Position numbers and translations under genes: made by a program. A stretch of DNA of 64,000 nucleotides from Streptomyces nigrescens (GTDB taxonomy: Bacteria > Actinomycetota > Actinomycetes > Streptomycetales > Streptomycetaceae), in the NCBI GenBank assembly GCA_024349765.1, contig AP026073.1, positions 1,426,001 to 1,490,000 of the forward strand. The letters are read 5' to 3'. The notes beneath the pieces are model-generated. The model saw only the letters and a program-made list of their open reading frames with translations, was not told where the DNA came from and made no database searches. Below, piece after piece: positions 1-64,000 of the stretch; position 1 is the stretch's first letter; each line of letters begins with the position of its first letter.

Positions 1-153
1 ATCCTGGTGACCTACGCCTACCGGCTCTCCTTCGCCGACAGCCCGCGCAACTTCTCCGAGTCCGCGGCCTGGGGCGTCCTGATCCTGCTCATGCTCTCCG
101 TCGTCGCGGTCGTCTACCGCCGGGCGCTGCGCAAGCAGGGAGAGGTGTGGTGA
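1..153 (+). CDS. malF: Sugar ABC transporter permease, MalF-type (3' end only)
   Basis: Only the last 50 codons are in the window; the 5' part lies upstream. The visible peptide has a final hydrophobic helix (about residues 24-40 of the fragment, AWGVLILLMLSVVAVVYR) followed by a basic cytoplasmic tail ending GEVW, the usual end of a MalF-type inner-membrane permease. Its TGA overlaps the GTG start of the next permease, so the two are translationally coupled. It would form the membrane channel of a maltose/maltodextrin importer together with MalG. The assignment rests mainly on context, because the diagnostic EAA loop is outside the window. Confidence 0.8.
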   Translation: MLVTYAYRLSFADSPRNFSESAAWGVLILLMLSVVAVVYRRALRKQGEVW

Positions 154-1040
154 CCACCGCAATGACCCGCAAGCGAGACGAGCGCACTCGGCCGGCCTCC
201 GTCGGGGCCCGGAAGCGCAACCAGCGATCCCGCCCGGCCTCGATCGGCCTGCACACGGGCCTGCTCATCGCCGCCGTGGTGGCGGTCTTCCCGCCCCTCT
301 GGCTGCTGGTGACGTCCTTCAAACCCAAGAACGACGCCTTCTCCACCAGCCTCGTCACCCACTTCACCCTCGCCAACTACACCCATGTGCTGGCCGACAC
401 CGAGTTCCTGACCTGGTTCAAGAACTCCGTGGTGATCGTCGGGCTGACCACCGTCCTCGGCGTCTTCATCGCCGCCACCACCGGCTACGCCGTCAGCCGC
501 TTCCGCTTCCCCGGCATGCGCCCGCTGATGTGGCTGCTGCTGATCACCCAGATGTTCCCGGTCGCGGTGCTCATCGTGCCGCTCTACAACCTCATGGCGA
601 CCCTGGGCCTGCTGAACCAGCCCGCGGGCCTGGTCATCACCTACCTGACCATCGCCGTCCCGTTCTGCGCCTGGATGATGAAGGGCTACTTCGACACCAT
701 CCCGGTGGAGATCGACGAATCCGGCCGGGTCGACGGCCTCAACCCGTTCGGCACCTTCTGGCGGCTCGTCCTGCCGCTGGCCCGCCCCGGCCTCGCCGTC
801 ACCGGCTTCTACACCTTCGTCACCGCCTGGGCCGAGGTCGCCTACGCCTCCGCCTTCATGACCGGTGAGGAGAACCTCACCCTCGCCGGCGGGCTGCAGA
901 CCTTCGTCAACCAGTACACCAACGACTGGGGTTCGATGACCGCCGCCGCCGTGATCATCGCCGTGCCGGCCGCCCTCGTCTTCGCCTTCGCCCAACGCCA
1001 CCTCGTCGCCGGCCTCACGGCCGGCACCACCAAGGGTTGA
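147..1040 (+). CDS. malG: Maltose/maltodextrin ABC transporter permease MalG
   Basis: A 297-aa inner-membrane permease of the CUT1 sugar ABC family, partner of MalF. About six hydrophobic helices are visible, starting at residues 36-57. The cytoplasmic loop at residues 188-210 (EIDESGRVDG...LVLPLARPG) is the EAA-type loop that docks on the ATPase. The N-terminal tail carries a short imperfect duplication (RPASVG and RPASIG). The GTG start at 147 overlaps the upstream stop; a second GTG follows at 150. The protein ends TTKG, and the TGA at 1038-1040 appears to lie inside the right end of the inserted TnpB element. An alpha-glucosidase downstream supports maltodextrin as substrate. Confidence 0.9.
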   Translation: MVTTAMTRKRDERTRPASVGARKRNQRSRPASIGLHTGLLIAAVVAVFPPLWLLVTSFKPKNDAFSTSLVTHFTLANYTHVLADTEFLTWFKNSVVIVGLTTVLGVFIAATTGYAVSRFRFPGMRPLMWLLLITQMFPVAVLIVPLYNLMATLGLLNQPAGLVITYLTIAVPFCAWMMKGYFDTIPVEIDESGRVDGLNPFGTFWRLVLPLARPGLAVTGFYTFVTAWAEVAYASAFMTGEENLTLAGGLQTFVNQYTNDWGSMTAAAVIIAVPAALVFAFAQRHLVAGLTAGTTKG

Positions 1041-2259
1041 CCTCTTCCCCGCTCCGAGGAGCGGGGATTCCTTCCCTCGCGGGTCGGATTTTCTGCTTCG
1101 CTGACCGCTGCCTCTCAGGAGTGTTCCGTTGAGGTCTCACACCGTCTCCACAGACTGTCACCGCCAGCCCGGCGGCCAGAATGTTCTTCGCCGCGTTCAC
1201 GTCCCGGTCGTGGGTCGCTCCGCAAGCGCACGTCCAGGTACGGACGTTGAGCGGCAGCCTCGCCGCGATGGTGCCGCACGCCGAACACAGTTGGGAGCTG
1301 GGAAACCATCGGTCGATGACGATCAGCTCGCGCCCGTACCAGGCGCACTTGTATTCCAGCATGCTGCGCAGCTCGGCCCACGACGCATCGGAGACGGCGC
1401 GGGCGAGCTTGCGGTTCTTGACCATGTTGCGGACAGCCAGGTCCTCGATCACGAACGTTTGGTTTTCGCGCACGAGTCGACTGGTCAGCTTCTGAAGGAA
1501 GTCCCGGCGCCGGTCGCCGATGCGGGCATGCACCCTGGCCACCTTGCGTCGGGCTTTCTGCCGGTTTCTGCTTCCCTCGGCCTTGCGGGAAAGCGCCCGC
1601 TGCGCCCGGGCCAGGCGGGGGCGGTCACCGCGTTCGTGGCGGGGGTTGGCGACCTTCTCCCCGGTGGACAGGGCCACCAGGCTCGTGATCCCGACGTCGA
1701 TGCCGACCGCGTCCGCGGCGGCGGGCATCGTGGCCGGTGTGTCCTCGCACAGAAGGGACACGAACCAGCGCCCGGCAGCGTCCCGGGAGACGGTCACCGT
1801 CGTCGGCTCCGCCCCTTCGGGCAGGGCGCGGGACCACACGATGTCCAGTGGGTCCGTCATCTTCGCCAAGGTCAGCTCCCCGTTCCGGTAGCGAAACGCG
1901 GACCGGGTGTACTCCGCACTGGCGCGGGACCTCTTACGCGACTTGAAGCGGGGGTACCGAGTCCGCTTGCCCCAGAACGACACGAACGCGGCCTGCAGGT
2001 GACGGAGCGACTGCTGCAAGGGAACGGAAGAGACCTCGGACAGGTAGGCGAGCTCCTCGGACTTCTTCCACTCCGTCAGCATCGACGAGGTCTGCGCATA
2101 GTTCACACGCTCCTGCCGCGACCACGCTTTCGTTCGTGCAGCCAACGCCAGGTTGTAGACCTTCCGCACACAGCCGAATGTGCGCGACAGCTCAGCCGCC
2201 TGCACCTCACTCGGATAGAAGCGGTACTTGAACGCCCGCTTCACAGGGGAAGTCGCCAT
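1015..2259 (-). CDS. tnpB: TnpB RNA-guided endonuclease (OrfB, IS605 family)
   Basis: A 414-aa full-length TnpB. An N-terminal basic segment (KRAFKYRFYPSEVQ, residues 7-20) precedes a RuvC-like nuclease with all catalytic parts: D188 in GIDVG, E272 in IEDLAVRNM and D351 in THDRDVNAAKNI. A zinc ribbon uses C325, C328, C344 and C346. TnpB proteins are the ancestors of Cas12 and cut DNA guided by an RNA made from the element's right end. The last residues (NPWWCRP) are read from antisense malG DNA beyond the element boundary, so the stop codon belongs to the host sequence. The gene overlaps malG by 26 bp. It looks intact and potentially active. Confidence 0.92.
   Translation of the reverse strand: MATSPVKRAFKYRFYPSEVQAAELSRTFGCVRKVYNLALAARTKAWSRQERVNYAQTSSMLTEWKKSEELAYLSEVSSVPLQQSLRHLQAAFVSFWGKRTRYPRFKSRKRSRASAEYTRSAFRYRNGELTLAKMTDPLDIVWSRALPEGAEPTTVTVSRDAAGRWFVSLLCEDTPATMPAAADAVGIDVGITSLVALSTGEKVANPRHERGDRPRLARAQRALSRKAEGSRNRQKARRKVARVHARIGDRRRDFLQKLTSRLVRENQTFVIEDLAVRNMVKNRKLARAVSDASWAELRSMLEYKCAWYGRELIVIDRWFPSSQLCSACGTIAARLPLNVRTWTCACGATHDRDVNAAKNILAAGLAVTVCGDGVRPQRNTPERQRSAKQKIRPAREGIPAPRSGEEVNPWWCRP
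1047..1066 (-). repeat. Right-end hairpin of the TnpB element (likely omega-RNA 3' region)
   Basis: CCCCGCTCC and GGAGCGGGG form a 9-bp inverted repeat with a 2-nt centre (in practice an 8-bp stem with a CGAG loop), about 10 bp inside the TCAA boundary. This type of GC hairpin marks the right end of IS605 elements, where it serves transposase recognition. It also forms the 3' scaffold of the guide RNA, whose guide would continue into the flanking malG DNA. Confidence 0.75.
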
Positions 2260-2260
2260 G

Positions 2261-2290
2261 GCTCACACGCTAATGACGCCACATGTGAGC
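2261..2290 (-). repeat. Inverted repeat directly upstream of tnpB
   Basis: GCTCACA (2261-2267) and TGTGAGC (2284-2290) form a perfect 7-bp inverted repeat with a 16-nt loop, one base upstream of the tnpB ATG. It could be the left-end hairpin of the element, or an operator or RNA fold limiting tnpB translation. No clear Shine-Dalgarno sequence precedes tnpB. Confidence 0.5.
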
Positions 2291-2405
2291 GGCCAAGCAC
2301 TGGCCAGAACCCAGGCCCACTCGGGCCCGCCACTATGCGACGCCGGAATGCGGGCGGCCCCTTTCCCAGGCTTGAAGGCCAGTTTTTCCACGCAAGGAGT
2401 TATGG

Positions 2406-3989
2406 ATGACCCAGCACCACCCCACCCGTGCCACCGACTGGTGGCGGGACGCGGTGATCTACCAGGTCTACCCGCGCAGTTTCGCCGACGGCAACGGTGA
2501 CGGTATGGGCGATCTGGCGGGTGTCCGCGGTCGGCTGCCGTACCTGCGGGACCTGGGCGTGGACGCCGTCTGGCTCAGCCCGTTCTACGCCTCGCCGCAG
2601 GCCGACGCCGGGTACGACGTCGCCGACTACCGGGCCATCGACCCGATGTTCGGCACCCTGGCCGACGCCGAGGCGGTCATTCGCGACGCCCACGAGCTGG
2701 GCCTGCGCATCATCGTCGACATCGTTCCCAACCACTGCTCCGACCAGCACGTGTGGTTCCGCCGCGCGCTGGCCGAGGGCCCCGGTTCCACCACCCGGGA
2801 ACGCTTCCACTTCCGCAAGGGCCGCGGCGAGAACGGTGAACTCCCGCCCAACGACTGGGAGTCCCTCTTCGGCGGGCCGGCCTGGACCCGGGTCCCCGAC
2901 GGCGAGTGGTACCTCCACCTCTTCGCCCCCGAACAGCCCGACTTCAACTGGGAGCACCCCGCCGTCCAGGACGAGTTCCGCTCCATCCTGCGCTTCTGGC
3001 TGGACCTGGGCGTGGACGGCTTCCGGGTCGATGTCGCCCACGGACTGGTCAAGGCCCCGGGCCTGCCCGACATGGGCCACGCCGAGCAGCTCACCCTCCT
3101 CGGCAACCAGGCCCTGCCCTTCTTCGACCAGGACGGGGTGCACGCCGTCTACCGCTCGTGGCGCACCGTCCTCGACGAGTACCCGGGCGAGCGGATCGCG
3201 GTCGCCGAGGCGTGGACGCCCACCGCCGAACGCACCGCGCTCTACCTCCGCCCCGACGAGCTCCACCAGGCGTTCAACTTCCATTACCTGAACACCGGTT
3301 GGGACGCGGACGCGTTGCGGGAGGCGATCGACTCCTCCCTGGACGCGATGCGGCCGGTCGGCGCGCCCACGACCTGGGTGCTGTCCAACCACGACGTGGT
3401 GCGGCACCGCACCCGGCTCGGCGGCGGCCCGGCCCGGGCCCGCGCCGCCAGCCTGCTGATGCTGGCCCTGCCCGGCTCCGCGTACGTCTACCAGGGCGAG
3501 GAGCTGGGCCTGCCGGAGGTCACCGACCTGCCCGACGAGGTCCGCCAGGACCCGTCCTTCTTCCGCAACAGCGGCCAGGACGGCCTGCGCGACGGCTGCC
3601 GGGTGCCGCTGCCGTGGAGCGGCGAGGTGGCGCCGTACGGCTTCGGGACCGGTGGCAGCTGGCTGCCGCAGCCCGCCGACTGGGCCCCGCTCACCGTCGA
3701 GGCGCAGACCGGCGATCCGTCCTCGACCCTGGAGCTCTACCGCACCGCGCTCTCCCTGCGGCGCAGCCACCCCGGTCTCGGCGCCGGGGAGGCCGTCGAG
3801 TGGCTCGACGCACCCGCCGGCGTCCTGGCCTTCCGCCGCCCCGGCGGCCTGGTCTGCACGGCCAACACCACCCCGGAGGCGGTCTCGATCCCCGTCCCCG
3901 GCCGGGTCCTGCTCGCGTCGGGCCCGCTGGACGCCGCCGGGCCGGACGTCGAACTGCCCGCCGACACCACCGTCTGGTGGGCGGAGTGA
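2406..3989 (+). CDS. aglA: GH13 alpha-glucosidase (oligo-1,6/alpha-1,4-glucosidase type)
   Basis: A 527-aa cytoplasmic glycoside hydrolase family 13 enzyme without signal peptide. The conserved regions are present: DIVPNH (residues 105-110), the nucleophile D209 in GFRVDVAH, the acid/base E268 in AVAEAW, and D330 in LSNHDVVRH. It would release glucose from maltodextrins brought in by the MalFG importer. The ATG at 2406 follows AAGGAG (2394-2399). An ATG at 2402 is in another frame. Its stop overlaps the GTG of the LacI regulator. The TnpB insertion probably uncouples it from malG, so it may need its own promoter. The symbol follows the usual Streptomyces malEFG-aglA order. Confidence 0.88.
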
Positions 3990-5044
3990 CCCTGTCCGGT
4001 CCACCGCACCACCCGCCCCGGCTCTCCGACGTCGCGGCGCAGGCGCAGGTCAGCGAGGCGACCGTGAGCCGGGTCCTGAACGGCCGGGCGGGCGTGGCGG
4101 CGGGCACCCGGCAGCGGGTGCTCGCCGCGCTGGACGTCCTCGGCCACGAGCGGCCGGTCCGCTTACGGCGCCGCAGCGCGGGCCTGGTCGGGCTGGTCAT
4201 CCCCGAGCTGACCAACCCGATCTTCCCGGCCTTCGCGCAGATCATCGAGCAGGCGCTGGCCGGCCACGGCTACACCCCGGTCCTGTGCACCCAGATGCCG
4301 GGCGGGGCCACCGAGGACGAACTCGTCGAGCAGTTGGAGGAGCGCGGTGTCACCGGCATCGTCTTCCTCTCCGGTCTGCACGCCGACACCCGCGCGGATC
4401 CGTCGCGTTACGCCCGCCTGACCGCCCGCGGTGTGCCGTACGTCCTGATCAACGGCTACCACCCGGGGATCGACGCGCCGTTCGTCTCGCCCGACGACGG
4501 TGCGGCGGCCCGGATGGCGGTGCGCCATCTCGCCGAGCTGGGGCACGAACGGATCGGCCTGGCGGTCGGTCCGGTCCGTTACGTCCCGTCCCGCCGCAAG
4601 GCCGAGGGTTTCGTGGCGGCGCTGGGCGAGTCGTTCGGCCTGTCGAGGGGGCAGGCCGAACGACTCGTCCAGCACACGCTGTTCAGCGTCGAGGGCGGTG
4701 ACGCGGCGGCCGCCGCCCTGCTCGACCAGGGCTGCACCGGCATCGTCTGCGGCAGCGACCTGATGGCGCTGGGGGCCGTCCGCGCGGCGCGCCGGCGGGG
4801 TCTGGGCGTGCCCGGCGACCTCTCCGTCGTCGGCTTCGACGACTCCCAGCTGATCGCCTTCACCGACCCGCCGCTGACCACCATCCGGCAGCCGGTGCAC
4901 GCGATGGCGACCGCCGCGGTGGGTGCCCTCATCGAGGAGATCCACGACCGGGACCGCGGCGAGCGGGACCCGGTCCGCCGCACCGAGTTCGTCTTCCAGC
5001 CGGAACTGGTCGTACGGGGGTCGACGGGGCCGGCGCCGGGGTGA
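3986..5044 (+). CDS. LacI-family transcriptional regulator with a TTA codon
   Basis: A 352-aa repressor of the LacI/GalR family. A helix-turn-helix covers residues 12-33 ([20 protein letters not shown]), followed by a hinge and a sugar-binding periplasmic-binding-protein-like domain (from about residue 66, [18 protein letters not shown]). The GTG start overlaps the glucosidase stop. Codon 60, in the hinge, is TTA (4163-4165), which in Streptomyces requires the bldA tRNA and so ties production to development. The likely targets are the mal genes and the pullulanase, whose promoter carries LacI-type palindromes. It resembles MalR/Reg1 in role, but that regulator normally lies upstream of malE, so I give no symbol. 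Confidence 0.85.
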
Positions 5045-5062
5045 CGTCCGGCGGTCAGGCCG

Positions 5063-5314
5063 TCAGGCCTCCTGGGCGGCGTACGACACGAACGCCGCCC
5101 AGGCGAGGGCCGGAACGCTGAGCTGGGGGCCGTCCTTGTCCTTGGAGTCGCGGATGTGGACGGTGGTGGGGCAGGCGGCGATTTCTATGCAGTCGCCGGA
5201 GCTGTCGCCGCTGTAGCTGGACTTGTGCCAGGAGAGGGCGATCTCTACGCAGTCGTCGCCGTCGCCACTGCTGTAGCTGCTTTTGAACCAGGCCAGTTCG
5301 GGGGTGCTGCTCAT
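5063..5314 (-). CDS. DUF397 protein with internal duplication
   Basis: An 83-aa small protein. The DUF397 signature occurs twice: WFKSSYSSGDGDDCVEIA (residues 9-26) and WHKSSYSGDSSGDCIEIA (about 29-46), followed by the usual VHIRDSKD and a WAAFV-type tail. DUF397 proteins are short regulators encoded beside XRE/DUF5753 regulators in actinomycetes (WhiJ/AbaA-type loci) and are thought to act with them. The start overlaps the XRE gene by 4 bp, so they form an operon. The internal tandem copy of the core motif is unusual. Confidence 0.88.
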   Translation of the reverse strand: MSSTPELAWFKSSYSSGDGDDCVEIALSWHKSSYSGDSSGDCIEIAACPTTVHIRDSKDKDGPQLSVPALAWAAFVSYAAQEA

Positions 5315-6153
5315 AGCGCTCCTCGCATCTGCTCCAGCAGGCCCCGCGAGTCTTTGGGGGTCAGAGCCTGCGAAAGCAGTTTTGCATAACGCATTTGGAG
5401 GATGCTGACCTCATTCGGGTCGGAGATGAACAGTCCGGCGCGCTGGCCCTCGCAGTAGCCGAATCGCTCGTTGTCCGGGGTCTCCAGCAGCCGCATCGGT
5501 CCGTGCAGGCCAGCGTGCTTCTCCCGCACAACTGGCATGAGCTGGATGTCTACGTTCCGGATCTCGGAGAGTTCGAGGACGTTGTCGATGAGTTGCCTGG
5601 TGATCTCCACCCCACCCGTGCGGCGCAGGAACAGATGCTCTTCGAGGATGAAGCTGAACGCGGTGTTGGGACGCTCCCGCAGCAGCCGCTGCCGCTCGGA
5701 CCGTGCCGCCCAGCGAGCCTCGATCTGCTCTTCGTCCAGGTACGGAACCTGCTCCGTGAACAACGTCCGCGCATACCCCTCCGTCTGTAACAGCCCCGGC
5801 ACCAGCCGGCATTCGTACGTGTAGAGACTGATCGCCTGCTTCTCCAGCTCCGCCCACTCGCGGAACCAGCGGGCCAACCCCGGCTGCTTCGAGAGCCGTT
5901 TGGCCGCCTTCCGTAGCACGCCGTTCGCGTTCAGCGTCTCTTCCGAGCGGTCGATGAACTTCTTCGACGGGAGGCGCCGGCCCTGTTCGACGGAGCCGAT
6001 GTAGTGCGCCGAGTACCGGATCGCCGGCGCCAGGGCCTCCTGCGTGAATCCCGCGTTCTCACGGAACCCTTGATAAACGGCGCCGAAGGTCCGCAGACTG
6101 CCGGACGGCTCGGGCTTGGCGCTGTCGTAGGTGTCGGTGCTGCCGTCTTCCAT
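5311..6153 (-). CDS. XRE-family regulator with DUF5753 domain (WhiJ-like)
   Basis: A 280-aa protein. An N-terminal helix-turn-helix (about residues 25-80, FGAVYQGFRENAGFTQEALAPAIRYSAHYIGSVEQGRR) is followed by a DUF5753 domain (YECRLVPGLLQTEGYARTLF, then WAARSERQRLLRE and FILEEHLFLRRTGG). Such regulators pair with DUF397 proteins and a HATPase in Streptomyces developmental control. Codon 122 is TTA (5788-5790 on the plus strand), so translation should depend on bldA. The divergent ATPase gene starts about 150 bp away. Confidence 0.9.
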   Translation of the reverse strand: MEDGSTDTYDSAKPEPSGSLRTFGAVYQGFRENAGFTQEALAPAIRYSAHYIGSVEQGRRLPSKKFIDRSEETLNANGVLRKAAKRLSKQPGLARWFREWAELEKQAISLYTYECRLVPGLLQTEGYARTLFTEQVPYLDEEQIEARWAARSERQRLLRERPNTAFSFILEEHLFLRRTGGVEITRQLIDNVLELSEIRNVDIQLMPVVREKHAGLHGPMRLLETPDNERFGYCEGQRAGLFISDPNEVSILQMRYAKLLSQALTPKDSRGLLEQMRGAL

Positions 6154-6304
6154 CCCGGGTACTCCCGCTCACTGGTACTGACCCCGCAAGTCACCCATAG
6201 TGACGAGCTGTTACCCGACCCGTCCACGTACTCCACTCGTACACTTTCCGAAGTACGAGCTGAGTCCCTGGTGTACGAACCCGCTGACCAGCAGCGTTGG
6301 CGCC

Positions 6305-6757
6305 ATGTCAGCCCAACCCACCGTCGCCGTACGTATGTTCACCCAGCGCTTCAGTGCCACCCGCCGTGGGGCCCGCCTCGCCCGGTACCTCGCCGTCCAG
6401 CAGCTCGACGTCTGGGGCTTCCCCTACGGGGGCGAGGTCTCCGGCTCCGTCGCGCTGATCGTCGGGGAACTCGCCGCCAACGCCGTGACCCACGGCCGCG
6501 TGCCCGGCCGGGACTTCGAACTGCGCCTGCTGAAACTGCCCGGATCGGCCCGGCCGGGCACCCTCCGCATCGAGGTCGCCGACACCCGTACGGAGTGCCG
6601 CCCGCCGGCCCCCGGCGCCCTCGTGCCGCCGGCGCACGATTCCGAGACCGGCTGGGGACTGGTCCTCGTCACCGCGCTCGCCACCTGCTGGACCGTCCTC
6701 GACCGGCCCGCGGTCGGCAAGATCGTCCGGGCGGATCTGGACCTGCCGGGCAGGTGA
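6305..6757 (+). CDS. ATP-binding protein, anti-sigma-factor-like HATPase
   Basis: A 150-aa GHKL ATPase of the RsbW/SpoIIAB type. It has the N-box-like GELAANAVTHG, the G1-like motif RIEVADTR, and GWGLVLVTALATCW near the end. It is divergent from the XRE-DUF397 pair and completes the three-gene set typical of WhiJ/AbaA loci. The ATG at 6305 starts at MSAQPTVAV and gives a normal-length domain. An upstream in-frame ATG at 6200 would add 35 poorly conserved-looking residues and run into the divergent promoter. Confidence 0.85.
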   Translation: MSAQPTVAVRMFTQRFSATRRGARLARYLAVQQLDVWGFPYGGEVSGSVALIVGELAANAVTHGRVPGRDFELRLLKLPGSARPGTLRIEVADTRTECRPPAPGALVPPAHDSETGWGLVLVTALATCWTVLDRPAVGKIVRADLDLPGR

Positions 6758-6796
6758 GGAGGCCCGCAGGGGGCGAGCGGGGCAGCTCGGGCGGCC

Positions 6797-7663
6797 TCAG
6801 ACGGCGGGGCGCCGGGCGTGGAAGAGGCCCCAGCGCAGCAGGCCCCGGCGGGTGACGTCGGTCCACAGGGGGAGGTTGGCCAGCAGGTCGTCGACGTAGG
6901 CCGGGCTGATGCGGTCCCGCAGTTCGGCCGCGCGCCGGTGGACGTCCTCGTCGAGGCGGGCGTAGTGGGTGGCGAGGTCCGCGGTGCGGTCCTCGAAGTC
7001 GGCGCCCTTGAGGCCGAGTTCGGACAGCTGCCGCAGGTAGAAGTCCGGTGTCGCCGGGGTCTGCACGCCGAGCCGCGCGAACGCGGGCCGTACCGCCTCG
7101 GCTGGCGGCTCCTCGGGCGCCATGATGTCCGAGAAGACCAGGGCGCCGCCCGGTCTCAGCACGCGTACCGCCTCGCTCAAGGCGCCTTCCCGGTCCTCGA
7201 CGTGGCAGAGGACCTCAAGGGACCAGACGACGTCGAACCGCCCGGTTTCGTAGGGCAGGTCGTTGAGGGAGCCGGTGACGACCTCGATCAGGCCGTCCAG
7301 GCCGCGCCGGGCGTTGGTCGCGCGGTGGCGCCGGTTGTGTGACTCGCTGAGGTCGAGGGCCACGACCCGGCAGCCGAAGCGTTCGGCGAGCGCGCGAGCC
7401 GATCCGCCGTATCCGGAGCCGAGGTCGAGCACGGTGGCGTGCGGGCCGAGCAGGTCGGCGACCTTGTCCGCGGCGTGCTCGACGGTACGGTGCGAGGCCT
7501 CCGCGATCGGCTCGTCGCCCTCGGCGTAGATGCCGACGTGGATGTCCTCACCGCCCCAGACGGCGTCGTAGAAGGCGTCGACATCGCCGGTCTCGTAGTA
7601 GCGGCGGGTCGCGTCGTCGTGGTCCGGTGCGGCGGTGGGGTCGTTGTCAGGTGTGTCGATCAC
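6797..7663 (-). CDS. SAM-dependent methyltransferase, sarcosine/dimethylglycine type
   Basis: A 288-aa class I methyltransferase. Motif I is VLDLGSGYGG (about residues 78-87), motif II is VVALDLSESH, and motif post-I/III is VWSLEVLCHVEDREGAL followed by LRPGGALVFSDI. The N-terminal signature YYETGDVDAFYDAVWGGEDI (residues 22-41) resembles sarcosine/dimethylglycine N-methyltransferases that make glycine betaine, so a role in osmolyte synthesis is possible. No glycine methyltransferase partner is adjacent. The start is taken as GTG 7663; no strong Shine-Dalgarno sequence is visible. It is convergent with the ATPase gene. Confidence 0.75.
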   Translation of the reverse strand: MIDTPDNDPTAAPDHDDATRRYYETGDVDAFYDAVWGGEDIHVGIYAEGDEPIAEASHRTVEHAADKVADLLGPHATVLDLGSGYGGSARALAERFGCRVVALDLSESHNRRHRATNARRGLDGLIEVVTGSLNDLPYETGRFDVVWSLEVLCHVEDREGALSEAVRVLRPGGALVFSDIMAPEEPPAEAVRPAFARLGVQTPATPDFYLRQLSELGLKGADFEDRTADLATHYARLDEDVHRRAAELRDRISPAYVDDLLANLPLWTDVTRRGLLRWGLFHARRPAV

Positions 7664-7857
7664 GGGGGGTGGGTTCCCCGCTCGGGCTCGGGCAACTCGG
7701 GCCGTTCGGGGACATGGGTGACTATGCGCCACTTCATGGGGCCGTGCGGGGTGCGGACGGGGAGCCGATGGGGCCGGTCCGACCGGCCGGGCGCGTAGGG
7801 CCCGTTGTGGTGGACCTCCGGCCGGCCGGACCGGCTGTTCCAGCAACGTAACACCCT

Positions 7858-7883
7858 TGCAATGTCTTGCGTAAGGTCTTGCA
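7858..7883 (+). promoter_or_regulatory. Two phased LacI-type palindromes upstream of the pullulanase gene
   Basis: Two overlapping imperfect palindromes of the form TGCAAG-NN-CTTGCA occur 12 bp apart: TGCAATGTCTTGCG (7858-7871) and CGTAAGGTCTTGCA (7870-7883). Three CTTGC cores (7856, 7866, 7878) are visible. They lie 33-58 bp upstream of the GTG/ATG region of the pullulanase gene. CTTGC-type repeats are associated with MalR/Reg1 control of amylase genes in Streptomyces. The TTA-containing LacI protein 3 kb upstream is a plausible ligand. Confidence 0.65.
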
Positions 7884-7915
7884 ACGCTGGATCGTCGCGG
7901 ATAGAACCATGAGCC

Positions 7916-10570
7916 ATGTCCTCCACCGCACGCCGGCCCGGCCGGCGCCTGGCCGCCGTCCTCGTCCTCGCCCTCGGCGCCACCGGCCTCCTCACCGCGC
8001 CGACCGCGCAGCCGGCGCACGCCGCCCCGTCCGCACCACAACCGGCCCTGGCGCAGTGGATCGACCGCGACACCGTGGTCTGGAAGGGCGCCGAACCCTC
8101 CGACGCCCAGCTGGAGTTCGACACCGGACGGGCGGGGACGGCCGGCAAGCGCCTCCGGCTCACCCCCGGCCGCCTCACCCCCGCCGAACGGGCCGCCTTC
8201 CCGCACCTGTCCGGCTATCCGGCCTTCACCGTCGACCCCCGCGACCGCGGCCTCGCCCGTACGGCGCTGCGCGGAGCCCTGGTCGCAGCCCAGCGCACCG
8301 CGGACGGCCGGCGCACCACAACCGGCGTGCAGATACCCGGAGTTCTCGACGACCTCTACGGCGCGCGGGCCCGGCACGCCGCACTCGGACCGGTCTTCCA
8401 CCACGGCCGCCCCACCCTCTCCGTATGGGCGCCCACCGCCCGCACCGTCGCCCTGGAACTCGACGGCCGCACGGTCCCGATGCGGCGCGACGACCGCAGC
8501 GGGGTCTGGCGCGTCCAAGGGCCGCGCGACTGGGCCGGGAAGCCCTACCGCTACCTCGTCACCGTCTGGGCGCCCACGGTCGGCAGGACCGTCACCAACA
8601 AGGTCACCGACCCGTACTCCACCGCCCTGACCGCCGACTCCGCCCGCAGCCTGGTCGTCGACCTCGACGACCCGCGGCTCGCCCCCACGGGGTGGGCCGG
8701 CCTGCACAAGCCCGCCGCGGTGCCGCTGCGCCGGGCCCGCATCCAGGAACTGCACATCCGCGACTTCTCCGTCGAGGACCGCACCTCCCGCCACCCCGGC
8801 CAGTACCTCGCTTTCACCGACCGCCGGTCCGACGGCATGCGGCACCTGAAATCCCTTGCAGCGGCTGGAACCTCTTACGTCCACTTGCTGCCGGCGTTTG
8901 ACGGTGCCACCGTCCCCGAGAAGCGTGCCGACCAGGACCGCCCCCGCTGCGACCTCGCCTCCTACGCGCCCGACTCCGAGAGCCAGCAGGAGTGCGTGAC
9001 CAGGGCCGCCGCCCGCGACGCGTACAACTGGGGCTACGACCCGCTGCACTACACCGTGCCCGAGGGCTCGTACGCCTCCGACCCCGAAGGCACCGCCCGC
9101 ACCGTCGAATTCCGCCGCATGGTGCAGGGCCTCAACGGCATCGGCCTGCGCACCGTCATGGACGTCGTCTACAACCACACCGCCGCCTCCGGCCAGGACC
9201 CGCACTCGGTCCTCGACCGCATCGTCCCCGGCTACTACCAGCGGCTGCTCGACGACGGCACGGTCGCCACCTCCACCTGCTGTTCGGGCACCGCGCCCGA
9301 ACACACCATGATGGGCAAGCTCGTCGTCGACTCGGTCGTCACCTGGGCCAAGGAGTACAAGGTCGACGGCTTCCGCTTCGACCTCATGGGGCACCACCCC
9401 AAGGCCAACATCCTCGCCGTCCGCAAGGCCCTCGACGCGCTCACCCCGGCCCGGGACGGCGTGGACGGCAAGAAGATCATCCTCTACGGCGAGGGGTGGA
9501 ACTTCGGCGAGGCCGCGAACGACGCCCGCTTCGTCCAGGCCACCCAGCGGAACATGGCCGGGACCGGCATCGCCACCTTCAACGACCGGGCCCGCGACGC
9601 GGTGCGCGGCGGCGGCCCCTTCGACGCCGACCCCCGCGTCCAGGGCTTCGGCTCGGGCCTCTTCACGGACCCCAACACCTCACCGGCGAACGGCGATCCG
9701 GCCGCCCAGCGGGCCCGGCTCCTCCACTACCAGGACCTCCTCAAGGTCGGCCTCACCGGCAACCTCGCCGACTACACCTTCACCGACACCGCCGACCGCC
9801 GCGTCAAGGGCTCGCAGGTCGACTACAACGGCGCCCCGGCCGGGTACGCCGCCGCCCCCGGTGACGCTCTCGCGTACGCCGACGCGCACGACAACGAAAC
9901 CCTTTACGACGCCCTCGCCTACAAGCTTCCGCAAGGAACCAGCCCAACCGACCGCGCCCGCCTGCAAGTTCTTGCACTCGCCACCGCAGCGCTGTCCCAG
10001 GGCCCCGCGCTCTCTCAGGCCGGCTCGGACCTCCTCCGCTCCAAGTCCCTGGACCGCAACTCCTTCGACAGCGGCGACTGGTTCAACGCCCTCCACTGGG
10101 ACTGCGCCGACGGCAACGGCTTCGGCCGCGGACTGCCGCCGGCCGCCGACAACAAGGACAAGTGGCCCTACGCCAAGCCCCTGCTGGCCGACCCGGCCCT
10201 CCGCCCCGGCTGCGCGACCATCCGGGGTGCCTCGGCCGCCTACCGCGACCTCCTGCGCATCCACGCCACGGAACCCGCCTTCGGCCTGCGCACCGCCGCC
10301 GCGGTCCAGTCGCAGCTCTCCTTCCCCCTCTCCGGGAAGGACGAGACGCCGGGCGTGCTCACCATGCGCCTCGCCGACCTGGCGATCGTCTTCAACGCCA
10401 CCCCGCACCCGCAGCACCAGACCGTCGCCGCCCTGGCCGGCCACCCCTACGCGCTGCACCCCGTCCAGGCCCACGGCGCGGACCGCACCACCGCCACCGC
10501 GTCGTACGCCGAGGCCACCGGCACCTTCACGGTCCCGCCCTACACGGTCGCGGTCTTCCACCGCCGCTGA
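7916..10570 (+). CDS. pulA: Secreted type I pullulanase (GH13)
   Basis: An 884-aa extracellular debranching enzyme. A Sec signal peptide covers residues 1-36 (RRPGRR, hydrophobic stretch, then AHA-AP). A CBM48-like segment ([15 protein letters not shown], about residues 168-182) precedes the GH13 barrel. Region I is [12 protein letters not shown], the nucleophile is D489 in [10 protein letters not shown], the acid is E526 in [10 protein letters not shown], and D659 is in ADAHDNE. The C-terminal part fits the DUF3372 domain of pullulanases. It would cut alpha-1,6 links in pullulan/starch and feed the MalFG importer. From memory, the S. coelicolor counterpart is a longer amylase-pullulanase fusion; this one has only the pullulanase half. 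Two patches of unusual codons occur (8850-8890, 9895-9980). Confidence 0.93.
9963..9976 (+). promoter_or_regulatory. Perfect TGCAAG-TT-CTTGCA palindrome inside the pullulanase gene
   Basis: TGCAAGTTCTTGCA is a perfect 6+2+6 palindrome matching the consensus of the two promoter sites at 7858-7883. It is written with codons rarely used in this genome (CAA GTT CTT GCA), which suggests the DNA sequence itself is kept. It may be a remote auxiliary operator about 2.1 kb downstream of the promoter. Confidence 0.45.
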
Positions 10571-10595
10571 GCCGGAACCGCTGGTCCCCGGCCGG

Positions 10596-11111
10596 CTAAC
10601 CACCCAGCCGCTTCTCAAGGAGGGTGACGGCGTACGGACTTCCGCCGCCGCCCTCCTTGAACGGCTGCTCACCGACGACCGTGTACCCGGCACCCTCGTA
10701 GTACGTCCGCAGCCGCGGATTGGACGAGAGGCAGTCCAGCCGCGCCCAGGTACGCCCGGCCTCCGCGATCCGCCGCTCCGCGTGCGCCAGCATCGCCCGG
10801 CCGGTCCCCGCCGGCGCCCGCTCCCGGTCCACCATCAGCCGGTGCACATACCCCGCCTCCGGCGGCTGCGGCCCCCAGGCGGGCTCGTCGGTCCACCACA
10901 GCTCGAAGCCGCCCGCTATCCGCCCGCCGACCTCCGCGAGCCAGACCTCGCCCTCCTTCATCCGCAGCCGGAAGTGCTCCTCGCTCTTCCCACCGGGCTT
11001 CCACTGCTCGATGCCGTGCCGTTGCATCCACCGCGCGGCCGCGTCGTACAGGCCGACGAGGACCTGCGGATCGCCGTCGTCGGCCGGCCGGAACACGATC
11101 TTCTCTGCCAT
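10596..11111 (-). CDS. GNAT-family N-acetyltransferase
   Basis: A 171-aa acetyltransferase with the GNAT fold. It has AEVGGRIAGGFELWWTDEP (beta 4), YVHRLMVDRERAPAGTGRAM with the acetyl-CoA binding loop RAPAGTG, and LDCLSSNPRLRTYYEGAGYTVVGE near the end. The substrate is unknown. The start is the ATG at 11111 (MAEKIVFRPAD); longer in-frame starts would run through a non-conserved-looking region. It is convergent with the pullulanase gene, 25 bp away. Confidence 0.88.
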   Translation of the reverse strand: MAEKIVFRPADDGDPQVLVGLYDAAARWMQRHGIEQWKPGGKSEEHFRLRMKEGEVWLAEVGGRIAGGFELWWTDEPAWGPQPPEAGYVHRLMVDRERAPAGTGRAMLAHAERRIAEAGRTWARLDCLSSNPRLRTYYEGAGYTVVGEQPFKEGGGGSPYAVTLLEKRLGG

Positions 11112-11263
11112 GCGCGGAATTGTGCCGTAGCGACAAATTTCCCGCCCCAGCCGCCCTGAGGCGCCGGCGCTGCGAATAAGAGGGTGATGCCTCGCCGAGG
11201 TGTCGCTTCGCACCTGGATGATGCGGTCCTCCCGCCGTGGAGGGCCGTCGGAAAGGAACGAAC

Positions 11264-12094
11264 GTGATCCCCACGCGCACCAGCCGCCTCGCCGCACTCG
11301 CCGCCCTGCCGGCCGCACTGGCCCTCGCGGTCGGCGCCGCCTCCCCGGCCGCAGCCGCCGACGGGGCCTACCAGATCAACCTGGCACAGCTGAACAACTC
11401 CGGTTCCAAGGGCGTCGCGATGCTCAGCCTCAAGGGCAACCAGCTGACGGTGAAGATCGAGTCCGAGGGGCTCGTACCGGGGCAGCCGCACGCCCAGCAC
11501 CTCCACGGCTCCACCGACGGGCACGACTTCCACTGCCCGGACCCGAGCGCCGACACCAACGGCGACGGGGTCATCGACAACACCGAAGCCACGGTCCAGT
11601 ACGGAAACATCAACATCTCGCTGACCACCCGGGGCTCCACCGACGCCAAGAGCGGCCTCGCCGTGGACCGGATGCCGATGGCGGACGCCCAGGGCAAGCT
11701 CTCCTACGAGCGCACCCTCACCGTCTCCCAGGACGTGGTCGACCACATCAAGGACCTGCACATCGTGCAGCACGGCATCGACCGCAACGGCAACAACAAG
11801 TACGACTTCGACGGCGCGGGCAAGAGCGAACTCGACCCGAAGCTCCCCCAGGAGGCCACCGCCCCGACCAACTGCGGTGAGGTGCAGGGCGCCGCGGTCG
11901 GCTCCATCCCGGTCGGCGGGGTGGAGACCGGGACCGGGCCCGTGGACCCGCCCGCCGGCAAGAGCGTGCCGCTCGCGCTGCTGGGCGCCGGCGGGACCGC
12001 CGCCGCGGCGGCGGCCGGCACGCTGGTCCTCTTGCGCCGCCGCCGGGCGCAGCTCTCCCCGGTACGCGGCGAGAACGGCGGGGCCGCCGCATGA
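11264..12094 (+). CDS. Secreted CHRD-domain protein with C-terminal membrane anchor
   Basis: A 276-aa surface protein. It has a signal peptide (residues 1-32, ending AAAA-DG) and a CHRD-like beta domain with the PHAQHLHG motif. Two EF-hand-like calcium loops are visible (DTNGDGVIDN and DRNGNNKYDFDG). A Pro/Gly-rich stretch leads to a C-terminal hydrophobic segment (VPLALLGAGGTAAAAAAGTL) followed by RRRRAQ, an anchor layout. No canonical LPXTG is present. GTG 11264 follows a purine-rich AAAGGAACG. It overlaps the sortase gene by 4 bp, which suggests it is that enzyme's dedicated partner. Confidence 0.8.
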   Translation: MIPTRTSRLAALAALPAALALAVGAASPAAAADGAYQINLAQLNNSGSKGVAMLSLKGNQLTVKIESEGLVPGQPHAQHLHGSTDGHDFHCPDPSADTNGDGVIDNTEATVQYGNINISLTTRGSTDAKSGLAVDRMPMADAQGKLSYERTLTVSQDVVDHIKDLHIVQHGIDRNGNNKYDFDGAGKSELDPKLPQEATAPTNCGEVQGAAVGSIPVGGVETGTGPVDPPAGKSVPLALLGAGGTAAAAAAGTLVLLRRRRAQLSPVRGENGGAAA

Positions 12095-12771
12095 ACACCC
12101 CCACCAGGGCCGCCGTGACCACCGGACGCCGAAGCCGCCGGGCCGTCGGCGGTGTGCTCGCCGCGGCGGTGGCCGCCGTGCTCGTCGCCGGGTGCGGAGG
12201 ACAGGATTCCGTGCCGCCGCGGCCGCTCCCCGCCGAGCCGCCGGGCCAGAGCGGTCACGCCGCCCATGACGAGGCGTCCCCCGGGACGGACGGACCGGGC
12301 GCCGCCGCCGCGAGCATGCCGACGTCGGCGCCGGTACGGCTCTCCATCCCGGCGCTGAAGGTGTCGTCCACGCTGGAGACGCTGGGACAGCACCCGGACG
12401 GGACGATGGAGACCCCGCGCGATCCGGCCAAGGCGGGCTGGTACCGGCCCGGCCCGACGCCCGGGGCCCGAGGGCCGGCCGTCATCGCCGGCCACGTCAC
12501 CTGGAACGGCACCCCGTCGGTGTTCCGGAAACTGTCGTCCATGAAGCGCGGGGACAGCATCGAGGTCGCCCGGAAGGACGGCAGCACCGCGAAGTTCACC
12601 GTCGACCGCGTCGCCCAGTACCCGAAGAACAAGTTCCCCACCGTGGAGGTCTACCAGAACCTCGACCACGCCGGCCTCCGCCTGATCACCTGCGGCGGGG
12701 ACTACGACCAGGGCAAGCACTACTACCCGGACAACGTGGTGGTGTTCGCCAGCCTCACCGGCAAGGCCTAG
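12091..12771 (+). CDS. Class F sortase (lipoprotein-like N-terminus)
   Basis: A 226-aa protein. The N-terminal signal (residues 13-35) ends LVAGCGGQ, which looks like a lipobox. A disordered Pro-rich stretch precedes the sortase domain. Catalytic His is in VIAGHVTWNG and catalytic Cys in LRLITCGGDYD. The third residue, usually an Arg in a Y-R-D-N-type motif, is replaced here: the segment reads HYYPDNVVVFA. Sortases join surface proteins to peptidoglycan or polymerise them. Its start overlaps the CHRD protein gene (ATGA). Activity may be altered by the missing Arg, although another Arg (R in LRLITC) lies close. Confidence 0.85.
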   Translation: MNTPTRAAVTTGRRSRRAVGGVLAAAVAAVLVAGCGGQDSVPPRPLPAEPPGQSGHAAHDEASPGTDGPGAAAASMPTSAPVRLSIPALKVSSTLETLGQHPDGTMETPRDPAKAGWYRPGPTPGARGPAVIAGHVTWNGTPSVFRKLSSMKRGDSIEVARKDGSTAKFTVDRVAQYPKNKFPTVEVYQNLDHAGLRLITCGGDYDQGKHYYPDNVVVFASLTGKA

Positions 12772-12781
12772 ACGTCATCCG

Positions 12782-12815
12782 GCGGCCGTCCCCCGAGCCC
12801 CAGGGGGACGGCCGC
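12782..12815. terminator. Bidirectional hairpin between sortase and tetR
   Basis: GCGGCCGTCCCCC (12782-12794) pairs perfectly with GGGGGACGGCCGC (12803-12815) around an 8-nt loop. It lies between two convergent genes. There is no U-tract, as is common in Streptomyces. Confidence 0.75.
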
Positions 12816-12842
12816 ACGGCCACCACCCCCACGGGCGCCCGC

Positions 12843-13538
12843 CTATACCGGCTGCGGCAGCGCCATCAAGCGGCCCACCAGGTCCGCGAACATCCCGTCC
12901 GCCGGTTCGTCCGCCAGGATGCGGCGGACGATCCCGGCCATCCGGTCGTCGTACGCCGCGCTCACCGCCGCCAGCGCGGCGAAATCATGGACCAGCTGGC
13001 GTTCCAGCTCGGCGCGGGGGACCCGGCGGCCGTCCAGCCAGAGCAGGGCGGTGGTCTCGGCCAGGGAGATCCACGAGCGCACCACCAACTCCAGCCGCGG
13101 CGGCGGGTCGGTGAGGGCGAGGTGGGCGAGGATCTGCTCGTACGCGGCCTGGCGGACGCCGTCGATCAGGGCGCTGGTACGGGTCGAGCCGATCGCCGGG
13201 CCGCCGCGCATCAGCGCGGAGAAGCCGGGGCCGTGCTCGTCCACGAAGTCGAAGAAGCGCTCCATGACGCGCAGCAGACGGGCGCCGAGCGGCCCTTCGT
13301 GCGGTTCCACGAAGCGGGCGGTCAGCTCCTCGGCGGCGCGCCGCAGCGCGGCCTCGTACAGCTGCTGCTTGCCCGGGAAGTAGTGGTAGACCAGCGGCCG
13401 CGAGATCCCGGCCGCCTCGGCGATCTCGTCGATCGACACGTCCTCGGGCGCACGGTGGCTGAACAGGCCGAGGGCGACCGCGATCAGCTGATCGCGCCGC
13501 TCCTCGACGCCCATCCTGCGCCGCGCCCCGGTCGTCAT
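12843..13538 (-). CDS. TetR-family transcriptional regulator
   Basis: A 231-aa TetR regulator. The N-terminal helix-turn-helix is LIAVALGLFSHRAPEDVSID through EIAEAAGISRPLVYHYFPGK (about residues 17-60), followed by a ligand-binding helical domain. The ATG at 13538 (MTTGARRR) is preferred; a GTG three codons upstream (13547) is possible. It sits 36 bp downstream of the reductase gene on the same strand and probably controls the hydrolase-reductase pair. Confidence 0.88.
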   Translation of the reverse strand: MTTGARRRMGVEERRDQLIAVALGLFSHRAPEDVSIDEIAEAAGISRPLVYHYFPGKQQLYEAALRRAAEELTARFVEPHEGPLGARLLRVMERFFDFVDEHGPGFSALMRGGPAIGSTRTSALIDGVRQAAYEQILAHLALTDPPPRLELVVRSWISLAETTALLWLDGRRVPRAELERQLVHDFAALAAVSAAYDDRMAGIVRRILADEPADGMFADLVGRLMALPQPV

Positions 13539-13574
13539 GCGGACCACCCTAACGACCCGGGGCGCGGCGCGGAA

Positions 13575-14660
13575 TCACAGATCCAGCACCAGTCGTGCGC
13601 CGCCCCGGGCCCGCGAGACGCAGATCAGCAGCGAGTCGTCGCGCTCGGCGTCCGTCAGCAGCTCGTCGCGGTGGTCCACCTCGCCGGCCAGCACCCGCTG
13701 CTGGCAGGTGCCGCAGAACCCCTGCTCACAGGAGTACGGGAGGTCCGGCAGCGCCTGCTCGCGGAGCGCCCGCAGGACGCTGGTGCCCGCGGGCACCGTG
13801 ACCGTGCGGCCGGTGCGCCGCAGCTCCACCTCGAACGGCCGCTCCTCACCGGCCGGCGCGGGAGCCGCCGGGGCGAACCGCTCGGTGTGCAGGGTGAGGC
13901 CGTCCGGCAGCAGCGCGGCGACCGCGTCCATCAGGGGCTGCGGGCCGCAGCAGTGGACCGCCGCGTGCGGTGGCGCACCGGCGAGCAGCGCGGCCAGGTC
14001 CGGCCGGCCGTCCTCGTCCTCGGCGACCACCGTCACCCGGTCCGCCCCGGCCCCCGCCAGCTTCTCGATCTCCGCCAGGAACGGCATCGAGGCCCGGGAC
14101 CGCCCGCCGTACAGCAGCCGCCACGGCACCCCCTCCCGTTCGGCCTGCCGGACCATCGGCAGGATCGGGGTGATGCCGATGCCGCCCGCGATGAAGACGT
14201 GGGCGTGACTGTCGGCGAGCGGGAAGCGGTTGCGGGGGCCGCGGACCTCCACCTCCGTGCCCTCGTGCAGCCGCTCGTGGACCTCGCGCGAGCCGCCCCG
14301 GCCGTCCTCGACGAGCCGGACGGCGAGGGTGTACGAACCCCGTGCCGCGGGATCACCGCACAGCGAGTACTGGCGGACCGCCCCCGAGGGCAGGACGAGG
14401 TCCACATGCGCGCCCGGTTCCCAGGCGGGCAGATCGGTGCCCTCCAGGCGGAGGCGGAGCACTCCCTCGGCCTCCGTCGTCCGCTCCACGACCGTCAGCC
14501 GTCGCGCGTCGGCGCGCCCGCCGGCCCGGCCGCGGCCGGATATCGGCTCGTCCAGGGCCGGCAGCGGCCACAGCGGCGACGCCTGCACGCGGCGGCGCAG
14601 CGCCCGCCGGACTACCAGGGCCGCCGCGCCCACCGCGACGACCGTCCCGATGCGCGGCAT
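13575..14660 (-). CDS. Flavin/2Fe-2S reductase (phthalate dioxygenase reductase type)
   Basis: A 361-aa three-domain electron-transfer protein. A short N-terminal hydrophobic stretch (VVAVGAAALVV) is followed by a flavin-binding barrel (RQYSLCGDP), an NAD(P) domain (HVFIAGGIGITPILPM), and a C-terminal plant-type ferredoxin domain with C-X4-C-X2-C in SCEQGFCGTC and a fourth Cys in LLICVSRA. It would pass electrons from NAD(P)H to an oxygenase, probably the adjacent diiron-like protein. ATG 14660 has GGAGG at 8-nt spacing; GTG 14669 is an alternative. The upstream gene's stop is at 14662-14664, so the pair is coupled. Confidence 0.87.
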   Translation of the reverse strand: MPRIGTVVAVGAAALVVRRALRRRVQASPLWPLPALDEPISGRGRAGGRADARRLTVVERTTEAEGVLRLRLEGTDLPAWEPGAHVDLVLPSGAVRQYSLCGDPAARGSYTLAVRLVEDGRGGSREVHERLHEGTEVEVRGPRNRFPLADSHAHVFIAGGIGITPILPMVRQAEREGVPWRLLYGGRSRASMPFLAEIEKLAGAGADRVTVVAEDEDGRPDLAALLAGAPPHAAVHCCGPQPLMDAVAALLPDGLTLHTERFAPAAPAPAGEERPFEVELRRTGRTVTVPAGTSVLRALREQALPDLPYSCEQGFCGTCQQRVLAGEVDHRDELLTDAERDDSLLICVSRARGGARLVLDL

Positions 14661-14661
14661 C

Positions 14662-15576
14662 TCAGGCACCTCCGGTCGTGCCGGCCTCGGCCGCGGTGGC
14701 GGCGGGGGAGCCGGCGAGATAGGCCACGGCCTGGGCGGTGTCGCCGTGCTGGGAGGGGTGGTAACTGCGGCTCAAATACTGCGGGATGGAGCGGGCCATG
14801 GCGCCCGCGGTCGGCAGTACGCCGTCGCGCCCGCCGCGGAGGAACTCCCGGAACGTGGCCCGGCCGTCCGCCAGTGTGGGGTCGTTCTCCATGAAGAAGC
14901 GGATGCCGCGCTGCCACAGGAAGACCAGGGCGCCGAAGGCCGTGGCCCAGGTGCGGACCCGGCGCCGGTAGCCGCCGTCGAGGTGCACGAACAGGTCGAA
15001 GGCGACGGACCGGTGCTCGACCTCCTCGGCGCCGTGCCAGCGCAGCAGGTCGAGCATGGTCGGATCGGCGCCCCTGGCGTCCAGCGCCCCGGCGTTGAGC
15101 ACCCAGTCGCCCAGGAACGCGGTGTAGTGCTCGATGGCGGCGATCAGGGCGATCCGCTCCAGCAGCCACCACCGGCGGGCCCGGCCCGGTGGCAGCGTGC
15201 GGTCCCCGAGCAGCTTCTCGAACAGCCAGTCCACCTGCGCGGTGTACGGGGTCGGGTCCAGCCCCTGGTCCTTGAGGTGCGGCAGCACCTCGTCGTGCGC
15301 CTGGGAGTGCATCGCCTCCTGGCCGATGAACCCGATGACGTCCGCGCGGAGTCGGGCATCGCGGACGTACGGCAGCGCCTGTTTGTAGACGTGCACGAAC
15401 CAGCGCTCGCCGGCCGGCAGCAGCAGGTGCAGCACATTGATCGTATGGGTGCTGGCGGGGTCGCCGGGGATCCAGTGCAACGGGGTGTCCGCCCAGTCGA
15501 AGGCGACGTTGCGGGCCTTCAGCGGGGTGTGCTCGGACGCGACCGGCTGGGGCCGCAACGAGGCCTTGTTAGACAT
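14662..15576 (-). CDS. Metal-dependent hydrolase/diiron-like protein (PF10118 type)
   Basis: A 304-aa protein with four-helix metal-site motifs: LPAGERWFVHVYK, GFIGQEAMHSQAH, IAAIEHYTAFLGD and HGAEEVEHRSVAFDL. These Glu/His pairs resemble a ferritin-like diiron centre. The family is annotated as predicted metal-dependent hydrolases (COG3687), but the partner ferredoxin-reductase immediately downstream suggests an oxygenase role. The substrate is unknown. Confidence 0.8.
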   Translation of the reverse strand: MSNKASLRPQPVASEHTPLKARNVAFDWADTPLHWIPGDPASTHTINVLHLLLPAGERWFVHVYKQALPYVRDARLRADVIGFIGQEAMHSQAHDEVLPHLKDQGLDPTPYTAQVDWLFEKLLGDRTLPPGRARRWWLLERIALIAAIEHYTAFLGDWVLNAGALDARGADPTMLDLLRWHGAEEVEHRSVAFDLFVHLDGGYRRRVRTWATAFGALVFLWQRGIRFFMENDPTLADGRATFREFLRGGRDGVLPTAGAMARSIPQYLSRSYHPSQHGDTAQAVAYLAGSPAATAAEAGTTGGA

Positions 15577-15646
15577 GGCGTCAATGTACTGGCGGGTAAG
15601 GAGTTGTCGATACCCCTCGCACGACGAAAATCCGGCGCTCCTCCCG

Positions 15647-17620
15647 TCAGCCCACCGCGTCGACCTTCCTGCCGCCGGCCAGCCGGCCGGACAGCTCCGC
15701 GTTGTCGCCCGCCTTCGCCGGCAGCGTCAGGAACCGGCCGGGCGCCGTACCGTGCACCGCACCGGACGCGGTGATCGACCTGACCTGGTCGCTGCCGGCC
15801 GCCAGCAGCCACCACTGGCCGGCCGGTGCCTTCCACAGCACCCCGGCCAGCGCCCGCGGCGACCGCGGACCGCAGGCCGTACCGCCCTCCGCCCGGGCGG
15901 TCACCGCGCCGGGGGCGTACGGCTGCCCGTTCGGTGCCGGGGTCTGGACCTGGGCCAGCGTCCGGCTGCCCGCACCCCGCCAGGTCTCCGCGCGGGTGCA
16001 CAACCAGGCCGCACTGCCCGCGCCGCCGGGCAGCGGCTGCCGGGCGAACTCCCAGGCGTTGACGTTGCGGACGCCCTGACCGCGGACCGCCGCGAGCTCG
16101 CAGGCCGTCCGCGCCCAGGCCGTCCTGGCCTCCGGGGCGGACACCTCACCCGGCCTGCGCGGCCTGCCGTACGTCAGCCGGGCCGGGGTCAGCTCGCCGA
16201 GGTCGGTCAGGAGGTGGCCGCCGAGCCGCAGGGCCGGCCAGCTCGTGCACTTCTGGTCGGGGCGGGGCACCGGGACCGGGCCGGTCAGCCCGTCCGCCCC
16301 GACGGGAACCGGCTGGGCGGCCGCGTCCGGCTTGGTCAGATCGACCAGCGCGGCCTTCCCCTTCACCCACGGAGCGGTCAGATAACGGACGTTGCCCTGG
16401 GTGCGGCCCACCACCACGGCGCTCGCCGTGTCGGCCGCGGCGCCGTCCGTACGGGCGAAGTCCAGCGCCGCGCCGGTGCCCTCGCCCTGGCCCTCGCCGT
16501 CCGCCGCCTCGGCGTACCGGACCACCCGCAGACCGTCGTGGAGGAGCACCACCACCGCGTGGTCCACCACACCCGCGAAGAGCAGCTGCGGCGGACCCGC
16601 CGCGGGACCGGTCGGGGTGCCGGTCGTGGCCGACAGCTGCACGCCCGAGCCGGGACGCGCCCATACGGCCAGCGCACGGCGCAGCAGGGCCTTGTCGTGG
16701 ACCCGGTCCCCGCGGGCCGGCCAGGCCGCGAAGTCCTGGCGGGCCGCGGTCTTCCAGGCCGTGGCCGAGGTGACCGTCAACTTGCCCGGATCCAGGGCGG
16801 CTTCGGACGCGGCGTTCCGGGCGTACGGCGGGGCGGCCGCGCCGTCCGGGCCCCAGCCGTCGCCCGGCAGCCCCAGCAGCGCCCCGCACACCAGCACCGC
16901 GGCACCCGCCGCCAGCACCGCCCGGCCGTGCTGGCGCCGCCGGATCAGATCCGTCGGCCGGGCCCGCAGCGCGCACGGGTCGAACTCCGGCGACTCCAGC
17001 AGCGAGCGGTCCCGGCTGCCGGCCGGGGTCGCGGCCCGCTCGGCCTCGTCCCAGGCCTCCCGCGGCTCGGCCACCCCGGCCGCCTCCAGCACCCGGCGTG
17101 CCTCGGGCGGGCTCAGCCGCTCCAGATCACGCAGCACGAACGCGGCCCGGCCGGGCCCGGACAGCGCCGACAGCGCCTGGTCCAGGGCGAGTTCATCGGC
17201 GCCGCCGGACCGGGGGCACAGCCGCAGCCCCCACACCTGGGGGAGGAGCGGCGGCGGGGCCGGCAGCCGACGGCGCGGCCGGGCGGCGGCGAGCGCCGCG
17301 CGCAGCACCCGCATCCGGACGAAGGCGTAGCCGGGGTCGATCGCCGCTTCCGCACCGGCGCGCCGGCCCGGCAGCCCCAGGGCCCGGGTGGAGCTGCGCT
17401 GACGCGGCAGGGCCCGCTGCACCACGCCGTGGGCGGCCAGCACCCGGCGGCTGCGGCTCCGGCCCGGCGGCAGGACGAGATAGGCCAGCCGGACCAGCCG
17501 GGGGTAGTGCTCGACCAGCGCCGCCTCGGCCTGCTCGACATCGATGACCTCGTCGATGTCCGCGAGGCTGCCGGAGGGGGTGCGGTCCGGACGTGCGGGG
17601 GAGGGCTGCTGCTGCTTCAC
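15647..17620 (-). CDS. Membrane-anchored sigma-70-like protein, paralogue of the 54 kb gene
   Basis: A 657-aa protein of unknown function. Residues about 30-60 (QAEAALVEHYPRLVRLAYLV) look like ECF sigma region 2. Residues about 148-182 (ALSALSGPGRAAFVLRDLER) look like region 4.1, with a weakened HTH. A single transmembrane helix covers about 233-251 (RRRQ then AVLAAGAAVLVCGALLGLP). The remaining 400 residues would lie outside the cell and contain scattered Cys. It shares clear block similarity with the product of 54111-56033 (EAALVEHYPRLVRLAYLVLPP; PQVWGLRL.PR.GGADELAL.QALS; EFDPC..  .RPTDL.RRRQ). Whether it binds DNA or RNA polymerase is unknown. Confidence 0.75.
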   Translation of the reverse strand: MKQQQPSPARPDRTPSGSLADIDEVIDVEQAEAALVEHYPRLVRLAYLVLPPGRSRSRRVLAAHGVVQRALPRQRSSTRALGLPGRRAGAEAAIDPGYAFVRMRVLRAALAAARPRRRLPAPPPLLPQVWGLRLCPRSGGADELALDQALSALSGPGRAAFVLRDLERLSPPEARRVLEAAGVAEPREAWDEAERAATPAGSRDRSLLESPEFDPCALRARPTDLIRRRQHGRAVLAAGAAVLVCGALLGLPGDGWGPDGAAAPPYARNAASEAALDPGKLTVTSATAWKTAARQDFAAWPARGDRVHDKALLRRALAVWARPGSGVQLSATTGTPTGPAAGPPQLLFAGVVDHAVVVLLHDGLRVVRYAEAADGEGQGEGTGAALDFARTDGAAADTASAVVVGRTQGNVRYLTAPWVKGKAALVDLTKPDAAAQPVPVGADGLTGPVPVPRPDQKCTSWPALRLGGHLLTDLGELTPARLTYGRPRRPGEVSAPEARTAWARTACELAAVRGQGVRNVNAWEFARQPLPGGAGSAAWLCTRAETWRGAGSRTLAQVQTPAPNGQPYAPGAVTARAEGGTACGPRSPRALAGVLWKAPAGQWWLLAAGSDQVRSITASGAVHGTAPGRFLTLPAKAGDNAELSGRLAGGRKVDAVG

Positions 17621-17729
17621 GTTCCGTGAAACGAGTGAATCCTGTGATGGTCACCGGTACCGGGCTGACGCCCCGACGGGTGACCGGGCCCGGGGGCGGC
17701 CGCCGGCCGGCCCCCGGGGAGGGCCGCGC

Positions 17730-17960
17730 TCAGCGCTCCAGGTCGAACTCGCCGTCCCGCGCGCCCAGTACGAACGCCCGCCACTCCGCTTCGGTGTAGC
17801 GCAGCACCACGTCGGGCTCGGTGGAGTTCCGCATGGCCACCGCACCGCGCTCCAGGAAGGCGATCTCCACCGCTTCCTCGGCGTCGCCGGGCGGGCGCTG
17901 CCAGACGGCGTCGGAGATGTCGAGGGCGTAGAGCCACTCCTTCTCAGCTGCGGCACTCAT
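17730..17960 (-). CDS. DUF397-like small protein (orphan)
   Basis: A 76-aa protein. The C-terminal motif EWRAFVLGARDGEFDL and the segment VEIAFLERGAVAMRNS match DUF397 regulators. The N-terminal WLYALDISDAVWQ replaces the more common KSSYS core. No XRE partner is adjacent, which is unusual. It lies 34 bp downstream of the glucosaminidase gene and 109 bp upstream of the sigma-like gene on the same strand. Confidence 0.75.
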   Translation of the reverse strand: MSAAAEKEWLYALDISDAVWQRPPGDAEEAVEIAFLERGAVAMRNSTEPDVVLRYTEAEWRAFVLGARDGEFDLER

Positions 17961-17994
17961 ACCGGGATCCCCTCGCTCGTGGTGCGGTTCCGGG

Positions 17995-20900
17995 TCAGCG
18001 TACGCGGTGGCCGCGCGTGCTTCCAGTGACGGTCCAGTGACGGAACGCGGCCGATCCGCGGTCTCCGGAACCGGAGTTGGCGGCGGTCTGGTGCAGCCCG
18101 GCGTCCTGTCGGCCGGCCGCTCCGGGCACGGTCACGGTGGCGATCTCCCGCCAGGTCGCGCCGGCGTCGGTGGAGCAGGCGCCGGTGTACGTACCGGAGC
18201 GTCCGGAGTCCGGCCCGCGGGTCAGCCGCAGCAGGACGGGTGCGGTGACGCCGGTGAGCCGGCGGTAGGTGTCCAGCCGGCCGTCGCCGTCGGCGTCATA
18301 GGACAGCACGACGCCGTTGGCCGGGGTGACGGAGAGGTTGAGGAAGCCCAGGGCGGCGTCCGGTGCGTCCGGGCCGGACGGGGCGAGGCGGTTGCGGACG
18401 AGCAGGCCGGCCCGGGCCCAGGGCGCGGTCGGGTCCTGGCTCGTCACCTCGACCGTCATCGCGCCGCCCGCCACCAGGGCGCCCGGCCGGTACACCGCGC
18501 CGAACTCCGCGGTGGACCGCCACAGATCCGCGCCGGAGCCGTTGATCGCGAAGCGGTCGTCGAGCTGTCCGAAGACGGCCGCGTTCGTGGTCACCGTCCG
18601 CAGCTCCGCGTCCAGGGGCCCGGCGACGAAGAGGGTGCCGTCCCGGGTGGCGCGGACCCGGGGCTCGCCCTTGGGACCGTAGTCGGCGGTGAGGCGGTAG
18701 GGGAGGGGCTGCAGCGGCGCCTTCGCCGGGCCGGCCGGGGCGGTGATCCGCCAGCGGGCCCGGCCGGTGCCGCCGGGCGGCAGGGACGCCAGGGTGACCG
18801 GCCCGTCGGCGGTGGCCGGCAGCCCGGTCAGCGCGAAGTCGACCCGGCCGGTGGCCCGCAGGCCGTTCTCGTTGCGCAGCGCCGCGGTCAGGGTGGCCCG
18901 GCCGCCCGGAGGCAGTGCGGCCGGCTCGGCGGCCACCGTGAGCGTGCCCTGGTACGGGGCCGCGGCGAGGACGTCGTGGACCCGCCGGGCGGTGCGGTAC
19001 GGATCGGCGGTGGGGCGCAGTGGATGGCTCGTCCGCGCCCGGGTCCAGGGCTCCTCCAGGGCGTACCAGTCGAACGTCTTCGGCGGGCGGTCCGCGGCCA
19101 GCGCGTCCGCGAGCTCGTCCAGATACGCCTGCCACTGCGGGAGGTGGACCTCGGCGATCAGACCGTGCCAGTCCCGGTTGGCGTAGTTGGCGAGCGAACC
19201 GCCGTCCGCGGTGGCCCGGTCCGCCCAGGTGGTGATCAACACCCGCGCGGAATGCTCCAGTTGAGCCTCCTCCTCCGGACCGGACGCCCTCGCCTTCGCA
19301 TCCGCGAGCCAGGGCCCCAGCAGGAAGTGCCGGTGCGCGCCGGCGACCTCGTCGCTCAGCCGCATCAGCCGCAGCCACAGCCCGGACAGCGCCCGGAACG
19401 CCGACCGGTCCTTGCGCCGGTAGGCCTCCTGGAGCTGCCCGATCAGCTGCCAGGAGCGATTGGCCAGCGCCTGCCGGGCGGCGTCGGTCAGATCGTGGCG
19501 GTAGGCGTCGCTGCCGCGCAGCGCGGGCCGGACCGCGAGCAGCGCCGCGAACGCGGTGTCGAAGGCGGCCGGGTCGAAGGCCGGGGTGTGGGTGGCGTAG
19601 GTGGTCCCGGAACGAGCCGCCAGGCTGGGCCGGGCGGCGAACACGGAGTCGTGCGGCCGGCCGTCCTTGCTGGCGATCTCGTACGCACTGCTGCGGAGCG
19701 CGGCGAACGCGGCCCGGGCGTGCGGGTCACGGGCGCCGTAACGGAACGCGGCATAGCCCTCGAACCACGCCGCGCGGTCCACCGGCCGGTCCCGCCACGC
19801 CAGTTCGCTGAACAGCTCGAAGGCGGCCGGGTCACGCTCGGCGGCCTCCGGCATGTAGGCGGTCCCGACCAGCCGGCTGCCCGGCTTGTCCCGCCAGGCC
19901 GGGAAGCGCTCCGCCCAGATGTGGGTCTTCGCGCCGATCGTGGTGCGCCCGCCGAAGTTGGGGATCGACCCGAAGGCGTACGGCACCCCGCCCCAGTCCC
20001 GCTCCCGGTCGGTGACCGTGTCCAGGTCGCCGAGCCCGTCCACGATCAGCATCCGGTCGTGGTCGACGGCGTCCAGCAGGTCCCGGCGCGGGTTGTCCTG
20101 CCAGCCGAGGATCACCCAGGTGGCGTCCGGGTGCGCGGTGCGCAGCGCCCGCTCGACGGCCCGCGCCGCCTCCGCCACCGGTACGTCCCCGGGATCGCCG
20201 CCTTCGTGCAACAAATCCATCTTGAAGTACCCGGCAGATCCGAACAGTTGCTCCTGCTCCCGGTAGAAGGCGGCGGCGACCTCGGCGAAGACCCCGGTCC
20301 GCGGATCCAGCCAGTCGGGGCGCTTCAGCCCCGACCAGGTGCCCTGCGGGACGGTCCGGGCACCGGGGTTGCGGGCGGCGAAACCGTCCGGCACGGTGCC
20401 GAAGTATCCGGGCAGCACCGGCCGCATCCCCAGCTCCCGCAGCCGCCCGGTGATCCGCCGCCCCAACTCGGCCCGCCGGTGCAGCAGTTCGGGGCTCATC
20501 GGGCCCCCGTACCCGCTCATGTTCTGCAGCAGCCACCACGGCTGGTGCGAGGGCGCCGGGAGCCAGCGGCGGGCCTCGGCGTCGGAGTACCCGAACCCGG
20601 TCAGCAGCCGGTGGTAGACGGCCTCGGTACCCGGCGTGACCAGCACCTCGTTCACACCGTGGAGCGCCAGGACGTCGATCAGCCGCTGCCAGCGCGCCCA
20701 GTCGGCGTACGGGGCGGTGTATCCGTCGTGGGTGTCGTTCAGCGCGAACCGGTGCGGCACGACGCTGCCCCGCTCCAGGGGGGAGCGGGGCGCGGGCAAC
20801 CTGGCGGGCAGCGCCACCTGGTCACCGGCCCAGGACAGATGGGCCCGGCAGGTGTATTTGAGGTACCAGTGGACGCCGGTCAGGAGTGTGGCGGGCGAGG

Positions 20901-21150
20901 TCCCCGCCACGGTGATCCGGCCGGCCGTCCCGTCCACCCGGAACCGGTCGGCGCGGCCCGCGGACGCCAGCGGAACCAGCCGAAACTGGTCGGCGTGCTC
21001 CGGTAGCAACCGCTCCAGCGCGGTCCGCGCTGGAGCGGTGTCCCATGTCGCCGCCCGCTCCGTGGCGGCGTACCCGGTCCCACGGAGCGCCGCCCCTGCC
21101 CCGATCGCTCCGGCTGTCCCCAACAACGCACGTCGTGACGGTTGGCCCAT
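17995..21150 (-). CDS. Secreted alpha-N-acetylglucosaminidase (GH89, NAGLU-type)
   Basis: A 1051-aa secreted enzyme. A Tat-like signal (SRRALLGTAGAIGAGAAL) covers residues 5-30. An N-terminal NAGLU domain precedes the catalytic barrel (GVHWYLKYTCRAHLSWAGDQ; NMSGYGGPMSPELL; FKMDLLHEGGDPGDV; WAERFPAWRDKPGSRLVG) and the helical C-terminal domain (LADALAADRPPKTFDWYALE). A beta-sandwich tail follows from about residue 850, with AWTRA-type and LGFLNLSV motifs resembling a DUF1349/laminin-like carbohydrate module. It would remove terminal alpha-GlcNAc from glycans. ATG 21150 is chosen because the Tat signal begins there. Confidence 0.88.
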   Translation of the reverse strand: MGQPSRRALLGTAGAIGAGAALRGTGYAATERAATWDTAPARTALERLLPEHADQFRLVPLASAGRADRFRVDGTAGRITVAGTSPATLLTGVHWYLKYTCRAHLSWAGDQVALPARLPAPRSPLERGSVVPHRFALNDTHDGYTAPYADWARWQRLIDVLALHGVNEVLVTPGTEAVYHRLLTGFGYSDAEARRWLPAPSHQPWWLLQNMSGYGGPMSPELLHRRAELGRRITGRLRELGMRPVLPGYFGTVPDGFAARNPGARTVPQGTWSGLKRPDWLDPRTGVFAEVAAAFYREQEQLFGSAGYFKMDLLHEGGDPGDVPVAEAARAVERALRTAHPDATWVILGWQDNPRRDLLDAVDHDRMLIVDGLGDLDTVTDRERDWGGVPYAFGSIPNFGGRTTIGAKTHIWAERFPAWRDKPGSRLVGTAYMPEAAERDPAAFELFSELAWRDRPVDRAAWFEGYAAFRYGARDPHARAAFAALRSSAYEIASKDGRPHDSVFAARPSLAARSGTTYATHTPAFDPAAFDTAFAALLAVRPALRGSDAYRHDLTDAARQALANRSWQLIGQLQEAYRRKDRSAFRALSGLWLRLMRLSDEVAGAHRHFLLGPWLADAKARASGPEEEAQLEHSARVLITTWADRATADGGSLANYANRDWHGLIAEVHLPQWQAYLDELADALAADRPPKTFDWYALEEPWTRARTSHPLRPTADPYRTARRVHDVLAAAPYQGTLTVAAEPAALPPGGRATLTAALRNENGLRATGRVDFALTGLPATADGPVTLASLPPGGTGRARWRITAPAGPAKAPLQPLPYRLTADYGPKGEPRVRATRDGTLFVAGPLDAELRTVTTNAAVFGQLDDRFAINGSGADLWRSTAEFGAVYRPGALVAGGAMTVEVTSQDPTAPWARAGLLVRNRLAPSGPDAPDAALGFLNLSVTPANGVVLSYDADGDGRLDTYRRLTGVTAPVLLRLTRGPDSGRSGTYTGACSTDAGATWREIATVTVPGAAGRQDAGLHQTAANSGSGDRGSAAFRHWTVTGSTRGHRVR

Positions 21151-21166
21151 GGGGTCAGTATTCCCA

Positions 21167-21648
21167 CGTTCCGCTGCGCTTTGCAGTGCCTCCCACGTAC
21201 CCGTCTGTCCCGCCGCGGGTCGTCTCGCCGTTGCGCCTGCGGCGGGCTGGGTGGTTTGTGGGTGCGGTGACGGGCCTCCGGGGCCGGTTGTGTGGACTGC
21301 TGACGCTTTACGTCCACACAACCGGCCCCTCCGGCCCGTCCCCTCCCGTGAGAGGGGAAGAAAACGATGGTGGGGGTGCACGTAATGCCCACACGCGTGC
21401 GGTCAACAGACAACGCACGCCCCCACCGGCCTCTTACCTCCCACTCACGGGAGGGGGTGGGCCGGAGGACGAAGTCTGGAGGGCCGGCACCGCACCCGAC
21501 AACACCACGCCCGCCGCCAGGCGCAACGGCGAGACGACCCGCGGCGCCGCAGACAGGTACGTGCGGGGCGCCGCAAAGCGCAACGGCGAGCAAGACCCGC
21601 GGCGGGACAGCCAGGTACGTGGGAGGCACCGCAAAGCGCAGCGGAACG
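21167..21648. repeat. Nested inverted-repeat element with a 58-75 bp unit in three copies
   Basis: A unit of about 75 bp (core GGCGCAACGGCGAG ... ACCCGCGGCG ... GGTACGTG ... GCAAAGCGCA) occurs once inverted at 21167-21243 and twice direct at 21513-21590 and 21573-21648, the two direct copies sharing an edge. Inside lie a second inverted repeat (21331-21352 with 21444-21465, about 20 of 22 matching) and a strong hairpin (21269-21340). The block fills most of the 617-bp gap between the glucosaminidase start and olsB. No protein-coding gene is supported. It looks like a composite palindromic repeat (MITE-like) or a structured RNA. Confidence 0.75.
21269..21340. repeat. Long hairpin at the centre of the nested repeat
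   Basis: GGCCGGTTGTGTGGAC (21282-21297) pairs perfectly with GTCCACACAACCGGCC (21312-21327) around a 14-nt loop. Two further G-C pairs extend it. After a 3x3 mismatch, GACGGGCC (21269-21276) pairs with GGCCCGTC (21333-21340). About 26 bp are paired in total. No T-tract follows, so it is not an obvious terminator. Confidence 0.8.
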
Positions 21649-21767
21649 CAGAAGTGTTCCGCCGACCCTCACCCGTTCGCCCCCTCGCCTTCACGCGCCC
21701 GGCGGTCCGGCCCGGGAACAGTCTGCCGCGTAAAGAAGGGCCAGGTCACTCCCCATGGAGGGCTCCC

Positions 21768-22580
21768 ATGAGCATGGCACCGACCGCGTCCGCCACCGTC
21801 CCCGCTCCCGCCGCCCCTGCGGCGTCCGCATCCGCGTCCGCGCCAGCGGGTTCCGGATCCGCGGACGCCGGCTACACCGCCCACATCGCCCACACGCCCG
21901 AGCAGATCCGTGCAGCGCAACGGCTGCGTCACCTCGTCTTCGCCGAGGAGATGGGCGCGACCCTGCACACCCCGCTGGCCGGCCATGACATCGACGACGT
22001 CGACGAGGTCGCCGACCACCTCGTCGTGACCCACACCGCCAGCGGCGAGATCGTCGGCACCTACCGGCTGTTGCCGCCCGGACGCAGCCCGCGGCTCTAC
22101 TCCGACGGTGAGTTCGACCTCGGCGCCCTGGCCGCGCTGCGGCCCGCGCTCATCGAGGCCGGCCGCTCCTGCGTGCACCCCGATCACCGCGACGGCGCGG
22201 TGATGACGCAGATGTGGGCCGCGCTCGCCCGTTACACGCTGCTCTCCGGTCACCGCTATCTGGCCGGCTGTGCCTCCGTCCCGCTCGCCGACGGTGGTAC
22301 CGCCGCCGCCCACGCCTGGGAACTGGGCCGCACCCGCTACGCCGCCCCGCCCGAGCTGCAGGTCACCCCGCACCGTCCCTGGCGCGCCACGGTCCCCGTC
22401 CCGGAGCGTGCCGGCGTCGCCCAGTTGCCGCCGCTGCTGCGCGGCTACCTCCGGATCGGCGCGTTCATCTGCGGCGCGCCCGCCCACGACCCCGAGTTCG
22501 ACGTCGCGGACTTCTTCGTCGTGCTGGACATGGAACGGCTCGGCGACCGCTACCGGCGCTACTTCCTGGGGGAGCGGTGA
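21768..22580 (+). CDS. olsB: L-ornithine N-alpha-acyltransferase (OlsB-like, GNAT fold)
   Basis: A 270-aa acyltransferase. After a low-complexity Ala/Ser/Pro tail (residues 1-35) comes the hemolysin/OlsB-type domain: RAAQRLRHLVFAEEMGA, DVDEVADHLVVTHTASGEIV, GTYRLLPPG, EAGRSCVHPDHRDGAVM, GHRYLAGCASVP, LRGYLRIGAFICGAPAHDPE and FNVADFF-type FDVADFFVVLDM. It attaches a hydroxyacyl chain to ornithine, the first step to ornithine lipids. ATG 21768 has GGAGGG 5-6 nt upstream. A longer in-frame reading through the repeat element is rejected. It overlaps the next gene by 4 bp. Confidence 0.88.
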   Translation: MSMAPTASATVPAPAAPAASASASAPAGSGSADAGYTAHIAHTPEQIRAAQRLRHLVFAEEMGATLHTPLAGHDIDDVDEVADHLVVTHTASGEIVGTYRLLPPGRSPRLYSDGEFDLGALAALRPALIEAGRSCVHPDHRDGAVMTQMWAALARYTLLSGHRYLAGCASVPLADGGTAAAHAWELGRTRYAAPPELQVTPHRPWRATVPVPERAGVAQLPPLLRGYLRIGAFICGAPAHDPEFDVADFFVVLDMERLGDRYRRYFLGER

Positions 22581-23446
22581 ACGGCCCCTGGGACGTCGGT
22601 TCCGACTGCACCCCGGAGTGTGCCCGGCACGCGCTGCCGCGGGTACCGGCCGCCGAGGCCGTGCGGCGTTCCGCGGTCTTCGGCCACCGGGTGCGCCGGG
22701 CGCTGACGGACGGCGGGCGGATGGCGGATCCGGTACGGCTGCGCGCCCACGCCGGCGCTCTGCTCGACGCGCTGGACATCCGCCTGGCGGGCCCGGCCCC
22801 GGTGGACGGACCGCCGGGCACCGGTGCCGGGCCGCTCACCGCCCCGGGCGGCGGCCCCGGCACCCTGCTCGTCGTCAACCACATCTCCTGGCTCGACATC
22901 CCCGCCCTGCTCGCCGTCGAACCGGTCACCCTCCTCGCCAAGCGCGAGGTCGGCGGCTGGCCGGTCGTCGGAGGTCTGGCCCGGCGCGCCGGTACGTTCT
23001 TCATCGATCGTACGGATCCTCGTCAACTTCCGGCGGCGGTGGATGAGTTGAGTCGGCTGCTGGCCTCCGGGAGGTCGGTGGCGGTGTTTCCGCAGGCGAC
23101 CACCTGGTGCACGACCGGTCGTGGGGTGTTCCGCCGGGCCACCTTCCAGGCCGCCCTCGACGCCGGCGCGCCGGTCCGGCCGGTCACCCTGGAGTACGCC
23201 CAGCGGGGCCGGCCCAGCACGGTGGCCGCGTTCTGTGGCGAGGACACCTTCCTCGGCTCGTTGCGCCGGGTGCTCGCCGCCCGCGCGCTGACCGTACGCG
23301 TCACCGCCCATCCGGTGCTGACGGCCACGGACGGCGCGGACCGGCGGGAGCTGGCGGCGCGGGCGGAGCGGGCGGCGCTGTACGGGCGGCCGGTGCCGGC
23401 CGTGCCGGTACCGGGCGCGGCGCGGCCCGCGCGGGTCCATGTTTGA
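22577..23446 (+). CDS. olsA: Lyso-ornithine-lipid/1-acylglycerol-3-phosphate acyltransferase (PlsC family)
   Basis: A 289-aa membrane-associated acyltransferase. It has the catalytic block NHISWLDIPAL (H-X4-D), the substrate block FFIDRT followed by SVAVFPQATTW (an EGT-like position), and VRPVTLEY. With OlsB immediately upstream (GTGA overlap) it would O-acylate lyso-ornithine lipid. A role in phosphatidic acid synthesis is the alternative. GTG 22577 overlaps the olsB stop. Confidence 0.83.
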   Translation: MNGPWDVGSDCTPECARHALPRVPAAEAVRRSAVFGHRVRRALTDGGRMADPVRLRAHAGALLDALDIRLAGPAPVDGPPGTGAGPLTAPGGGPGTLLVVNHISWLDIPALLAVEPVTLLAKREVGGWPVVGGLARRAGTFFIDRTDPRQLPAAVDELSRLLASGRSVAVFPQATTWCTTGRGVFRRATFQAALDAGAPVRPVTLEYAQRGRPSTVAAFCGEDTFLGSLRRVLAARALTVRVTAHPVLTATDGADRRELAARAERAALYGRPVPAVPVPGAARPARVHV

Positions 23447-24086
23447 CCAGCTCGACCACCTCGACGCGCTGGCCCGCACGCTGCAGGGCCTGCTCGGTTC
23501 GCCCTGGCTCTGGCTGGTCGTGCTGCTGGTGTCCGGGCTCGACGCGCTGCTGCCGTTCATGCCGAGCGAGACCACCGTCGTGCTGGTCGCGGTGCTCATC
23601 GGGCCCGACCTGCCGCTGCTCGTGCTGCTGGCGGGTGTCGCGGCGGCCGGGGCGCTGGCCGGTGACTGCCTCGGCTACGCCGTCGGACGGTACGCGGGCC
23701 CACGGGCCGTCGCCCGGCTGCTGCGCGGCGAACGCGGCCGGGCCCGGCACGCCAGGGCCCGGGCGCGGGTGGAGCGGCACGCCGCGCTGCTGGTCATCGC
23801 CGGCCGCTTCCTGCCCGGTGGCCGGGTCGTCGCCGCGCTCTCCACCGGGAGCGTGCGCTACCCGCTGCGCCGTTTCGTCCTGCTGGACGCGGTGGGCGCG
23901 GGCCTGTGGGCGCTGTGCAGTGCGGCGCTCGGCGGCCTCGGCGGTACCGCGCTGGCCGGGTCGCCGGCCCGCGGGATGCTGCTGGCCTCGGCGGCCGGGC
24001 TGCTGGTGGCGGGGTGTGTGGGCTGTGTGCACCGACGCGGGGTGCGGCACGCCCTCCCGCTCCAGGCGGAGCGGGAGGGCGTCTGA
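23439..24086 (+). CDS. DedA-family membrane protein
   Basis: A 215-aa integral membrane protein of the DedA/SNARE-associated family. It has LDALLPFMPSETTVVLVAVL, GDCLGYAVGRYAGPR, then HAALLVIAGRFLPGGRVVAALSTGSVRYPLRRFVLLDAVGAGLWAL. DedA proteins act in lipid carrier recycling and membrane homeostasis, which suits its position after two lipid acyltransferases. The start overlaps the preceding gene by 8 bp, making a three-gene operon. Confidence 0.9.
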   Translation: MFDQLDHLDALARTLQGLLGSPWLWLVVLLVSGLDALLPFMPSETTVVLVAVLIGPDLPLLVLLAGVAAAGALAGDCLGYAVGRYAGPRAVARLLRGERGRARHARARARVERHAALLVIAGRFLPGGRVVAALSTGSVRYPLRRFVLLDAVGAGLWALCSAALGGLGGTALAGSPARGMLLASAAGLLVAGCVGCVHRRGVRHALPLQAEREGV

Positions 24087-24134
24087 CCCGGCGGACCGGT
24101 TCCGGCGCCGGTGTGTGGCGGGCCGGGGCCGGGC

Positions 24135-24713
24135 TCAGGTGCTCGGGACGTACTTGTAGCCGACCCGGCGCACGGTCACGATCGACGACCGGTGTTCGAC
24201 GCCCAACTTCCGGCGCAACCGGGCGACATGGACGTCGACGGTGCGGCCGTCCCCGACGTGCCCGTAGCCCCAGACCGTGGTCACCAGCTGGTCGCGGGTG
24301 TGCACCCGGTGCGGATGCGCGACCAGATGGGCCAGCAGCTCGAACTCCAGGTAGGTCAGGTCCAGCGGGCGGCCCAGGACCTGGGCGGTGCGCTGTTCGG
24401 GGTCGATCCGGACGGTCTCGTCGCCGGTCGGCGCGGGCGCCTCGGACGGTACGGCCGGCGGCGCCGTCGCGGCGGTGGCCTGGTCGGCCGGCACCAGGAC
24501 GAGGTAGCCGACCATCGGCGGCTGACCGGGCAGTGCGGGCAGGCTGTGCTGCGGCGCCGGCAGCCAGGTGGCGCCGGAGTTCAGCAGTTCCGCCACCGGT
24601 GGCACTTCGTCGGGTGAGACGGCGCGCAGTCGGTGGCGGTTCGGGTGCGGGGTGGTGAGGGGGGACAGGGGGGCCGTCGTGGAACCGGCGGTCAGGGTAC
24701 GGACGTTCGTCAT
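24135..24713 (-). CDS. Winged-helix regulator, OmpR-type DNA-binding domain without receiver
   Basis: A 192-aa protein. The C-terminal half (about residues 100-190) is a full Trans_reg_C domain: VRIDPEQRTAQVLGRPLDL, LTYLEFELLAHLVAHPHRVH, TRDQLVTTVWGYGHVGDGRT, VDVHVARLRRKLG and VRRVGYKYVP. The N-terminal 95 residues are Pro/Ala-rich and contain no phosphoacceptor Asp, so it is not a classical response regulator. A candidate leader peptide gene lies 106 bp upstream on the same strand. Confidence 0.88.
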   Translation of the reverse strand: MTNVRTLTAGSTTAPLSPLTTPHPNRHRLRAVSPDEVPPVAELLNSGATWLPAPQHSLPALPGQPPMVGYLVLVPADQATAATAPPAVPSEAPAPTGDETVRIDPEQRTAQVLGRPLDLTYLEFELLAHLVAHPHRVHTRDQLVTTVWGYGHVGDGRTVDVHVARLRRKLGVEHRSSIVTVRRVGYKYVPST

Positions 24714-24819
24714 CAGGAGTCAGCTCTTTCGCGCAGAGGGGCGTCGGGGGACGTCGTGCGCGCGGGCAGGGCTGGGGACGCCGGTCAGCGGCGTCGAGGA
24801 ATGGTGTGCGGGCCCGCGC

Positions 24820-24924
24820 TCAGTGCGCGCGGCAACACAGACGGTCGAAAGCGTGCGCCTGCCGGGACGGCCAGAAGGGCTCGAGGTCGCTGCGACCTGT
24901 CGCGGTGTCGGTGAGGCTGGCCAT
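24820..24924 (-). CDS. Small ORF, candidate leader peptide ending in Cys-Cys
   Basis: A 34-aa ORF with a conserved-looking core FWPSRQAHAFDRLCCRAH at its C-terminus, read from ATG 24924. Similar tiny proteins with paired cysteines near the stop are, as far as I remember, annotated as putative leader peptides in Streptomyces. It precedes the winged-helix gene by 106 bp, a suitable distance for attenuation control. A weak GGGG lies just upstream of the ATG. Evidence is limited to composition and position. Confidence 0.5.
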   Translation of the reverse strand: MASLTDTATGRSDLEPFWPSRQAHAFDRLCCRAH

Positions 24925-25114
24925 GACCCCATTGAACCAGACAGTCGGTGATCTGTCCCTCGTGTGGGTGGCGGTGTGACGCGAATCCACCGCACCCGCG
25001 CGGCACATACCGCCGGACCGGGCGCGATTCCGTTCCGACTTGACCTGTGTGCAGGGGAGTTGGGGGAGGGAGCGGTGAGTGGGCGCGTGGCCGAAATACG
25101 CCCTCGCCGGTCCG

Positions 25115-25762
25115 TCAGCGGGCCGCTGTCGGGTATCTCTTCTTTGCCCCTTTCCAGCCGTGTCGTCCTGCGCGTATTCCGGCTCCGGTCGCCACTCCCA
25201 GTGCGAGCGCGGTCAGATGGCCGGCGTCGGTGAAGGTCCGTCCGCGGCGCAGTACGGGCCGTGTCCCCAGGGCCAGCAGGCCGGCCGTGGCGGCGGTCCG
25301 TATGCCGCGGTGCGGGACGGACGCGGCGAGCGCGCCCAGGGTGGCGTAGAAGCCGTAACTGGCCCCGACGTCGATGGCGTGCGGGGTCGGGTCCCCGGGC
25401 CCGCGCAGATGGCTGCGGGCGCGCAGACCGGCGTACACCAGCAGGCTGGCGCCGAGGTGGCCGGCCGCGAAGACCCCCGCCGCGCCCCGCACTCCCCAGC
25501 GCCGCTCGGCCGTGCCGAGGACGGCGAGCAGCGCCGCGCCGTACGGCACCGGAAGCGGCTCCTCGACGAACCCGGCGCTGGTGAGCAGCGTGCCCCAGCG
25601 GCCGGCCCGCAGATTGGCGACGTTGGTGGAGTGGGCGCGCAGCAGCTCCGTCCGGCGGCGGGAGGGCAGCCGCGCGGTGGCGTACGCCCCGAGTTGGACG
25701 GCTCCGACGTACAGCGGCGCGGCCCAGGGCACGCGGGGCGGGCGGGGCGGCCGGGGCGCCAT
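25115..25762 (-). CDS. Rhomboid-like membrane protein
   Basis: A 215-aa protein with about five to six hydrophobic segments. Motifs resemble actinobacterial rhomboid-like proteins: AAGHLGASLLVYAGL, DVGASYGFYATLGALAASV (GASYG where active proteases have GxSG), and DAGHLTALALGVATG with a possible catalytic His. Intramembrane protease activity is possible but the serine motif is not canonical. The ATG sits 1 bp after the stop of the upstream gene, so translation is coupled. Confidence 0.7.
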   Translation of the reverse strand: MAPRPPRPPRVPWAAPLYVGAVQLGAYATARLPSRRRTELLRAHSTNVANLRAGRWGTLLTSAGFVEEPLPVPYGAALLAVLGTAERRWGVRGAAGVFAAGHLGASLLVYAGLRARSHLRGPGDPTPHAIDVGASYGFYATLGALAASVPHRGIRTAATAGLLALGTRPVLRRGRTFTDAGHLTALALGVATGAGIRAGRHGWKGAKKRYPTAAR

Positions 25763-25763
25763 G

Positions 25764-26693
25764 TCAGGCTCCCGTCGGCAGGCGCTTGCGCCAGTCCAGC
25801 GGGGCGAGGTCGATCACGCGGTCCGGATCGCCGTCCCACCGCACCGGCAGGCCCGCCTCGGCCAGCGCCGCGGCCACCGCCTGCCCGACCTCGGCCCGCC
25901 GCTCGGCCGGCACCTCCCCGGCGTCCTGGCCGGGGCCGGGGTAGGTGCCGTAGCGGACCGACAGGCCGTGGCCCTCGGCGGCCGCCGCGGTGTCCTGGTG
26001 GTGGAAGAAGACGAAGCCCCGGTCGGCCTCGGCCCGTTGGCCACCTATCTCGGCCAGCCCGCAGCCGCTGCAGCAGGTGAAGTCCATCCGGGCGGTAAGT
26101 CCGCGGTCCGCCAGCGCCGCGAAGGCCCGGGCGACCCGGTCGGGGTCGGTCACCTCCGGCCACCCGGCCTGCTCGGCGAGCCGCTCCTCCCACAACTGCG
26201 CCACGATCCGCCGCGCCTCCTCCCGCGAGACCTCGGCCTCGGCGGGGTCGAAGCCGTCCCGGACGTCCTGCACGACCTCGTGGAAGGCGCGGAAGCCGGA
26301 GCGTATGCCGGCGCGGGCCCGCTCCTCGGCCTCCGCGCGGATCGCGGGGTCCAGACCGGGCGTGGAGAACAGGTCGGCGGGCCGCCAGTCCAGGGCCGTA
26401 CGCCAGGCCTGCCCGCCGCGGGCCCAGTCCAGGAACACCTCGACGACCCGCTCGGCGTCGCCGGTCGAGGCGGTGAAGTGCCGTTCCGGGGCGCCGTCGC
26501 GGTGCTCCACGGCGAACGGGCCGTCGCCGTCACGCCAGGTCTGCACGTACACCTGGTCCTCGTCGGGCAGCCGCTCGACGACCGCGAAGTGGTCGCCGTC
26601 GGCGCCGATCCGCCGCAGCAGCCCGGCCAGCTCCGCGGCGGTGGGGCGCGAAAGGTCCGCCCCGGACTCGGTCTTGACGCTGATCGCAAGCAT
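25764..26693 (-). CDS. DUF6891-like protein with N-terminal Imm1-like region
   Basis: A 309-aa soluble protein. The C-terminal half (EEARRIVAQLWEERLAEQ ... FTCCSGCGLAEIG ... GFVFFHHQDTAAAAEG ... LSVRYGTY) matches what I remember of DUF6891; it includes a CCSGC motif. The N-terminal part (VYVQTWRDGDGPFAVEHRDG) resembles Imm1-type immunity domains. The function is unknown. ATG 26693 (MLAISVK) is chosen; longer starts run into the terminator region behind glnII. It is translationally coupled to the rhomboid-like gene. Confidence 0.6.
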   Translation of the reverse strand: MLAISVKTESGADLSRPTAAELAGLLRRIGADGDHFAVVERLPDEDQVYVQTWRDGDGPFAVEHRDGAPERHFTASTGDAERVVEVFLDWARGGQAWRTALDWRPADLFSTPGLDPAIRAEAEERARAGIRSGFRAFHEVVQDVRDGFDPAEAEVSREEARRIVAQLWEERLAEQAGWPEVTDPDRVARAFAALADRGLTARMDFTCCSGCGLAEIGGQRAEADRGFVFFHHQDTAAAAEGHGLSVRYGTYPGPGQDAGEVPAERRAEVGQAVAAALAEAGLPVRWDGDPDRVIDLAPLDWRKRLPTGA

Positions 26694-26818
26694 GATCCCA
26701 GCCTGCCATCCGCCACTGACAACGCCGCCCCGCGGGCCGGCGCGGGGGACCGTGGGCGGTGGACGCGCGTCCCGGACCGGCGTCCCGGACGCGCGGCCCG
26801 GGACGCCGGACACGCGAA

Positions 26819-26844
26819 GGGGCCGGACCCACCGGTCCGGCCCC
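26819..26844 (-). terminator. Terminator hairpin behind glnII
   Basis: GGGGCCGGACC (26819-26829) pairs with GGTCCGGCCCC (26834-26844) around a CACC loop, 20 bp beyond the glnII stop on the minus strand. An 11-bp perfect stem. Confidence 0.75.
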
Positions 26845-26864
26845 ACGCACGTACTACGGCCGTC

Positions 26865-27887
26865 TCAGACCTGCTCGCGCCGCGCCAGCTCCGTGCAGCA
26901 GGTGTCCACGATCAGCCGGGTCACCACGTACGGGTCGACGTTGGCGTTCGGCCGCCGGTCCTCGATGTAGCCCTTCTTCTCGACCTCGACCTGCCAGGGG
27001 ATGCGCACCGACGCCCCGCGGTCCGAGGCGCCGTAGCTGTACTCGTCCCAGGGCGCGGTCTCGTGCGCGCCGGTGAGCCGGTCCTCGATGCCGGTGCCGT
27101 ACTGGCGGACGTGCTCCAGCGGCTTGTCGCCCTCGCCCAGCGCCTCGCAGGCGGTGATGATCGCGTCGTAGCCCTCGCGCATCGCGCGGGTGGAGAAGTT
27201 GGTGTGCGCGCCCGCGCCGTTCCAGTCGCCCTTGGCCGGCTTGGCGTCCAGCGACGCCGTGACGCCGAACTCCTCCGCCGTACGGTGCAGCAGCCAGCGC
27301 GCCACCCACATGTGGTCCGAGACCTCCAGCGGGGCCAGCGCGCCCACCTGGAACTCCCACTGGCCCGGCATGACCTCGGCGTTGATGCCGGAGAGGCCGA
27401 GGCCGGCGGCCAGGCACAGGTCGAGGTGCTTCTCGACGATCTCCCGGCCGAAGATCGCGTCGGCGCCCACGCCGCAGTAGTAGTCGCCCTGCGGAGCCGG
27501 GTAGCCGCCGCCCTCGGGGAAGCCGAGCGGCCGCTCGCCCTTGAGGAAGGTGTACTCCTGCTCGATGCCGAAGATCGGCTCCTGGTCCGCGAACTTCTCC
27601 GCCACCGGGCGCAGCAGCGCACGGGTGTTGGAGGAGTGCGGGGTGAGGTCGGTGTTGAGCACCTCGCACAGCACCAGCAGGTGGTCCCCGCCGCGGATCG
27701 GGTCCGGGCAGCTGAAGACCGGTTCGAGGACGAGGTCCGAGGAGTGGCCCTCCGCCTGGTTCGTGCTGGACCCGTCGAAGCCCCAGCGCGGCAGCTTGCT
27801 CGCGTCCGACAGGATCTTCGTCTTGGAGCGGAGCTTGGCGGTCGGCTGGGTGCCGTCGATCCAGATGTACTCGGCCTTGATGGTCAC
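26865..27887 (-). CDS. glnII: Glutamine synthetase type II (eukaryotic-type GSII)
   Basis: A 340-aa cytoplasmic enzyme making glutamine from glutamate, ammonia and ATP. The GSII signatures are AEYIWIDGTQPTAKLRSKT at the N-terminus, LPRWGFDGSSTNQAEG, PIFGIEQEYTFL, MPGQWEFQVG, AGAHTNFSTRAMRE and the C-terminal DRGASVRIPWQVE. The length is short and lacks the GSI adenylylation loop. GTG 27887 is preceded by AGAGGA; an in-frame upstream start (27941) would add an Arg/Tyr-rich tail. A full GlnR box lies about 70 bp upstream. It is the second glutamine synthetase in the window besides glnA. Confidence 0.96.
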   Translation of the reverse strand: MTIKAEYIWIDGTQPTAKLRSKTKILSDASKLPRWGFDGSSTNQAEGHSSDLVLEPVFSCPDPIRGGDHLLVLCEVLNTDLTPHSSNTRALLRPVAEKFADQEPIFGIEQEYTFLKGERPLGFPEGGGYPAPQGDYYCGVGADAIFGREIVEKHLDLCLAAGLGLSGINAEVMPGQWEFQVGALAPLEVSDHMWVARWLLHRTAEEFGVTASLDAKPAKGDWNGAGAHTNFSTRAMREGYDAIITACEALGEGDKPLEHVRQYGTGIEDRLTGAHETAPWDEYSYGASDRGASVRIPWQVEVEKKGYIEDRRPNANVDPYVVTRLIVDTCCTELARREQV

Positions 27888-27955
27888 GGGGGTCCTCTTA
27901 TACGGGTAGGTGCGGGTACGCGTGCGGGCGTACGTTCGCACTCTCGCAACGAGCC

Positions 27956-27993
27956 GTTTCTCGTCCGTTGCCCATATGTGAACCGCAGGTTAC
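27956..27993 (-). promoter_or_regulatory. GlnR box upstream of glnII
   Basis: Read on the minus strand, four 5-mers are spaced by exactly 6 bp: GTAAC-n6-TTCAC-n6-GCAAC-n6-GAAAC. This matches the Streptomyces GlnR consensus (gTnAc-n6-GaAAc repeated). GlnR activates glnII under nitrogen limitation. Confidence 0.88.
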
Positions 27994-28094
27994 TCAGCCG
28001 GACATCCCGCCATTCGCAAGGGATTCGTCCCGATCTGCCCGGGAATCCATGGTCGATTATCTCCCGGTTTGCGGCTGATGCTGTGGCGCAGACC

Positions 28095-29264
28095 TCAGCC
28101 GGGCCGCATCGCCGGGGCCTCGGTGTGCTGCTTCAGCAGCCCCTCGAAGCCCAGGTGTGTCACCCGCCGGACGAGCTCCGGACCACTGATCCCCATCGCC
28201 TCCGCGGTGCGGCCCACGTGCCAGTCGTGGGCCGCCAGCCGGTGCAGGACATGACCGCGCCGGACCTGCTTCTCGGTCAGCCGGAACGTCTTGAGGTAGG
28301 CCACCCGCCCCTTGCCGTCGGTGATCGTCTCGCCGATGTGCTGGGTGCGGTGCAGCGCGAACGGCGGCAGGAACCGGGACAGCCGGAACCGCCCCATCCG
28401 GTACACCTGCCGCACCTCGTAGGACTCGTCCAGCAGCTCGCCCGCCATCAGGGCGGCGTGCTGCCCCTCCCACTCCCGCTCCCGCCGTTCGGCGGCGGAC
28501 CGCAGCTCGGCGAGCGAGGTGACGTACTCCGCCGCGATCCGGACGGTGAACTCGGGCACCGGCCCGCCGTAGAGGGCGTACTGGTACATCAGCTCGCCGT
28601 AGAGGTCCTGCAGCAGCGACGGGTGCAGTGCCCGGTAGTCGTCCGGATGCGGCACCACGAAGGCGGCGGCCAGGGCGTCGGCGACGTACACCAGCACCCC
28701 GCACTGCCCGGGATGGATCTCGAAGACCCGCAGCGCGTCGTCGAGCCCGGGGACCGCCTCGCCCCGGTAGGCCCGCTCCGCGCGCGGCGAGAGCCCGTCG
28801 CGGACCGCCCGCCGGGTCCACTCCTCCCACACGATCGACGGCCCGCCGAAGTGCAGCGCCAGATAGCCGTCGAGCGCCAGATGGAGCGGCAGGAACCGCA
28901 GCCCGCCCGAGGGACCGCCGGCCGCCCGCCCCTTCCCGTCGTCCTTGCCGCGCCGCCGCTGGACGAGCTTGCGCGGGAGGTGCAGCGGCGCGCACACCAC
29001 GGGGTCCCGCTCCTCGCCCAGCTGCGAGCCGTACGCGGCGGCCGGCGACCCGTCACCCGTCCAGTTCGCCACGAAACCGTGCGGAACGTACGCCGTGTAG
29101 GCCGTACCGCGCTCGCCCCGGACCGTCAGCGGCCCGTCCTCGTACAGCTCGCGGTGCAGCCGCAGATCGGTGATCGGCTCGTCCCGCACCAGCGGGACCA
29201 GCCGGACCGCGCCCCACACCTGTGCCGGCCGGGCCCGCAGCCCGCTCAGATCCAGCCTGCTCAT
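28095..29264 (-). CDS. ARPP-2-like domain protein with C-terminal helix-turn-helix
   Basis: A 389-aa soluble protein. Motifs such as GTAYTAYVPHGFVANWTGDG, LRFLPLHLALDGYLALHFG and FEIHPGQCGVLVYVADALA resemble what I recall as the ARPP-2 domain of actinobacteria. The C-terminus (AHDWHVGRTAEAMGISGPEL then VRRVTHLGFEGLL) is a Fis-like helix-turn-helix. The ATG overlaps the stop of the upstream vWA gene by 4 bp, so the two form one unit. The function is not known; association with RNA-metabolism or conflict systems is an inference from its Ro60-like partner. Confidence 0.6.
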   Translation of the reverse strand: MSRLDLSGLRARPAQVWGAVRLVPLVRDEPITDLRLHRELYEDGPLTVRGERGTAYTAYVPHGFVANWTGDGSPAAAYGSQLGEERDPVVCAPLHLPRKLVQRRRGKDDGKGRAAGGPSGGLRFLPLHLALDGYLALHFGGPSIVWEEWTRRAVRDGLSPRAERAYRGEAVPGLDDALRVFEIHPGQCGVLVYVADALAAAFVVPHPDDYRALHPSLLQDLYGELMYQYALYGGPVPEFTVRIAAEYVTSLAELRSAAERREREWEGQHAALMAGELLDESYEVRQVYRMGRFRLSRFLPPFALHRTQHIGETITDGKGRVAYLKTFRLTEKQVRRGHVLHRLAAHDWHVGRTAEAMGISGPELVRRVTHLGFEGLLKQHTEAPAMRPG

Positions 29265-30733
29265 CCCGCGGCCCCCTCCGTCCGCCGCACCGTCTCCGCT
29301 TCCGCCTCCGCCAGGAACTGCCGCACCCGCTCGTCCAGATGGGCCCGCAGTTCGGCGAGCCCGGTCCGGCCCTCGGCGAACCGCGCGAGCTGCACCAGCG
29401 CCGGCAGGTCCTCCGCGTCCCGCACCCCGGCCGTCGGCACCACGGGGGACAGCCGCCGCACCGTGAAGTCCTCGGCGTCGTACACCGGGTTGAGGTGGAC
29501 GACGGAGGTGGCGCCCCGCGGGTCGAGCCGGGTCCGCCAGACCCGCAGCACCTCACCGGCCAGCCCGGGCGGTGCGTTGTCCCAGCCGTCCGAGACGATC
29601 ACCAGCCGCTCGGGTGCGTGCTCCAGCGCGTCCAGCACCCGCATGCCCAGCGGGGTCGGCCCGTACGGGTGGGCCAGCAGCGCGTCCCGCCGCCCGGACG
29701 TCCACAGCGGCAGATACGACTCCGCCAGCGCCTCCAGCAGGAAGTGGCAGGCCAGTGCGGTCGCCAGCGGGCGGCGCCGCTTCTGCCGCGAGCCGGTGGT
29801 GGAGTAACTGTCGTCCAGTACGGCCGCCACCCGGCCCCACGTCCCGGCCCGCGCCCCGGCGGTCCGCCGCGCCGCCGCCCGCAGCGCGCCGGTCAGCTCG
29901 GCCCGGCGCGCGACCCGGTCGTCCAGCGTCAGCCCCAGGACGTACGAGGCGAGCCGGGTCAGCGGCATCCCGGAAAGCTCGCGGTCCACCCCGGCGCCGT
30001 GCGCACGGGCCGACTCCTGCACCCGCAGCCGCTCCAGCCGCGTCATCCGCGGGGCGATCCGCTCCAGGAAGGCCCGCCGTCGGATGCCGTGCGCCGCCGC
30101 GAACCCCTCGGCGACGGTGAACGGCAGCTCGTACAGCGCGCCCTGCTCGTAGTGCGCCCGGCGCCAGGCGTCCAGCAGCGGGGTGGCGAACCGCGTCCGG
30201 CGGCGCGGCGCGAACAGGAAGTCGCCCAGCTCACCGCCGTCCTCGCCCGGCCCGCGCAGCGGCAGATGGGCGTGGCGCGCCGCGGACTTGAGGCCGGCCC
30301 GGTACTTCACCGCGTCCAGCGCCGGATCCGGGCGCGCGGTGACCCAGTCGCGGATGATCGCGCGGGTCCGGCGGTTGTTCACCCCGGCCGCGCGCAGCGC
30401 CCGGAACAGGCGGTACACCCGCGGTGCGGGCAGCCGCGCCAGCCGGGCCGCGATCAGCCGCCCCTCGGTGCGCCGCGCGTCCGCCGTCGCCTCGCCCGCG
30501 GTCTCCAGCAGCCGGCGCACGATCAGCGCGGCGTTGTGGTCGTTGATGTCCAGGGCGAGCGAAGCGGCGTACAGCGGGCGGTAGTTGATCCGCACGTACT
30601 CGTGCAGGAAGTCCAGCGACAGCCGCTGTTCCGCCGCTCCGGAGCGGAACTCCCGCTGCCCGGTGGCCGTGATCGCGGCGTTCACGAACAGCAGCACGTC
30701 CTCGGCCGCCACCAGATCCGGGCAGCTCTCCAC
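29261..30733 (-). CDS. Ro60/TROVE-like protein: helical repeats plus vWA domain
   Basis: A 490-aa protein. The N-terminal 270 residues are alpha-helical (DFLHEYVRINYRPLYAASLA, LIVRRLLETAG, RVYRLFRALRAAGVNNRRTR, LGDFLFAPRRRTRF), a HEAT-like layout as in Ro60. The C-terminal part is a von Willebrand A domain with an intact-looking MIDAS: DDSYS around residue 306 and VIVSDGWDN around residue 380. Ro60-type proteins bind misfolded or Y RNAs. GTG 30733 has GGGGAGG just upstream; the reading frame stays open for another 1.1 kb, but that is antisense to the next gene. It forms an operon with the ARPP-2-like gene. Confidence 0.65.
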   Translation of the reverse strand: MESCPDLVAAEDVLLFVNAAITATGQREFRSGAAEQRLSLDFLHEYVRINYRPLYAASLALDINDHNAALIVRRLLETAGEATADARRTEGRLIAARLARLPAPRVYRLFRALRAAGVNNRRTRAIIRDWVTARPDPALDAVKYRAGLKSAARHAHLPLRGPGEDGGELGDFLFAPRRRTRFATPLLDAWRRAHYEQGALYELPFTVAEGFAAAHGIRRRAFLERIAPRMTRLERLRVQESARAHGAGVDRELSGMPLTRLASYVLGLTLDDRVARRAELTGALRAAARRTAGARAGTWGRVAAVLDDSYSTTGSRQKRRRPLATALACHFLLEALAESYLPLWTSGRRDALLAHPYGPTPLGMRVLDALEHAPERLVIVSDGWDNAPPGLAGEVLRVWRTRLDPRGATSVVHLNPVYDAEDFTVRRLSPVVPTAGVRDAEDLPALVQLARFAEGRTGLAELRAHLDERVRQFLAEAEAETVRRTEGAAG

Positions 30734-30955
30734 CCCGTCCTCCCCGTCGTCGGACGCCGGCCGGGGAATGGGGGCACGAACAGCGAATCGTTGCTTTGCA
30801 GAGCAGGTCCGGAAGTCGCACCGGAGTCCCGCGGCCGGCTGGGGGAAACGTAACACCGGGCGGGCACGCCGGGCATGCCGATTACGGCCCGGGACACGGC
30901 CCGGCCGCCCCGGGGAATCGGCCGTCCGCCGCCCGCCCCGGGGGAGACTGGCCGC

Positions 30956-31864
30956 ATGACGACCACGCGCATCGGACTCCTCGGTACCGGCCCCTGGGCG
31001 CGCAGCGTCCACGCCCCCGCCCTCGCCGACCACCCCGGCGTCACCTTCGCCGGCGTCTGGGGGCGCCGCGCGGAGGCCGCCGCCGCCCTGGCCCAGGCCC
31101 ACGGCACCCGCCCGTACGAGAGCCCCGACGAGCTGTGCGCCGACTGCGACGCGGTGGCGATCGCGCTGCCGCCGTCCGTCCAGGGCCCGTTGGCGGTGCG
31201 CGCCGCGCGGGCCGGCTGCCACCTCCTGCTGGACAAGCCGGTCGCCACCTCCGTGCCCGAGGCCCGGGCGGTCGCCGAGGCCGCCGATGGTGCGGGGGTG
31301 GCGTCGGTGGTCTTCTTCACCGCGCGCTTCGGCGCGGAGGAAGGGGAGTGGATCGCCGCCCAGGCGGCCGCGGGCGGCTGGTTCACCGCGCACGCCGACT
31401 GGCTCGCGCCGGTCTTCTCCGACGGCTCCACCAGCCCGTACGCCCACTCGCCGTGGCGCCGCGACAAGGGCGGCCTGTGGGACGTCGGCCCGCACGCGCT
31501 CTCCGTCCTGCTGCCCGTCCTGGGCGACGCGGAGGAGGTGACCGCCACCAGGGGCCCGGCCGACACCGTGCTGCTGGCGATGCGGCACAGCAGCGGCGCG
31601 GCCAGCACCGCGACGGTCGGGCTGACCGCACCGGCCGCCGCGGCCGGCGTCGAGGTCACCCTGCGCGGCACGGCCGGCGTCACCACCCTGCCCCGCCGCC
31701 GGCACGGCCCCGGACCCGCCTACCACCGCGCCCTCGACGCCCTGCTCGCCGCGGTGGAGACCGGTCTGCCGAACGCCTGCGACGTCCACTTCGGCCTGCG
31801 GGTCACCGAGATCCTGGCGGCGGCGGAGCAGTCCCTCACCCCACTCATGCCTCAACGGTCATGA
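30956..31864 (+). CDS. Gfo/Idh/MocA-family oxidoreductase
   Basis: A 302-aa NAD(P)-dependent dehydrogenase. The Rossmann motif is GLLGTGPWARSVHAPAL (residues 6-22). The dinucleotide-binding region continues with DAVAIALPPSVQGPLAVRAA, and the catalytic motif DKPVATS contains the EKP-type lysine (DKP). The C-terminal beta-sheet domain includes KGGLWDVGPHALSVLLPVLG. The substrate is probably a sugar or polyol. The reading starts at ATG 30956; an in-frame ATG at 30875 adds a basic low-complexity tail. Confidence 0.88.
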   Translation: MTTTRIGLLGTGPWARSVHAPALADHPGVTFAGVWGRRAEAAAALAQAHGTRPYESPDELCADCDAVAIALPPSVQGPLAVRAARAGCHLLLDKPVATSVPEARAVAEAADGAGVASVVFFTARFGAEEGEWIAAQAAAGGWFTAHADWLAPVFSDGSTSPYAHSPWRRDKGGLWDVGPHALSVLLPVLGDAEEVTATRGPADTVLLAMRHSSGAASTATVGLTAPAAAAGVEVTLRGTAGVTTLPRRRHGPGPAYHRALDALLAAVETGLPNACDVHFGLRVTEILAAAEQSLTPLMPQRS

Positions 31865-31923
31865 GTACATGGCGCATTTGGTCGTGGAGGGCATGAGAGA
31901 TCGGCCGTAGCGTCGGTTCCGCC

Positions 31924-31994
31924 GGCCGATCACCGTCCGGTCACCGGCCGGCCGAACAGGTTGGCCGATGGCGTCACGGCCGGTCACCGTCCGG
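31924..31994 (+). promoter_or_regulatory. Direct repeat upstream of the adenylating ligase
   Basis: GGCCGATCACCGTCCGG (31924-31940) recurs as GGCCGGTCACCGTCCGG (31978-31994), one mismatch in 17, 54 bp apart. The segment is also rich in CCGGCC inverted repeats. It lies 47-117 bp before the ligase ATG and may hold a regulator site. Confidence 0.45.
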
Positions 31995-32040
31995 CCGCCG
32001 ACCACCCGCGCACCGCACCGCACCGAGGAGCACACCGTCA

Positions 32041-33600
32041 ATGCCACCCGCCACCGGCTTCACCAGTTACGTCGACACCATCCTGGCCGCCCTCGCCCGT
32101 GATCCGGAGCGGCTCGCGCTGACCGGCCCGGAGGGCCACTCCGACCTCACCGCCGGCGCACTGCACGCCACCGTCCACCGCATGGCGGCGGTGCTCGACG
32201 CCCACGGCATCGGCCACGGCCACACGGTCTGCCTGCTCAGCGGCAACCGCCCCGAGGTGCTCGCGGTCCGCTACGCCGTCAACCTCCTGGGCGCCCGGGT
32301 GGTCTTCCTCTACGACGGCATGGCTGCCGAAACCCTGGCCCGGATAGCCGGCAGCGTCGAACCGGCCCTGCTCGTCGCCGACCCGGACCTGCACGCCACC
32401 GCACGGGAGGTGCTCCGGCAGCTGCCGGGCCCGCGCCCCGAGGCGATGACCCTCGGCCCGGCGCCCGCCCCCGCCCTCGGCACGGACCTGCTCGCCGCCT
32501 GCGCCGCGCTCCCGGCCACCCCCGACGTACCGAGCCGGGTCCGCCCGGAGGACGACTGGTGCATCCGGCACACCGGCGGCACCACCGGCATCCCCAAGGG
32601 CGTCCGGATGGCGCACGCCCCCTACGGCGCGATGCTCGCCCGGATGGCGCCGGAGCCCGCGGCCGCACCCGCCCGTTTCCTGGTCTGCACCTCGCTCGCC
32701 CACCTGGCGGGCATCCTGTCCGACCTCACGCTCGCCGGCGGCGGCACCGTCGTCCTGCACCGCTCCTTCGACCCGGCCGCCGTCCTCGCCGCCGTCGAGC
32801 GCGACCGCATCACCGACCTGTGGCTGCTGCCGCCGCTCCTGTACCGCCTGCTGGACGACCCCACCCTCCCCACCACCGACCTCAGTTCCCTCGCCCGCAT
32901 CACCTACGGCGGCTGCCCCGCGTCGCCCTCCCGTCTGCTGCAGGCCGCCGAGGCGTTCGGCCCGGTGCTCCACGGCATGTACGGCATGTCCGAGGCGATG
33001 AGCATCAGCGTGGCCCTCCCGGAGGACCACGTGCCCACCGGGCCCGGCGGCCGGATCACCGTCGGCCGCGCGCTGCCGGGCGTGGAGATCGCCGTCCGGG
33101 ACGCGGACGGCCGCGATCTGCCGACGGGGGAGCCGGGCGAGGTCAACATCCGCTCCGCCGGCGTGATGACCGGCTACTGGAAGCAGCCCGAGGAGACCGC
33201 GCGGGCGCTGCCCGGCGACGGCTGGCTGCGCACCGGTGACGTCGGCTGCCTGGACGACGAGGGCCGGCTCTACCTCGTCGACCGGGTCAAGGACGTGATC
33301 ATCGTCGTGGGCGGCCACGTCCACCCGGCGGAGATCGAGGACCTGCTGCACACCCACCCCACGGTCGCCCACTGCGCCGTCTACGGGGTGCGCACCGCGG
33401 ACGAGACCGAGGAGGTGCACGTCGCCGCCGTCCCTGCCCCGGGCCGGACCGTGGACCTCGCCGACCTCCGGGAGTTCGTCACCGCGCACAAGGGCCCCAT
33501 GTACGCCCCGGCGGCCGTCCACGTCGTCGACGTCATCCCGCTCACCCCGGCCGGCAAACCCGACAAGACCGCGCTGCGGGCGAGTGCCGCCACGGTCTGA
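32041..33600 (+). CDS. AMP-dependent acyl-CoA synthetase/ligase
   Basis: A 519-aa class I adenylate-forming enzyme that activates a carboxylic acid with ATP and transfers it to CoA or another acceptor. The phosphate loop is HTGGTTGIPKG (A3), then GMYGMSEAMS (A5), GWLRTGDVG (A7), LYLVDRVKDVIIVVGG (A8), and the catalytic lysine in LTPAGKPDKTAL (A10). It stands alone: no acyl carrier protein or NRPS gene is near. The ATG has GAGGAG about 11 nt upstream. A strong terminator follows immediately. Confidence 0.9.
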   Translation: MPPATGFTSYVDTILAALARDPERLALTGPEGHSDLTAGALHATVHRMAAVLDAHGIGHGHTVCLLSGNRPEVLAVRYAVNLLGARVVFLYDGMAAETLARIAGSVEPALLVADPDLHATAREVLRQLPGPRPEAMTLGPAPAPALGTDLLAACAALPATPDVPSRVRPEDDWCIRHTGGTTGIPKGVRMAHAPYGAMLARMAPEPAAAPARFLVCTSLAHLAGILSDLTLAGGGTVVLHRSFDPAAVLAAVERDRITDLWLLPPLLYRLLDDPTLPTTDLSSLARITYGGCPASPSRLLQAAEAFGPVLHGMYGMSEAMSISVALPEDHVPTGPGGRITVGRALPGVEIAVRDADGRDLPTGEPGEVNIRSAGVMTGYWKQPEETARALPGDGWLRTGDVGCLDDEGRLYLVDRVKDVIIVVGGHVHPAEIEDLLHTHPTVAHCAVYGVRTADETEEVHVAAVPAPGRTVDLADLREFVTAHKGPMYAPAAVHVVDVIPLTPAGKPDKTALRASAATV

Positions 33601-33615
33601 CGAAGACCCGCACCG

Positions 33616-33661
33616 AGCCCCTGGCCAGAGGCCCCAAATCGCCTCTGGCCAGGGGCTTTTG
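33616..33661 (+). terminator. Strong Rho-independent terminator behind the ligase
   Basis: AGCCCCTGGCCAGAGGC (33616-33632) pairs perfectly over 17 bp with GCCTCTGGCCAGGGGCT (33641-33657), with an 8-nt loop CCCAAATC and a TTTTGT tail. Confidence 0.93.
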
Positions 33662-33727
33662 TCAGTGCCGGCCGGTAGAATGGGAACCAGTCAGTGAGGG
33701 TTTTCCCAGCGCTCCAGGAGGTCGCCC

Positions 33728-34000
33728 GTGGCTGTTGCCGTAACGATGACGAAGCCTCTCCCCGCCCACCCGCTGCCCAAGAAACCACTGCCCGCCGGCT
33801 GGCCCCGCGAGCGGTACGAATCCCACAACCGCCGCCTGAAGGCCATGCGCCTGGCCATCGCCCTGCTCGACACCGGCGTCTACCGCCCCGAGCAGGCCCC
33901 CAACCACCGGATCCGCAGCACCGCCGCCCGGATAGGGGTGCACGCCCCCTCCGACACGACCTGCCGCCTGGTGCGCGCGCTGCTCTACGACAACTGCTGA
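33728..34000 (+). CDS. Conserved small hypothetical protein
   Basis: A 90-aa basic protein: Pro/Lys-rich N-terminus (TKPLPAHPLPKKPLPAGWPR) followed by a helical part (RLKAMRLAIALLDTGVYRPE) and ARIGVHAPSDTTCRLVRALL. The family is not recognised. GTG 33728 has GGAGG (33717-33721) at good spacing; ATG 33746 is an alternative. It lies right after a strong terminator, so it has its own promoter. Confidence 0.75.
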   Translation: MAVAVTMTKPLPAHPLPKKPLPAGWPRERYESHNRRLKAMRLAIALLDTGVYRPEQAPNHRIRSTAARIGVHAPSDTTCRLVRALLYDNC

Positions 34001-34064
34001 CGGCCCGCCGACACACGCCCGCGCTTCGCGCCACCTGCTGACGACACCGGCGGGCGGCCCGGGA

Positions 34065-34619
34065 TCACTCCCCGGGCCGCCCGCCCGCTTCCATGTCCTC
34101 GACCTCGGCCAGCGCCTCCTGGAGCCACTGCACCCAGAAGGTCTCCAGCCCGACCCCGGCCCGCAGCACGAGCCGCCGCAGCCGGTCCTCCGGGCCGGCC
34201 ACCGCCCCGAAGTCGCGCTCCTCGATCTCCTCGTACTCCGCCAACTGCCGTTCGTGCAGGGCCAGATGACGCCGCAGCTCGGCGTCCAGCCCGGCCCGCC
34301 CGACGACCGCCGCCGCCCGCAGCCGCAGCACCAGCGCATTGCGCACCGGCTTGGTGTCCTGCTCGCCGGACGCCCACGCGGTCAGCTCCGCGCGCCCCGC
34401 CGGCAGCACCTCGAACTCCTTCTTCTGCCCGCGCGACGGCTGTGCCGACGGCAGCGCCCGGATGAACCCGGCCTGCTCCAGCTTCCCCAGCTCCCGGTAG
34501 ATCTGCTGATGCGTGGCCGGCCAGAAGTACCCGATCGACCGGTCGAACCTCCGGGTCAGCTCCAGCCCCGACGACGGCTTCTCCAGCAGGGCGGTGAGGA
34601 TCGCGTGGGGGAGGGACAT
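34065..34619 (-). CDS. PadR-family transcriptional regulator
   Basis: A 184-aa regulator. The winged helix is MSLPHAILTALLEKPSSGLE, LTRRFDRSIGYFWPATHQQI and YRELGKLEQAGFIR, typical of PadR, followed by a C-terminal dimerisation helix (PGEDRLRRL region). It lies downstream of fadH on the same strand, separated by a terminator. Phenolic or aromatic acid sensing is common in the family, but the ligand here is unknown. Confidence 0.9.
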   Translation of the reverse strand: MSLPHAILTALLEKPSSGLELTRRFDRSIGYFWPATHQQIYRELGKLEQAGFIRALPSAQPSRGQKKEFEVLPAGRAELTAWASGEQDTKPVRNALVLRLRAAAVVGRAGLDAELRRHLALHERQLAEYEEIEERDFGAVAGPEDRLRRLVLRAGVGLETFWVQWLQEALAEVEDMEAGGRPGE

Positions 34620-34630
34620 GGGGGAATCCT

Positions 34631-34657
34631 AAGGGCCTGCCCGTCGGGCAGGCCCTT
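34631..34657 (-). terminator. Terminator between fadH and padR
   Basis: AAGGGCCTGCCC (34631-34642) pairs perfectly with GGGCAGGCCCTT (34646-34657) around GTC. A 12-bp stem, 38 bp after the fadH stop on the minus strand. Confidence 0.85.
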
Positions 34658-34694
34658 GGCAGACCGGGCGCCGTTCCGGGTGCCCGGCCGCGGC

Positions 34695-36773
<2,079 letters not shown>

Positions 36774-36776
36774 TTA

Positions 36777-36790
36777 TGCAACAAGTTGCA
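36777..36790. promoter_or_regulatory. TGCAAC-AA-GTTGCA palindrome upstream of fadH
   Basis: A perfect 6+2+6 palindrome 58 bp before the fadH start, in an AT-richer patch continuing into GCAAAAACTGTG. It has the shape of a LacI- or TetR-type operator. Confidence 0.55.
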
Positions 36791-36980
36791 AAAACTGTGA
36801 GGGACGCGACGCGGGCGGCGCGGTGCCGGCCCGCCCGTCCTCCCGCGCCGCCGGCCGTACCGAATGCGTGACGATGTCCCCACCGTGCGTCGTGTCACAG
36901 ACAACGCCCCGGAATTTGTGACAACGTCAACTCTTCTCGGCTCCCCCGCCAACTCGCCTCAGCGGCGAGGGAGTTGACCT

Positions 36981-37030
36981 GCAAAAACGTGCAGCAACGT
37001 GCAAAGACGTGCAATGACGCGCCATGACGT
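36981..37030 (+). promoter_or_regulatory. Five tandem 10-bp repeats (GCAANNACGT) upstream of the oxygenase gene
   Basis: GCAAAAACGT, GCAGCAACGT, GCAAAGACGT, GCAATGACGC and GCCATGACGT follow each other without gaps from 36981 to 37030. The period of exactly 10 bp places each copy on the same helix face. The array ends 57 bp before the oxygenase ATG and overlaps the likely promoter or 5' UTR. It looks like a cooperative operator. Confidence 0.75.
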
Positions 37031-37087
37031 GGACGCCTGCCGCACCCCGGTGCCCGCAGGCGTCGCCACGCCCGCGGAGAGGAACGC

Positions 37088-37999
37088 ATGAGCACCGTGA
37101 ACAGCATCGGCACCGCGCACGACCCCGCCCCCACCACCGCACGCACCACGACCCTCGACGAGGTGGTCGACACCGGCCGCTACCCCCTGGCGGACCCCGA
37201 CGGCCCCGAGGCGCGGGCCGTCGTGTCCCGGGCCCGGCAGGAGCTGGACACCCTCGGCTGCACCGTCCTGCCGGACTTCCTCCACCCCGACCGGCGCGCG
37301 CTCCTCCGGACCGAATGCGCCGAGATCGCGCCCCGCGCGCACTTCGACGTCGAATCGGTCAACGTCTACAACATCGCGGTCGACCGGGACCTGCCGCCCG
37401 GCCACCCCGGGAGCAGGGTCTTCGAGCGCGGCAACGCGTTCGTCGCGCGGGACCGCATCCCGGCCGATGCCCTGATCAGCCGGCTCTACGCGCACCCCGC
37501 CTTCCAGCGCTTCGTCGCCCGGTGCTTCCGCCTGCCCCGGCTGTACGAGCTCGCCGACCCGTACTCCGCGCTCGTCCTGAACGTCGTCGAACCGGGCAAG
37601 GAGCACCCCTGGCACTTCGACACCAACGAGTTCACCGTCAGCATGCTCACCCAGCAGGCCGGGGCCGGCGGCGACTTCGAGTACTGCCCGAACATCCGGT
37701 CCGCGCGGGACGAGCACTTCGACGACGTCCGCGACGTCCTGGAGGGCCGGGGCGAGCGGCTGATCCACCGCCTTCCGCTCCGCCCCGGTGACCTGCAGCT
37801 GTTCAAGGGCCGCTACTCGCTGCACCGGGTCAGCCCGGTGCGGGGCGCGACCGCACGCCACTCGGCGATCTTCGCGTACAGCGAGCGCCCCGGCGTCATC
37901 GGCAGCGTCGCCCGCACCCGCCAGCTCTTCGGCCGGGTCGATCCGGCACACCTGGCCGCCGAGGGCCGCGCGATACGCGGCGACCAGCTGCTGGACTAG
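37088..37999 (+). CDS. Fe(II)/2-oxoglutarate-dependent oxygenase, BesD/HalD-like family
   Basis: A 303-aa cupin-fold oxygenase. The metal triad is H176-X-D178 in HPWHFDTNEFTVS and H246 in YSLHRVSPV, with R in ATARHSAIFAYSE to hold 2-oxoglutarate. The sequence layout resembles the BesD lysine halogenase family. The Asp at position 178 predicts a hydroxylase, because halogenases have Gly or Ala there. Known relatives act on free amino acids, often lysine. GGAGAGG precedes the ATG. It is followed at 54 bp by a carnitine/choline acyltransferase gene, suggesting one pathway. Confidence 0.8.
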   Translation: MSTVNSIGTAHDPAPTTARTTTLDEVVDTGRYPLADPDGPEARAVVSRARQELDTLGCTVLPDFLHPDRRALLRTECAEIAPRAHFDVESVNVYNIAVDRDLPPGHPGSRVFERGNAFVARDRIPADALISRLYAHPAFQRFVARCFRLPRLYELADPYSALVLNVVEPGKEHPWHFDTNEFTVSMLTQQAGAGGDFEYCPNIRSARDEHFDDVRDVLEGRGERLIHRLPLRPGDLQLFKGRYSLHRVSPVRGATARHSAIFAYSERPGVIGSVARTRQLFGRVDPAHLAAEGRAIRGDQLLD

Positions 38000-38053
38000 C
38001 CCCACACCCCGTACGCCACACACCGCACCCCGCACACCGAAACGAGAACGCAC

Positions 38054-39934
38054 GTGACCAACAGTCAGGGGACCGTACACGTGACCGACAGCCACGGCAC
38101 CGCCCTCCCGCCCACCGGCCAGGGCACCGCCACCACCCCCACCTTCGCCCTGGAGGACACCCTCCCGCGGGTACCGCTGCCCTCCCTGGAGGAGAGCTGC
38201 GAGCGGTTCCTCGCCTGGTGCCGGCCCCTGCTGACCCCCGGCCAACTCGCCGAGACCGAGGCCGAGGTGGCCGCCTTCCTCCGGCCCGGCGGCCCCGGCC
38301 GGGTGCTGCACGCGGCCCTGGCGGAGTACGACGCCACCGAGGGCGTGCACAGCTGGCTCGACACCTTCTGGCCGTACCGCTACCTCGGCCGCCGCGACCG
38401 CATCGCCCTCAACGCCAACTTCTTCTTCCTCTTCCAGGACACCGGGCAGTCACAGCTGGACCGGGCCGCCGGCCTCATCGCGGGCGCCCTCCACTACAAG
38501 CACCAACTGGACCGGGAGGCCCTTCCCCCGGTGCTCCAGCGGGGCCGCCCGCAGAGCATGGAACAGAACAAGTTCCTGTTCTCCACCACCCGCATCCCCG
38601 GCGCGGAACAGGACACCGTCCGCGCCCCTTACACGGACGAGTGGCCCGGCCCGTCCGACGCCCGCCACATCGTGGTCTTCTCCCAGGGCCGCATGTACAC
38701 CCTCGACGTCCTCGGCCCCGACGGCACCCCGCACACCCTCGACGACCTGAAGGAAGGTCTGCAGGCCGTCCTCAAGGCCGACCCCGGCGCGGAGCCGGAC
38801 GCCCCGGTCGGCCACCTGACCACCATGGCCCGCGCCGAATGGGCCGCCGCCCGCGCGTCCCTCCAGGCCCTGCACCCCGACAACGCGGCGGCCCTCGACA
38901 CCGTCGAAACCGCCCTCTTCTGCCTCTGCCTGGAGGACTTCGCCCCCGCGGACACCCAGACGGCCTGCGACGAACTCCTCTACGGCGACCGCGGCAACCG
39001 CTGGTTCGACAAGGCCGTCTCCTTCATCGTCTTCGCCGACGGCCGCGCCGGCATCAACGTCGAACACTGCGGACTGGACGGCACCACCATCCTCAGCTTC
39101 GTCGACACCCTGCTCGCCACCCCGCCGGAGGACCACTCCCGTCTCTCCGGGGCGCGTCCCCAAGGCGCCCCCACCCCGCACCCCGTCACCTTCCACCTCG
39201 ACGACGCCCTCCGCGACCGGGTACGCACCGCCGCCACCGCCTTCGCCCGGTACGGCGCCGACACCGCCACCCGGACCGTCTCCTTCGACGACTTCGGCGC
39301 CAACACCGCCAAGTCCCTGGGCGTCTCCCCGGACGCCTTCGTCCAGCTCGCCTACCAACTGGCCCACCAGCGCGCCAAGGGGCACCTGGGCGCCACCTAC
39401 GAGTCGATCGCCACCCGCCAGTGGCGCCGCGGCCGCACCGAGGCCATGCGCGTGGTCACCCCGGAGATCGTGGACTTCGTCGCCACCCTGCAGGACCCGG
39501 CGACCGACCCCGCCACCCGCCGCACCGCCCTCCACACCGCGGCCCGCGCCCACGTCACCCGCGCCAAGGAATGCCAGGCCGGCGACGCCCCGGAGCAGCA
39601 CCTCTGGGAACTCGAACTGATCCAGCGCCGCCGCGGCGACGACCTCGGCATCACCGAACAGCCCGCGCTCTACCGCACCCCCGGCTGGCTGATCATGCGC
39701 GACGACTACCTCAGCACCAGCTCCGCCCCCTCCACCCACATCCAGTACTTCGGCTTCGGCTCCACCAGCCCCCGCTGCATCGGCGTCGCCTACGTCCTCC
39801 TCCCCGACCGCTTCCACCTCTACCTCTCCACCCCCCGCCCCGTGGCCGCCCCGATGCACGCCTTCGCCGACCACCTCCGCGAGGCGGTACAGGAGCTGCG
39901 GGAGCTGCTGGCCACCGACCGTCCCACGCCCTGA
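38054..39934 (+). CDS. Choline/carnitine O-acyltransferase family protein
   Basis: A 626-aa enzyme of a family better known from eukaryotes. The catalytic His is H338 in INVEHCGLDGTT. The substrate and CoA motifs are YQLAHQRAKGHLGATYESIA, RQWRRGRTEAMRVV (carnitine-carboxylate Arg region), DDYLSTSSAPSTHIQYFGFG and CIGVAYVLL. The N-terminal LPRVPLPSLEESCERFLAW matches the family. It would move an acyl group between CoA and a trimethylammonium alcohol. GTG 38054 is chosen; GTG 38081 is possible. Its oxygenase neighbour could supply the hydroxyl group. A terminator follows. Confidence 0.88.
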   Translation: MTNSQGTVHVTDSHGTALPPTGQGTATTPTFALEDTLPRVPLPSLEESCERFLAWCRPLLTPGQLAETEAEVAAFLRPGGPGRVLHAALAEYDATEGVHSWLDTFWPYRYLGRRDRIALNANFFFLFQDTGQSQLDRAAGLIAGALHYKHQLDREALPPVLQRGRPQSMEQNKFLFSTTRIPGAEQDTVRAPYTDEWPGPSDARHIVVFSQGRMYTLDVLGPDGTPHTLDDLKEGLQAVLKADPGAEPDAPVGHLTTMARAEWAAARASLQALHPDNAAALDTVETALFCLCLEDFAPADTQTACDELLYGDRGNRWFDKAVSFIVFADGRAGINVEHCGLDGTTILSFVDTLLATPPEDHSRLSGARPQGAPTPHPVTFHLDDALRDRVRTAATAFARYGADTATRTVSFDDFGANTAKSLGVSPDAFVQLAYQLAHQRAKGHLGATYESIATRQWRRGRTEAMRVVTPEIVDFVATLQDPATDPATRRTALHTAARAHVTRAKECQAGDAPEQHLWELELIQRRRGDDLGITEQPALYRTPGWLIMRDDYLSTSSAPSTHIQYFGFGSTSPRCIGVAYVLLPDRFHLYLSTPRPVAAPMHAFADHLREAVQELRELLATDRPTP

Positions 39935-39940
39935 CGCCGC

Positions 39941-39980
39941 CCCCGCCCCCGCCGCCGGCTGCCCGGCGGCGGGGGCGGGG
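39941..39980. terminator. Bidirectional terminator between acyltransferase and glycosylase
   Basis: CCCCGCCCCCGCCGCCGG (39941-39958) pairs perfectly with the complementary arm at 39963-39980 around CTGC. An 18-bp GC stem between convergent genes. Confidence 0.88.
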
Positions 39981-39993
39981 TCGCCGACGCCGG

Positions 39994-40860
39994 TTACTTC
40001 AACAACCGCGACAACCGCCGGTCGGCGAGGGGCTTGCCCCCGGTCTGGCAGGTGGGGCAGTACTGCAACGACGAGTCGCTGAACGACACCTCCCGGACGG
40101 TGTCCCCGCAGACCGGACAGGGCTGCCCCGTCCGCCCGTGCACCCGCATCCCCGTCCGCTTCTCCGCCTTGAGGTCCTCCGGCGCCAGCCCCCGGGCCCG
40201 CGCGACCGCCTCGCCCAGCGTCGTCCCGACCGCCGCGTACAGCCGCGCCACCTCCTCCTCGGACAGCGCCGCGGCGAGCTTGAACGGCGACATCCGCGCC
40301 GCGTGCAGGATCTCGTCCGAATAGGCGTTGCCGATCCCGGCCAGCACGCCCTGGTCCCGCAACACGCCCTTGATCTGCCGCCGTTCGCCCGCGAGCAGCC
40401 CGGCGAAGGCCGCCGCCGTGAAGCCGTCACCCAGCGGATCGCGTCCGAGCCGCGCGATCCCGGGCACCTCCTGCGGATCCCGCACGACGTACAGCGCGAG
40501 GTGCTTCTGACTGCCGGCCTCCGTCACGTCGAACCCCGACCCCTCGGGCTCCCGGAGCCGCACCCGCAGCGCCAACGGCCCCTTCCCCGGCCGCGGCGGG
40601 GCCGCCGGCAGCCGCTCGCTCCACCGCATCCACCCCGCCCGCCCCAGATGCAGCACGAGGAACAGCTCCCCGACCCGGAGCGCGAGGAACTTGCCGTACC
40701 GGGCCACGCCCTGGAAATCCTGCCCCTCCACCGCACCCAGCGGCGGGTCGTAGGTCTTCAACGCGGCCACCGACACCAGCTGCGCCCGGCCCACCGCCCG
40801 CCCCGCCAGCCGCTCCTCCAGGAACCCCCGCAGCGCCTCGACCTCCGGCAATTCAGGCAT
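39994..40860 (-). CDS. Fpg/Nei-family DNA glycosylase/AP lyase
   Basis: A 288-aa base-excision repair enzyme. The N-terminus MPELPEVEALRGFL supplies the catalytic Pro2 and Glu3 after Met removal. ARYGKFLALRV contains the conserved lysine. GIGNAYSDEILHAARMSP is the helix-two-turn-helix. The C-terminal zinc finger is CPVCGDTVREVSFSDSSLQY followed by CPTC. It would remove oxidised bases. Start 40860 is fixed by MPELPE. Several Fpg/Nei paralogues exist in Streptomyces, so I give no symbol. Confidence 0.92.
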   Translation of the reverse strand: MPELPEVEALRGFLEERLAGRAVGRAQLVSVAALKTYDPPLGAVEGQDFQGVARYGKFLALRVGELFLVLHLGRAGWMRWSERLPAAPPRPGKGPLALRVRLREPEGSGFDVTEAGSQKHLALYVVRDPQEVPGIARLGRDPLGDGFTAAAFAGLLAGERRQIKGVLRDQGVLAGIGNAYSDEILHAARMSPFKLAAALSEEEVARLYAAVGTTLGEAVARARGLAPEDLKAEKRTGMRVHGRTGQPCPVCGDTVREVSFSDSSLQYCPTCQTGGKPLADRRLSRLLK

Positions 40861-40928
40861 ATCCCCAGTCTGCCCCGGGGCCGGGCCCCCGGCCACACGG
40901 CCCCGTGCCCGGGAAGGGAGGAGGAAAT

Positions 40929-43598
40929 GTGGAATCCCGTACCGGCGTGCGCACCGTGGATTACCTTGCCCCCGTGGACCAGTTGATCTCATCGGACCCG
41001 ACGCACATAGGCCCGTACCGCCTGATCGCCCGCCTGGGCGCCGGCGGTATGGGCCTGGTGTATCTGGGCCGTTCCGAGGCCGGGCGGACCGTCGCGGTCA
41101 AGGTCGTCCAGGACGAGCACGCACAGCACCCGGAGTTCCGCAGGCGCTTCGCCCGCGAGGTGGCGGCGGCCCGGCGGGTGGGCGGCGCCTGGACGGCGGA
41201 CGTGCTCGACGCCGACACCGAGGCCGCGGTGCCCTGGGTGGCGACCCAGTACATCCCGGGGCCCGACCTGACCACCGTGGTGGCGGACGACTACGGGCCG
41301 CTGCCCGAGAACTCCGTCAGGGTGCTGGCCAACCGCCTCGCCCTCGCCCTGCAGGCGGTGCACGAGGCGGGCCTGATCCACCGGGACCTCAAGCCGTCCA
41401 ACGTGCTGGTGACGGTGGACGGGCCGCGCGTGATCGACTTCGGTATCGCGCGGGCCATGGACACCCTCGCCGGGGACAGCCTGCACACCCGCACCGGCAT
41501 GCTGATCGGATCCCCCGGCTTCATGTCGCCCGAGCAGGTCCGCGGCCTCGAACTCACCCCCGCCAGCGACGTGTTCTGCCTGGGCGCCGTCCTCGTCTAC
41601 GCCGCCACCGGACGCCTGCTCTTCGGCGCCACGGAGACCGGGCTGAACGCCCACCTCTTCCGGATCGCCGAGGAGGAGCCGGACCTGACCGGCGTACCGG
41701 AGCCGCTGCTCGACCTCGTACGCGAGTGCCTCGACAAGGACCCGGCCAAGCGGCCCGCCCTCCAGCAGGTCGCGGCCCGCGCGGAGCCGGACGCGGACGG
41801 GGAGTGGCTGCCGGGCGCGGTGCTGGCCCAACTCGGCCGCCATGCGGCCCGGTTGCTGGACTACGCCCCGGAGACGGTCATGGGCACACCCGGCGCCGCG
41901 CCCGCGGACCCGCACCCTCCGGCCGGCCCGCCGCAGCCGTCGGTACCCCCGGTGCCCGCGTACTCGCCCACGGCCCCGGCACAGCTCGTCCCCCCGCAGG
42001 GCTTCGGACCGCCCCCGGGCCCGGCCCCGTACGCCGGGCCCCCGCCGGACCTCCGGGATTCCGCGCCACCGCACCCCAGACGCTGGTGGGGCCTGGCGGT
42101 GGTCGCCCTGGTGCAGCTGTTCGTGCTGCTCGACGCGACGTCCCTGCACATGGCGGTGCCGTCCGTCATGGCCGCTCTGCACCTGCCCGCCGACAGCCTG
42201 AACCTCCTGTTCACCGGCTACGACCTGGCCTTCGCCGGGCTGCTGCTGCTCGGCGGGCACCTCGCGGACCTGGTCGGCCGCAAACGGCTGCTGCTCATCG
42301 GGCTGGCCGGCTACGCGGCGGCCGCCGCGTTCGGCGGGCTGGCCCCCACGGCCGGCGTGCTGGTCTGCGCCCGCGTCCTCCAGGGTGCCTTCGCCGCACT
42401 GCTGTCGCCGGCCGTACTGGCCCTGGTGGCGGCCAACTTCCCCGACCCGAAGGCACGGGGCAGGGCCTTCGGGGTCTACGCCACGATCGTCGCCGGCGGC
42501 TCGACCATGGGTCTGTTCACCGGCCGATGGCTGATCGACACCCTGGACTGGCGCTGGTGCCTGTTCGCCGACGTCCCCCTCGCCCTGATCGCCGTGATCG
42601 GTGCGGCCACCCTGGTGCACGACCGCCCGCTCCGCACCCGTCGCCGCCTCGACGCGCCGGGCCTGCTGCTCGGCTCCGGCGGCTTGCTCTGCCTCGTCTA
42701 CGGCTTCCAGCAAACCGGCCCGCGCGGCTGGACCGACCTCCTGGTGCTGGCCCTGCTCGCGGTCGGCGCCGTCCTGCTCCTGGCCTTCTTCCTGTGGCAG
42801 AGCAGGACGCCCGACGCCCTCCTGCCGCCGTACGCCACCCAGGATCGGGGCCGCCTCGGCTCCTTCCTCACCCTGTTCCTGACCGGCGCGGGGACGCTCG
42901 CCCTCTTCCCGACCCTGATGACGTACCTGGAGAACGTCCGCGGCTACTCCCCGATCGCCACCACCACGGCGCTCCTCCCCACGGTGGCCGCGATCCTCAT
43001 CGGCGCCACCCAGGTCTCCGCCCGCCTGCTGCACCGCGTACCGGCGCGCAACCTGATCGCGCCGGGCCTCCTGCTCACCGCGTGCGGCCTGCTCCTCCTG
43101 ACCCGCCTGGAGCCCGACAGCGACTACACCGCCGTGGTCCTGCCCGGCATGATCCTCGCCGGCTTCGGCCTCGGCATGGCCCTGATGCCGCTCTACTCCC
43201 TCGCCACGGCCGGCATCGCCGCCCAGGACTCCGGCGGCGGCGCGGCAGTGACCGGCACGACCGACGAGGCGGGCGCGGCGCTCGGCACGGCGGTCTTCAG
43301 CAGCGTCCTCACCGCGGGCATCGCGGCCCGGATGGCCGCCGCCCCCGGGCTCCCGCCGTCCCTCGCCGCCGCGGCCCGCAGCGGCCACGTCATCAGCCCG
43401 CAAGCGGCCCCGCCACAACTGGCGGAGACGATCACCACGGCCACGGTGGCCGGCTACACCGACGCCCTGTGGTGGTCCGCCGGCCTCACCCTCCTCGCCG
43501 CCCTGGCCACCACCCTCCTGATCCGACCGACCACCTCAACGCCCCCAGGCCTCCCGGGCCCACCCCTCCCGCTGCACGACCCGGGGAGCGCCCACTGA
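40929..43598 (+). CDS. Ser/Thr protein kinase fused to an MFS drug-type transporter
   Basis: An 889-aa single reading frame joining two full domains. Residues 28-285 are a Hanks-type kinase: glycine loop LGAGGMGLVYLG, K58 in VAVKVV, HRDLKPSNVL with D153, DFGIAR with D170, and SPGFMSPEQ. Residues about 319-383 are a Pro-rich linker. From about 386 to 880 there is an EmrB/QacA-type (DHA2) transporter with LDATSLHMAVPSVMAALHLP, motif A GGHLADLVGRKR and some 13-14 hydrophobic helices. GTG 40929 has GGGAGGAGG upstream; GTG 40956 and 40974 are alternatives. The kinase would face the cytoplasm and could phosphorylate the transporter or respond to transport. No stop or frameshift separates the halves. 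Confidence 0.93.
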   Translation: MESRTGVRTVDYLAPVDQLISSDPTHIGPYRLIARLGAGGMGLVYLGRSEAGRTVAVKVVQDEHAQHPEFRRRFAREVAAARRVGGAWTADVLDADTEAAVPWVATQYIPGPDLTTVVADDYGPLPENSVRVLANRLALALQAVHEAGLIHRDLKPSNVLVTVDGPRVIDFGIARAMDTLAGDSLHTRTGMLIGSPGFMSPEQVRGLELTPASDVFCLGAVLVYAATGRLLFGATETGLNAHLFRIAEEEPDLTGVPEPLLDLVRECLDKDPAKRPALQQVAARAEPDADGEWLPGAVLAQLGRHAARLLDYAPETVMGTPGAAPADPHPPAGPPQPSVPPVPAYSPTAPAQLVPPQGFGPPPGPAPYAGPPPDLRDSAPPHPRRWWGLAVVALVQLFVLLDATSLHMAVPSVMAALHLPADSLNLLFTGYDLAFAGLLLLGGHLADLVGRKRLLLIGLAGYAAAAAFGGLAPTAGVLVCARVLQGAFAALLSPAVLALVAANFPDPKARGRAFGVYATIVAGGSTMGLFTGRWLIDTLDWRWCLFADVPLALIAVIGAATLVHDRPLRTRRRLDAPGLLLGSGGLLCLVYGFQQTGPRGWTDLLVLALLAVGAVLLLAFFLWQSRTPDALLPPYATQDRGRLGSFLTLFLTGAGTLALFPTLMTYLENVRGYSPIATTTALLPTVAAILIGATQVSARLLHRVPARNLIAPGLLLTACGLLLLTRLEPDSDYTAVVLPGMILAGFGLGMALMPLYSLATAGIAAQDSGGGAAVTGTTDEAGAALGTAVFSSVLTAGIAARMAAAPGLPPSLAAAARSGHVISPQAAPPQLAETITTATVAGYTDALWWSAGLTLLAALATTLLIRPTTSTPPGLPGPPLPLHDPGSAH

Positions 43599-43616
43599 CC
43601 CTGCCCCACGCACACG

Positions 43617-43650
43617 AAAGGGCCGCCACCCGCGGGGGTGGCGGCCCTTT
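43617..43650. terminator. Bidirectional terminator between kinase-MFS gene and glnA
   Basis: AAAGGGCCGCCACCC (43617-43631) pairs with GGGTGGCGGCCCTTT (43636-43650) around a 4-nt loop, followed by T on the plus strand. A 15-bp stem between convergent genes. Confidence 0.92.
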
Positions 43651-43669
43651 TGGCAGATCTTGGGGGATC

Positions 43670-45079
43670 TTAGATGTCGTAGTAAAGCTCGAACTCGTGC
43701 GGGTGCGGCCGCAGCTGGATCGGGGCGATTTCGTTGGTGCGCTTGTAGTCGATCCAGGTCTCGATCAGGTCGGCGGTGAAGACGCCGCCCTGCTGGAGGT
43801 ACTCGTTGTCCTCTTCCAGGGCGTCGAGGACGGCCGGGAGGGAGGTCGGGACCTGGGGGACGCCCGCGTGCTCCTCGGGGGCGAGCTCGTAGAGGTCCTT
43901 GTCGATCGGCTCGGCCGGCTCGATCTTGTTCTTGACGCCGTCCAGGCCCGCCAGGAGGAGGGCGGAGAAGGCGAGGTACGGGTTCGAGGACGGGTCCGGA
44001 GCGCGGAACTCGACGCGCTTGGCCTTGGGGTTGGAGCCCGTGATCGGGATGCGCATGGCCGCGGAGCGGTTGCGCTGCGAGTAGACCAGGTTGACCGGGG
44101 CCTCGAAGCCGGGGACCAGGCGGTGGTAGGAGTTCACCGTCGGGTTCGTGAAGGCGAGGAGCGAGGGGGCGTGCTTGAGGATGCCGCCGATGTAGTAGCG
44201 GGCGGTGTCCGAGAGGCCCGCGTAGCCCTGCTCGTCGTAGAAGAGGGGCTCGCCGCCCTGCCACAGGGACTGGTGGACGTGCATGCCGGAGCCGTTGTCA
44301 CCGAAGATCGGCTTGGGCATGAAGGTCGCGGTCTTGCCGTTGCGCCAGGCGACGTTCTTCACGATGTACTTGAAGAGCATCAGGTCGTCGGCGGCGGCCA
44401 GCAGCGTGTTGAACTTGTAGTTGATCTCCGCCTGGCCGGCGGTGCCGACCTCGTGGTGCTGGCGCTCGACCTGCAGGCCGGCCTTGTCCAGCTCCAGGGA
44501 GATCTCGGCGCGCAGGTCGGCGAAGTGGTCGACCGGCGGGGCCGGGAAGTAGCCGCCCTTGTAGCGGACCTTGTAACCGCGGTTGTTCTCCTCGGAGCCG
44601 GTGTTCCAGGCGCCGGCCTCGGAGTCGATGTGGTAGAAGGACTCGTTCGACTTGGTCTCGAAACGGACGTTGTCGAAGACGTAGAACTCGGCCTCCGGAC
44701 CGAAGAACGCGGTGTCCGCGATGCCCGTCGAGGCGAGGTAGGCCTCGGCCTTCTTGGCGATGTTGCGCGGGTCACGGCTGTACTGCTCGCCGGTGATCGG
44801 GTCGTGGATGAAGAAGTTGATGTTGACCGTCTTGTCCCGGCGGAACGGGTCCACACGGGCGGTCGACAGGTCGGCGCGCAGAGCCATGTCGGACTCGTGA
44901 ATGGCCTGGAAGCCGCGGATCGAGGAGCCGTCGAAGGCGAGTTCCTCGGCCGGGTCGAACGCCTTCGCCGGGATCGTGAAGTGCTGCATCACACCGGGCA
45001 GGTCGCAGAAGCGGACATCGATGAACTTGACGTCCTCGTCCGCGATGAACTTCTTGGCCTCGTCGGCGTTCTGGAACAT
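43670..45079 (-). CDS. glnA: Glutamine synthetase type I
   Basis: A 469-aa dodecameric enzyme making glutamine from glutamate and ammonia. It has [15 protein letters not shown] near the N-terminus, the FDGSSIRGF loop, [10 protein letters not shown], the ATP-binding [16 protein letters not shown] and [10 protein letters not shown]397 in [13 protein letters not shown] is the adenylylation site, so GlnE control is expected. ATG 45079 has AGGAG upstream. A GlnR box lies about 100 bp upstream. Confidence 0.98.
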
Positions 45080-45178
45080 CCAACTCCTCCTAGCCCGGTC
45101 ACCGGTCGGCGGACGCGGGATTGCTACTCGGAACGCGACCAGTGCGGTGGCGCGCTCGCCCGACCATAGGCAGGCGGG

Positions 45179-45216
45179 ATTTCCCAAGCATGACCCATTT
45201 GTTTCGCCGAGGTTAA
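45179..45216 (-). promoter_or_regulatory. GlnR box upstream of glnA
   Basis: On the minus strand, four 5-mers with exact 6-bp spacing: TTAAC-n6-GAAAC-n6-GTCAT-n6-GAAAT. This matches the GlnR pattern seen also upstream of glnII. Confidence 0.85.
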
Positions 45217-45373
45217 CCGCCGCGCGGTCCCTTTTACCCCCCAGTGTGCGCCAAAGATGTGGATTGCGTACGGGGTGGTGAGGCCGGGTTTCCGTTGCCG
45301 CTACCGGCTCGTCGCCTGCGCGGATACCGGCCCTCGCGGAAGGGAACGTATGCGGTCGCAGTACCGTGGACGG

Positions 45374-45841
45374 GTGGACAACAGGCAAGCAATCGGATCG
45401 TGGATCTCCGGGCCCCGCGCGGCAGCCGAGGACATGGGCGTCGAATTCGGATACCGCGGCCAGCGGCTCGGGCTGCCGGAGGAGGGCCCGGGGGCGCTCG
45501 CCCGCCCCGGCCGCCGGTTCGCCGCGCTCTTCATCGACTGGGCGCTGTGCCTGCTGATCGCCTACGGGCTGCTCAGCGGCGGCCGGGCGCAGTCGGCGAG
45601 CAACTGGGCACTGGTGGTCTTCGCGGTGCTCAGCGTGCTGACGGTCGGCACGGTCGGCTTCACGCCGGGCAAGCGGCTGCTGGGCCTGCGGGTGATCGCC
45701 GAGGGCGGCGGTCGGATCTCGCTGCCGCGGGTGGTGCTGCGGACCCTGCTGCTCGTCCTCGTCATCCCTGCCGTCGTCTGGGACCGGGACGGCCGCGGGC
45801 TGCACGACCGCGTGGCGCGCGCCGTCCAGGTCCGGATCTAG
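45374..45841 (+). CDS. RDD-family membrane protein
   Basis: A 155-aa protein. The RDD signature is [20 protein letters not shown] (R..D), followed by hydrophobic segments LLIAYGLL and [29 protein letters not shown], then [11 protein letters not shown]. The function of RDD proteins is uncertain (possible ion transport). GTG 45374 ([20 protein letters not shown]) is chosen because this N-terminus looks conserved; ATG 45350 is an alternative. It is divergent from glnA. Confidence 0.87.
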
Positions 45842-45875
45842 TCGCCCGGATCGCCTGACCAACGGGTCATGACCA

Positions 45876-45918
45876 ACGGGTGGGGCCCGGGACCGTCGCG
45901 GTCCCGGGCCCCACCCGT
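45876..45918. terminator. Bidirectional terminator between RDD and DUF4191 genes
   Basis: ACGGGTGGGGCCCGGGACC (45876-45894) pairs perfectly over 19 bp with the arm at 45900-45918 around GTCGC. It lies between convergent genes. Confidence 0.9.
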
Positions 45919-45937
45919 GTCGGATCAGGGTCGGTGC

Positions 45938-46648
45938 TCAGCGCGCCTTGCCGCCGCCCTTGGGCATCCGCATGCCCTTAGGCATCGGGCCCTTCGGTAC
46001 GGGCATGTTGCTCATCAGGTCGCCCAGCGCACGCAGCCGGTCGTTGACCGCGGTGACCTGGGCACCGGGGAGGACCCGGGGCAGCTTCAGCAGGGTCGTG
46101 CGGAGCTTCTTCAGCGGGACCTGGCCCTCGCCGTCACCCACCACGATGTCGTGCACCGGGGCGTCGGCGACGGTGCGCGCCATCCGCTTCTTCTCGGCGG
46201 CCAGCAGGCCGCGCAGACGGTTCGGGTTGCCCTCGCCGACCAGCACGATGCCGGCCTTGCCGACCGCGCGGTGCACGACGTCCTGGTTGCGGTTCATGGC
46301 CACCGCGGGGGTGACCGTCCAGCCGCGCCCGACGTTGTCCAGTACCGCGGCCGCCGCACCGGGCTGGCCTTCCATCTGCCCGAAGGCCGCGCGCTCGGCA
46401 CGGCGTCCGAAGATGATCGCCATCGCCAGGAAGGCCAGGACGAAGCCCAGGATTCCGGCGTAGACGGGGTGGCCGATCGCGAAGCCGATGGCAAGGAGGA
46501 CGCCGAATACGACGATGCCTACGCCAGCGACGACAAGACCGACCTTGGAGTCGACCCGACGGGTCATCTTGTAGGTCAGGGCGATCTGCTTCAGCCGCCC
46601 GGGGTTCTCAGCGCCGGCAGCGCCGTTGGAGTGTGCCTTCCTCGCCAT
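45938..46648 (-). CDS. DUF4191 membrane protein
   Basis: A 236-aa protein conserved next to lipA in actinobacteria. Two adjacent transmembrane helices (VGLVVAGVGIVVFGVLLAIG and YAGILGFVLAFLAMAIIFG) are followed by a soluble domain (ERAAFGQMEGQPGAAAAVLD; WTVTPAVAMNRNQDVVHR; KAGIVLVGEG) and a Met/Pro/Lys-rich tail (MPVPKGPMPKGMRMPKGGGK). The function is unknown. ATG 46648. Confidence 0.88.
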   Translation of the reverse strand: MARKAHSNGAAGAENPGRLKQIALTYKMTRRVDSKVGLVVAGVGIVVFGVLLAIGFAIGHPVYAGILGFVLAFLAMAIIFGRRAERAAFGQMEGQPGAAAAVLDNVGRGWTVTPAVAMNRNQDVVHRAVGKAGIVLVGEGNPNRLRGLLAAEKKRMARTVADAPVHDIVVGDGEGQVPLKKLRTTLLKLPRVLPGAQVTAVNDRLRALGDLMSNMPVPKGPMPKGMRMPKGGGKAR

Positions 46649-46658
46649 ACAGCGAAGT

Positions 46659-46877
46659 TTACGTGGCGTGCGGGCGGCGGGTCGCCGCGGCCTCCAGTAC
46701 GTACGCCGCCTCGTGGCGGTCCTTGGCGCGGCGGCGGTCCTCCAGGACCGACGTCCAGGCGTTGCGGCGGGCGGTGCGCTGGCCGCCCCGCATCAGGACG
46801 GCCTCGACGGCACGCAGAGCACCGGTGACGGAGGGAAGGGGGCGGGCGGGGGTGGCGCGGAGCGGCGCGGCCTGCAT
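46659..46877 (-). CDS. Small conserved hypothetical protein beside DUF4191
   Basis: A 72-aa basic protein starting at ATG 46877 (MQAAPLRATPARPLPSVTGA) and continuing LRAVEAVLMRGGQRTARRNA and WTSVLEDRRRAKDRHEAAYV. GAGGGAG lies about 10 nt upstream. It sits 10 bp before the DUF4191 gene on the same strand, a conserved arrangement as far as I recall. The function is unknown. Confidence 0.65.
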   Translation of the reverse strand: MQAAPLRATPARPLPSVTGALRAVEAVLMRGGQRTARRNAWTSVLEDRRRAKDRHEAAYVLEAAATRRPHAT

Positions 46878-47000
46878 GGTCAATGACTCCCTCTGGCAGT
46901 TCGGGAAAGCTGGAGTGGTGTGGGAGCGGTGCGTGCATCCATCGTCACTCAACGGTGTTACCAACGGATGACCTGCCGGTCAAACACCAATGAAACGTTG

Positions 47001-47046
47001 ACGCGGCCCGCCACGCCCCCTGTCCTGAGGGGAGTGCGGGCCGCGT
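47001..47046 (-). terminator. Hairpin behind lipA
   Basis: ACGCGGCCCGC (47001-47011) pairs with GCGGGCCGCGT (47036-47046). The 24-nt loop holds a small CCCC/GGGG stem. It lies about 57 bp after the lipA stop. Confidence 0.7.
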
Positions 47047-47102
47047 GGTTCCAGCATGTGCCACATTTCACAAGACGGCGCGCCGGGGAGGGCCGGCCGG
47101 GT

Positions 47103-48053
47103 TCAGACCGCCTGACTGGACGCCTCGACCTCGCGCCGCTCGATGGCCTGCTGGTAAAGGCGGCCGGCGCGGTACGAGGAGCGGACCAGCGGGCCGGACA
47201 TGACGCCCGCGTACCCGATCTCCTCGGCCTCCTCCTTGAGCTCCACGAACTCGGCCGGCTTGACCCACCGCTCGATGGGGTGGTGCCGGACCGACGGGCG
47301 CAGGTACTGGGTGATCGTGATCAGCTCGCAGCCCGCGTCGTACAGGTCCTGGAGCGCCTGGCTGATCTCCTCGCGCTCCTCGCCCATGCCCAGGATCAGG
47401 TTGGACTTGGTGACCAGGCCGGCCTCGCGGGCCTTGGTGATCACCTCCAGCGACCGCTCGTAACGGAAGCCGGGGCGGATCCGCTTGAAGATCCGCGGGA
47501 CCGTCTCGACGTTGTGGGCCAGCACCTCCGGGCGGGAGGAGAAGACCTCGGCGAGCTGCTCGGGGACCGCGTTGAAGTCCGGGATCAGCAGCTCGACGCC
47601 GGTGCCGGGCATCGCGGCGTGGATCTGCCGGACGGTCTCGGCGTACAGCCAGGCGCCGCCGTCCTCCAGGTCGTCGCGCGCGACGCCGGTGATCGTGGCG
47701 TACTTCAGGCCCATGGTCTGCACGGACTCGGCGACCCGGCGCGGCTCGTCGCGGTCCAGTTCCTTGGGCTTGCCGGTGTCGATCTGGCAGAAGTCGCAGC
47801 GGCGGGTGCACTGCTCACCGCCGATGAGGAACGTCGCCTCGCGGTCCTCCCAGCATTCGAAAATGTTGGGGCAGCCCGCCTCCTGGCAGACCGTGTGCAG
47901 GCCCTCGCTCTTGACCAGGCCCTGGAGGTGGTTGTACTCGGGACCCATTTTCGCCCGGGTCTTGATCCACTCGGGCTTGCGCTCGATGGGGGTCTGGCTG
48001 TTCCGGACCTCCAGGCGCAGCATCTTGCGTCCGTCGGGTGCGACTGCGGACAC
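47103..48053 (-). CDS. lipA: Lipoyl synthase
   Basis: A 316-aa radical SAM enzyme that inserts two sulfurs into octanoyl groups on E2/GcvH proteins. Auxiliary-cluster cysteines are C56, C61 and C67 in [13 protein letters not shown]. The radical SAM cluster is C82, C86 and C89 in [28 protein letters not shown] and MLGLGE-type [12 protein letters not shown] are present. The start is GTG 48053. It works with lipB just upstream and serves the E2 protein at the end of the window. Confidence 0.97.
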
Positions 48054-48164
48054 GACCGGCTCCCTACAACTTCGTTTCTTCGGCGCACACCAGGGTACGC
48101 CCGATAATTCGCACGTCTATACGTGCATGGCAACCCCGGGTCGCAGGGTCGCATTCCCGCACTG

Positions 48165-48237
48165 CCGGGCGGTCGGACCGTCCCGTACCGCCGGGCGGTC
48201 GGACCGTCCCGTACCGCCGGGCGGTCAGACCGCCCGG
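48165..48237. repeat. 26-bp tandem repeat at the lipA-lipB junction
   Basis: Two identical 26-bp units (48165-48190 and 48191-48216, beginning CCGGGCGGTCGGACCG) are followed by a diverged partial third copy (48217-48237) that contains the lipB stop codon. Each unit has an internal GGTC/GACC dyad. It looks like duplication of the 3' end of lipB into the spacer. Confidence 0.85.
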
Positions 48238-49052
48238 GGCAGCAGCTCGGCGTTCTCCAGGATGTCGCGCAGATGCTTCTCCACCACGGGCAGCACCTCG
48301 GCGATGGTGATCTCCCGGCCCAGCTCACCGGCGAGCGAGGCCACCCCCGCGTCCCGGATGCCGCACGGCACGATCTTGTCGAACGAGGTGTTGTCCGGGT
48401 TCACGTTCAGCGCGAAGCCGTGCATCGTGACGCCCTTGGCGACGCGGATGCCGATCGCGGCGAGCTTGCGGTCCTCCCGGCGCTGGCCGGCGTTGGACGG
48501 CGCGTACTCCGGGCCGTTCAGCCGCGGGTCGAACAGCTCGTCCGCCAGCCGCGGGTCGAAGTCCAGGTTCAGCCCGCCCAGGGCCGGCCGCTCCTCCACG
48601 GGGTCGCCCAGCACCCACACCCCGCTGCGGCCCTCGACCCGGCTGCCCTCGACGCCGAACTCGGCGCAGGCCCGGATCAGCGCCTCTTCCAGGCGGCGCA
48701 CATGCGCGACGACGTCCACCGGGCGTGGCAGCTTCTGGATGGGGTAGCCGACCAGCTGGCCGGGGCCGTGCCAGGTGATCTTCCCGCCGCGGTCCACGTC
48801 GACGACCGGCGTCCCGTCCAGGGGGCGCTCGTCGTCGGACGTGCGCCGGCCCGCGGTGTAGACGGGCAGGTGCTCCAGCAGCAGACAGGTGTCGGGCACC
48901 TCGTCCGCGAACCGGGCCGCGTGGATCCGGCGCTGCTCCTGCCAGGCCGACTCGTAGTCGACCGCGTCGGCCCCGAAGCCCAGGTGGACAAAGCGCATCC
49001 CCTCGGGTGCGGGGGTCTCCCCCCGAGAGATCGCAGTCACGGCAGCTCCCAT
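48225..49052 (-). CDS. lipB: Octanoyltransferase (lipoate protein ligase B)
   Basis: A 275-aa enzyme moving octanoyl groups from acyl carrier protein to lipoyl domains. Motifs are [51 protein letters not shown] (with the Lys) and the catalytic Cys in [17 protein letters not shown] 49052 has AGAGG at 6 nt. The internal ATG 48998 (MRFVHLGFG) matches the usual N-terminus of the family, but its GAGGGG touches the ATG. The stop lies inside the tandem repeat. Confidence 0.93.
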
Positions 49053-49334
49053 CCGAACCTCTGTTGCACTGTGCGGCAACGTTGATGCCTTTCGATGCGT
49101 TCGCGCCCCCAGCAACTGTACGGCGGCCGGATCCGGTCCCCGCAGGCGGCCGGTGTGCCCACCCGCAACCGCAGTCCCGCCCCTGCTCACACGATCGGAT
49201 GAACGCGGGACGCAGGCCGCGAGAACGGCACCGAAGGCCGTTACATTCACGCCGTTCCACGAGGGCGATGAGCATGCCGGACGGGTCGGCCGAACCGGCC
49301 GCCCGGCCCAGCAGGCAGGAGACCGGTAAAGCTG

Positions 49335-50819
49335 ATGACGGACCGACCCGCACACACTCCCAACCGACAGCTCGCCGCGCTCATCGCCGAGGCGGGCTTT
49401 TCCAACGCCGGTCTGGCCAGACGGGTTGACCAACTCGGCATCGAGCACGGCCTCGACCTCCGCTACGACAAGACCTCGGTCACCCGCTGGCTGCGCGGCC
49501 AGCAGCCCCGGGGCACCACCCCCGCGCTGATCGCCGAGGTCTTCACCCGACGGCTCGGGCGCCGGCTGTCCGCCCAGGACCTCGGCCTGGACGCCTGTGC
49601 GCCGGTGTACGCCGGGCTGGAGTTCGCCGCGAGCCCCAGCGAGGCGGTGGACATCGTCAGCGGGCTGTGGCGCAAGGACTCCGGCAGTCACGCCGAACTC
49701 CGCAAGATCGCCTTCACCCCGGCCGGGCTCGTGGTGCCCAGCCGCGACTGGCTGATCGGGCGGCCCGACGACCGGGTGGCCCGCGGCGAGCCGGCCACCG
49801 GCGAGGGCGCGGCGGCGGTCGCGGGCGAGAACACGGCCCGGGTCCCCGTCCAGGGCGGCCGGCCCGCGGTGCCCCGGCAGCGCCGGACCGCCGACCGGGT
49901 CGACCGCACCCAGGGCTCCAAGGTCACCTCCGGCGACATCGCCGCCCTGCGCTCGGTCGGCGAGCTGTTCCGGGCGCTGGACCACGCCTACGGCGGCGGC
50001 CACGCCCGGCAGGCCCTGGTGCGCTACCTGGAGCACGAGGCCGAGCCGATGCTGCGCGGCACCTACGGCGAGGCCACCGGCCGCCGGCTGTTCGCGGCGG
50101 TCGCCGATCTGACCCGGCTCGCGGGCTGGACCTCGTACGACATCGCCGCGCACGGCCTGGCGCAGCGGTACTTCGTCCAGGCCCTGCGGCTGGCCCAGGC
50201 GGCCGGCGACCGGGCGTACGGCTCCTACGTCCTGGTGACGATGAGCCGGCAGGCCGTCTATCTGGGGCACGGCAGGGAGGCCGTCCAGCTGGCGCGCGTC
50301 GCCCAGCAGGGGATCGGCAGCGGTGCGCCGCCCGCCGTCCAGGCGCTGCTGCACTCCGCGGAGGCCCGCGGGCACGGCGTGCTGGGCGAGGTCCGGGCCT
50401 GCACGGCGGCGCTGGCCCGCGCGGAGCGGGCGCTGGAGACCTCCCGCCCCGGGGACGACACCCCGTACTGGGCCCGTTTCTTCGACGAGGCCCAGCTCGC
50501 CGACGAACTGGCGCACTGCCACCGCGATCTCCAGCAGTACCGCGCGGCCTCCCAGCACGCCGAGCGCTCCCTGCAGCTGCGCGCCGCCGGGTTCGCCCGC
50601 AGCCGGCTGTTCTGCCGGGTGGTGCTGGCGACCGCGCGGCTGGGCCTGGGCGAGCTGGAGCAGGCCTGCACGCTCGGCGCCGAGGCGGCGCTCCAGGCGT
50701 CCGAGATGCGGTCGGTGCGTGCCCATGAGTACGTCAGGGAGTTCGAGCGCCGCCTGGAGCCGTACCGGGACGCTGCGCCGGTGCGCGGCTACCGCGAGCG
50801 GGTCGCCGCGCTGGGCTGA
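49335..50819 (+). CDS. TPR-containing transcriptional regulator (NsdA-like)
   Basis: A 494-aa regulator. The N-terminal DNA-binding part ([20 protein letters not shown], then [20 protein letters not shown]) is followed from about residue 200 by helical TPR-like repeats ([68 protein letters not shown]). This layout resembles Streptomyces NsdA-type negative regulators of development and antibiotic production. It is divergent from lipB. Confidence 0.82.
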
Positions 50820-50876
50820 GCAGCCGCGCGGGGGAGCCGGGCCGGGCGGTGTGCCGGACCCGGCCGGCCCCGGTGG

Positions 50877-52163
50877 TCAGGCCGCCGGGCGCAGGACGTC
50901 CGGTTCCGCGGTGAGGGCCGGCAGCCCGAAGTCCGTCAACAGGGCGCGGGCCGCCCGACGGCCCGAGTTCAGCGCGCCCTGGAGCGTGCCGGCGTCGCGG
51001 TGGTCGCCGCAGACGTAGAGCCCGGACAGCACCCGTACCGGCCGCTGCGGATCGTGCGGGGCCGGCATCGCCGGGACCGCGTACGGGTCGTGATGGCCGG
51101 TCAGCAGCTCCCAGTCGTCGGTGTGCGCCCCGTAGAGCCGGTCCAGCTGGGGCCGGACGGTCTTGTCGAGGACGGACAGCGGCAGCGCCGCCGCGGCGCC
51201 GAGCACGGTCGTGGTGATCAGCGACCGGCCGGGCGGCGTACGGGACGGGTCGACCGCCCCGGCGCGGAAGGTGCAGGCGACCGGCCCGTCCACCGGCAGG
51301 ATCGCCGCGGTGGCCTCCCGGGCCGGCCCGCCGCGGCCGCCCGCACCGGCCGGGGCGGTGTGGTGCAGCACCGTCACCGGGTGGAAGGCGGGCACCCGCA
51401 GGCCCGGCAGCAGTTCGGCGGCGTCCCGCGCACCGGTGGCCAGCAGGACCGCCCGGCAGGGGATCCGGCCGTGCTCGGCGGTGCTGACGCCCGTGGTGGA
51501 GACCGAGGTGACCTGGACGGACGTGCGGACGGTGCCCGGCGGCAGGCCGGCCGCGAGCAGGTCGGGGACGGCCGAGGCGCCGCCGGCCGGCAGCCACAGC
51601 CGGCCGGCGTCCGCGTAGGCGCGCAGCGCGATCGCGGCCCCCCGGCTGGAGCCGCGCAGCCGCGGATCGCAGAGCAGCATGCCCAGCAGCGGCCGCAGGA
51701 AGACGTCCGGGGCGCGGGGCGGGAAGGTGGGCCGGGTCGCCAGCGCGTCCTGGATCGGGCGGTCGGCGCGCGCGAGGGCGCGCGCCGCGGAGAGTGCGCC
51801 CCTTGTGCTCCGGGAGCCGCCGATGTGCTGCGCCCGCTGGCCGTTGTGGACGCTCAGCACGGGGGCGAACGGACGGAGCGTCAGATCTCCGAGGCCCGGC
51901 GTGCGGCGCAGTTCGGCGGCGGAGACGGCCAGCGGTCGGCCGCAGCGGTCCAGCCGGAAGCCGTCGAGCCGGTCGGTGGCGGAGCGGCCGCCGATCCGCG
52001 CCGCGGCCTCCAGGACCGTGACCGACACCCCGGCGCCGGTCAGGTGGCGGGCGGCGGCCAGACCGGCCGGGCCGGCCCCCACGATGACGACGTCCACGGT
52101 CGATGCGGTACGCAGCACATGGCCTCCCGAGGTCGGTCCCAGCGGCGGTGCACGCATTGTCAT
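50877..52163 (-). CDS. FAD-dependent oxidoreductase (amine oxidase/protoporphyrinogen oxidase fold)
   Basis: A 428-aa flavoprotein. FAD binding at [20 protein letters not shown] (from about residue 24) and EAAARIGGRSATDRLDGFRL; the C-terminal FAD motif is GLYVCGDHRDAGTLQGALNS followed by GRRAARALL. The substrate is not known. ATG 52163; ATG 52157 is close by. The gene stands alone between the TPR regulator and an epimerase. Confidence 0.88.
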   Translation of the reverse strand: MTMRAPPLGPTSGGHVLRTASTVDVVIVGAGPAGLAAARHLTGAGVSVTVLEAAARIGGRSATDRLDGFRLDRCGRPLAVSAAELRRTPGLGDLTLRPFAPVLSVHNGQRAQHIGGSRSTRGALSAARALARADRPIQDALATRPTFPPRAPDVFLRPLLGMLLCDPRLRGSSRGAAIALRAYADAGRLWLPAGGASAVPDLLAAGLPPGTVRTSVQVTSVSTTGVSTAEHGRIPCRAVLLATGARDAAELLPGLRVPAFHPVTVLHHTAPAGAGGRGGPAREATAAILPVDGPVACTFRAGAVDPSRTPPGRSLITTTVLGAAAALPLSVLDKTVRPQLDRLYGAHTDDWELLTGHHDPYAVPAMPAPHDPQRPVRVLSGLYVCGDHRDAGTLQGALNSGRRAARALLTDFGLPALTAEPDVLRPAA

Positions 52164-52328
52164 GCCCTCTGAGGCCGCGGGGAATGCCGAGTGGTGTGTG
52201 CGGAAAGGTAGGGAGCCGCCGGCGTGTACGACAGGGGGCGTCCGGGGCGCGTCGAAGCGTCCTTCGTCACGGTTTGCCGGCGGCCGCGGGCGTCTATCGG
52301 GGCTGGACGGGGCCCGGCCGGGCCGTCC

Positions 52329-53219
52329 TCAGTCGATCGCCGCCCGGACCGCCTCGACGATCCGCGGGTGCGTGAAGGTGAACCCGGACTCCAGCAGCCG
52401 CTTCGGCACCACCCGCTGGCTGCCCAGCACGTCCTCGGCGAACTCACCGAGGACGACCCGCAGCACCGGCGCCGGCACCGAGAACAGCGTGGGCCGGTGC
52501 AGCAGCCGGCCCATCACGGCGGTGACCTCCCGGTTGGTCACCGGTTCCGGCGCGGTGAGGTTGACCGGCCCGGTCAGCTCCTCGCTGGTCAGGAGGTGGC
52601 GGAGCGCCGCGATGTGGTCGTGCAGGGAGATGAAGCTCCAGTACTGGCTGCCGTCGCCGAGCCGCCCGCCCAGACCGAGCCGGAAGACCGGGAAGAGCCG
52701 CCCCCAGGCACCGCCCGAGCGCGCCACGACCAGGCCGGTGCGGGCGAAGACGGTGCGGATGCCGGCGTCCCGGGCCGGCCGCGCGGCGGCCTCCCAGTCC
52801 ACGCACACCTCCGGCAGGAAGCCGTGACCGGCCGGCGCGCTCTCGTCCGTCCGCCGGTCCCCGGTGTCGCCGTAGTAGCCGATCGCGCTGCCCGAGACGA
52901 AGACCCGCGGCGGGACGTCCATCGAGGCGAGCGCCTCCGCCAGGGCCCGGGTGCCGAGTACCCGGCTGTCGCGGATCTGCTGCTTGTACGCGGCGGTCCA
53001 GCGGTGGTCGCCGACGCCCGCGCCCGCGAGGTGGACCACCGCCTCGCAGCCGGTCAGCCCCGCGGTGTCCACCTGCTGCCGCGCGGGGTCCCAGCGCACC
53101 TCGTCGGCGGCCGCCGGGGCGCGCCGTACGAGCCGGACGACGTCGTGGCCGTCCGTGCGCAGGGACCGTACGAGGGCCGTGCCGATGAGTCCGGTCGAGC
53201 CGGTGATCGCGATCCGCAT
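52329..53219 (-). CDS. TIGR01777-type NAD(P)-dependent epimerase/SDR39U1-like protein
   Basis: A 296-aa extended SDR. The Rossmann motif is MRIAITGSTGLIGTALVRSL. Then come AVVHLAGAGVGDHRWTAAYK, RVFVSGSAIGYYGDTG, HGFLPEVCVDWEAAARPARD and VNLTAPEPVTNREVTAVMGR, all family hallmarks. The C-terminal DUF1731 part is FSVPAPVLRVVLGEFAEDVL. It is often found near lipoate genes in actinobacteria. The physiological substrate is unknown. Confidence 0.9.
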   Translation of the reverse strand: MRIAITGSTGLIGTALVRSLRTDGHDVVRLVRRAPAAADEVRWDPARQQVDTAGLTGCEAVVHLAGAGVGDHRWTAAYKQQIRDSRVLGTRALAEALASMDVPPRVFVSGSAIGYYGDTGDRRTDESAPAGHGFLPEVCVDWEAAARPARDAGIRTVFARTGLVVARSGGAWGRLFPVFRLGLGGRLGDGSQYWSFISLHDHIAALRHLLTSEELTGPVNLTAPEPVTNREVTAVMGRLLHRPTLFSVPAPVLRVVLGEFAEDVLGSQRVVPKRLLESGFTFTHPRIVEAVRAAID

Positions 53220-53283
53220 GCGCCCATACTGCCTGGTGCCCGGCGCCCGGCGACGACAACTGCCCGGTGCGAGGCCCGAGTCT

Positions 53284-53802
53284 CTATGGCCGGAAACGGT
53301 CCCAGAGGAGGGGGAAGCGCTCGGCCAGCGTCTCGTCGTCGTCGAAGTCGACGTACGTGCCGAGCGGTTCGCGGGGCGGCGGGGGCAGCTCCAGGTCCGG
53401 CATCGACCCGCCGGTCATCTGCTCGTACGCCTCGTCGGCCGCGTACCCCACCTCCTCGGCGTCCCCGTCGACCGACTCGTCGAAGTCGTCGAGGAGCTCG
53501 GCGAGCTGGTCCGGGTCGTGCACCCCGCCCTCGAAGACCTCCCGGCCCTGGGCGATCAGCCAGCAGCGGAAGTAGTCGAACGCGTCGTCGCTGCAGCCGT
53601 CCAGCAGGACCGCGGCCGCCGCCCACAGGTCCCAGGTGTACGCCCGGTTGTAGCGGGACTCGAAGTGGCGGGCGAAGTCCACGACGGCGTCCGGGTCGCG
53701 CCTGAGCAGCCGCTCGACCAGCGCGTCGGCCTGCTCCTCGGGATCGCCCTCGGCCGCCTCGCGCGAGTCGTCGATCAGCTCCCAGAACTCCGTCTCGTCC
53801 AT
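53284..53802 (-). CDS. DUF4240 protein
   Basis: A 172-aa acidic protein: MDETEFWELIDDSREAAEGD at the N-terminus, then LDGCSDDAFDYFRCWLIAQG and REVFEGGVHDPD, which fit DUF4240. ATG 53802 has GGAG at 5 nt; a GTG one codon upstream is in frame. The function is unknown. Confidence 0.85.
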   Translation of the reverse strand: MDETEFWELIDDSREAAEGDPEEQADALVERLLRRDPDAVVDFARHFESRYNRAYTWDLWAAAAVLLDGCSDDAFDYFRCWLIAQGREVFEGGVHDPDQLAELLDDFDESVDGDAEEVGYAADEAYEQMTGGSMPDLELPPPPREPLGTYVDFDDDETLAERFPLLWDRFRP

Positions 53803-53805
53803 CAC

Positions 53806-54110
53806 CGCTCCAGCATCTGCCCTGCCGGGGGGTGCCGCATGCGGAGTACCCCGGATGCTGCCGTGCCGCCGTCCGGCCCGGACCGGGGTCGGGCGCGGCC
53901 CGCCGGCCGGGGCGGAGAACGGGAGATGAGCAGGCAGGGAGCGTCAGGACGGGCGGGCCGGGCGCGGGCGGTGGCCGGGGGCGTGCGGGCCGGGCGGGCC
54001 GCCGGGTGACCGCCCCAAGAATCACTCGTTGGAAGGCGTGCAACAACCAAACGACGGCATATACGGCATAGTCGGTAAATCTGCCAATTCCTGAAGGGCT
54101 GTTTCAGGCC
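53806..54110. other. Spacer without a supported gene
   Basis: This 305-bp gap between divergent genes has an AT-richer stretch (54030-54090, containing CGGCATATACGGCATAG) that is probably the promoter of the sigma-like gene. The two CGGCATA copies there are 10 bp apart. Short ORFs in the GC-rich left part look like noise. Confidence 0.5.
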
Positions 54111-56033
54111 ATGCCCATGGACGAACGCACCCGGGCCGACGTCGAACGGGCCGAGGCGGCCCTCGTCGAGCACTACCCACGGCTGGTCCGCCTCGCCTAT
54201 CTCGTCCTGCCCCCGTCGATGGGCCGCCACCGCCGGGTGCTCACCGCGCACGGCCTGGTCCAGCGGGCACTGCCGCGCACCGGCCGCCGGCGCCGCCCGG
54301 ACGGCGGGCTGCCGGCCCAGCGCGGCCCGCTGCCCGAGAACGGCTACGACCTGGTGCGGCTGCGGACCCTGCGGCTGGCACTGGCCCACGAGGGCCGGGC
54401 CGGCCGGGGCCTTCCCGCGGTGCCCCAGGTCTGGGGCCTGCGGCTCTTCCCCCGGGCCGGCGGCGCCGATGAACTCGCCCTGGAACAGGCGCTGTCCGCC
54501 GTCCCGGCGTCGGTCCGGGCCGCCCTCGGGCTGTGGCAGCTGGAGGGCCTGGACGAGGACGCGGTACGGGCGCTGCTGGATCGGGCCGGGGCCACCGACC
54601 CGGAGGCCGCGCAGCGGGCGGCCGAGCAACTGGACCGGGAGACCGGGGCGGGCGCCGCGGCGCTGCTGAACTCCGGGGAGTTCGACCCCTGTACGGTCCA
54701 GACCCGGCCGACGGACCTGCTGCGCCGGCGGCAGCGGCTGCGGGCCGCGGTGGCGCTGGCGGCCGTCGCGGCGATCGGCGCGGTGGTCGCGGCGGTACCG
54801 GGCGGCGACGGGGATCCGGTGGGCCGGCCGGCGACCCCCGCCGAGCAGGCGCTGGACCCCGCCAAGCTGCTGCGCACCCGCAACGAGCAGTGGTCCGACA
54901 CCGCGCGGGTGGACTTCACCGCCTGGCCCGCGCGCGGCCGGCAGGCCGGTGACAGGGAACTGCTGGGCCGGGCGCTGCGGGTCTGGGCGGCGCCGCCCGC
55001 CGACGCCCGGATCACCGCCTCCGCGGGCACCTCCACCCGCCCGCCGGACCATCCGCCGCAGCTGCTGTACGCCGGCCTGATCGACAACGTCATGGTCGTC
55101 GTCCTCCACGACGGCGAACGGCTGGTCCGCTACGCCGAACCCGAAGACGCCACCCCCACCCTGCACTTCGCGCGGGTGGACGACGCGGACCTGACCACCG
55201 GCGCCGCGCTGGTGATCGGCCGCGGCAACGGCTGGATGCGCTACCTGCTCGCCCCCTGGATCTCCGACGTCGCCGTCCGCGACCTGCTGGCGCCGGGCGC
55301 CCCGCCGCACGGGCTGCACGTCGCCCCGGACGGCGTCACCGACCGCATCCCGCTGCCCCCGCCGGCGGGCGGCGGCTGCGGGCACTGGCCGGTGGCGCAG
55401 TTCCGCCCCTCGACGCGGATCGGGGCGCCGGCCCCGCCCTTCCTGCTGGCCGACCTCAACGACCTCGTCCCCGTCCACCTCACCTACGTACCGCCGCCGC
55501 CCGCCGGCGCGGCGGGCCCGGTCGCGGGGCAGCGCGAGGCCACCGACCCCGCGGCCCTGGCGACCTGGGCCCGTACGGCCTGCGGGCTGGGCGCGCTGCG
55601 GGGCGCCGGCGTACGGTCCGTCGGCAACTGGGCGTTCGCGGTGCAGCGCCTCCCCGAGGACGGCGGCAGCGCGACCTGGGTGTGCACCCGCGCCGACACC
55701 TGGCGCGGGCCCGGCAGCGCGACCGTCCGCTTCCTGCCGCCCGCCGTACGTCCGGGCGACCCCGGCCGGATCGCCGGCCGGTCCGACGGCACCGCCGCCT
55801 GCAGCCGCTTCGGCCCGCACGTCGTCGGGGACGTCCCCTGGCGGTCGCCGTCCGGGAAGTGGTACCTGCTGGCCGCGGGCAGCCCGGACGTCGACGGCCT
55901 CGACGCCACCGGCGGCCTCCGGGCCACCGGCAAGGGCCCCGCCCTCGCCGCTCCGGCCCCCGGCCCGGCCCCCGCGGCCGAGGTCGTCGGACGGCTGCGG
56001 AACGGGGGGAGCGTGCGGGCGTTCCGGCCGTAG
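54111..56033 (+). CDS. Membrane-anchored sigma-70-like protein, paralogue of the 15.6 kb gene
   Basis: A 640-aa protein with the same plan as the 15647-17620 product: sigma region-2-like N-terminus (EAALVEHYPRLVRLAYLVLP, residues 15-34), region-4-like segment (about 125-160), then a single transmembrane helix (about 211-230, AVALAAVAAIGAVVAAVP). A 400-residue extracytoplasmic part follows, with shared blocks (WPARGRQAGDRELLGRAL; PPQLLYAGLIDNVMVVVLHD; CTRADTWRGPGSATV). ATG 54111 or 54117. The function is unknown; a membrane-tethered regulator is possible. Confidence 0.75.
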   Translation: MPMDERTRADVERAEAALVEHYPRLVRLAYLVLPPSMGRHRRVLTAHGLVQRALPRTGRRRRPDGGLPAQRGPLPENGYDLVRLRTLRLALAHEGRAGRGLPAVPQVWGLRLFPRAGGADELALEQALSAVPASVRAALGLWQLEGLDEDAVRALLDRAGATDPEAAQRAAEQLDRETGAGAAALLNSGEFDPCTVQTRPTDLLRRRQRLRAAVALAAVAAIGAVVAAVPGGDGDPVGRPATPAEQALDPAKLLRTRNEQWSDTARVDFTAWPARGRQAGDRELLGRALRVWAAPPADARITASAGTSTRPPDHPPQLLYAGLIDNVMVVVLHDGERLVRYAEPEDATPTLHFARVDDADLTTGAALVIGRGNGWMRYLLAPWISDVAVRDLLAPGAPPHGLHVAPDGVTDRIPLPPPAGGGCGHWPVAQFRPSTRIGAPAPPFLLADLNDLVPVHLTYVPPPPAGAAGPVAGQREATDPAALATWARTACGLGALRGAGVRSVGNWAFAVQRLPEDGGSATWVCTRADTWRGPGSATVRFLPPAVRPGDPGRIAGRSDGTAACSRFGPHVVGDVPWRSPSGKWYLLAAGSPDVDGLDATGGLRATGKGPALAAPAPGPAPAAEVVGRLRNGGSVRAFRP

Positions 56034-56195
56034 GGGGTGGCCCGGCGAGCGGTGACGCGCGGGGCGTTCGCCCTGGACGGGAATCCGGACAGAAGATGTC
56101 GGGATTCGCTGCCAGAGTCGCGTTGCGCCGGGCCGGGGCAAGCATCGGCGGGCCGTCGGCCCGTGCGCCCGGCACCTGACAGTGAGGAGTGGAAC

Positions 56196-57218
56196 GTGAC
56201 AAGTGGGCACGCGACGAACGGCGGTCCGGCCGGCGGAAACGCGTCGGGCGGGCACGCGTCCGGGCGGCCGGCGACCTCCGCGGGCGCGGGGCCGGACCGG
56301 CCGGTGACCGCGGAGCTGACCGGGCGGGTGGCGCTGGTCGCCGGGGCGACCCGGGGCGCGGGCCGGGCGATGGCCGTCGAGCTGGGCCGGGCGGGCGCGC
56401 TGGTGTACGTCACCGGGCGGACGACCCGCGACCGGGTCAGCGAGGTGGGCCGCCCCACGGAGACGATCGAACAGACCGCGGAGCTGGTCACCGCGGCCGG
56501 AGGCACCGGGATCGCCGTGCCGACCGACCACCTGGAGCCGGCGCAGGTCCAGGCGCTGATCGAGCGCGTCGACCGGGAGCAGGGGCGGCTGGACGTCCTG
56601 GTCAACAGCGTCTGGGGCGGCGACCATCTGCTGGAATTCGACACCAGGCTCTGGGACCTCGATCTGGCGGGCGGTTTGCGGATGTTCCGCCTCGGCATCG
56701 ACACCCACATCATCACCAGCCATTACGCGCTGCCGCTGATGAACCGGCGGCCCGGCGGACTGCTGGTCGAGGTCACCGACGGCACCGCGTCCTTCAACCG
56801 CACCTACCGCGAGAACCTCTGCTTCGACCTCACCAAGAACGCCCCGCACCGCATCGCCTTCGGCCTCGCCGCCGAGGTGAAGGACCTGGGCGGCACGGTG
56901 GTCTCGCTCACCCCCGGCTTCCTGCGGTCCGAGGAGATGCTGGACCACTTCGGGGTGACCGAGGAGACCTGGCGGGACGCGGTGGCCGAGCAGCCGCACT
57001 TCGCGATCGCCGAGTCACCGGCCCTGATCGGCCGGGCCGTACGGGCGCTGGCCGCCGACCCCGACAAGGCGCGCTGGACCGGTCAGTCGCTCTCCAGCGG
57101 CCAGCTGGCGAAGGAGTACGACTTCACCGACACGGACGGCTCCCGCCCCGACTGCTTCGGCTACTTCGAGGACGTGGTCTTCGGCGGGAAGGACGCGACC
57201 GCGGCGGACTACCGCTAG
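56196..57218 (+). CDS. Short-chain dehydrogenase/reductase
   Basis: A 340-aa SDR. After a Gly-rich tail of about 40 residues comes the cofactor motif RVALVAGATRGAGRAMAVEL, then YVTGRTTRD and LDVLVNSVWGGDHL (NNAG position replaced by NSVW), and VTDGTASFNRTYRENLCFD in the catalytic region. The expected YxxxK is changed to an FDLTK-type segment (CFDLTKNAPHR). Several SDRs of this DHRS1-like group lack the canonical Tyr position. GTG 56196 has GAGGAG upstream. The stop shares CTAG with the convergent WYL gene. Confidence 0.85.
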   Translation: MTSGHATNGGPAGGNASGGHASGRPATSAGAGPDRPVTAELTGRVALVAGATRGAGRAMAVELGRAGALVYVTGRTTRDRVSEVGRPTETIEQTAELVTAAGGTGIAVPTDHLEPAQVQALIERVDREQGRLDVLVNSVWGGDHLLEFDTRLWDLDLAGGLRMFRLGIDTHIITSHYALPLMNRRPGGLLVEVTDGTASFNRTYRENLCFDLTKNAPHRIAFGLAAEVKDLGGTVVSLTPGFLRSEEMLDHFGVTEETWRDAVAEQPHFAIAESPALIGRAVRALAADPDKARWTGQSLSSGQLAKEYDFTDTDGSRPDCFGYFEDVVFGGKDATAADYR

Positions 57219-58264
57219 CCGGGACACCGCCGGGTCCTGTCCGACGGGTCATGGCCGTCCCGATCGCTTCCGTACAGCGCGGCCGTGCGCCGGGCGGCCG
57301 CCGCGAGGCGGTCGCGCAGCACGGCGGGGGCGAGGACCTCGCCCTCCGGGCCGAGGGCCAGCAGCTGGGAGTAGGCGACCTCGTCGGACTCCACGCGGAG
57401 GGTGACGGTCAGCCGGCCGTGCGCGTCCGGTCCGCCGGCGGCCCGTGCGGCGTCGATCGCCTCGCGGGCCGCCGCGGCTTCGGTGACGTGCGGCAGGATC
57501 CGTACGCCGTGCTCGGAGAGCCGCAGCACCACCTCGGTACGGAGGATCGAGCGGGCGAACTCCGCGGCCCGCTCGGCCCAGAACGCCGGCAGGTCGAACG
57601 CCGCGTCCCGCGCGAAGCCGCCGGGCCCGTCGTCGAGCGCGTCGACGGCGGTGAAGCGGTCGACCCGGTACACCCGGAAGTCCCCCTGCGCCCGCGCCGC
57701 CAGATACCACACGCCCGCCTTCAGCACGAGGCCGTACGGCTCCAACTCCCGTCGCACCTCGCGGCGTTCGGCCTCCTTCGCCTTCCGGAGGTAGCGGACG
57801 GCGATCCGGCGGTCGGACCACACCGCCTCGGCGATCGCGGGCAGCAGACCGGGCGTTTCGGGCTCCTTGTACCAGGCGGGGGCGTCGAGGTGGAAGCGCT
57901 GGGCGGCGCCCGCCGCGGCGTCCCGCAGCTCCGGCAGCAGCGCGGCGGAGACCTTCAGACGGGCGGCCGAGGCGGCGTCCGCGAGGCCCATCTCGCGCAG
58001 CGCGGAGGGCACTCCGGACAGGAAGAGGGCCTCCGCCTCGCTGCGGCCGAGGCCGGTCAGGCGGGTGCGGTAGCCGCCGATCAGGCGGTACCCGCCGGCC
58101 CGGCCGCGGTCGGCGTAGACGGGCACCCCGGCCTCGGAGAGGGAGAGCACGTCCCGCGCGACCGTGCGCTCGGAGACCTCCAGCTCCCGCGCCAGCTCGG
58201 CGCCGGTCATCGCCGGGCGCGACTGGAGCAGCAGCACCATCTTGATCAGCCGTGCAGCACGCAT
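57215..58264 (-). CDS. WYL-domain transcriptional regulator (DeoR-type HTH)
   Basis: A 349-aa regulator. The N-terminal HTH is RAARLIKMVLLLQSRPAMTG, AELARELEVSERTVARDVLS and LSEAGVPVYADRGRAGGYRL. The WYL domain is YLRKAKEAERREVRRELEPY, GLVLKAGVWYLAARAQGDFR and VYRVDRFTAVDAL. A WCX-type C-terminal part follows. WYL regulators control DNA-damage or defence-linked genes in many bacteria. Here it is convergent with an SDR gene and overlaps it by 4 bp. ATG 58264. Confidence 0.9.
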   Translation of the reverse strand: MRAARLIKMVLLLQSRPAMTGAELARELEVSERTVARDVLSLSEAGVPVYADRGRAGGYRLIGGYRTRLTGLGRSEAEALFLSGVPSALREMGLADAASAARLKVSAALLPELRDAAAGAAQRFHLDAPAWYKEPETPGLLPAIAEAVWSDRRIAVRYLRKAKEAERREVRRELEPYGLVLKAGVWYLAARAQGDFRVYRVDRFTAVDALDDGPGGFARDAAFDLPAFWAERAAEFARSILRTEVVLRLSEHGVRILPHVTEAAAAREAIDAARAAGGPDAHGRLTVTLRVESDEVAYSQLLALGPEGEVLAPAVLRDRLAAAARRTAALYGSDRDGHDPSDRTRRCPG

Positions 58265-58422
58265 GCCCTCATGATGCCGGGGGCCACTGACAACGCCGGG
58301 GGCGGAGGAAGGCCCGGCCGTTGTCAGGGCATGACCGGCCGGGCCGTGGGTTCCCGTGCGGAGGTTCCGGGCGCGGGTGGGTGACCTCCGCACGGGAGTG
58401 TGGGTGCCCCGACAGGGGCGGT

Positions 58423-58446
58423 GGTGCGCCCCGGTGGGGGCGCACC
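58423..58446 (-). terminator. Hairpin behind aceE
   Basis: GGTGCGCCCC (58423-58432) pairs with GGGGCGCACC (58437-58446) around GGTG, 10 bp after the aceE stop on the minus strand. Confidence 0.7.
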
Positions 58447-58455
58447 GCGGGCGGG

Positions 58456-61179
58456 TCAGAAGCCGTAGCGCTCCCGGGCCTCCTTGACCGCGGAGGCCGG
58501 GACGTCGCCGCGGCGGGCGAGCTGGGCCAGGGCCGCGACCACGAGCGACTCGGCGTCGACGCCGAAGTGGCGGCGGGCCGCCTCACGCGTGTCGGACAGG
58601 CCGAAGCCGTCCGCCCCGAGGGAGGAGTAGTCCTGCTCGACCCACTGCGCGATCTGGTCCGGGACCTGGCGCATGTAGTCGCTGACGGCCAGGACCGGCG
58701 TCTCGACGCCGCTGAGCGCCTCGCGGACGTACGGCGTGCGCTGCTCGCCGCGCAGCGTGGCCTCGTCGGCCGCCAGCGCGTCGCGCCGCAGCTCCGTCCA
58801 GGAGGTCGCGGACCACACGTCGGCGGCCACGCCCCACTCCTCGGCGAGCAGCTGCTGGGCCTTGAGTGCCCAGTGGATCGCGGTGCCGGAGGCCAGCAGC
58901 TGGATCCCCGGGGCGTCGGCGGGCACCGGAACGCCCGCCGTGGCCGCGGTGTTGAAGCGGTACAGGCCGCGGACGATGCCCTCGTCGACGCCCGCCGGCT
59001 TGGCCGGCTGCGGCATCGGCTCGTTGTAGACCGTGAGGTAGTAGAAGACGTTCGGGTCCTCGCCGGGGGCGGTCTCGCCGTACATGCGGCGCAGGCCGTC
59101 CTTGACGATCGCCGCGACCTCGTACGCGAACGCCGGGTCGTACGTCAGCGCCGCCGGGTTGGTCGACGCGATCATCGGCGAGTGGCCGTCCGCGTGCTGC
59201 AGGCCCTCACCGGTCAGCGTGGTGCGGCCGGCCGTGGCGCCGACCAGGAAGCCCTTGCCGAGCTGGTCGCCGAGCTGCCACATCTGGTCGGCGGTGCGCT
59301 GCCAGCCGAACATCGAGTAGAAGATGTAGAAGGGGATCATCGTCTCGCCGTGCGTGGCGTACGCGGTGGCGGCGGCGATGAAGTCCGCCATCGAACCGGC
59401 CTCGGTGATGCCCTCGTTGAGGATCTGGCCGTCCTTGGCTTCCTTGTAGTACATCAGCTGGTCGCGGTCGACCGGCTCGTACGTCTGGCCCTTGGGGGAG
59501 TAGATCCCGAGCGACGGGAAGAGCGACTCCATGCCGAAGGTGCGGGCCTCGTCGGGGACGATCGGCACCCAGCGCTTGCCGGTCTGCTTGTCGCGGATGA
59601 GGTCCTTGACCAGGCGGACGAAGGCCATGGTCGTGGCCACGGACTGGTTGCCGGAGCCCTTGTCGAAGGCGGCGAAGGCCTTGTCGGCCGGGGCCGGCAG
59701 CGGCGCGAGCGGGTGGGAGCGGCGGGCCGGGGCCGGGCCGCCCAGCTCCGCGCGGCGCTCCTGGAGGTAGCGGACCTCGGGGGAGTCGGCGCCCGGGTGG
59801 CCGTAGGGGACCTGGCCGTCGGTGAAGTCGCTGTCGGAGATGGGGAGTTCGAGCAGGTCGCGCATGACCTTGAACTCGTCCACGGTCAGCTTCTTCATCT
59901 GGTGGTTGGCGTTCTTGGACTCGAAGCCCTTGCCGAGGGTGAAGCCCTTGACCGTCTGCGCGAGGATCACGGTCGGCGCGCCCTTGTGCTCCACGGCCGC
60001 CTTGTACGCCGCGTACACCTTGCGCGCCTCGTGGCCGCCGCGCGAGAGGTGGAAGCACTCCAGGATCTTGTCGTCGGAGAGCAGCTTGGCCATCTCGACG
60101 AGGGCGGGCTCGGCGCCGAAGAAGTGGTCGCGTATGTAGGCCGCGTCGCGGGTCGCGTAGGTCTGGAACTGGGCGTCCGGCACCTCGCGCAGCCGGCGGG
60201 CCAGCGCGCCGGTGGTGTCGAGCCGGAAGAGCTCGTCCCAGGCGGTGCCCCACAGCGTCTTGACGACGTTCCAGCCGGCGCCGCGGAACTGGGCCTCCAG
60301 CTCCTGCACGATCTTGAAGTTGGCGCGGACCGGGCCGTCCAGGCGCTGCAGGTTGCAGTTGATGACGAAGGTGAGGTTGTCCAGGCCCTCACGGGAGGCG
60401 AGCGCGAGTGCCGCGGTCGACTCCGGCTCGTCCATCTCGCCGTCGCCCAGGAACGCCCAGACGTGCGAGTCGGAGACGTCCTTGATGCCGCGGTTGGTCA
60501 GGTAGCGGTTGAAGCGCGCCTGGTAGATGGCCGACAGCGGGCCGAGGCCCATCGACACCGTCGGGAACTCCCACAGCCAGGGCAGCCGCCGCGGGTGCGG
60601 GTAGGACGGCAGGCCCTTGCCGCCGGCCTCGCGGCGGAAGTGGTCGAGGTGCTCCTCGGTGAGGCGGCCGTCGAGGAAGGCGCGGGCGTAGATGCCGGGC
60701 GCGGCGTGGCCCTGGATGTAGAGCTGGTCGCCGCTGCCTCCCCCATTCTCGGCTCCGCTCGAACGGGAGGTGCCCCCAGCCTCCTTGCCGCGGAAGAAGT
60801 GGTTGAAGCCGGTCTCGTAGAGCCAGGCCGCGGACGCGAAGGTCGCGATGTGGCCGCCGACGCCGTACTTGGCGCCGCGGGAGACCATCGCGGCCGCGTT
60901 CCAGCGGTTCCAGGCGGCGATCCGGGCTTCCATCGCCTCGTCACCCGGCACGGCGGGCTCGGCGGCGGTGGGGATGGTGTTGAGGTAGTCGCTCTCCAGG
61001 AGCTGGGGGAGCGCGAGCCCCGACTGCTCCAGGGTGCGGCGCATCAGGTAGGCGGCGCGATGCGGGCCCGCCGCCTTGGTGACGGCGTCGAGCGACTCGC
61101 GCCACTCGGCCGTCTCCTCGGGGTCGCGGTCCGGGAGCTGGTCGAGCTGGCTGTACGGCAGGCGCACGGGGTCGGGCAT
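58456..61179 (-). CDS. aceE: Pyruvate dehydrogenase E1 component, homodimeric
   Basis: A 907-aa thiamine-diphosphate enzyme that decarboxylates pyruvate and acetylates the lipoyl group of E2. Motifs are [40 protein letters not shown] (ThDP/Mg site), [30 protein letters not shown] and [18 protein letters not shown]-type [19 protein letters not shown]. Residues about 135-148 ([14 protein letters not shown]) are an in-frame insertion made by a palindromic repeat, next to the conserved [20 protein letters not shown]. The gene is otherwise intact. It lies near its E2 partner, with a GntR gene between. Confidence 0.96.
60737..60784. repeat. Palindromic GC repeat inserted in frame within aceE
   Basis: A 48-bp block with GGAGG at one end and CCTCC at the other in plus/minus reading, an inner CCCCC/GGGGG pair and a central CTCCGCTCGAACGGGAG-like dyad (GCTCCGCTCGAACGGGAGGT). 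I recall this sequence type as a frequent intergenic repeat in Streptomyces genomes. Here it is translated as [14 protein letters not shown] inside aceE and keeps the frame. Confidence 0.7.
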
Positions 61180-61476
61180 GGGTGGCCCCTTTCCGGACGG
61201 GAGGGAAGCTCGGGGGTGCCGTCGGGACCGGGCCGCGCCCGTGGGCTGCGGCGGGATCTCGACGGCACCCGGATGCGAGTTCGGCAGTTTCGGCAGGCAG
61301 GGTGTCGCGCCCCGTCGGAAGACGATACGCCCCTGATCGATGATCGATCAACGCTCGGTGAGGGAAAAACCGCAGGTCGGCACGGGGTGCCGCGATTTTG
61401 GGCACTCGGTGCCAGCCCCGGAGGAGTCCTCCGCTATGCCGCGCCGGGGCCCCTCGGACCCGCCCGGCGTACCCGC

Positions 61477-62100
61477 TCAGACCCTCGGTGCGCAGCTCAG
61501 CACGTGTGTCTTGAGCAGCGTGCCGATCTTCGGGTCGCGCTGCCGGAACGCGTCCACGATCTCCTGGTGCTCCTGGGCGTGCGAGCGCTGCTCCGGGCTG
61601 AACCACCGGATCGACAGCGCCGTCCAGACCTCGATGCCCAGCGACTCCCAGGTGTGCAGCAGCACGGCGTTCCCGGCGGCCCGCACGATCTCCCGGTGGA
61701 ACGCCACGGTGTGCCGCACCTGCGCCTCCCCGTCACCCGCCAGGTCCGCCTCGCGCAGCGCCGCCACCTCCCGCTCCAGCGCCGCGGTGTCCTCCGCCAG
61801 CCGCCCGGCGGCCAGCTCCGCCGCGACCTGCTCCAGCCCGGCCCGCACCGGGTAGCTCTCCTTGAGGTCGGCCGCGGTCAGGTTCCGCACCCGTACGCCC
61901 TTGTTGGGGGCCGACTCGATCAGCCGCAGCGACTCCAGCTCGCGCAGCGCCTCCCGTACGGGCGTCTGGCTGACCTCCAGCTCCACCGCGATCCGCCGCT
62001 CGACGATCCGCTCGCCCGGCTGCCAGCGGCCGCTGACGATCCCCTCGAGGATGTGCTCGCGGATCTGCTCGCGGAGCGAATGGACGACGGGCGGGGTCAT
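61477..62100 (-). CDS. GntR-family (FadR/FCD) regulator
   Basis: A 207-aa regulator. The winged helix is LREQIREHILEGIVSGRWQP, GERIVERRIAVELEVSQTPV and REALRELESLRLIE. The FCD domain is LKESYPVRAGLEQVAAELAA, AFHREIVRAAGNAVLLHTWE (metal-binding His) and HAQEHQEIVDAFRQRD. ATG 62100 has AAGGAG at 6 nt. It lies between aceE and the E2 gene and may control pyruvate metabolism, as PdhR does elsewhere. Confidence 0.92.
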   Translation of the reverse strand: MTPPVVHSLREQIREHILEGIVSGRWQPGERIVERRIAVELEVSQTPVREALRELESLRLIESAPNKGVRVRNLTAADLKESYPVRAGLEQVAAELAAGRLAEDTAALEREVAALREADLAGDGEAQVRHTVAFHREIVRAAGNAVLLHTWESLGIEVWTALSIRWFSPEQRSHAQEHQEIVDAFRQRDPKIGTLLKTHVLSCAPRV

Positions 62101-62175
62101 GAGGTGCTCCTTCAGAGCGGGTGGTGACGCGGCGGGTGGCGAGGGGGCCATTATCCGGGACGGCGGCATGCGGAA

Positions 62176-62222
62176 GGGCCGGCCCCGGTCCGCACGGATG
62201 CCGTACGGACCGGGGCCGGCCC
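62176..62222 (-). terminator. Terminator behind the E2 gene
   Basis: GGGCCGGCCCCGGTCCG (62176-62192) pairs perfectly over 17 bp with the arm at 62206-62222 around a 13-nt loop, 36 bp after the sucB stop. Confidence 0.85.
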
Positions 62223-62257
62223 CTTGTGTCACACGCCTACCGGGTGGCTGCCGGAGC

Positions 62258-64000
62258 TCAGAGACCGATCTCGGTCTCGAACTCGGCGGCCTCCAGGATC
62301 TGCTTGACCGTGGTCAGGTAGCGGGCGGCGTCGGCGCCGTCCACCAGACGGTGGTCGTAGGAGAGCGCGAGGTAGGTCATGTCGCGCACCGCGATGGTCT
62401 CGCCCAGGTCCGGGTGGTTGATGACCACCGGACGCTTGACGGTCGCGCCGATGCCCAGGATGCCGACCTGGTTCGGAGGCACGATCACGGTGTCGAACAG
62501 CGCGCCGCGCGACCCGGTGTTGGAGATGGTGAAGGTCGCACCGGAGAGCTCGTCCGGGGTGATCTTGTTGCCTCGGACCTTGCCCGCCAGCTCCGCGGTC
62601 TTGCGGGCGATACCGGCGATGTTGAGGTCGCCCGCACCCTTGATGACCGGGGTCATCAGGCCCTTCTCCGCGTCCACCGCGATACCGACGTTCTCGGTGT
62701 CGAAGTAGGTGATCGTGCCCTCGTCCTCGTTGATCCGGGCGTTGACGACCGGGTGGGCCTTCAGCGCCTGGACGGCGGCCTTGACGAAGAACGGCATCGG
62801 GGAGAGCTTGACGCCCTCACGCTGCGCGAAGGCGTCCTTGGCCTTGTTGCGCATCCGCATGATCGCGGTGATGTCCACCTCGACCACGGTGGTCAGCTGC
62901 GCCTGGCCGTGCAGGGCCTTCATCATGTTGTCGCCGATGACCTTGCGCATCCGCGGCATCTTGACGGTCTGACCGCGCAGCGGGGAGACCTCCAGTGCCG
63001 GGGCCTTCGACGGCGCGGCGGCCGGGGCGGCGGCCGGCGCGGCGGCCTTGGCGGCCTCGGCGGCGGCGATGACGTCCTGCTTGCGGATCCGGCCACCGAC
63101 ACCGGTGCCCTTGACCGTGGCGAGGTCGACGCCGCTCTCCGCGGCGAGCTTGCGCACCAGCGGGGTGACGTAGGCGCCCTCGGCCTCACCGGCGGCCGGG
63201 GCCGGGGTGACGGGAGCCGGTGCGGCCGGAGCCGGCGCGGGGGCCGGAGCCGGAGCCGCGGGGGCGGCGGGCGCCGCCGGGGCGGCAGCGGCCGGCGCCG
63301 GAGCGGCCGGGGCGGGCGCCGGAGCCGGGGTGGGCTCGGGGGCGGGGGCCGGGGCCGGGGCGGCCGGAGCCGGAGCCGGGGCGGCCGGGGCCGCGCCCTT
63401 GGCGCCGATGATGGCGAGCTTGGCGCCGACCTCGGCGGTCTCGTCCTCGCCGACCACGATCTCCAGCAGGGTGCCGGAGGCCGGCGCCGGGATCTCGGTG
63501 TCGACCTTGTCGGTGGAGACCTCCAGCAGCGGCTCGTCGGCCTGGACCTCCTCGCCGACCTCCTTCAGCCAGCGGGTGACGGTGCCCTCGGTGACGCTCT
63601 CGCCGAGCGCGGGGAGGACGACGTCGGTGCCCTCGGCACCGCCCGCGGGGGCGGCGGCGGGGGCCGGGGCCTCGGCGGCGGGGGCCGGGGCGGGCTCGGG
63701 CTCGGGCTGCGCGGCCGGGGCGGGCGCCTCGGCGGCGGCCGGTGCCGGGGTGGCCGCGGCGGCACCGGTGCCGTCGTCGATGACGGCCAGCTCGGCGCCG
63801 ACCTCGACGGTCTCGTCCTCGGCGACCTTGATGGAGGTCAGGACGCCGGCGGAGGGGGCCGGGATCTCGGTGTCGACCTTGTCGGTCGACACCTCCAGCA
63901 GAGGCTCGTCGGCCTCTACGCGCTCACCCTCGGCCTTCAGCCAGCGGGTGACGGTGCCCTCGGTGACGCTCTCGCCGAGCGCCGGAAGGGTTACGGAAAC
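62258..64000 (-). CDS. sucB: Dihydrolipoamide acyltransferase (E2), start outside the window
   Basis: 580 residues are visible; only the first few amino acids are missing, since the fragment begins [15 protein letters not shown]. Two lipoyl domains each carry the lipoylated lysine in [12 protein letters not shown]. Long Ala/Pro linkers follow, then the E1/E3-binding domain ([34 protein letters not shown]). The catalytic domain has [13 protein letters not shown] with the active-site His. In actinobacteria one such E2 serves both pyruvate and 2-oxoglutarate dehydrogenases, which fits aceE nearby. Lipoylation would come from lipA/lipB. Confidence 0.95.

Follow-up and report, generated by a model that had tools for sequence, protein, structure and literature searches.

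A kinase and an MFS fold in one reading frame

In this work we have examined a gene of Streptomyces nigrescens which lies at positions 40929..43598 on the plus strand of the window, that is, of the whole stretch of 64,000 nucleotides that was analysed. According to its open reading frame and Pfam matches, it encodes a protein of 889 aa in which a Ser/Thr kinase is fused to an MFS transporter fold. The stop-free frame 40905-43598 encloses the gene, and its GTG start at 40929 is preceded by a ribosome-binding site, GGGAGGAGG (40916..40924, plus strand). The lysine K58, the HRD, DFG and SPEQ motifs and the Pro-rich linker, which had all been predicted for this single frame, were found in it. The kinase domain covers residues 30-282 (41016..41774, plus strand; Pfam Pkinase, E 7.3e-38), with K58 at 41100, HRD (residues 151-153) at 41379, DFG (170-172) at 41436 and SPEQ (200-203) at 41526, all on the same strand. 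The catalytic residues are intact in all 41 aligned members of the family, and by its motifs (Lys, HRD, DFG, SPE) the domain is a Hanks-type Ser/Thr kinase. Both threonines of the activation-loop sequence T187-R-T189 (41487..41495, plus strand) are present in 41/41 members, and by analogy with PknB they are likely to be autophosphorylation sites. The protein scored 167.6 bits against the PASTA kinase model NF033483 (cut-off 450) and the Pfam scan found no PASTA domain in it; the AfsK model NF053615, which was among the best NCBIfam matches, reached 280.6 bits against a cut-off of 1300.

The kinase is followed by the Pro-rich linker (residues 312-383; 41862..42077, plus strand), whose sequence varies among relatives. 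Within it lies Y345-S-P-T348 (41961..41972, plus strand), and the motif Y-x-P-T recurs in 39 of the 41 otherwise variable linkers (it is absent from L011 and L077), whereas in 500 shuffles it turned up in 1.1 linkers on average and in 4 at most. We infer that the motif is a candidate site for phosphorylation or for docking. The C-terminal part, residues 384-868 (42078..43532, plus strand), matches Pfam MFS_1 at residues 393-787 (E 1.1e-40). A first structure model built with 6 sequences had a mean pLDDT of 39.5; a second AlphaFold model, built with 40 sequences, reached a mean pLDDT of 75.6 and a pTM of 0.60 and contains all 14 helices of an MFS domain in the window protein. The best PDB match of this part is EfpA (8ufd), with a TM-score of 0.88 by target length. 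Against the NCBIfam DHA2 model TIGR00711 (efflux_EmrB) it scored 194 bits, below the cut-off of 230.2.

The upstream gene is divergent, on the minus strand; its frame runs over 39994-40992 with a likely start near 40860, and from the beginning of the protein, MPELPEVE, we take it to be Fpg/Nei-like. The downstream neighbour on the opposite strand, which from its sequence is presumably glnA, is convergent with the fusion gene, as originally predicted. The terminator that was expected between them is a less simple matter: a hairpin with a 17-bp stem, a z-score of -4.88 and A- and U-rich ends lies between the two 3' ends (43615..43652), but a simple terminator scan listed none there. Among six named Streptomyces records glnA was found within 5 kb only in L009, so that its adjacency is incidental and a partnership with glnA was ruled out. 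The window and L009 have the whole neighbourhood in common, from carnitine acyltransferase to DUF4191, and L012 has its upstream part only; L010, L011 and L014 have other neighbours in common, and L013 has yet others. As no neighbour is common to all the named loci, no partner is suggested.

Spread, origin and shortened forms of the fusion

A scan of named genomes gave these six Streptomyces records, whose best segments are 67-95% identical, and also a single match that was short and weak. The fused frame is open in five of the six, and in S. endophytica (L012) it is broken in the MFS half. At that locus (2130-7678) the nearby carnitine acyltransferase is frame-split as well, which suggests that assembly errors lie behind both splits. 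A DNA search over 392 Streptomyces genomes at E <= 1e-150 matched 63, and the frames were read at all 63: 40 genomes have an intact kinase-MFS frame (its MFS part is shortened in three, G104, G237 and G298), four have a broken frame (G085, G252, G285, G403), one has a fragment, nine have a kinase without MFS and nine a free-standing MFS. The fragment, in L160 (G106; 417-1691), has a kinase without a start and its frame stops soon past TM1. A second copy in G237 (L052) has a stop within the kinase. The other 329 genomes gave no match at this threshold, which would miss diverged copies.

Had the two halves always been separate genes in relatives, this would have told against the fusion, but they are not. 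Could the frame nevertheless be an artefact, two adjacent genes joined by an assembly or sequencing error? Beyond the general possibility and the broken frames of some relatives nothing favours this; the intact fusion in 40/392 genomes and in five of the six named records, in independent assemblies and with differing gene neighbourhoods, and a third-position GC of 0.85-0.98 in each 180-nt segment of the frame, make it hardly credible. This GC pattern is of the coding type and runs through the linker, so nothing suggests a frameshift near 41885-42080, and chance or a local sequencing error was ruled out as the source of the conserved fusion.

In a wider sample, consisting of the window's own genome, two others of the genus and 28 genomes from 16 other genera, 29 best-match loci were read. 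A kinase frame was present at 23 of them, two being loci from the genus; in the DNA examined there, at most one TM followed the kinase, nine of these frames running off the locus, and no fusion was found outside the genus in this limited sample at the DNA level. One locus of another genus, L043 (G018; 2-3568), has a kinase frame adjoining a separate MFS-like frame of 272 aa on the same strand. A plasmid tblastn search gave no place covering 80% of the query (34 records, of which H1 alone was read).

For the comparisons below we used a set of 41 proteins. It omits L046, whose frame length and scores match those of L009 and which was taken as the same genome, the broken or fragmentary copies (L012, L052, L060, L063, L068, L092, L160), and L156-L159 and L164, which were read for frame only. 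L136 enters nothing but the two trees, alignment A2 does not include L065, and L104 and L105 repeat L002 and L003. In a tree with 14 other kinases, the kinase halves of 42 fused proteins cluster together (support 99/96), and the MFS halves do so in a tree with 21 free-standing MFS proteins (100/100). Because each half forms a single group, the trees indicate one ancestral fusion event, and repeated fusion or swapping of modules from outside was ruled out; both bootstraps were unsettled and several branches are long. Many small clades are common to both trees, among them the window protein with L009, L059/L062, L064/L075/L079, L076/L078/L091, L082/L093 and L077/L094/L136. The long-branched L072, L074, L080 and L084, among others, are placed differently in the kinase and MFS trees.

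The last of these clades (support 98/90 for the kinase, 100/100 for the MFS) consists of proteins whose MFS ends in helix 9 while the kinase is intact, and no further C-terminal MFS piece was found in the downstream DNA examined. A plasmid copy from Streptomyces sp. NBC_00212 (NZ_CP108116.1, L155:8052-9740, WP_331721238.1) is shorter still, with 563 aa comprising the kinase and helices 1-6, and no C-terminal MFS remnant lies nearby. This protein is annotated simply as 'MFS transporter', which hides its kinase. Since transport by MFS proteins requires both six-helix domains, shortened members such as these are, judged by their sequences, unlikely to pump on their own, though they might conceivably do so as dimers.

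What stands in the place of the MFS when a kinase of this kind has none? In the nearest sibling kinases (the second gene of L082, L083, L085, L086 and two in L087) after the kinase come a linker, a single TM and an extracellular stretch some 250 residues long. This bears out the original prediction that the transporter stands where a sensor would be expected. Pfam recognised only kinase-type families in the siblings, the extracellular parts of L083, L085, L086 and L082 4210-6288 being unmatched. The two architectures also occur side by side: L082 (G312; 1578-7425) has a tandem of kinase-MFS, kinase-1TM-sensor and kinase-1TM genes, and in L157 (G233; 1167-5201) a kinase-1TM frame directly adjoins the fusion.

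Divergence of the MFS half from free-standing transporters

The MFS half is altered at positions that free-standing relatives keep. Its TM1 signature (residues 401-411; 42129..42161, plus strand) reads LDATSLHMAVP in the window protein, so that in comparison with LDxTIVNxALP the Asp is kept and IVN is changed, whereas 17 close free-standing MFS proteins have LDATIVNIALP with few changes. The TM1 Asp is kept in 17 of the 39 full-length fused copies, in 17/17 close and in 22/25 distant free-standing MFS proteins; when two truncated copies are included, the fused set has it in 19/41, Asn407 in 11/41 and R482 in 31/41. N548 and G658 are each kept in one of the 39. Twelve free-standing relatives have 142 invariant columns, 22 of which are retained by at least 95% of the 39 fused copies, and 52 by less than 60% of them. 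The median retention at 48 MFS-wide positions was 1.00 for the 17 close relatives, 0.90 for 25 distant ones from the window's genome and 0.81 for the 39 fused copies (nominal p 1.6e-5, the rows being related to one another). The window's own copy also retains 0.81, which is inside the range of the distant free-standing proteins (minimum 0.75), and it keeps the TM1 Asp (D402), R482 and motif A; for these reasons this particular copy may, from its residues, still be a transporter. The proline of motif C is absent from the window protein and likewise from 17/17 close free-standing relatives, and it was therefore ruled out as a sign of lost transport.

We also compared the selective constraint on the two halves, using GY94 with F3x4 codon frequencies on 33 pairs of our choice out of 820 (21 within one clade and 12 other close pairs). 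The kinase had a median omega of 0.057, and the MFS one of 0.21 on its cytoplasmic and 0.31 on its outer side, as against 0.084 (71 pairs) and 0.080 (55 pairs) for the two sides in 14 close free-standing MFS proteins, of 91 possible pairs, those with a distance outside 0.05-2 having been left out. Among closer pairs the values were 0.21 and 0.36 in the fused and 0.055 and 0.068 in the free-standing proteins. The constraint on the MFS half is thus weaker than that on its free relatives by a factor of 2.5-4, and by a factor of 4-5 among closer pairs. In six pairs of sibling kinases, the kinase domain gave an omega of 0.06-0.09 and the extracellular domain one of 0.18-0.28; as these latter values are similar to its own, the MFS half, by this measure of its sequence, evolves like the sensor domain of the siblings. 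The method of Nei-Gojobori gave a higher omega for the MFS than for the kinase in 820/820 pairs, with MFS values near 1 that are probably inflated by GC-biased codons. We do not claim neutral or positive selection on the MFS, since GY94 with codon frequencies gave 0.2-0.3, and with omega below 1 diversifying selection is not demonstrated for this half.

The relaxation is not even across the membrane. With helix limits read from the AlphaFold model of mean pLDDT 75.6 and the N terminus placed inside, column identity among 39 fused copies was 0.559 in the cytoplasmic and 0.387 in the outer helix halves, and 13 of the 14 helices were more conserved in their cytoplasmic half (Wilcoxon p 0.00024). 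Sub-sets of 8 and 15 proteins pointed in the same direction. No such asymmetry was found in 12 close (0.665, 0.674; p 1.0) or 25 distant (0.290, 0.324; p 0.39) free-standing MFS proteins. Of the 17 close relatives, 12 entered the analyses of column conservation, asymmetry and hydropathy and 14 the GY94 comparison, near copies or distant ones being omitted. On the inner side, D447 (40/41), G450 and R510 (both 41/41) are among the residues that are well kept.

These results bear on two of the original claims. The half had been called a complete DHA2-type transporter; its 14 helices are borne out by the model, but completeness as a transporter sits poorly with the family-wide loss of the signature, the relaxed constraint and the shortened forms. 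It had also been proposed that substrate flux gates the kinase or that the kinase gates export. With an eroded signature, a relaxed constraint and some copies lacking much of the MFS, a working flux cannot be general in the family, and neither proposal is supported as it was worded.

A possible receptor kinase and its relation to known systems

We consider it probable that these proteins are receptor-type Ser/Thr kinases whose sensor is a former drug transporter. From the sequences, the MFS fold has most likely taken the place of the helix-plus-sensor of the siblings and works as a receptor domain or a regulatory one. This reading is supported by the intact kinase residues, the eroded transport signature, the inside/outside asymmetry, the shortened members and the 1TM siblings. 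In such a protein the N-terminal kinase would sit in the cytoplasm, joined by a flexible linker with the conserved Y-x-P-T motif to the C-terminal MFS fold, which would replace the single helix and extracellular domain of the siblings. A signal that comes from outside or arises within the membrane (a ligand, lipid, drug or membrane state) would alter the MFS fold, the conserved cytoplasmic face would relay the change, and the kinase would probably autophosphorylate T187/T189 and then phosphorylate its targets. The sensing, the direction of the signal, the targets and the phosphorylation are all matters that we infer. More tentatively, perhaps we see here a drug pump turning into a receptor, in which kinase and inner face are preserved and the outer face differs between species so as to read different external molecules, and in which the folds that some lineages have cut to 6-9 helices still serve as receptors. 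The four genomes with broken frames and the one fragment count against a receptor, and because of them decay of the fusion gene is possible as an alternative.

Is it possible that the protein is instead a working exporter regulated in cis, a pump which the kinase switches open or shut by phosphorylating the linker or the loops on the cytoplasmic side? D402, R482, motif A and 14 predicted helices are found in the window protein, the linker has a conserved Thr and the cytoplasmic side is better conserved, all of which would suit such a pump, and it is possible for the copies with the key residues, the window's included. For the family we think it unlikely, as the TM1 Asp is lost in 22 of 39 full-length copies, a shortened MFS occurs alongside an intact kinase, and the constrained half is the kinase and not the MFS. 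Even less convincing to us is a passive anchor, that is, an MFS which after the fusion merely tethers the kinase to the membrane and decays, sensing nothing. It would explain the relaxed constraint, the lost signature residues, the shortened forms and the occasional broken frames, but not the asymmetry: the cytoplasmic halves are conserved in 13 of 14 helices with omega well below 1. Moreover, most copies keep 14 helices where one would anchor, and the mean hydropathy of their TM cores (1.58) equals that of free-standing relatives (1.56).

The activators of most bacterial Ser/Thr kinases are an outstanding question, as is generally known and as PMC6069109 states, and here a kinase is joined to a membrane fold of known structure in 40/392 genomes of a genus. 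The naturally shortened versions amount to a ready-made deletion series, and the family would allow a test of how a receptor arises from a transporter. Such a fusion can be hidden by its annotation, as in the copy recorded as 'MFS transporter'.

Each half resembles well-known proteins. The window protein shares a kinase domain with PknB and AfsK and differs from them in having no PASTA or PQQ domain, with both model scores far below the cut-offs; it shares the 14-helix fold with EfpA and free-standing DHA2 exporters, which are its best PDB matches, whereas these are free-standing and the close free-standing relatives of the fusion keep the TM1 signature. UhpC, which we take to be an MFS protein with the histidine kinase UhpB as its partner, offers a functional likeness, in that a transporter protein activates a kinase upon ligand binding. 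PMC7096432 describes UhpC as a transporter-type sensor that activates its kinase in this way and still transports, and the differences are that the two are separate proteins, that the kinase is a histidine kinase and that UhpC retains transport.

The nearest characterised analogue among the accessible sources is the transceptor CbrA, in which an SLC5 transporter is fused to a histidine kinase for nutrient signalling (PMC7096432; see also PMC13022988), so that a transporter fold and a kinase share one polypeptide. Its transporter family and kinase type are other ones, and CbrA transports, whereas the signature of the Streptomyces fusion is eroded. The SLC5 domain transports histidine, and the expression of target genes did not change significantly when it was removed (PMC7096432); that CbrA signals without this domain warns against taking it for granted that the MFS is the sensor. 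Joining of kinases to other modules has been described, and in the accessible part of PMC1262709 a MalT-like domain and solute-binding domains are named as such partners; the terms MFS, facilitator and permease do not occur in that part, nor does MFS in the corresponding part of PMC6213207. We recognised no study of a kinase-MFS fusion in the open-access literature searched. Lastly, Table 7 of PMC3924187 lists the Sensor Kinase-MFS Fusion (SK-MFS) family, TCDB 2.A.1.34, with one member, from Streptomyces coelicolor, and an unknown substrate. It is alike in having a kinase and an MFS in one protein in the same genus, and is known by name; the table gives no more than this name and the count. 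A kinase-MFS fusion is thus a kind already named in TCDB, and the Streptomyces family described here is a variant of it.
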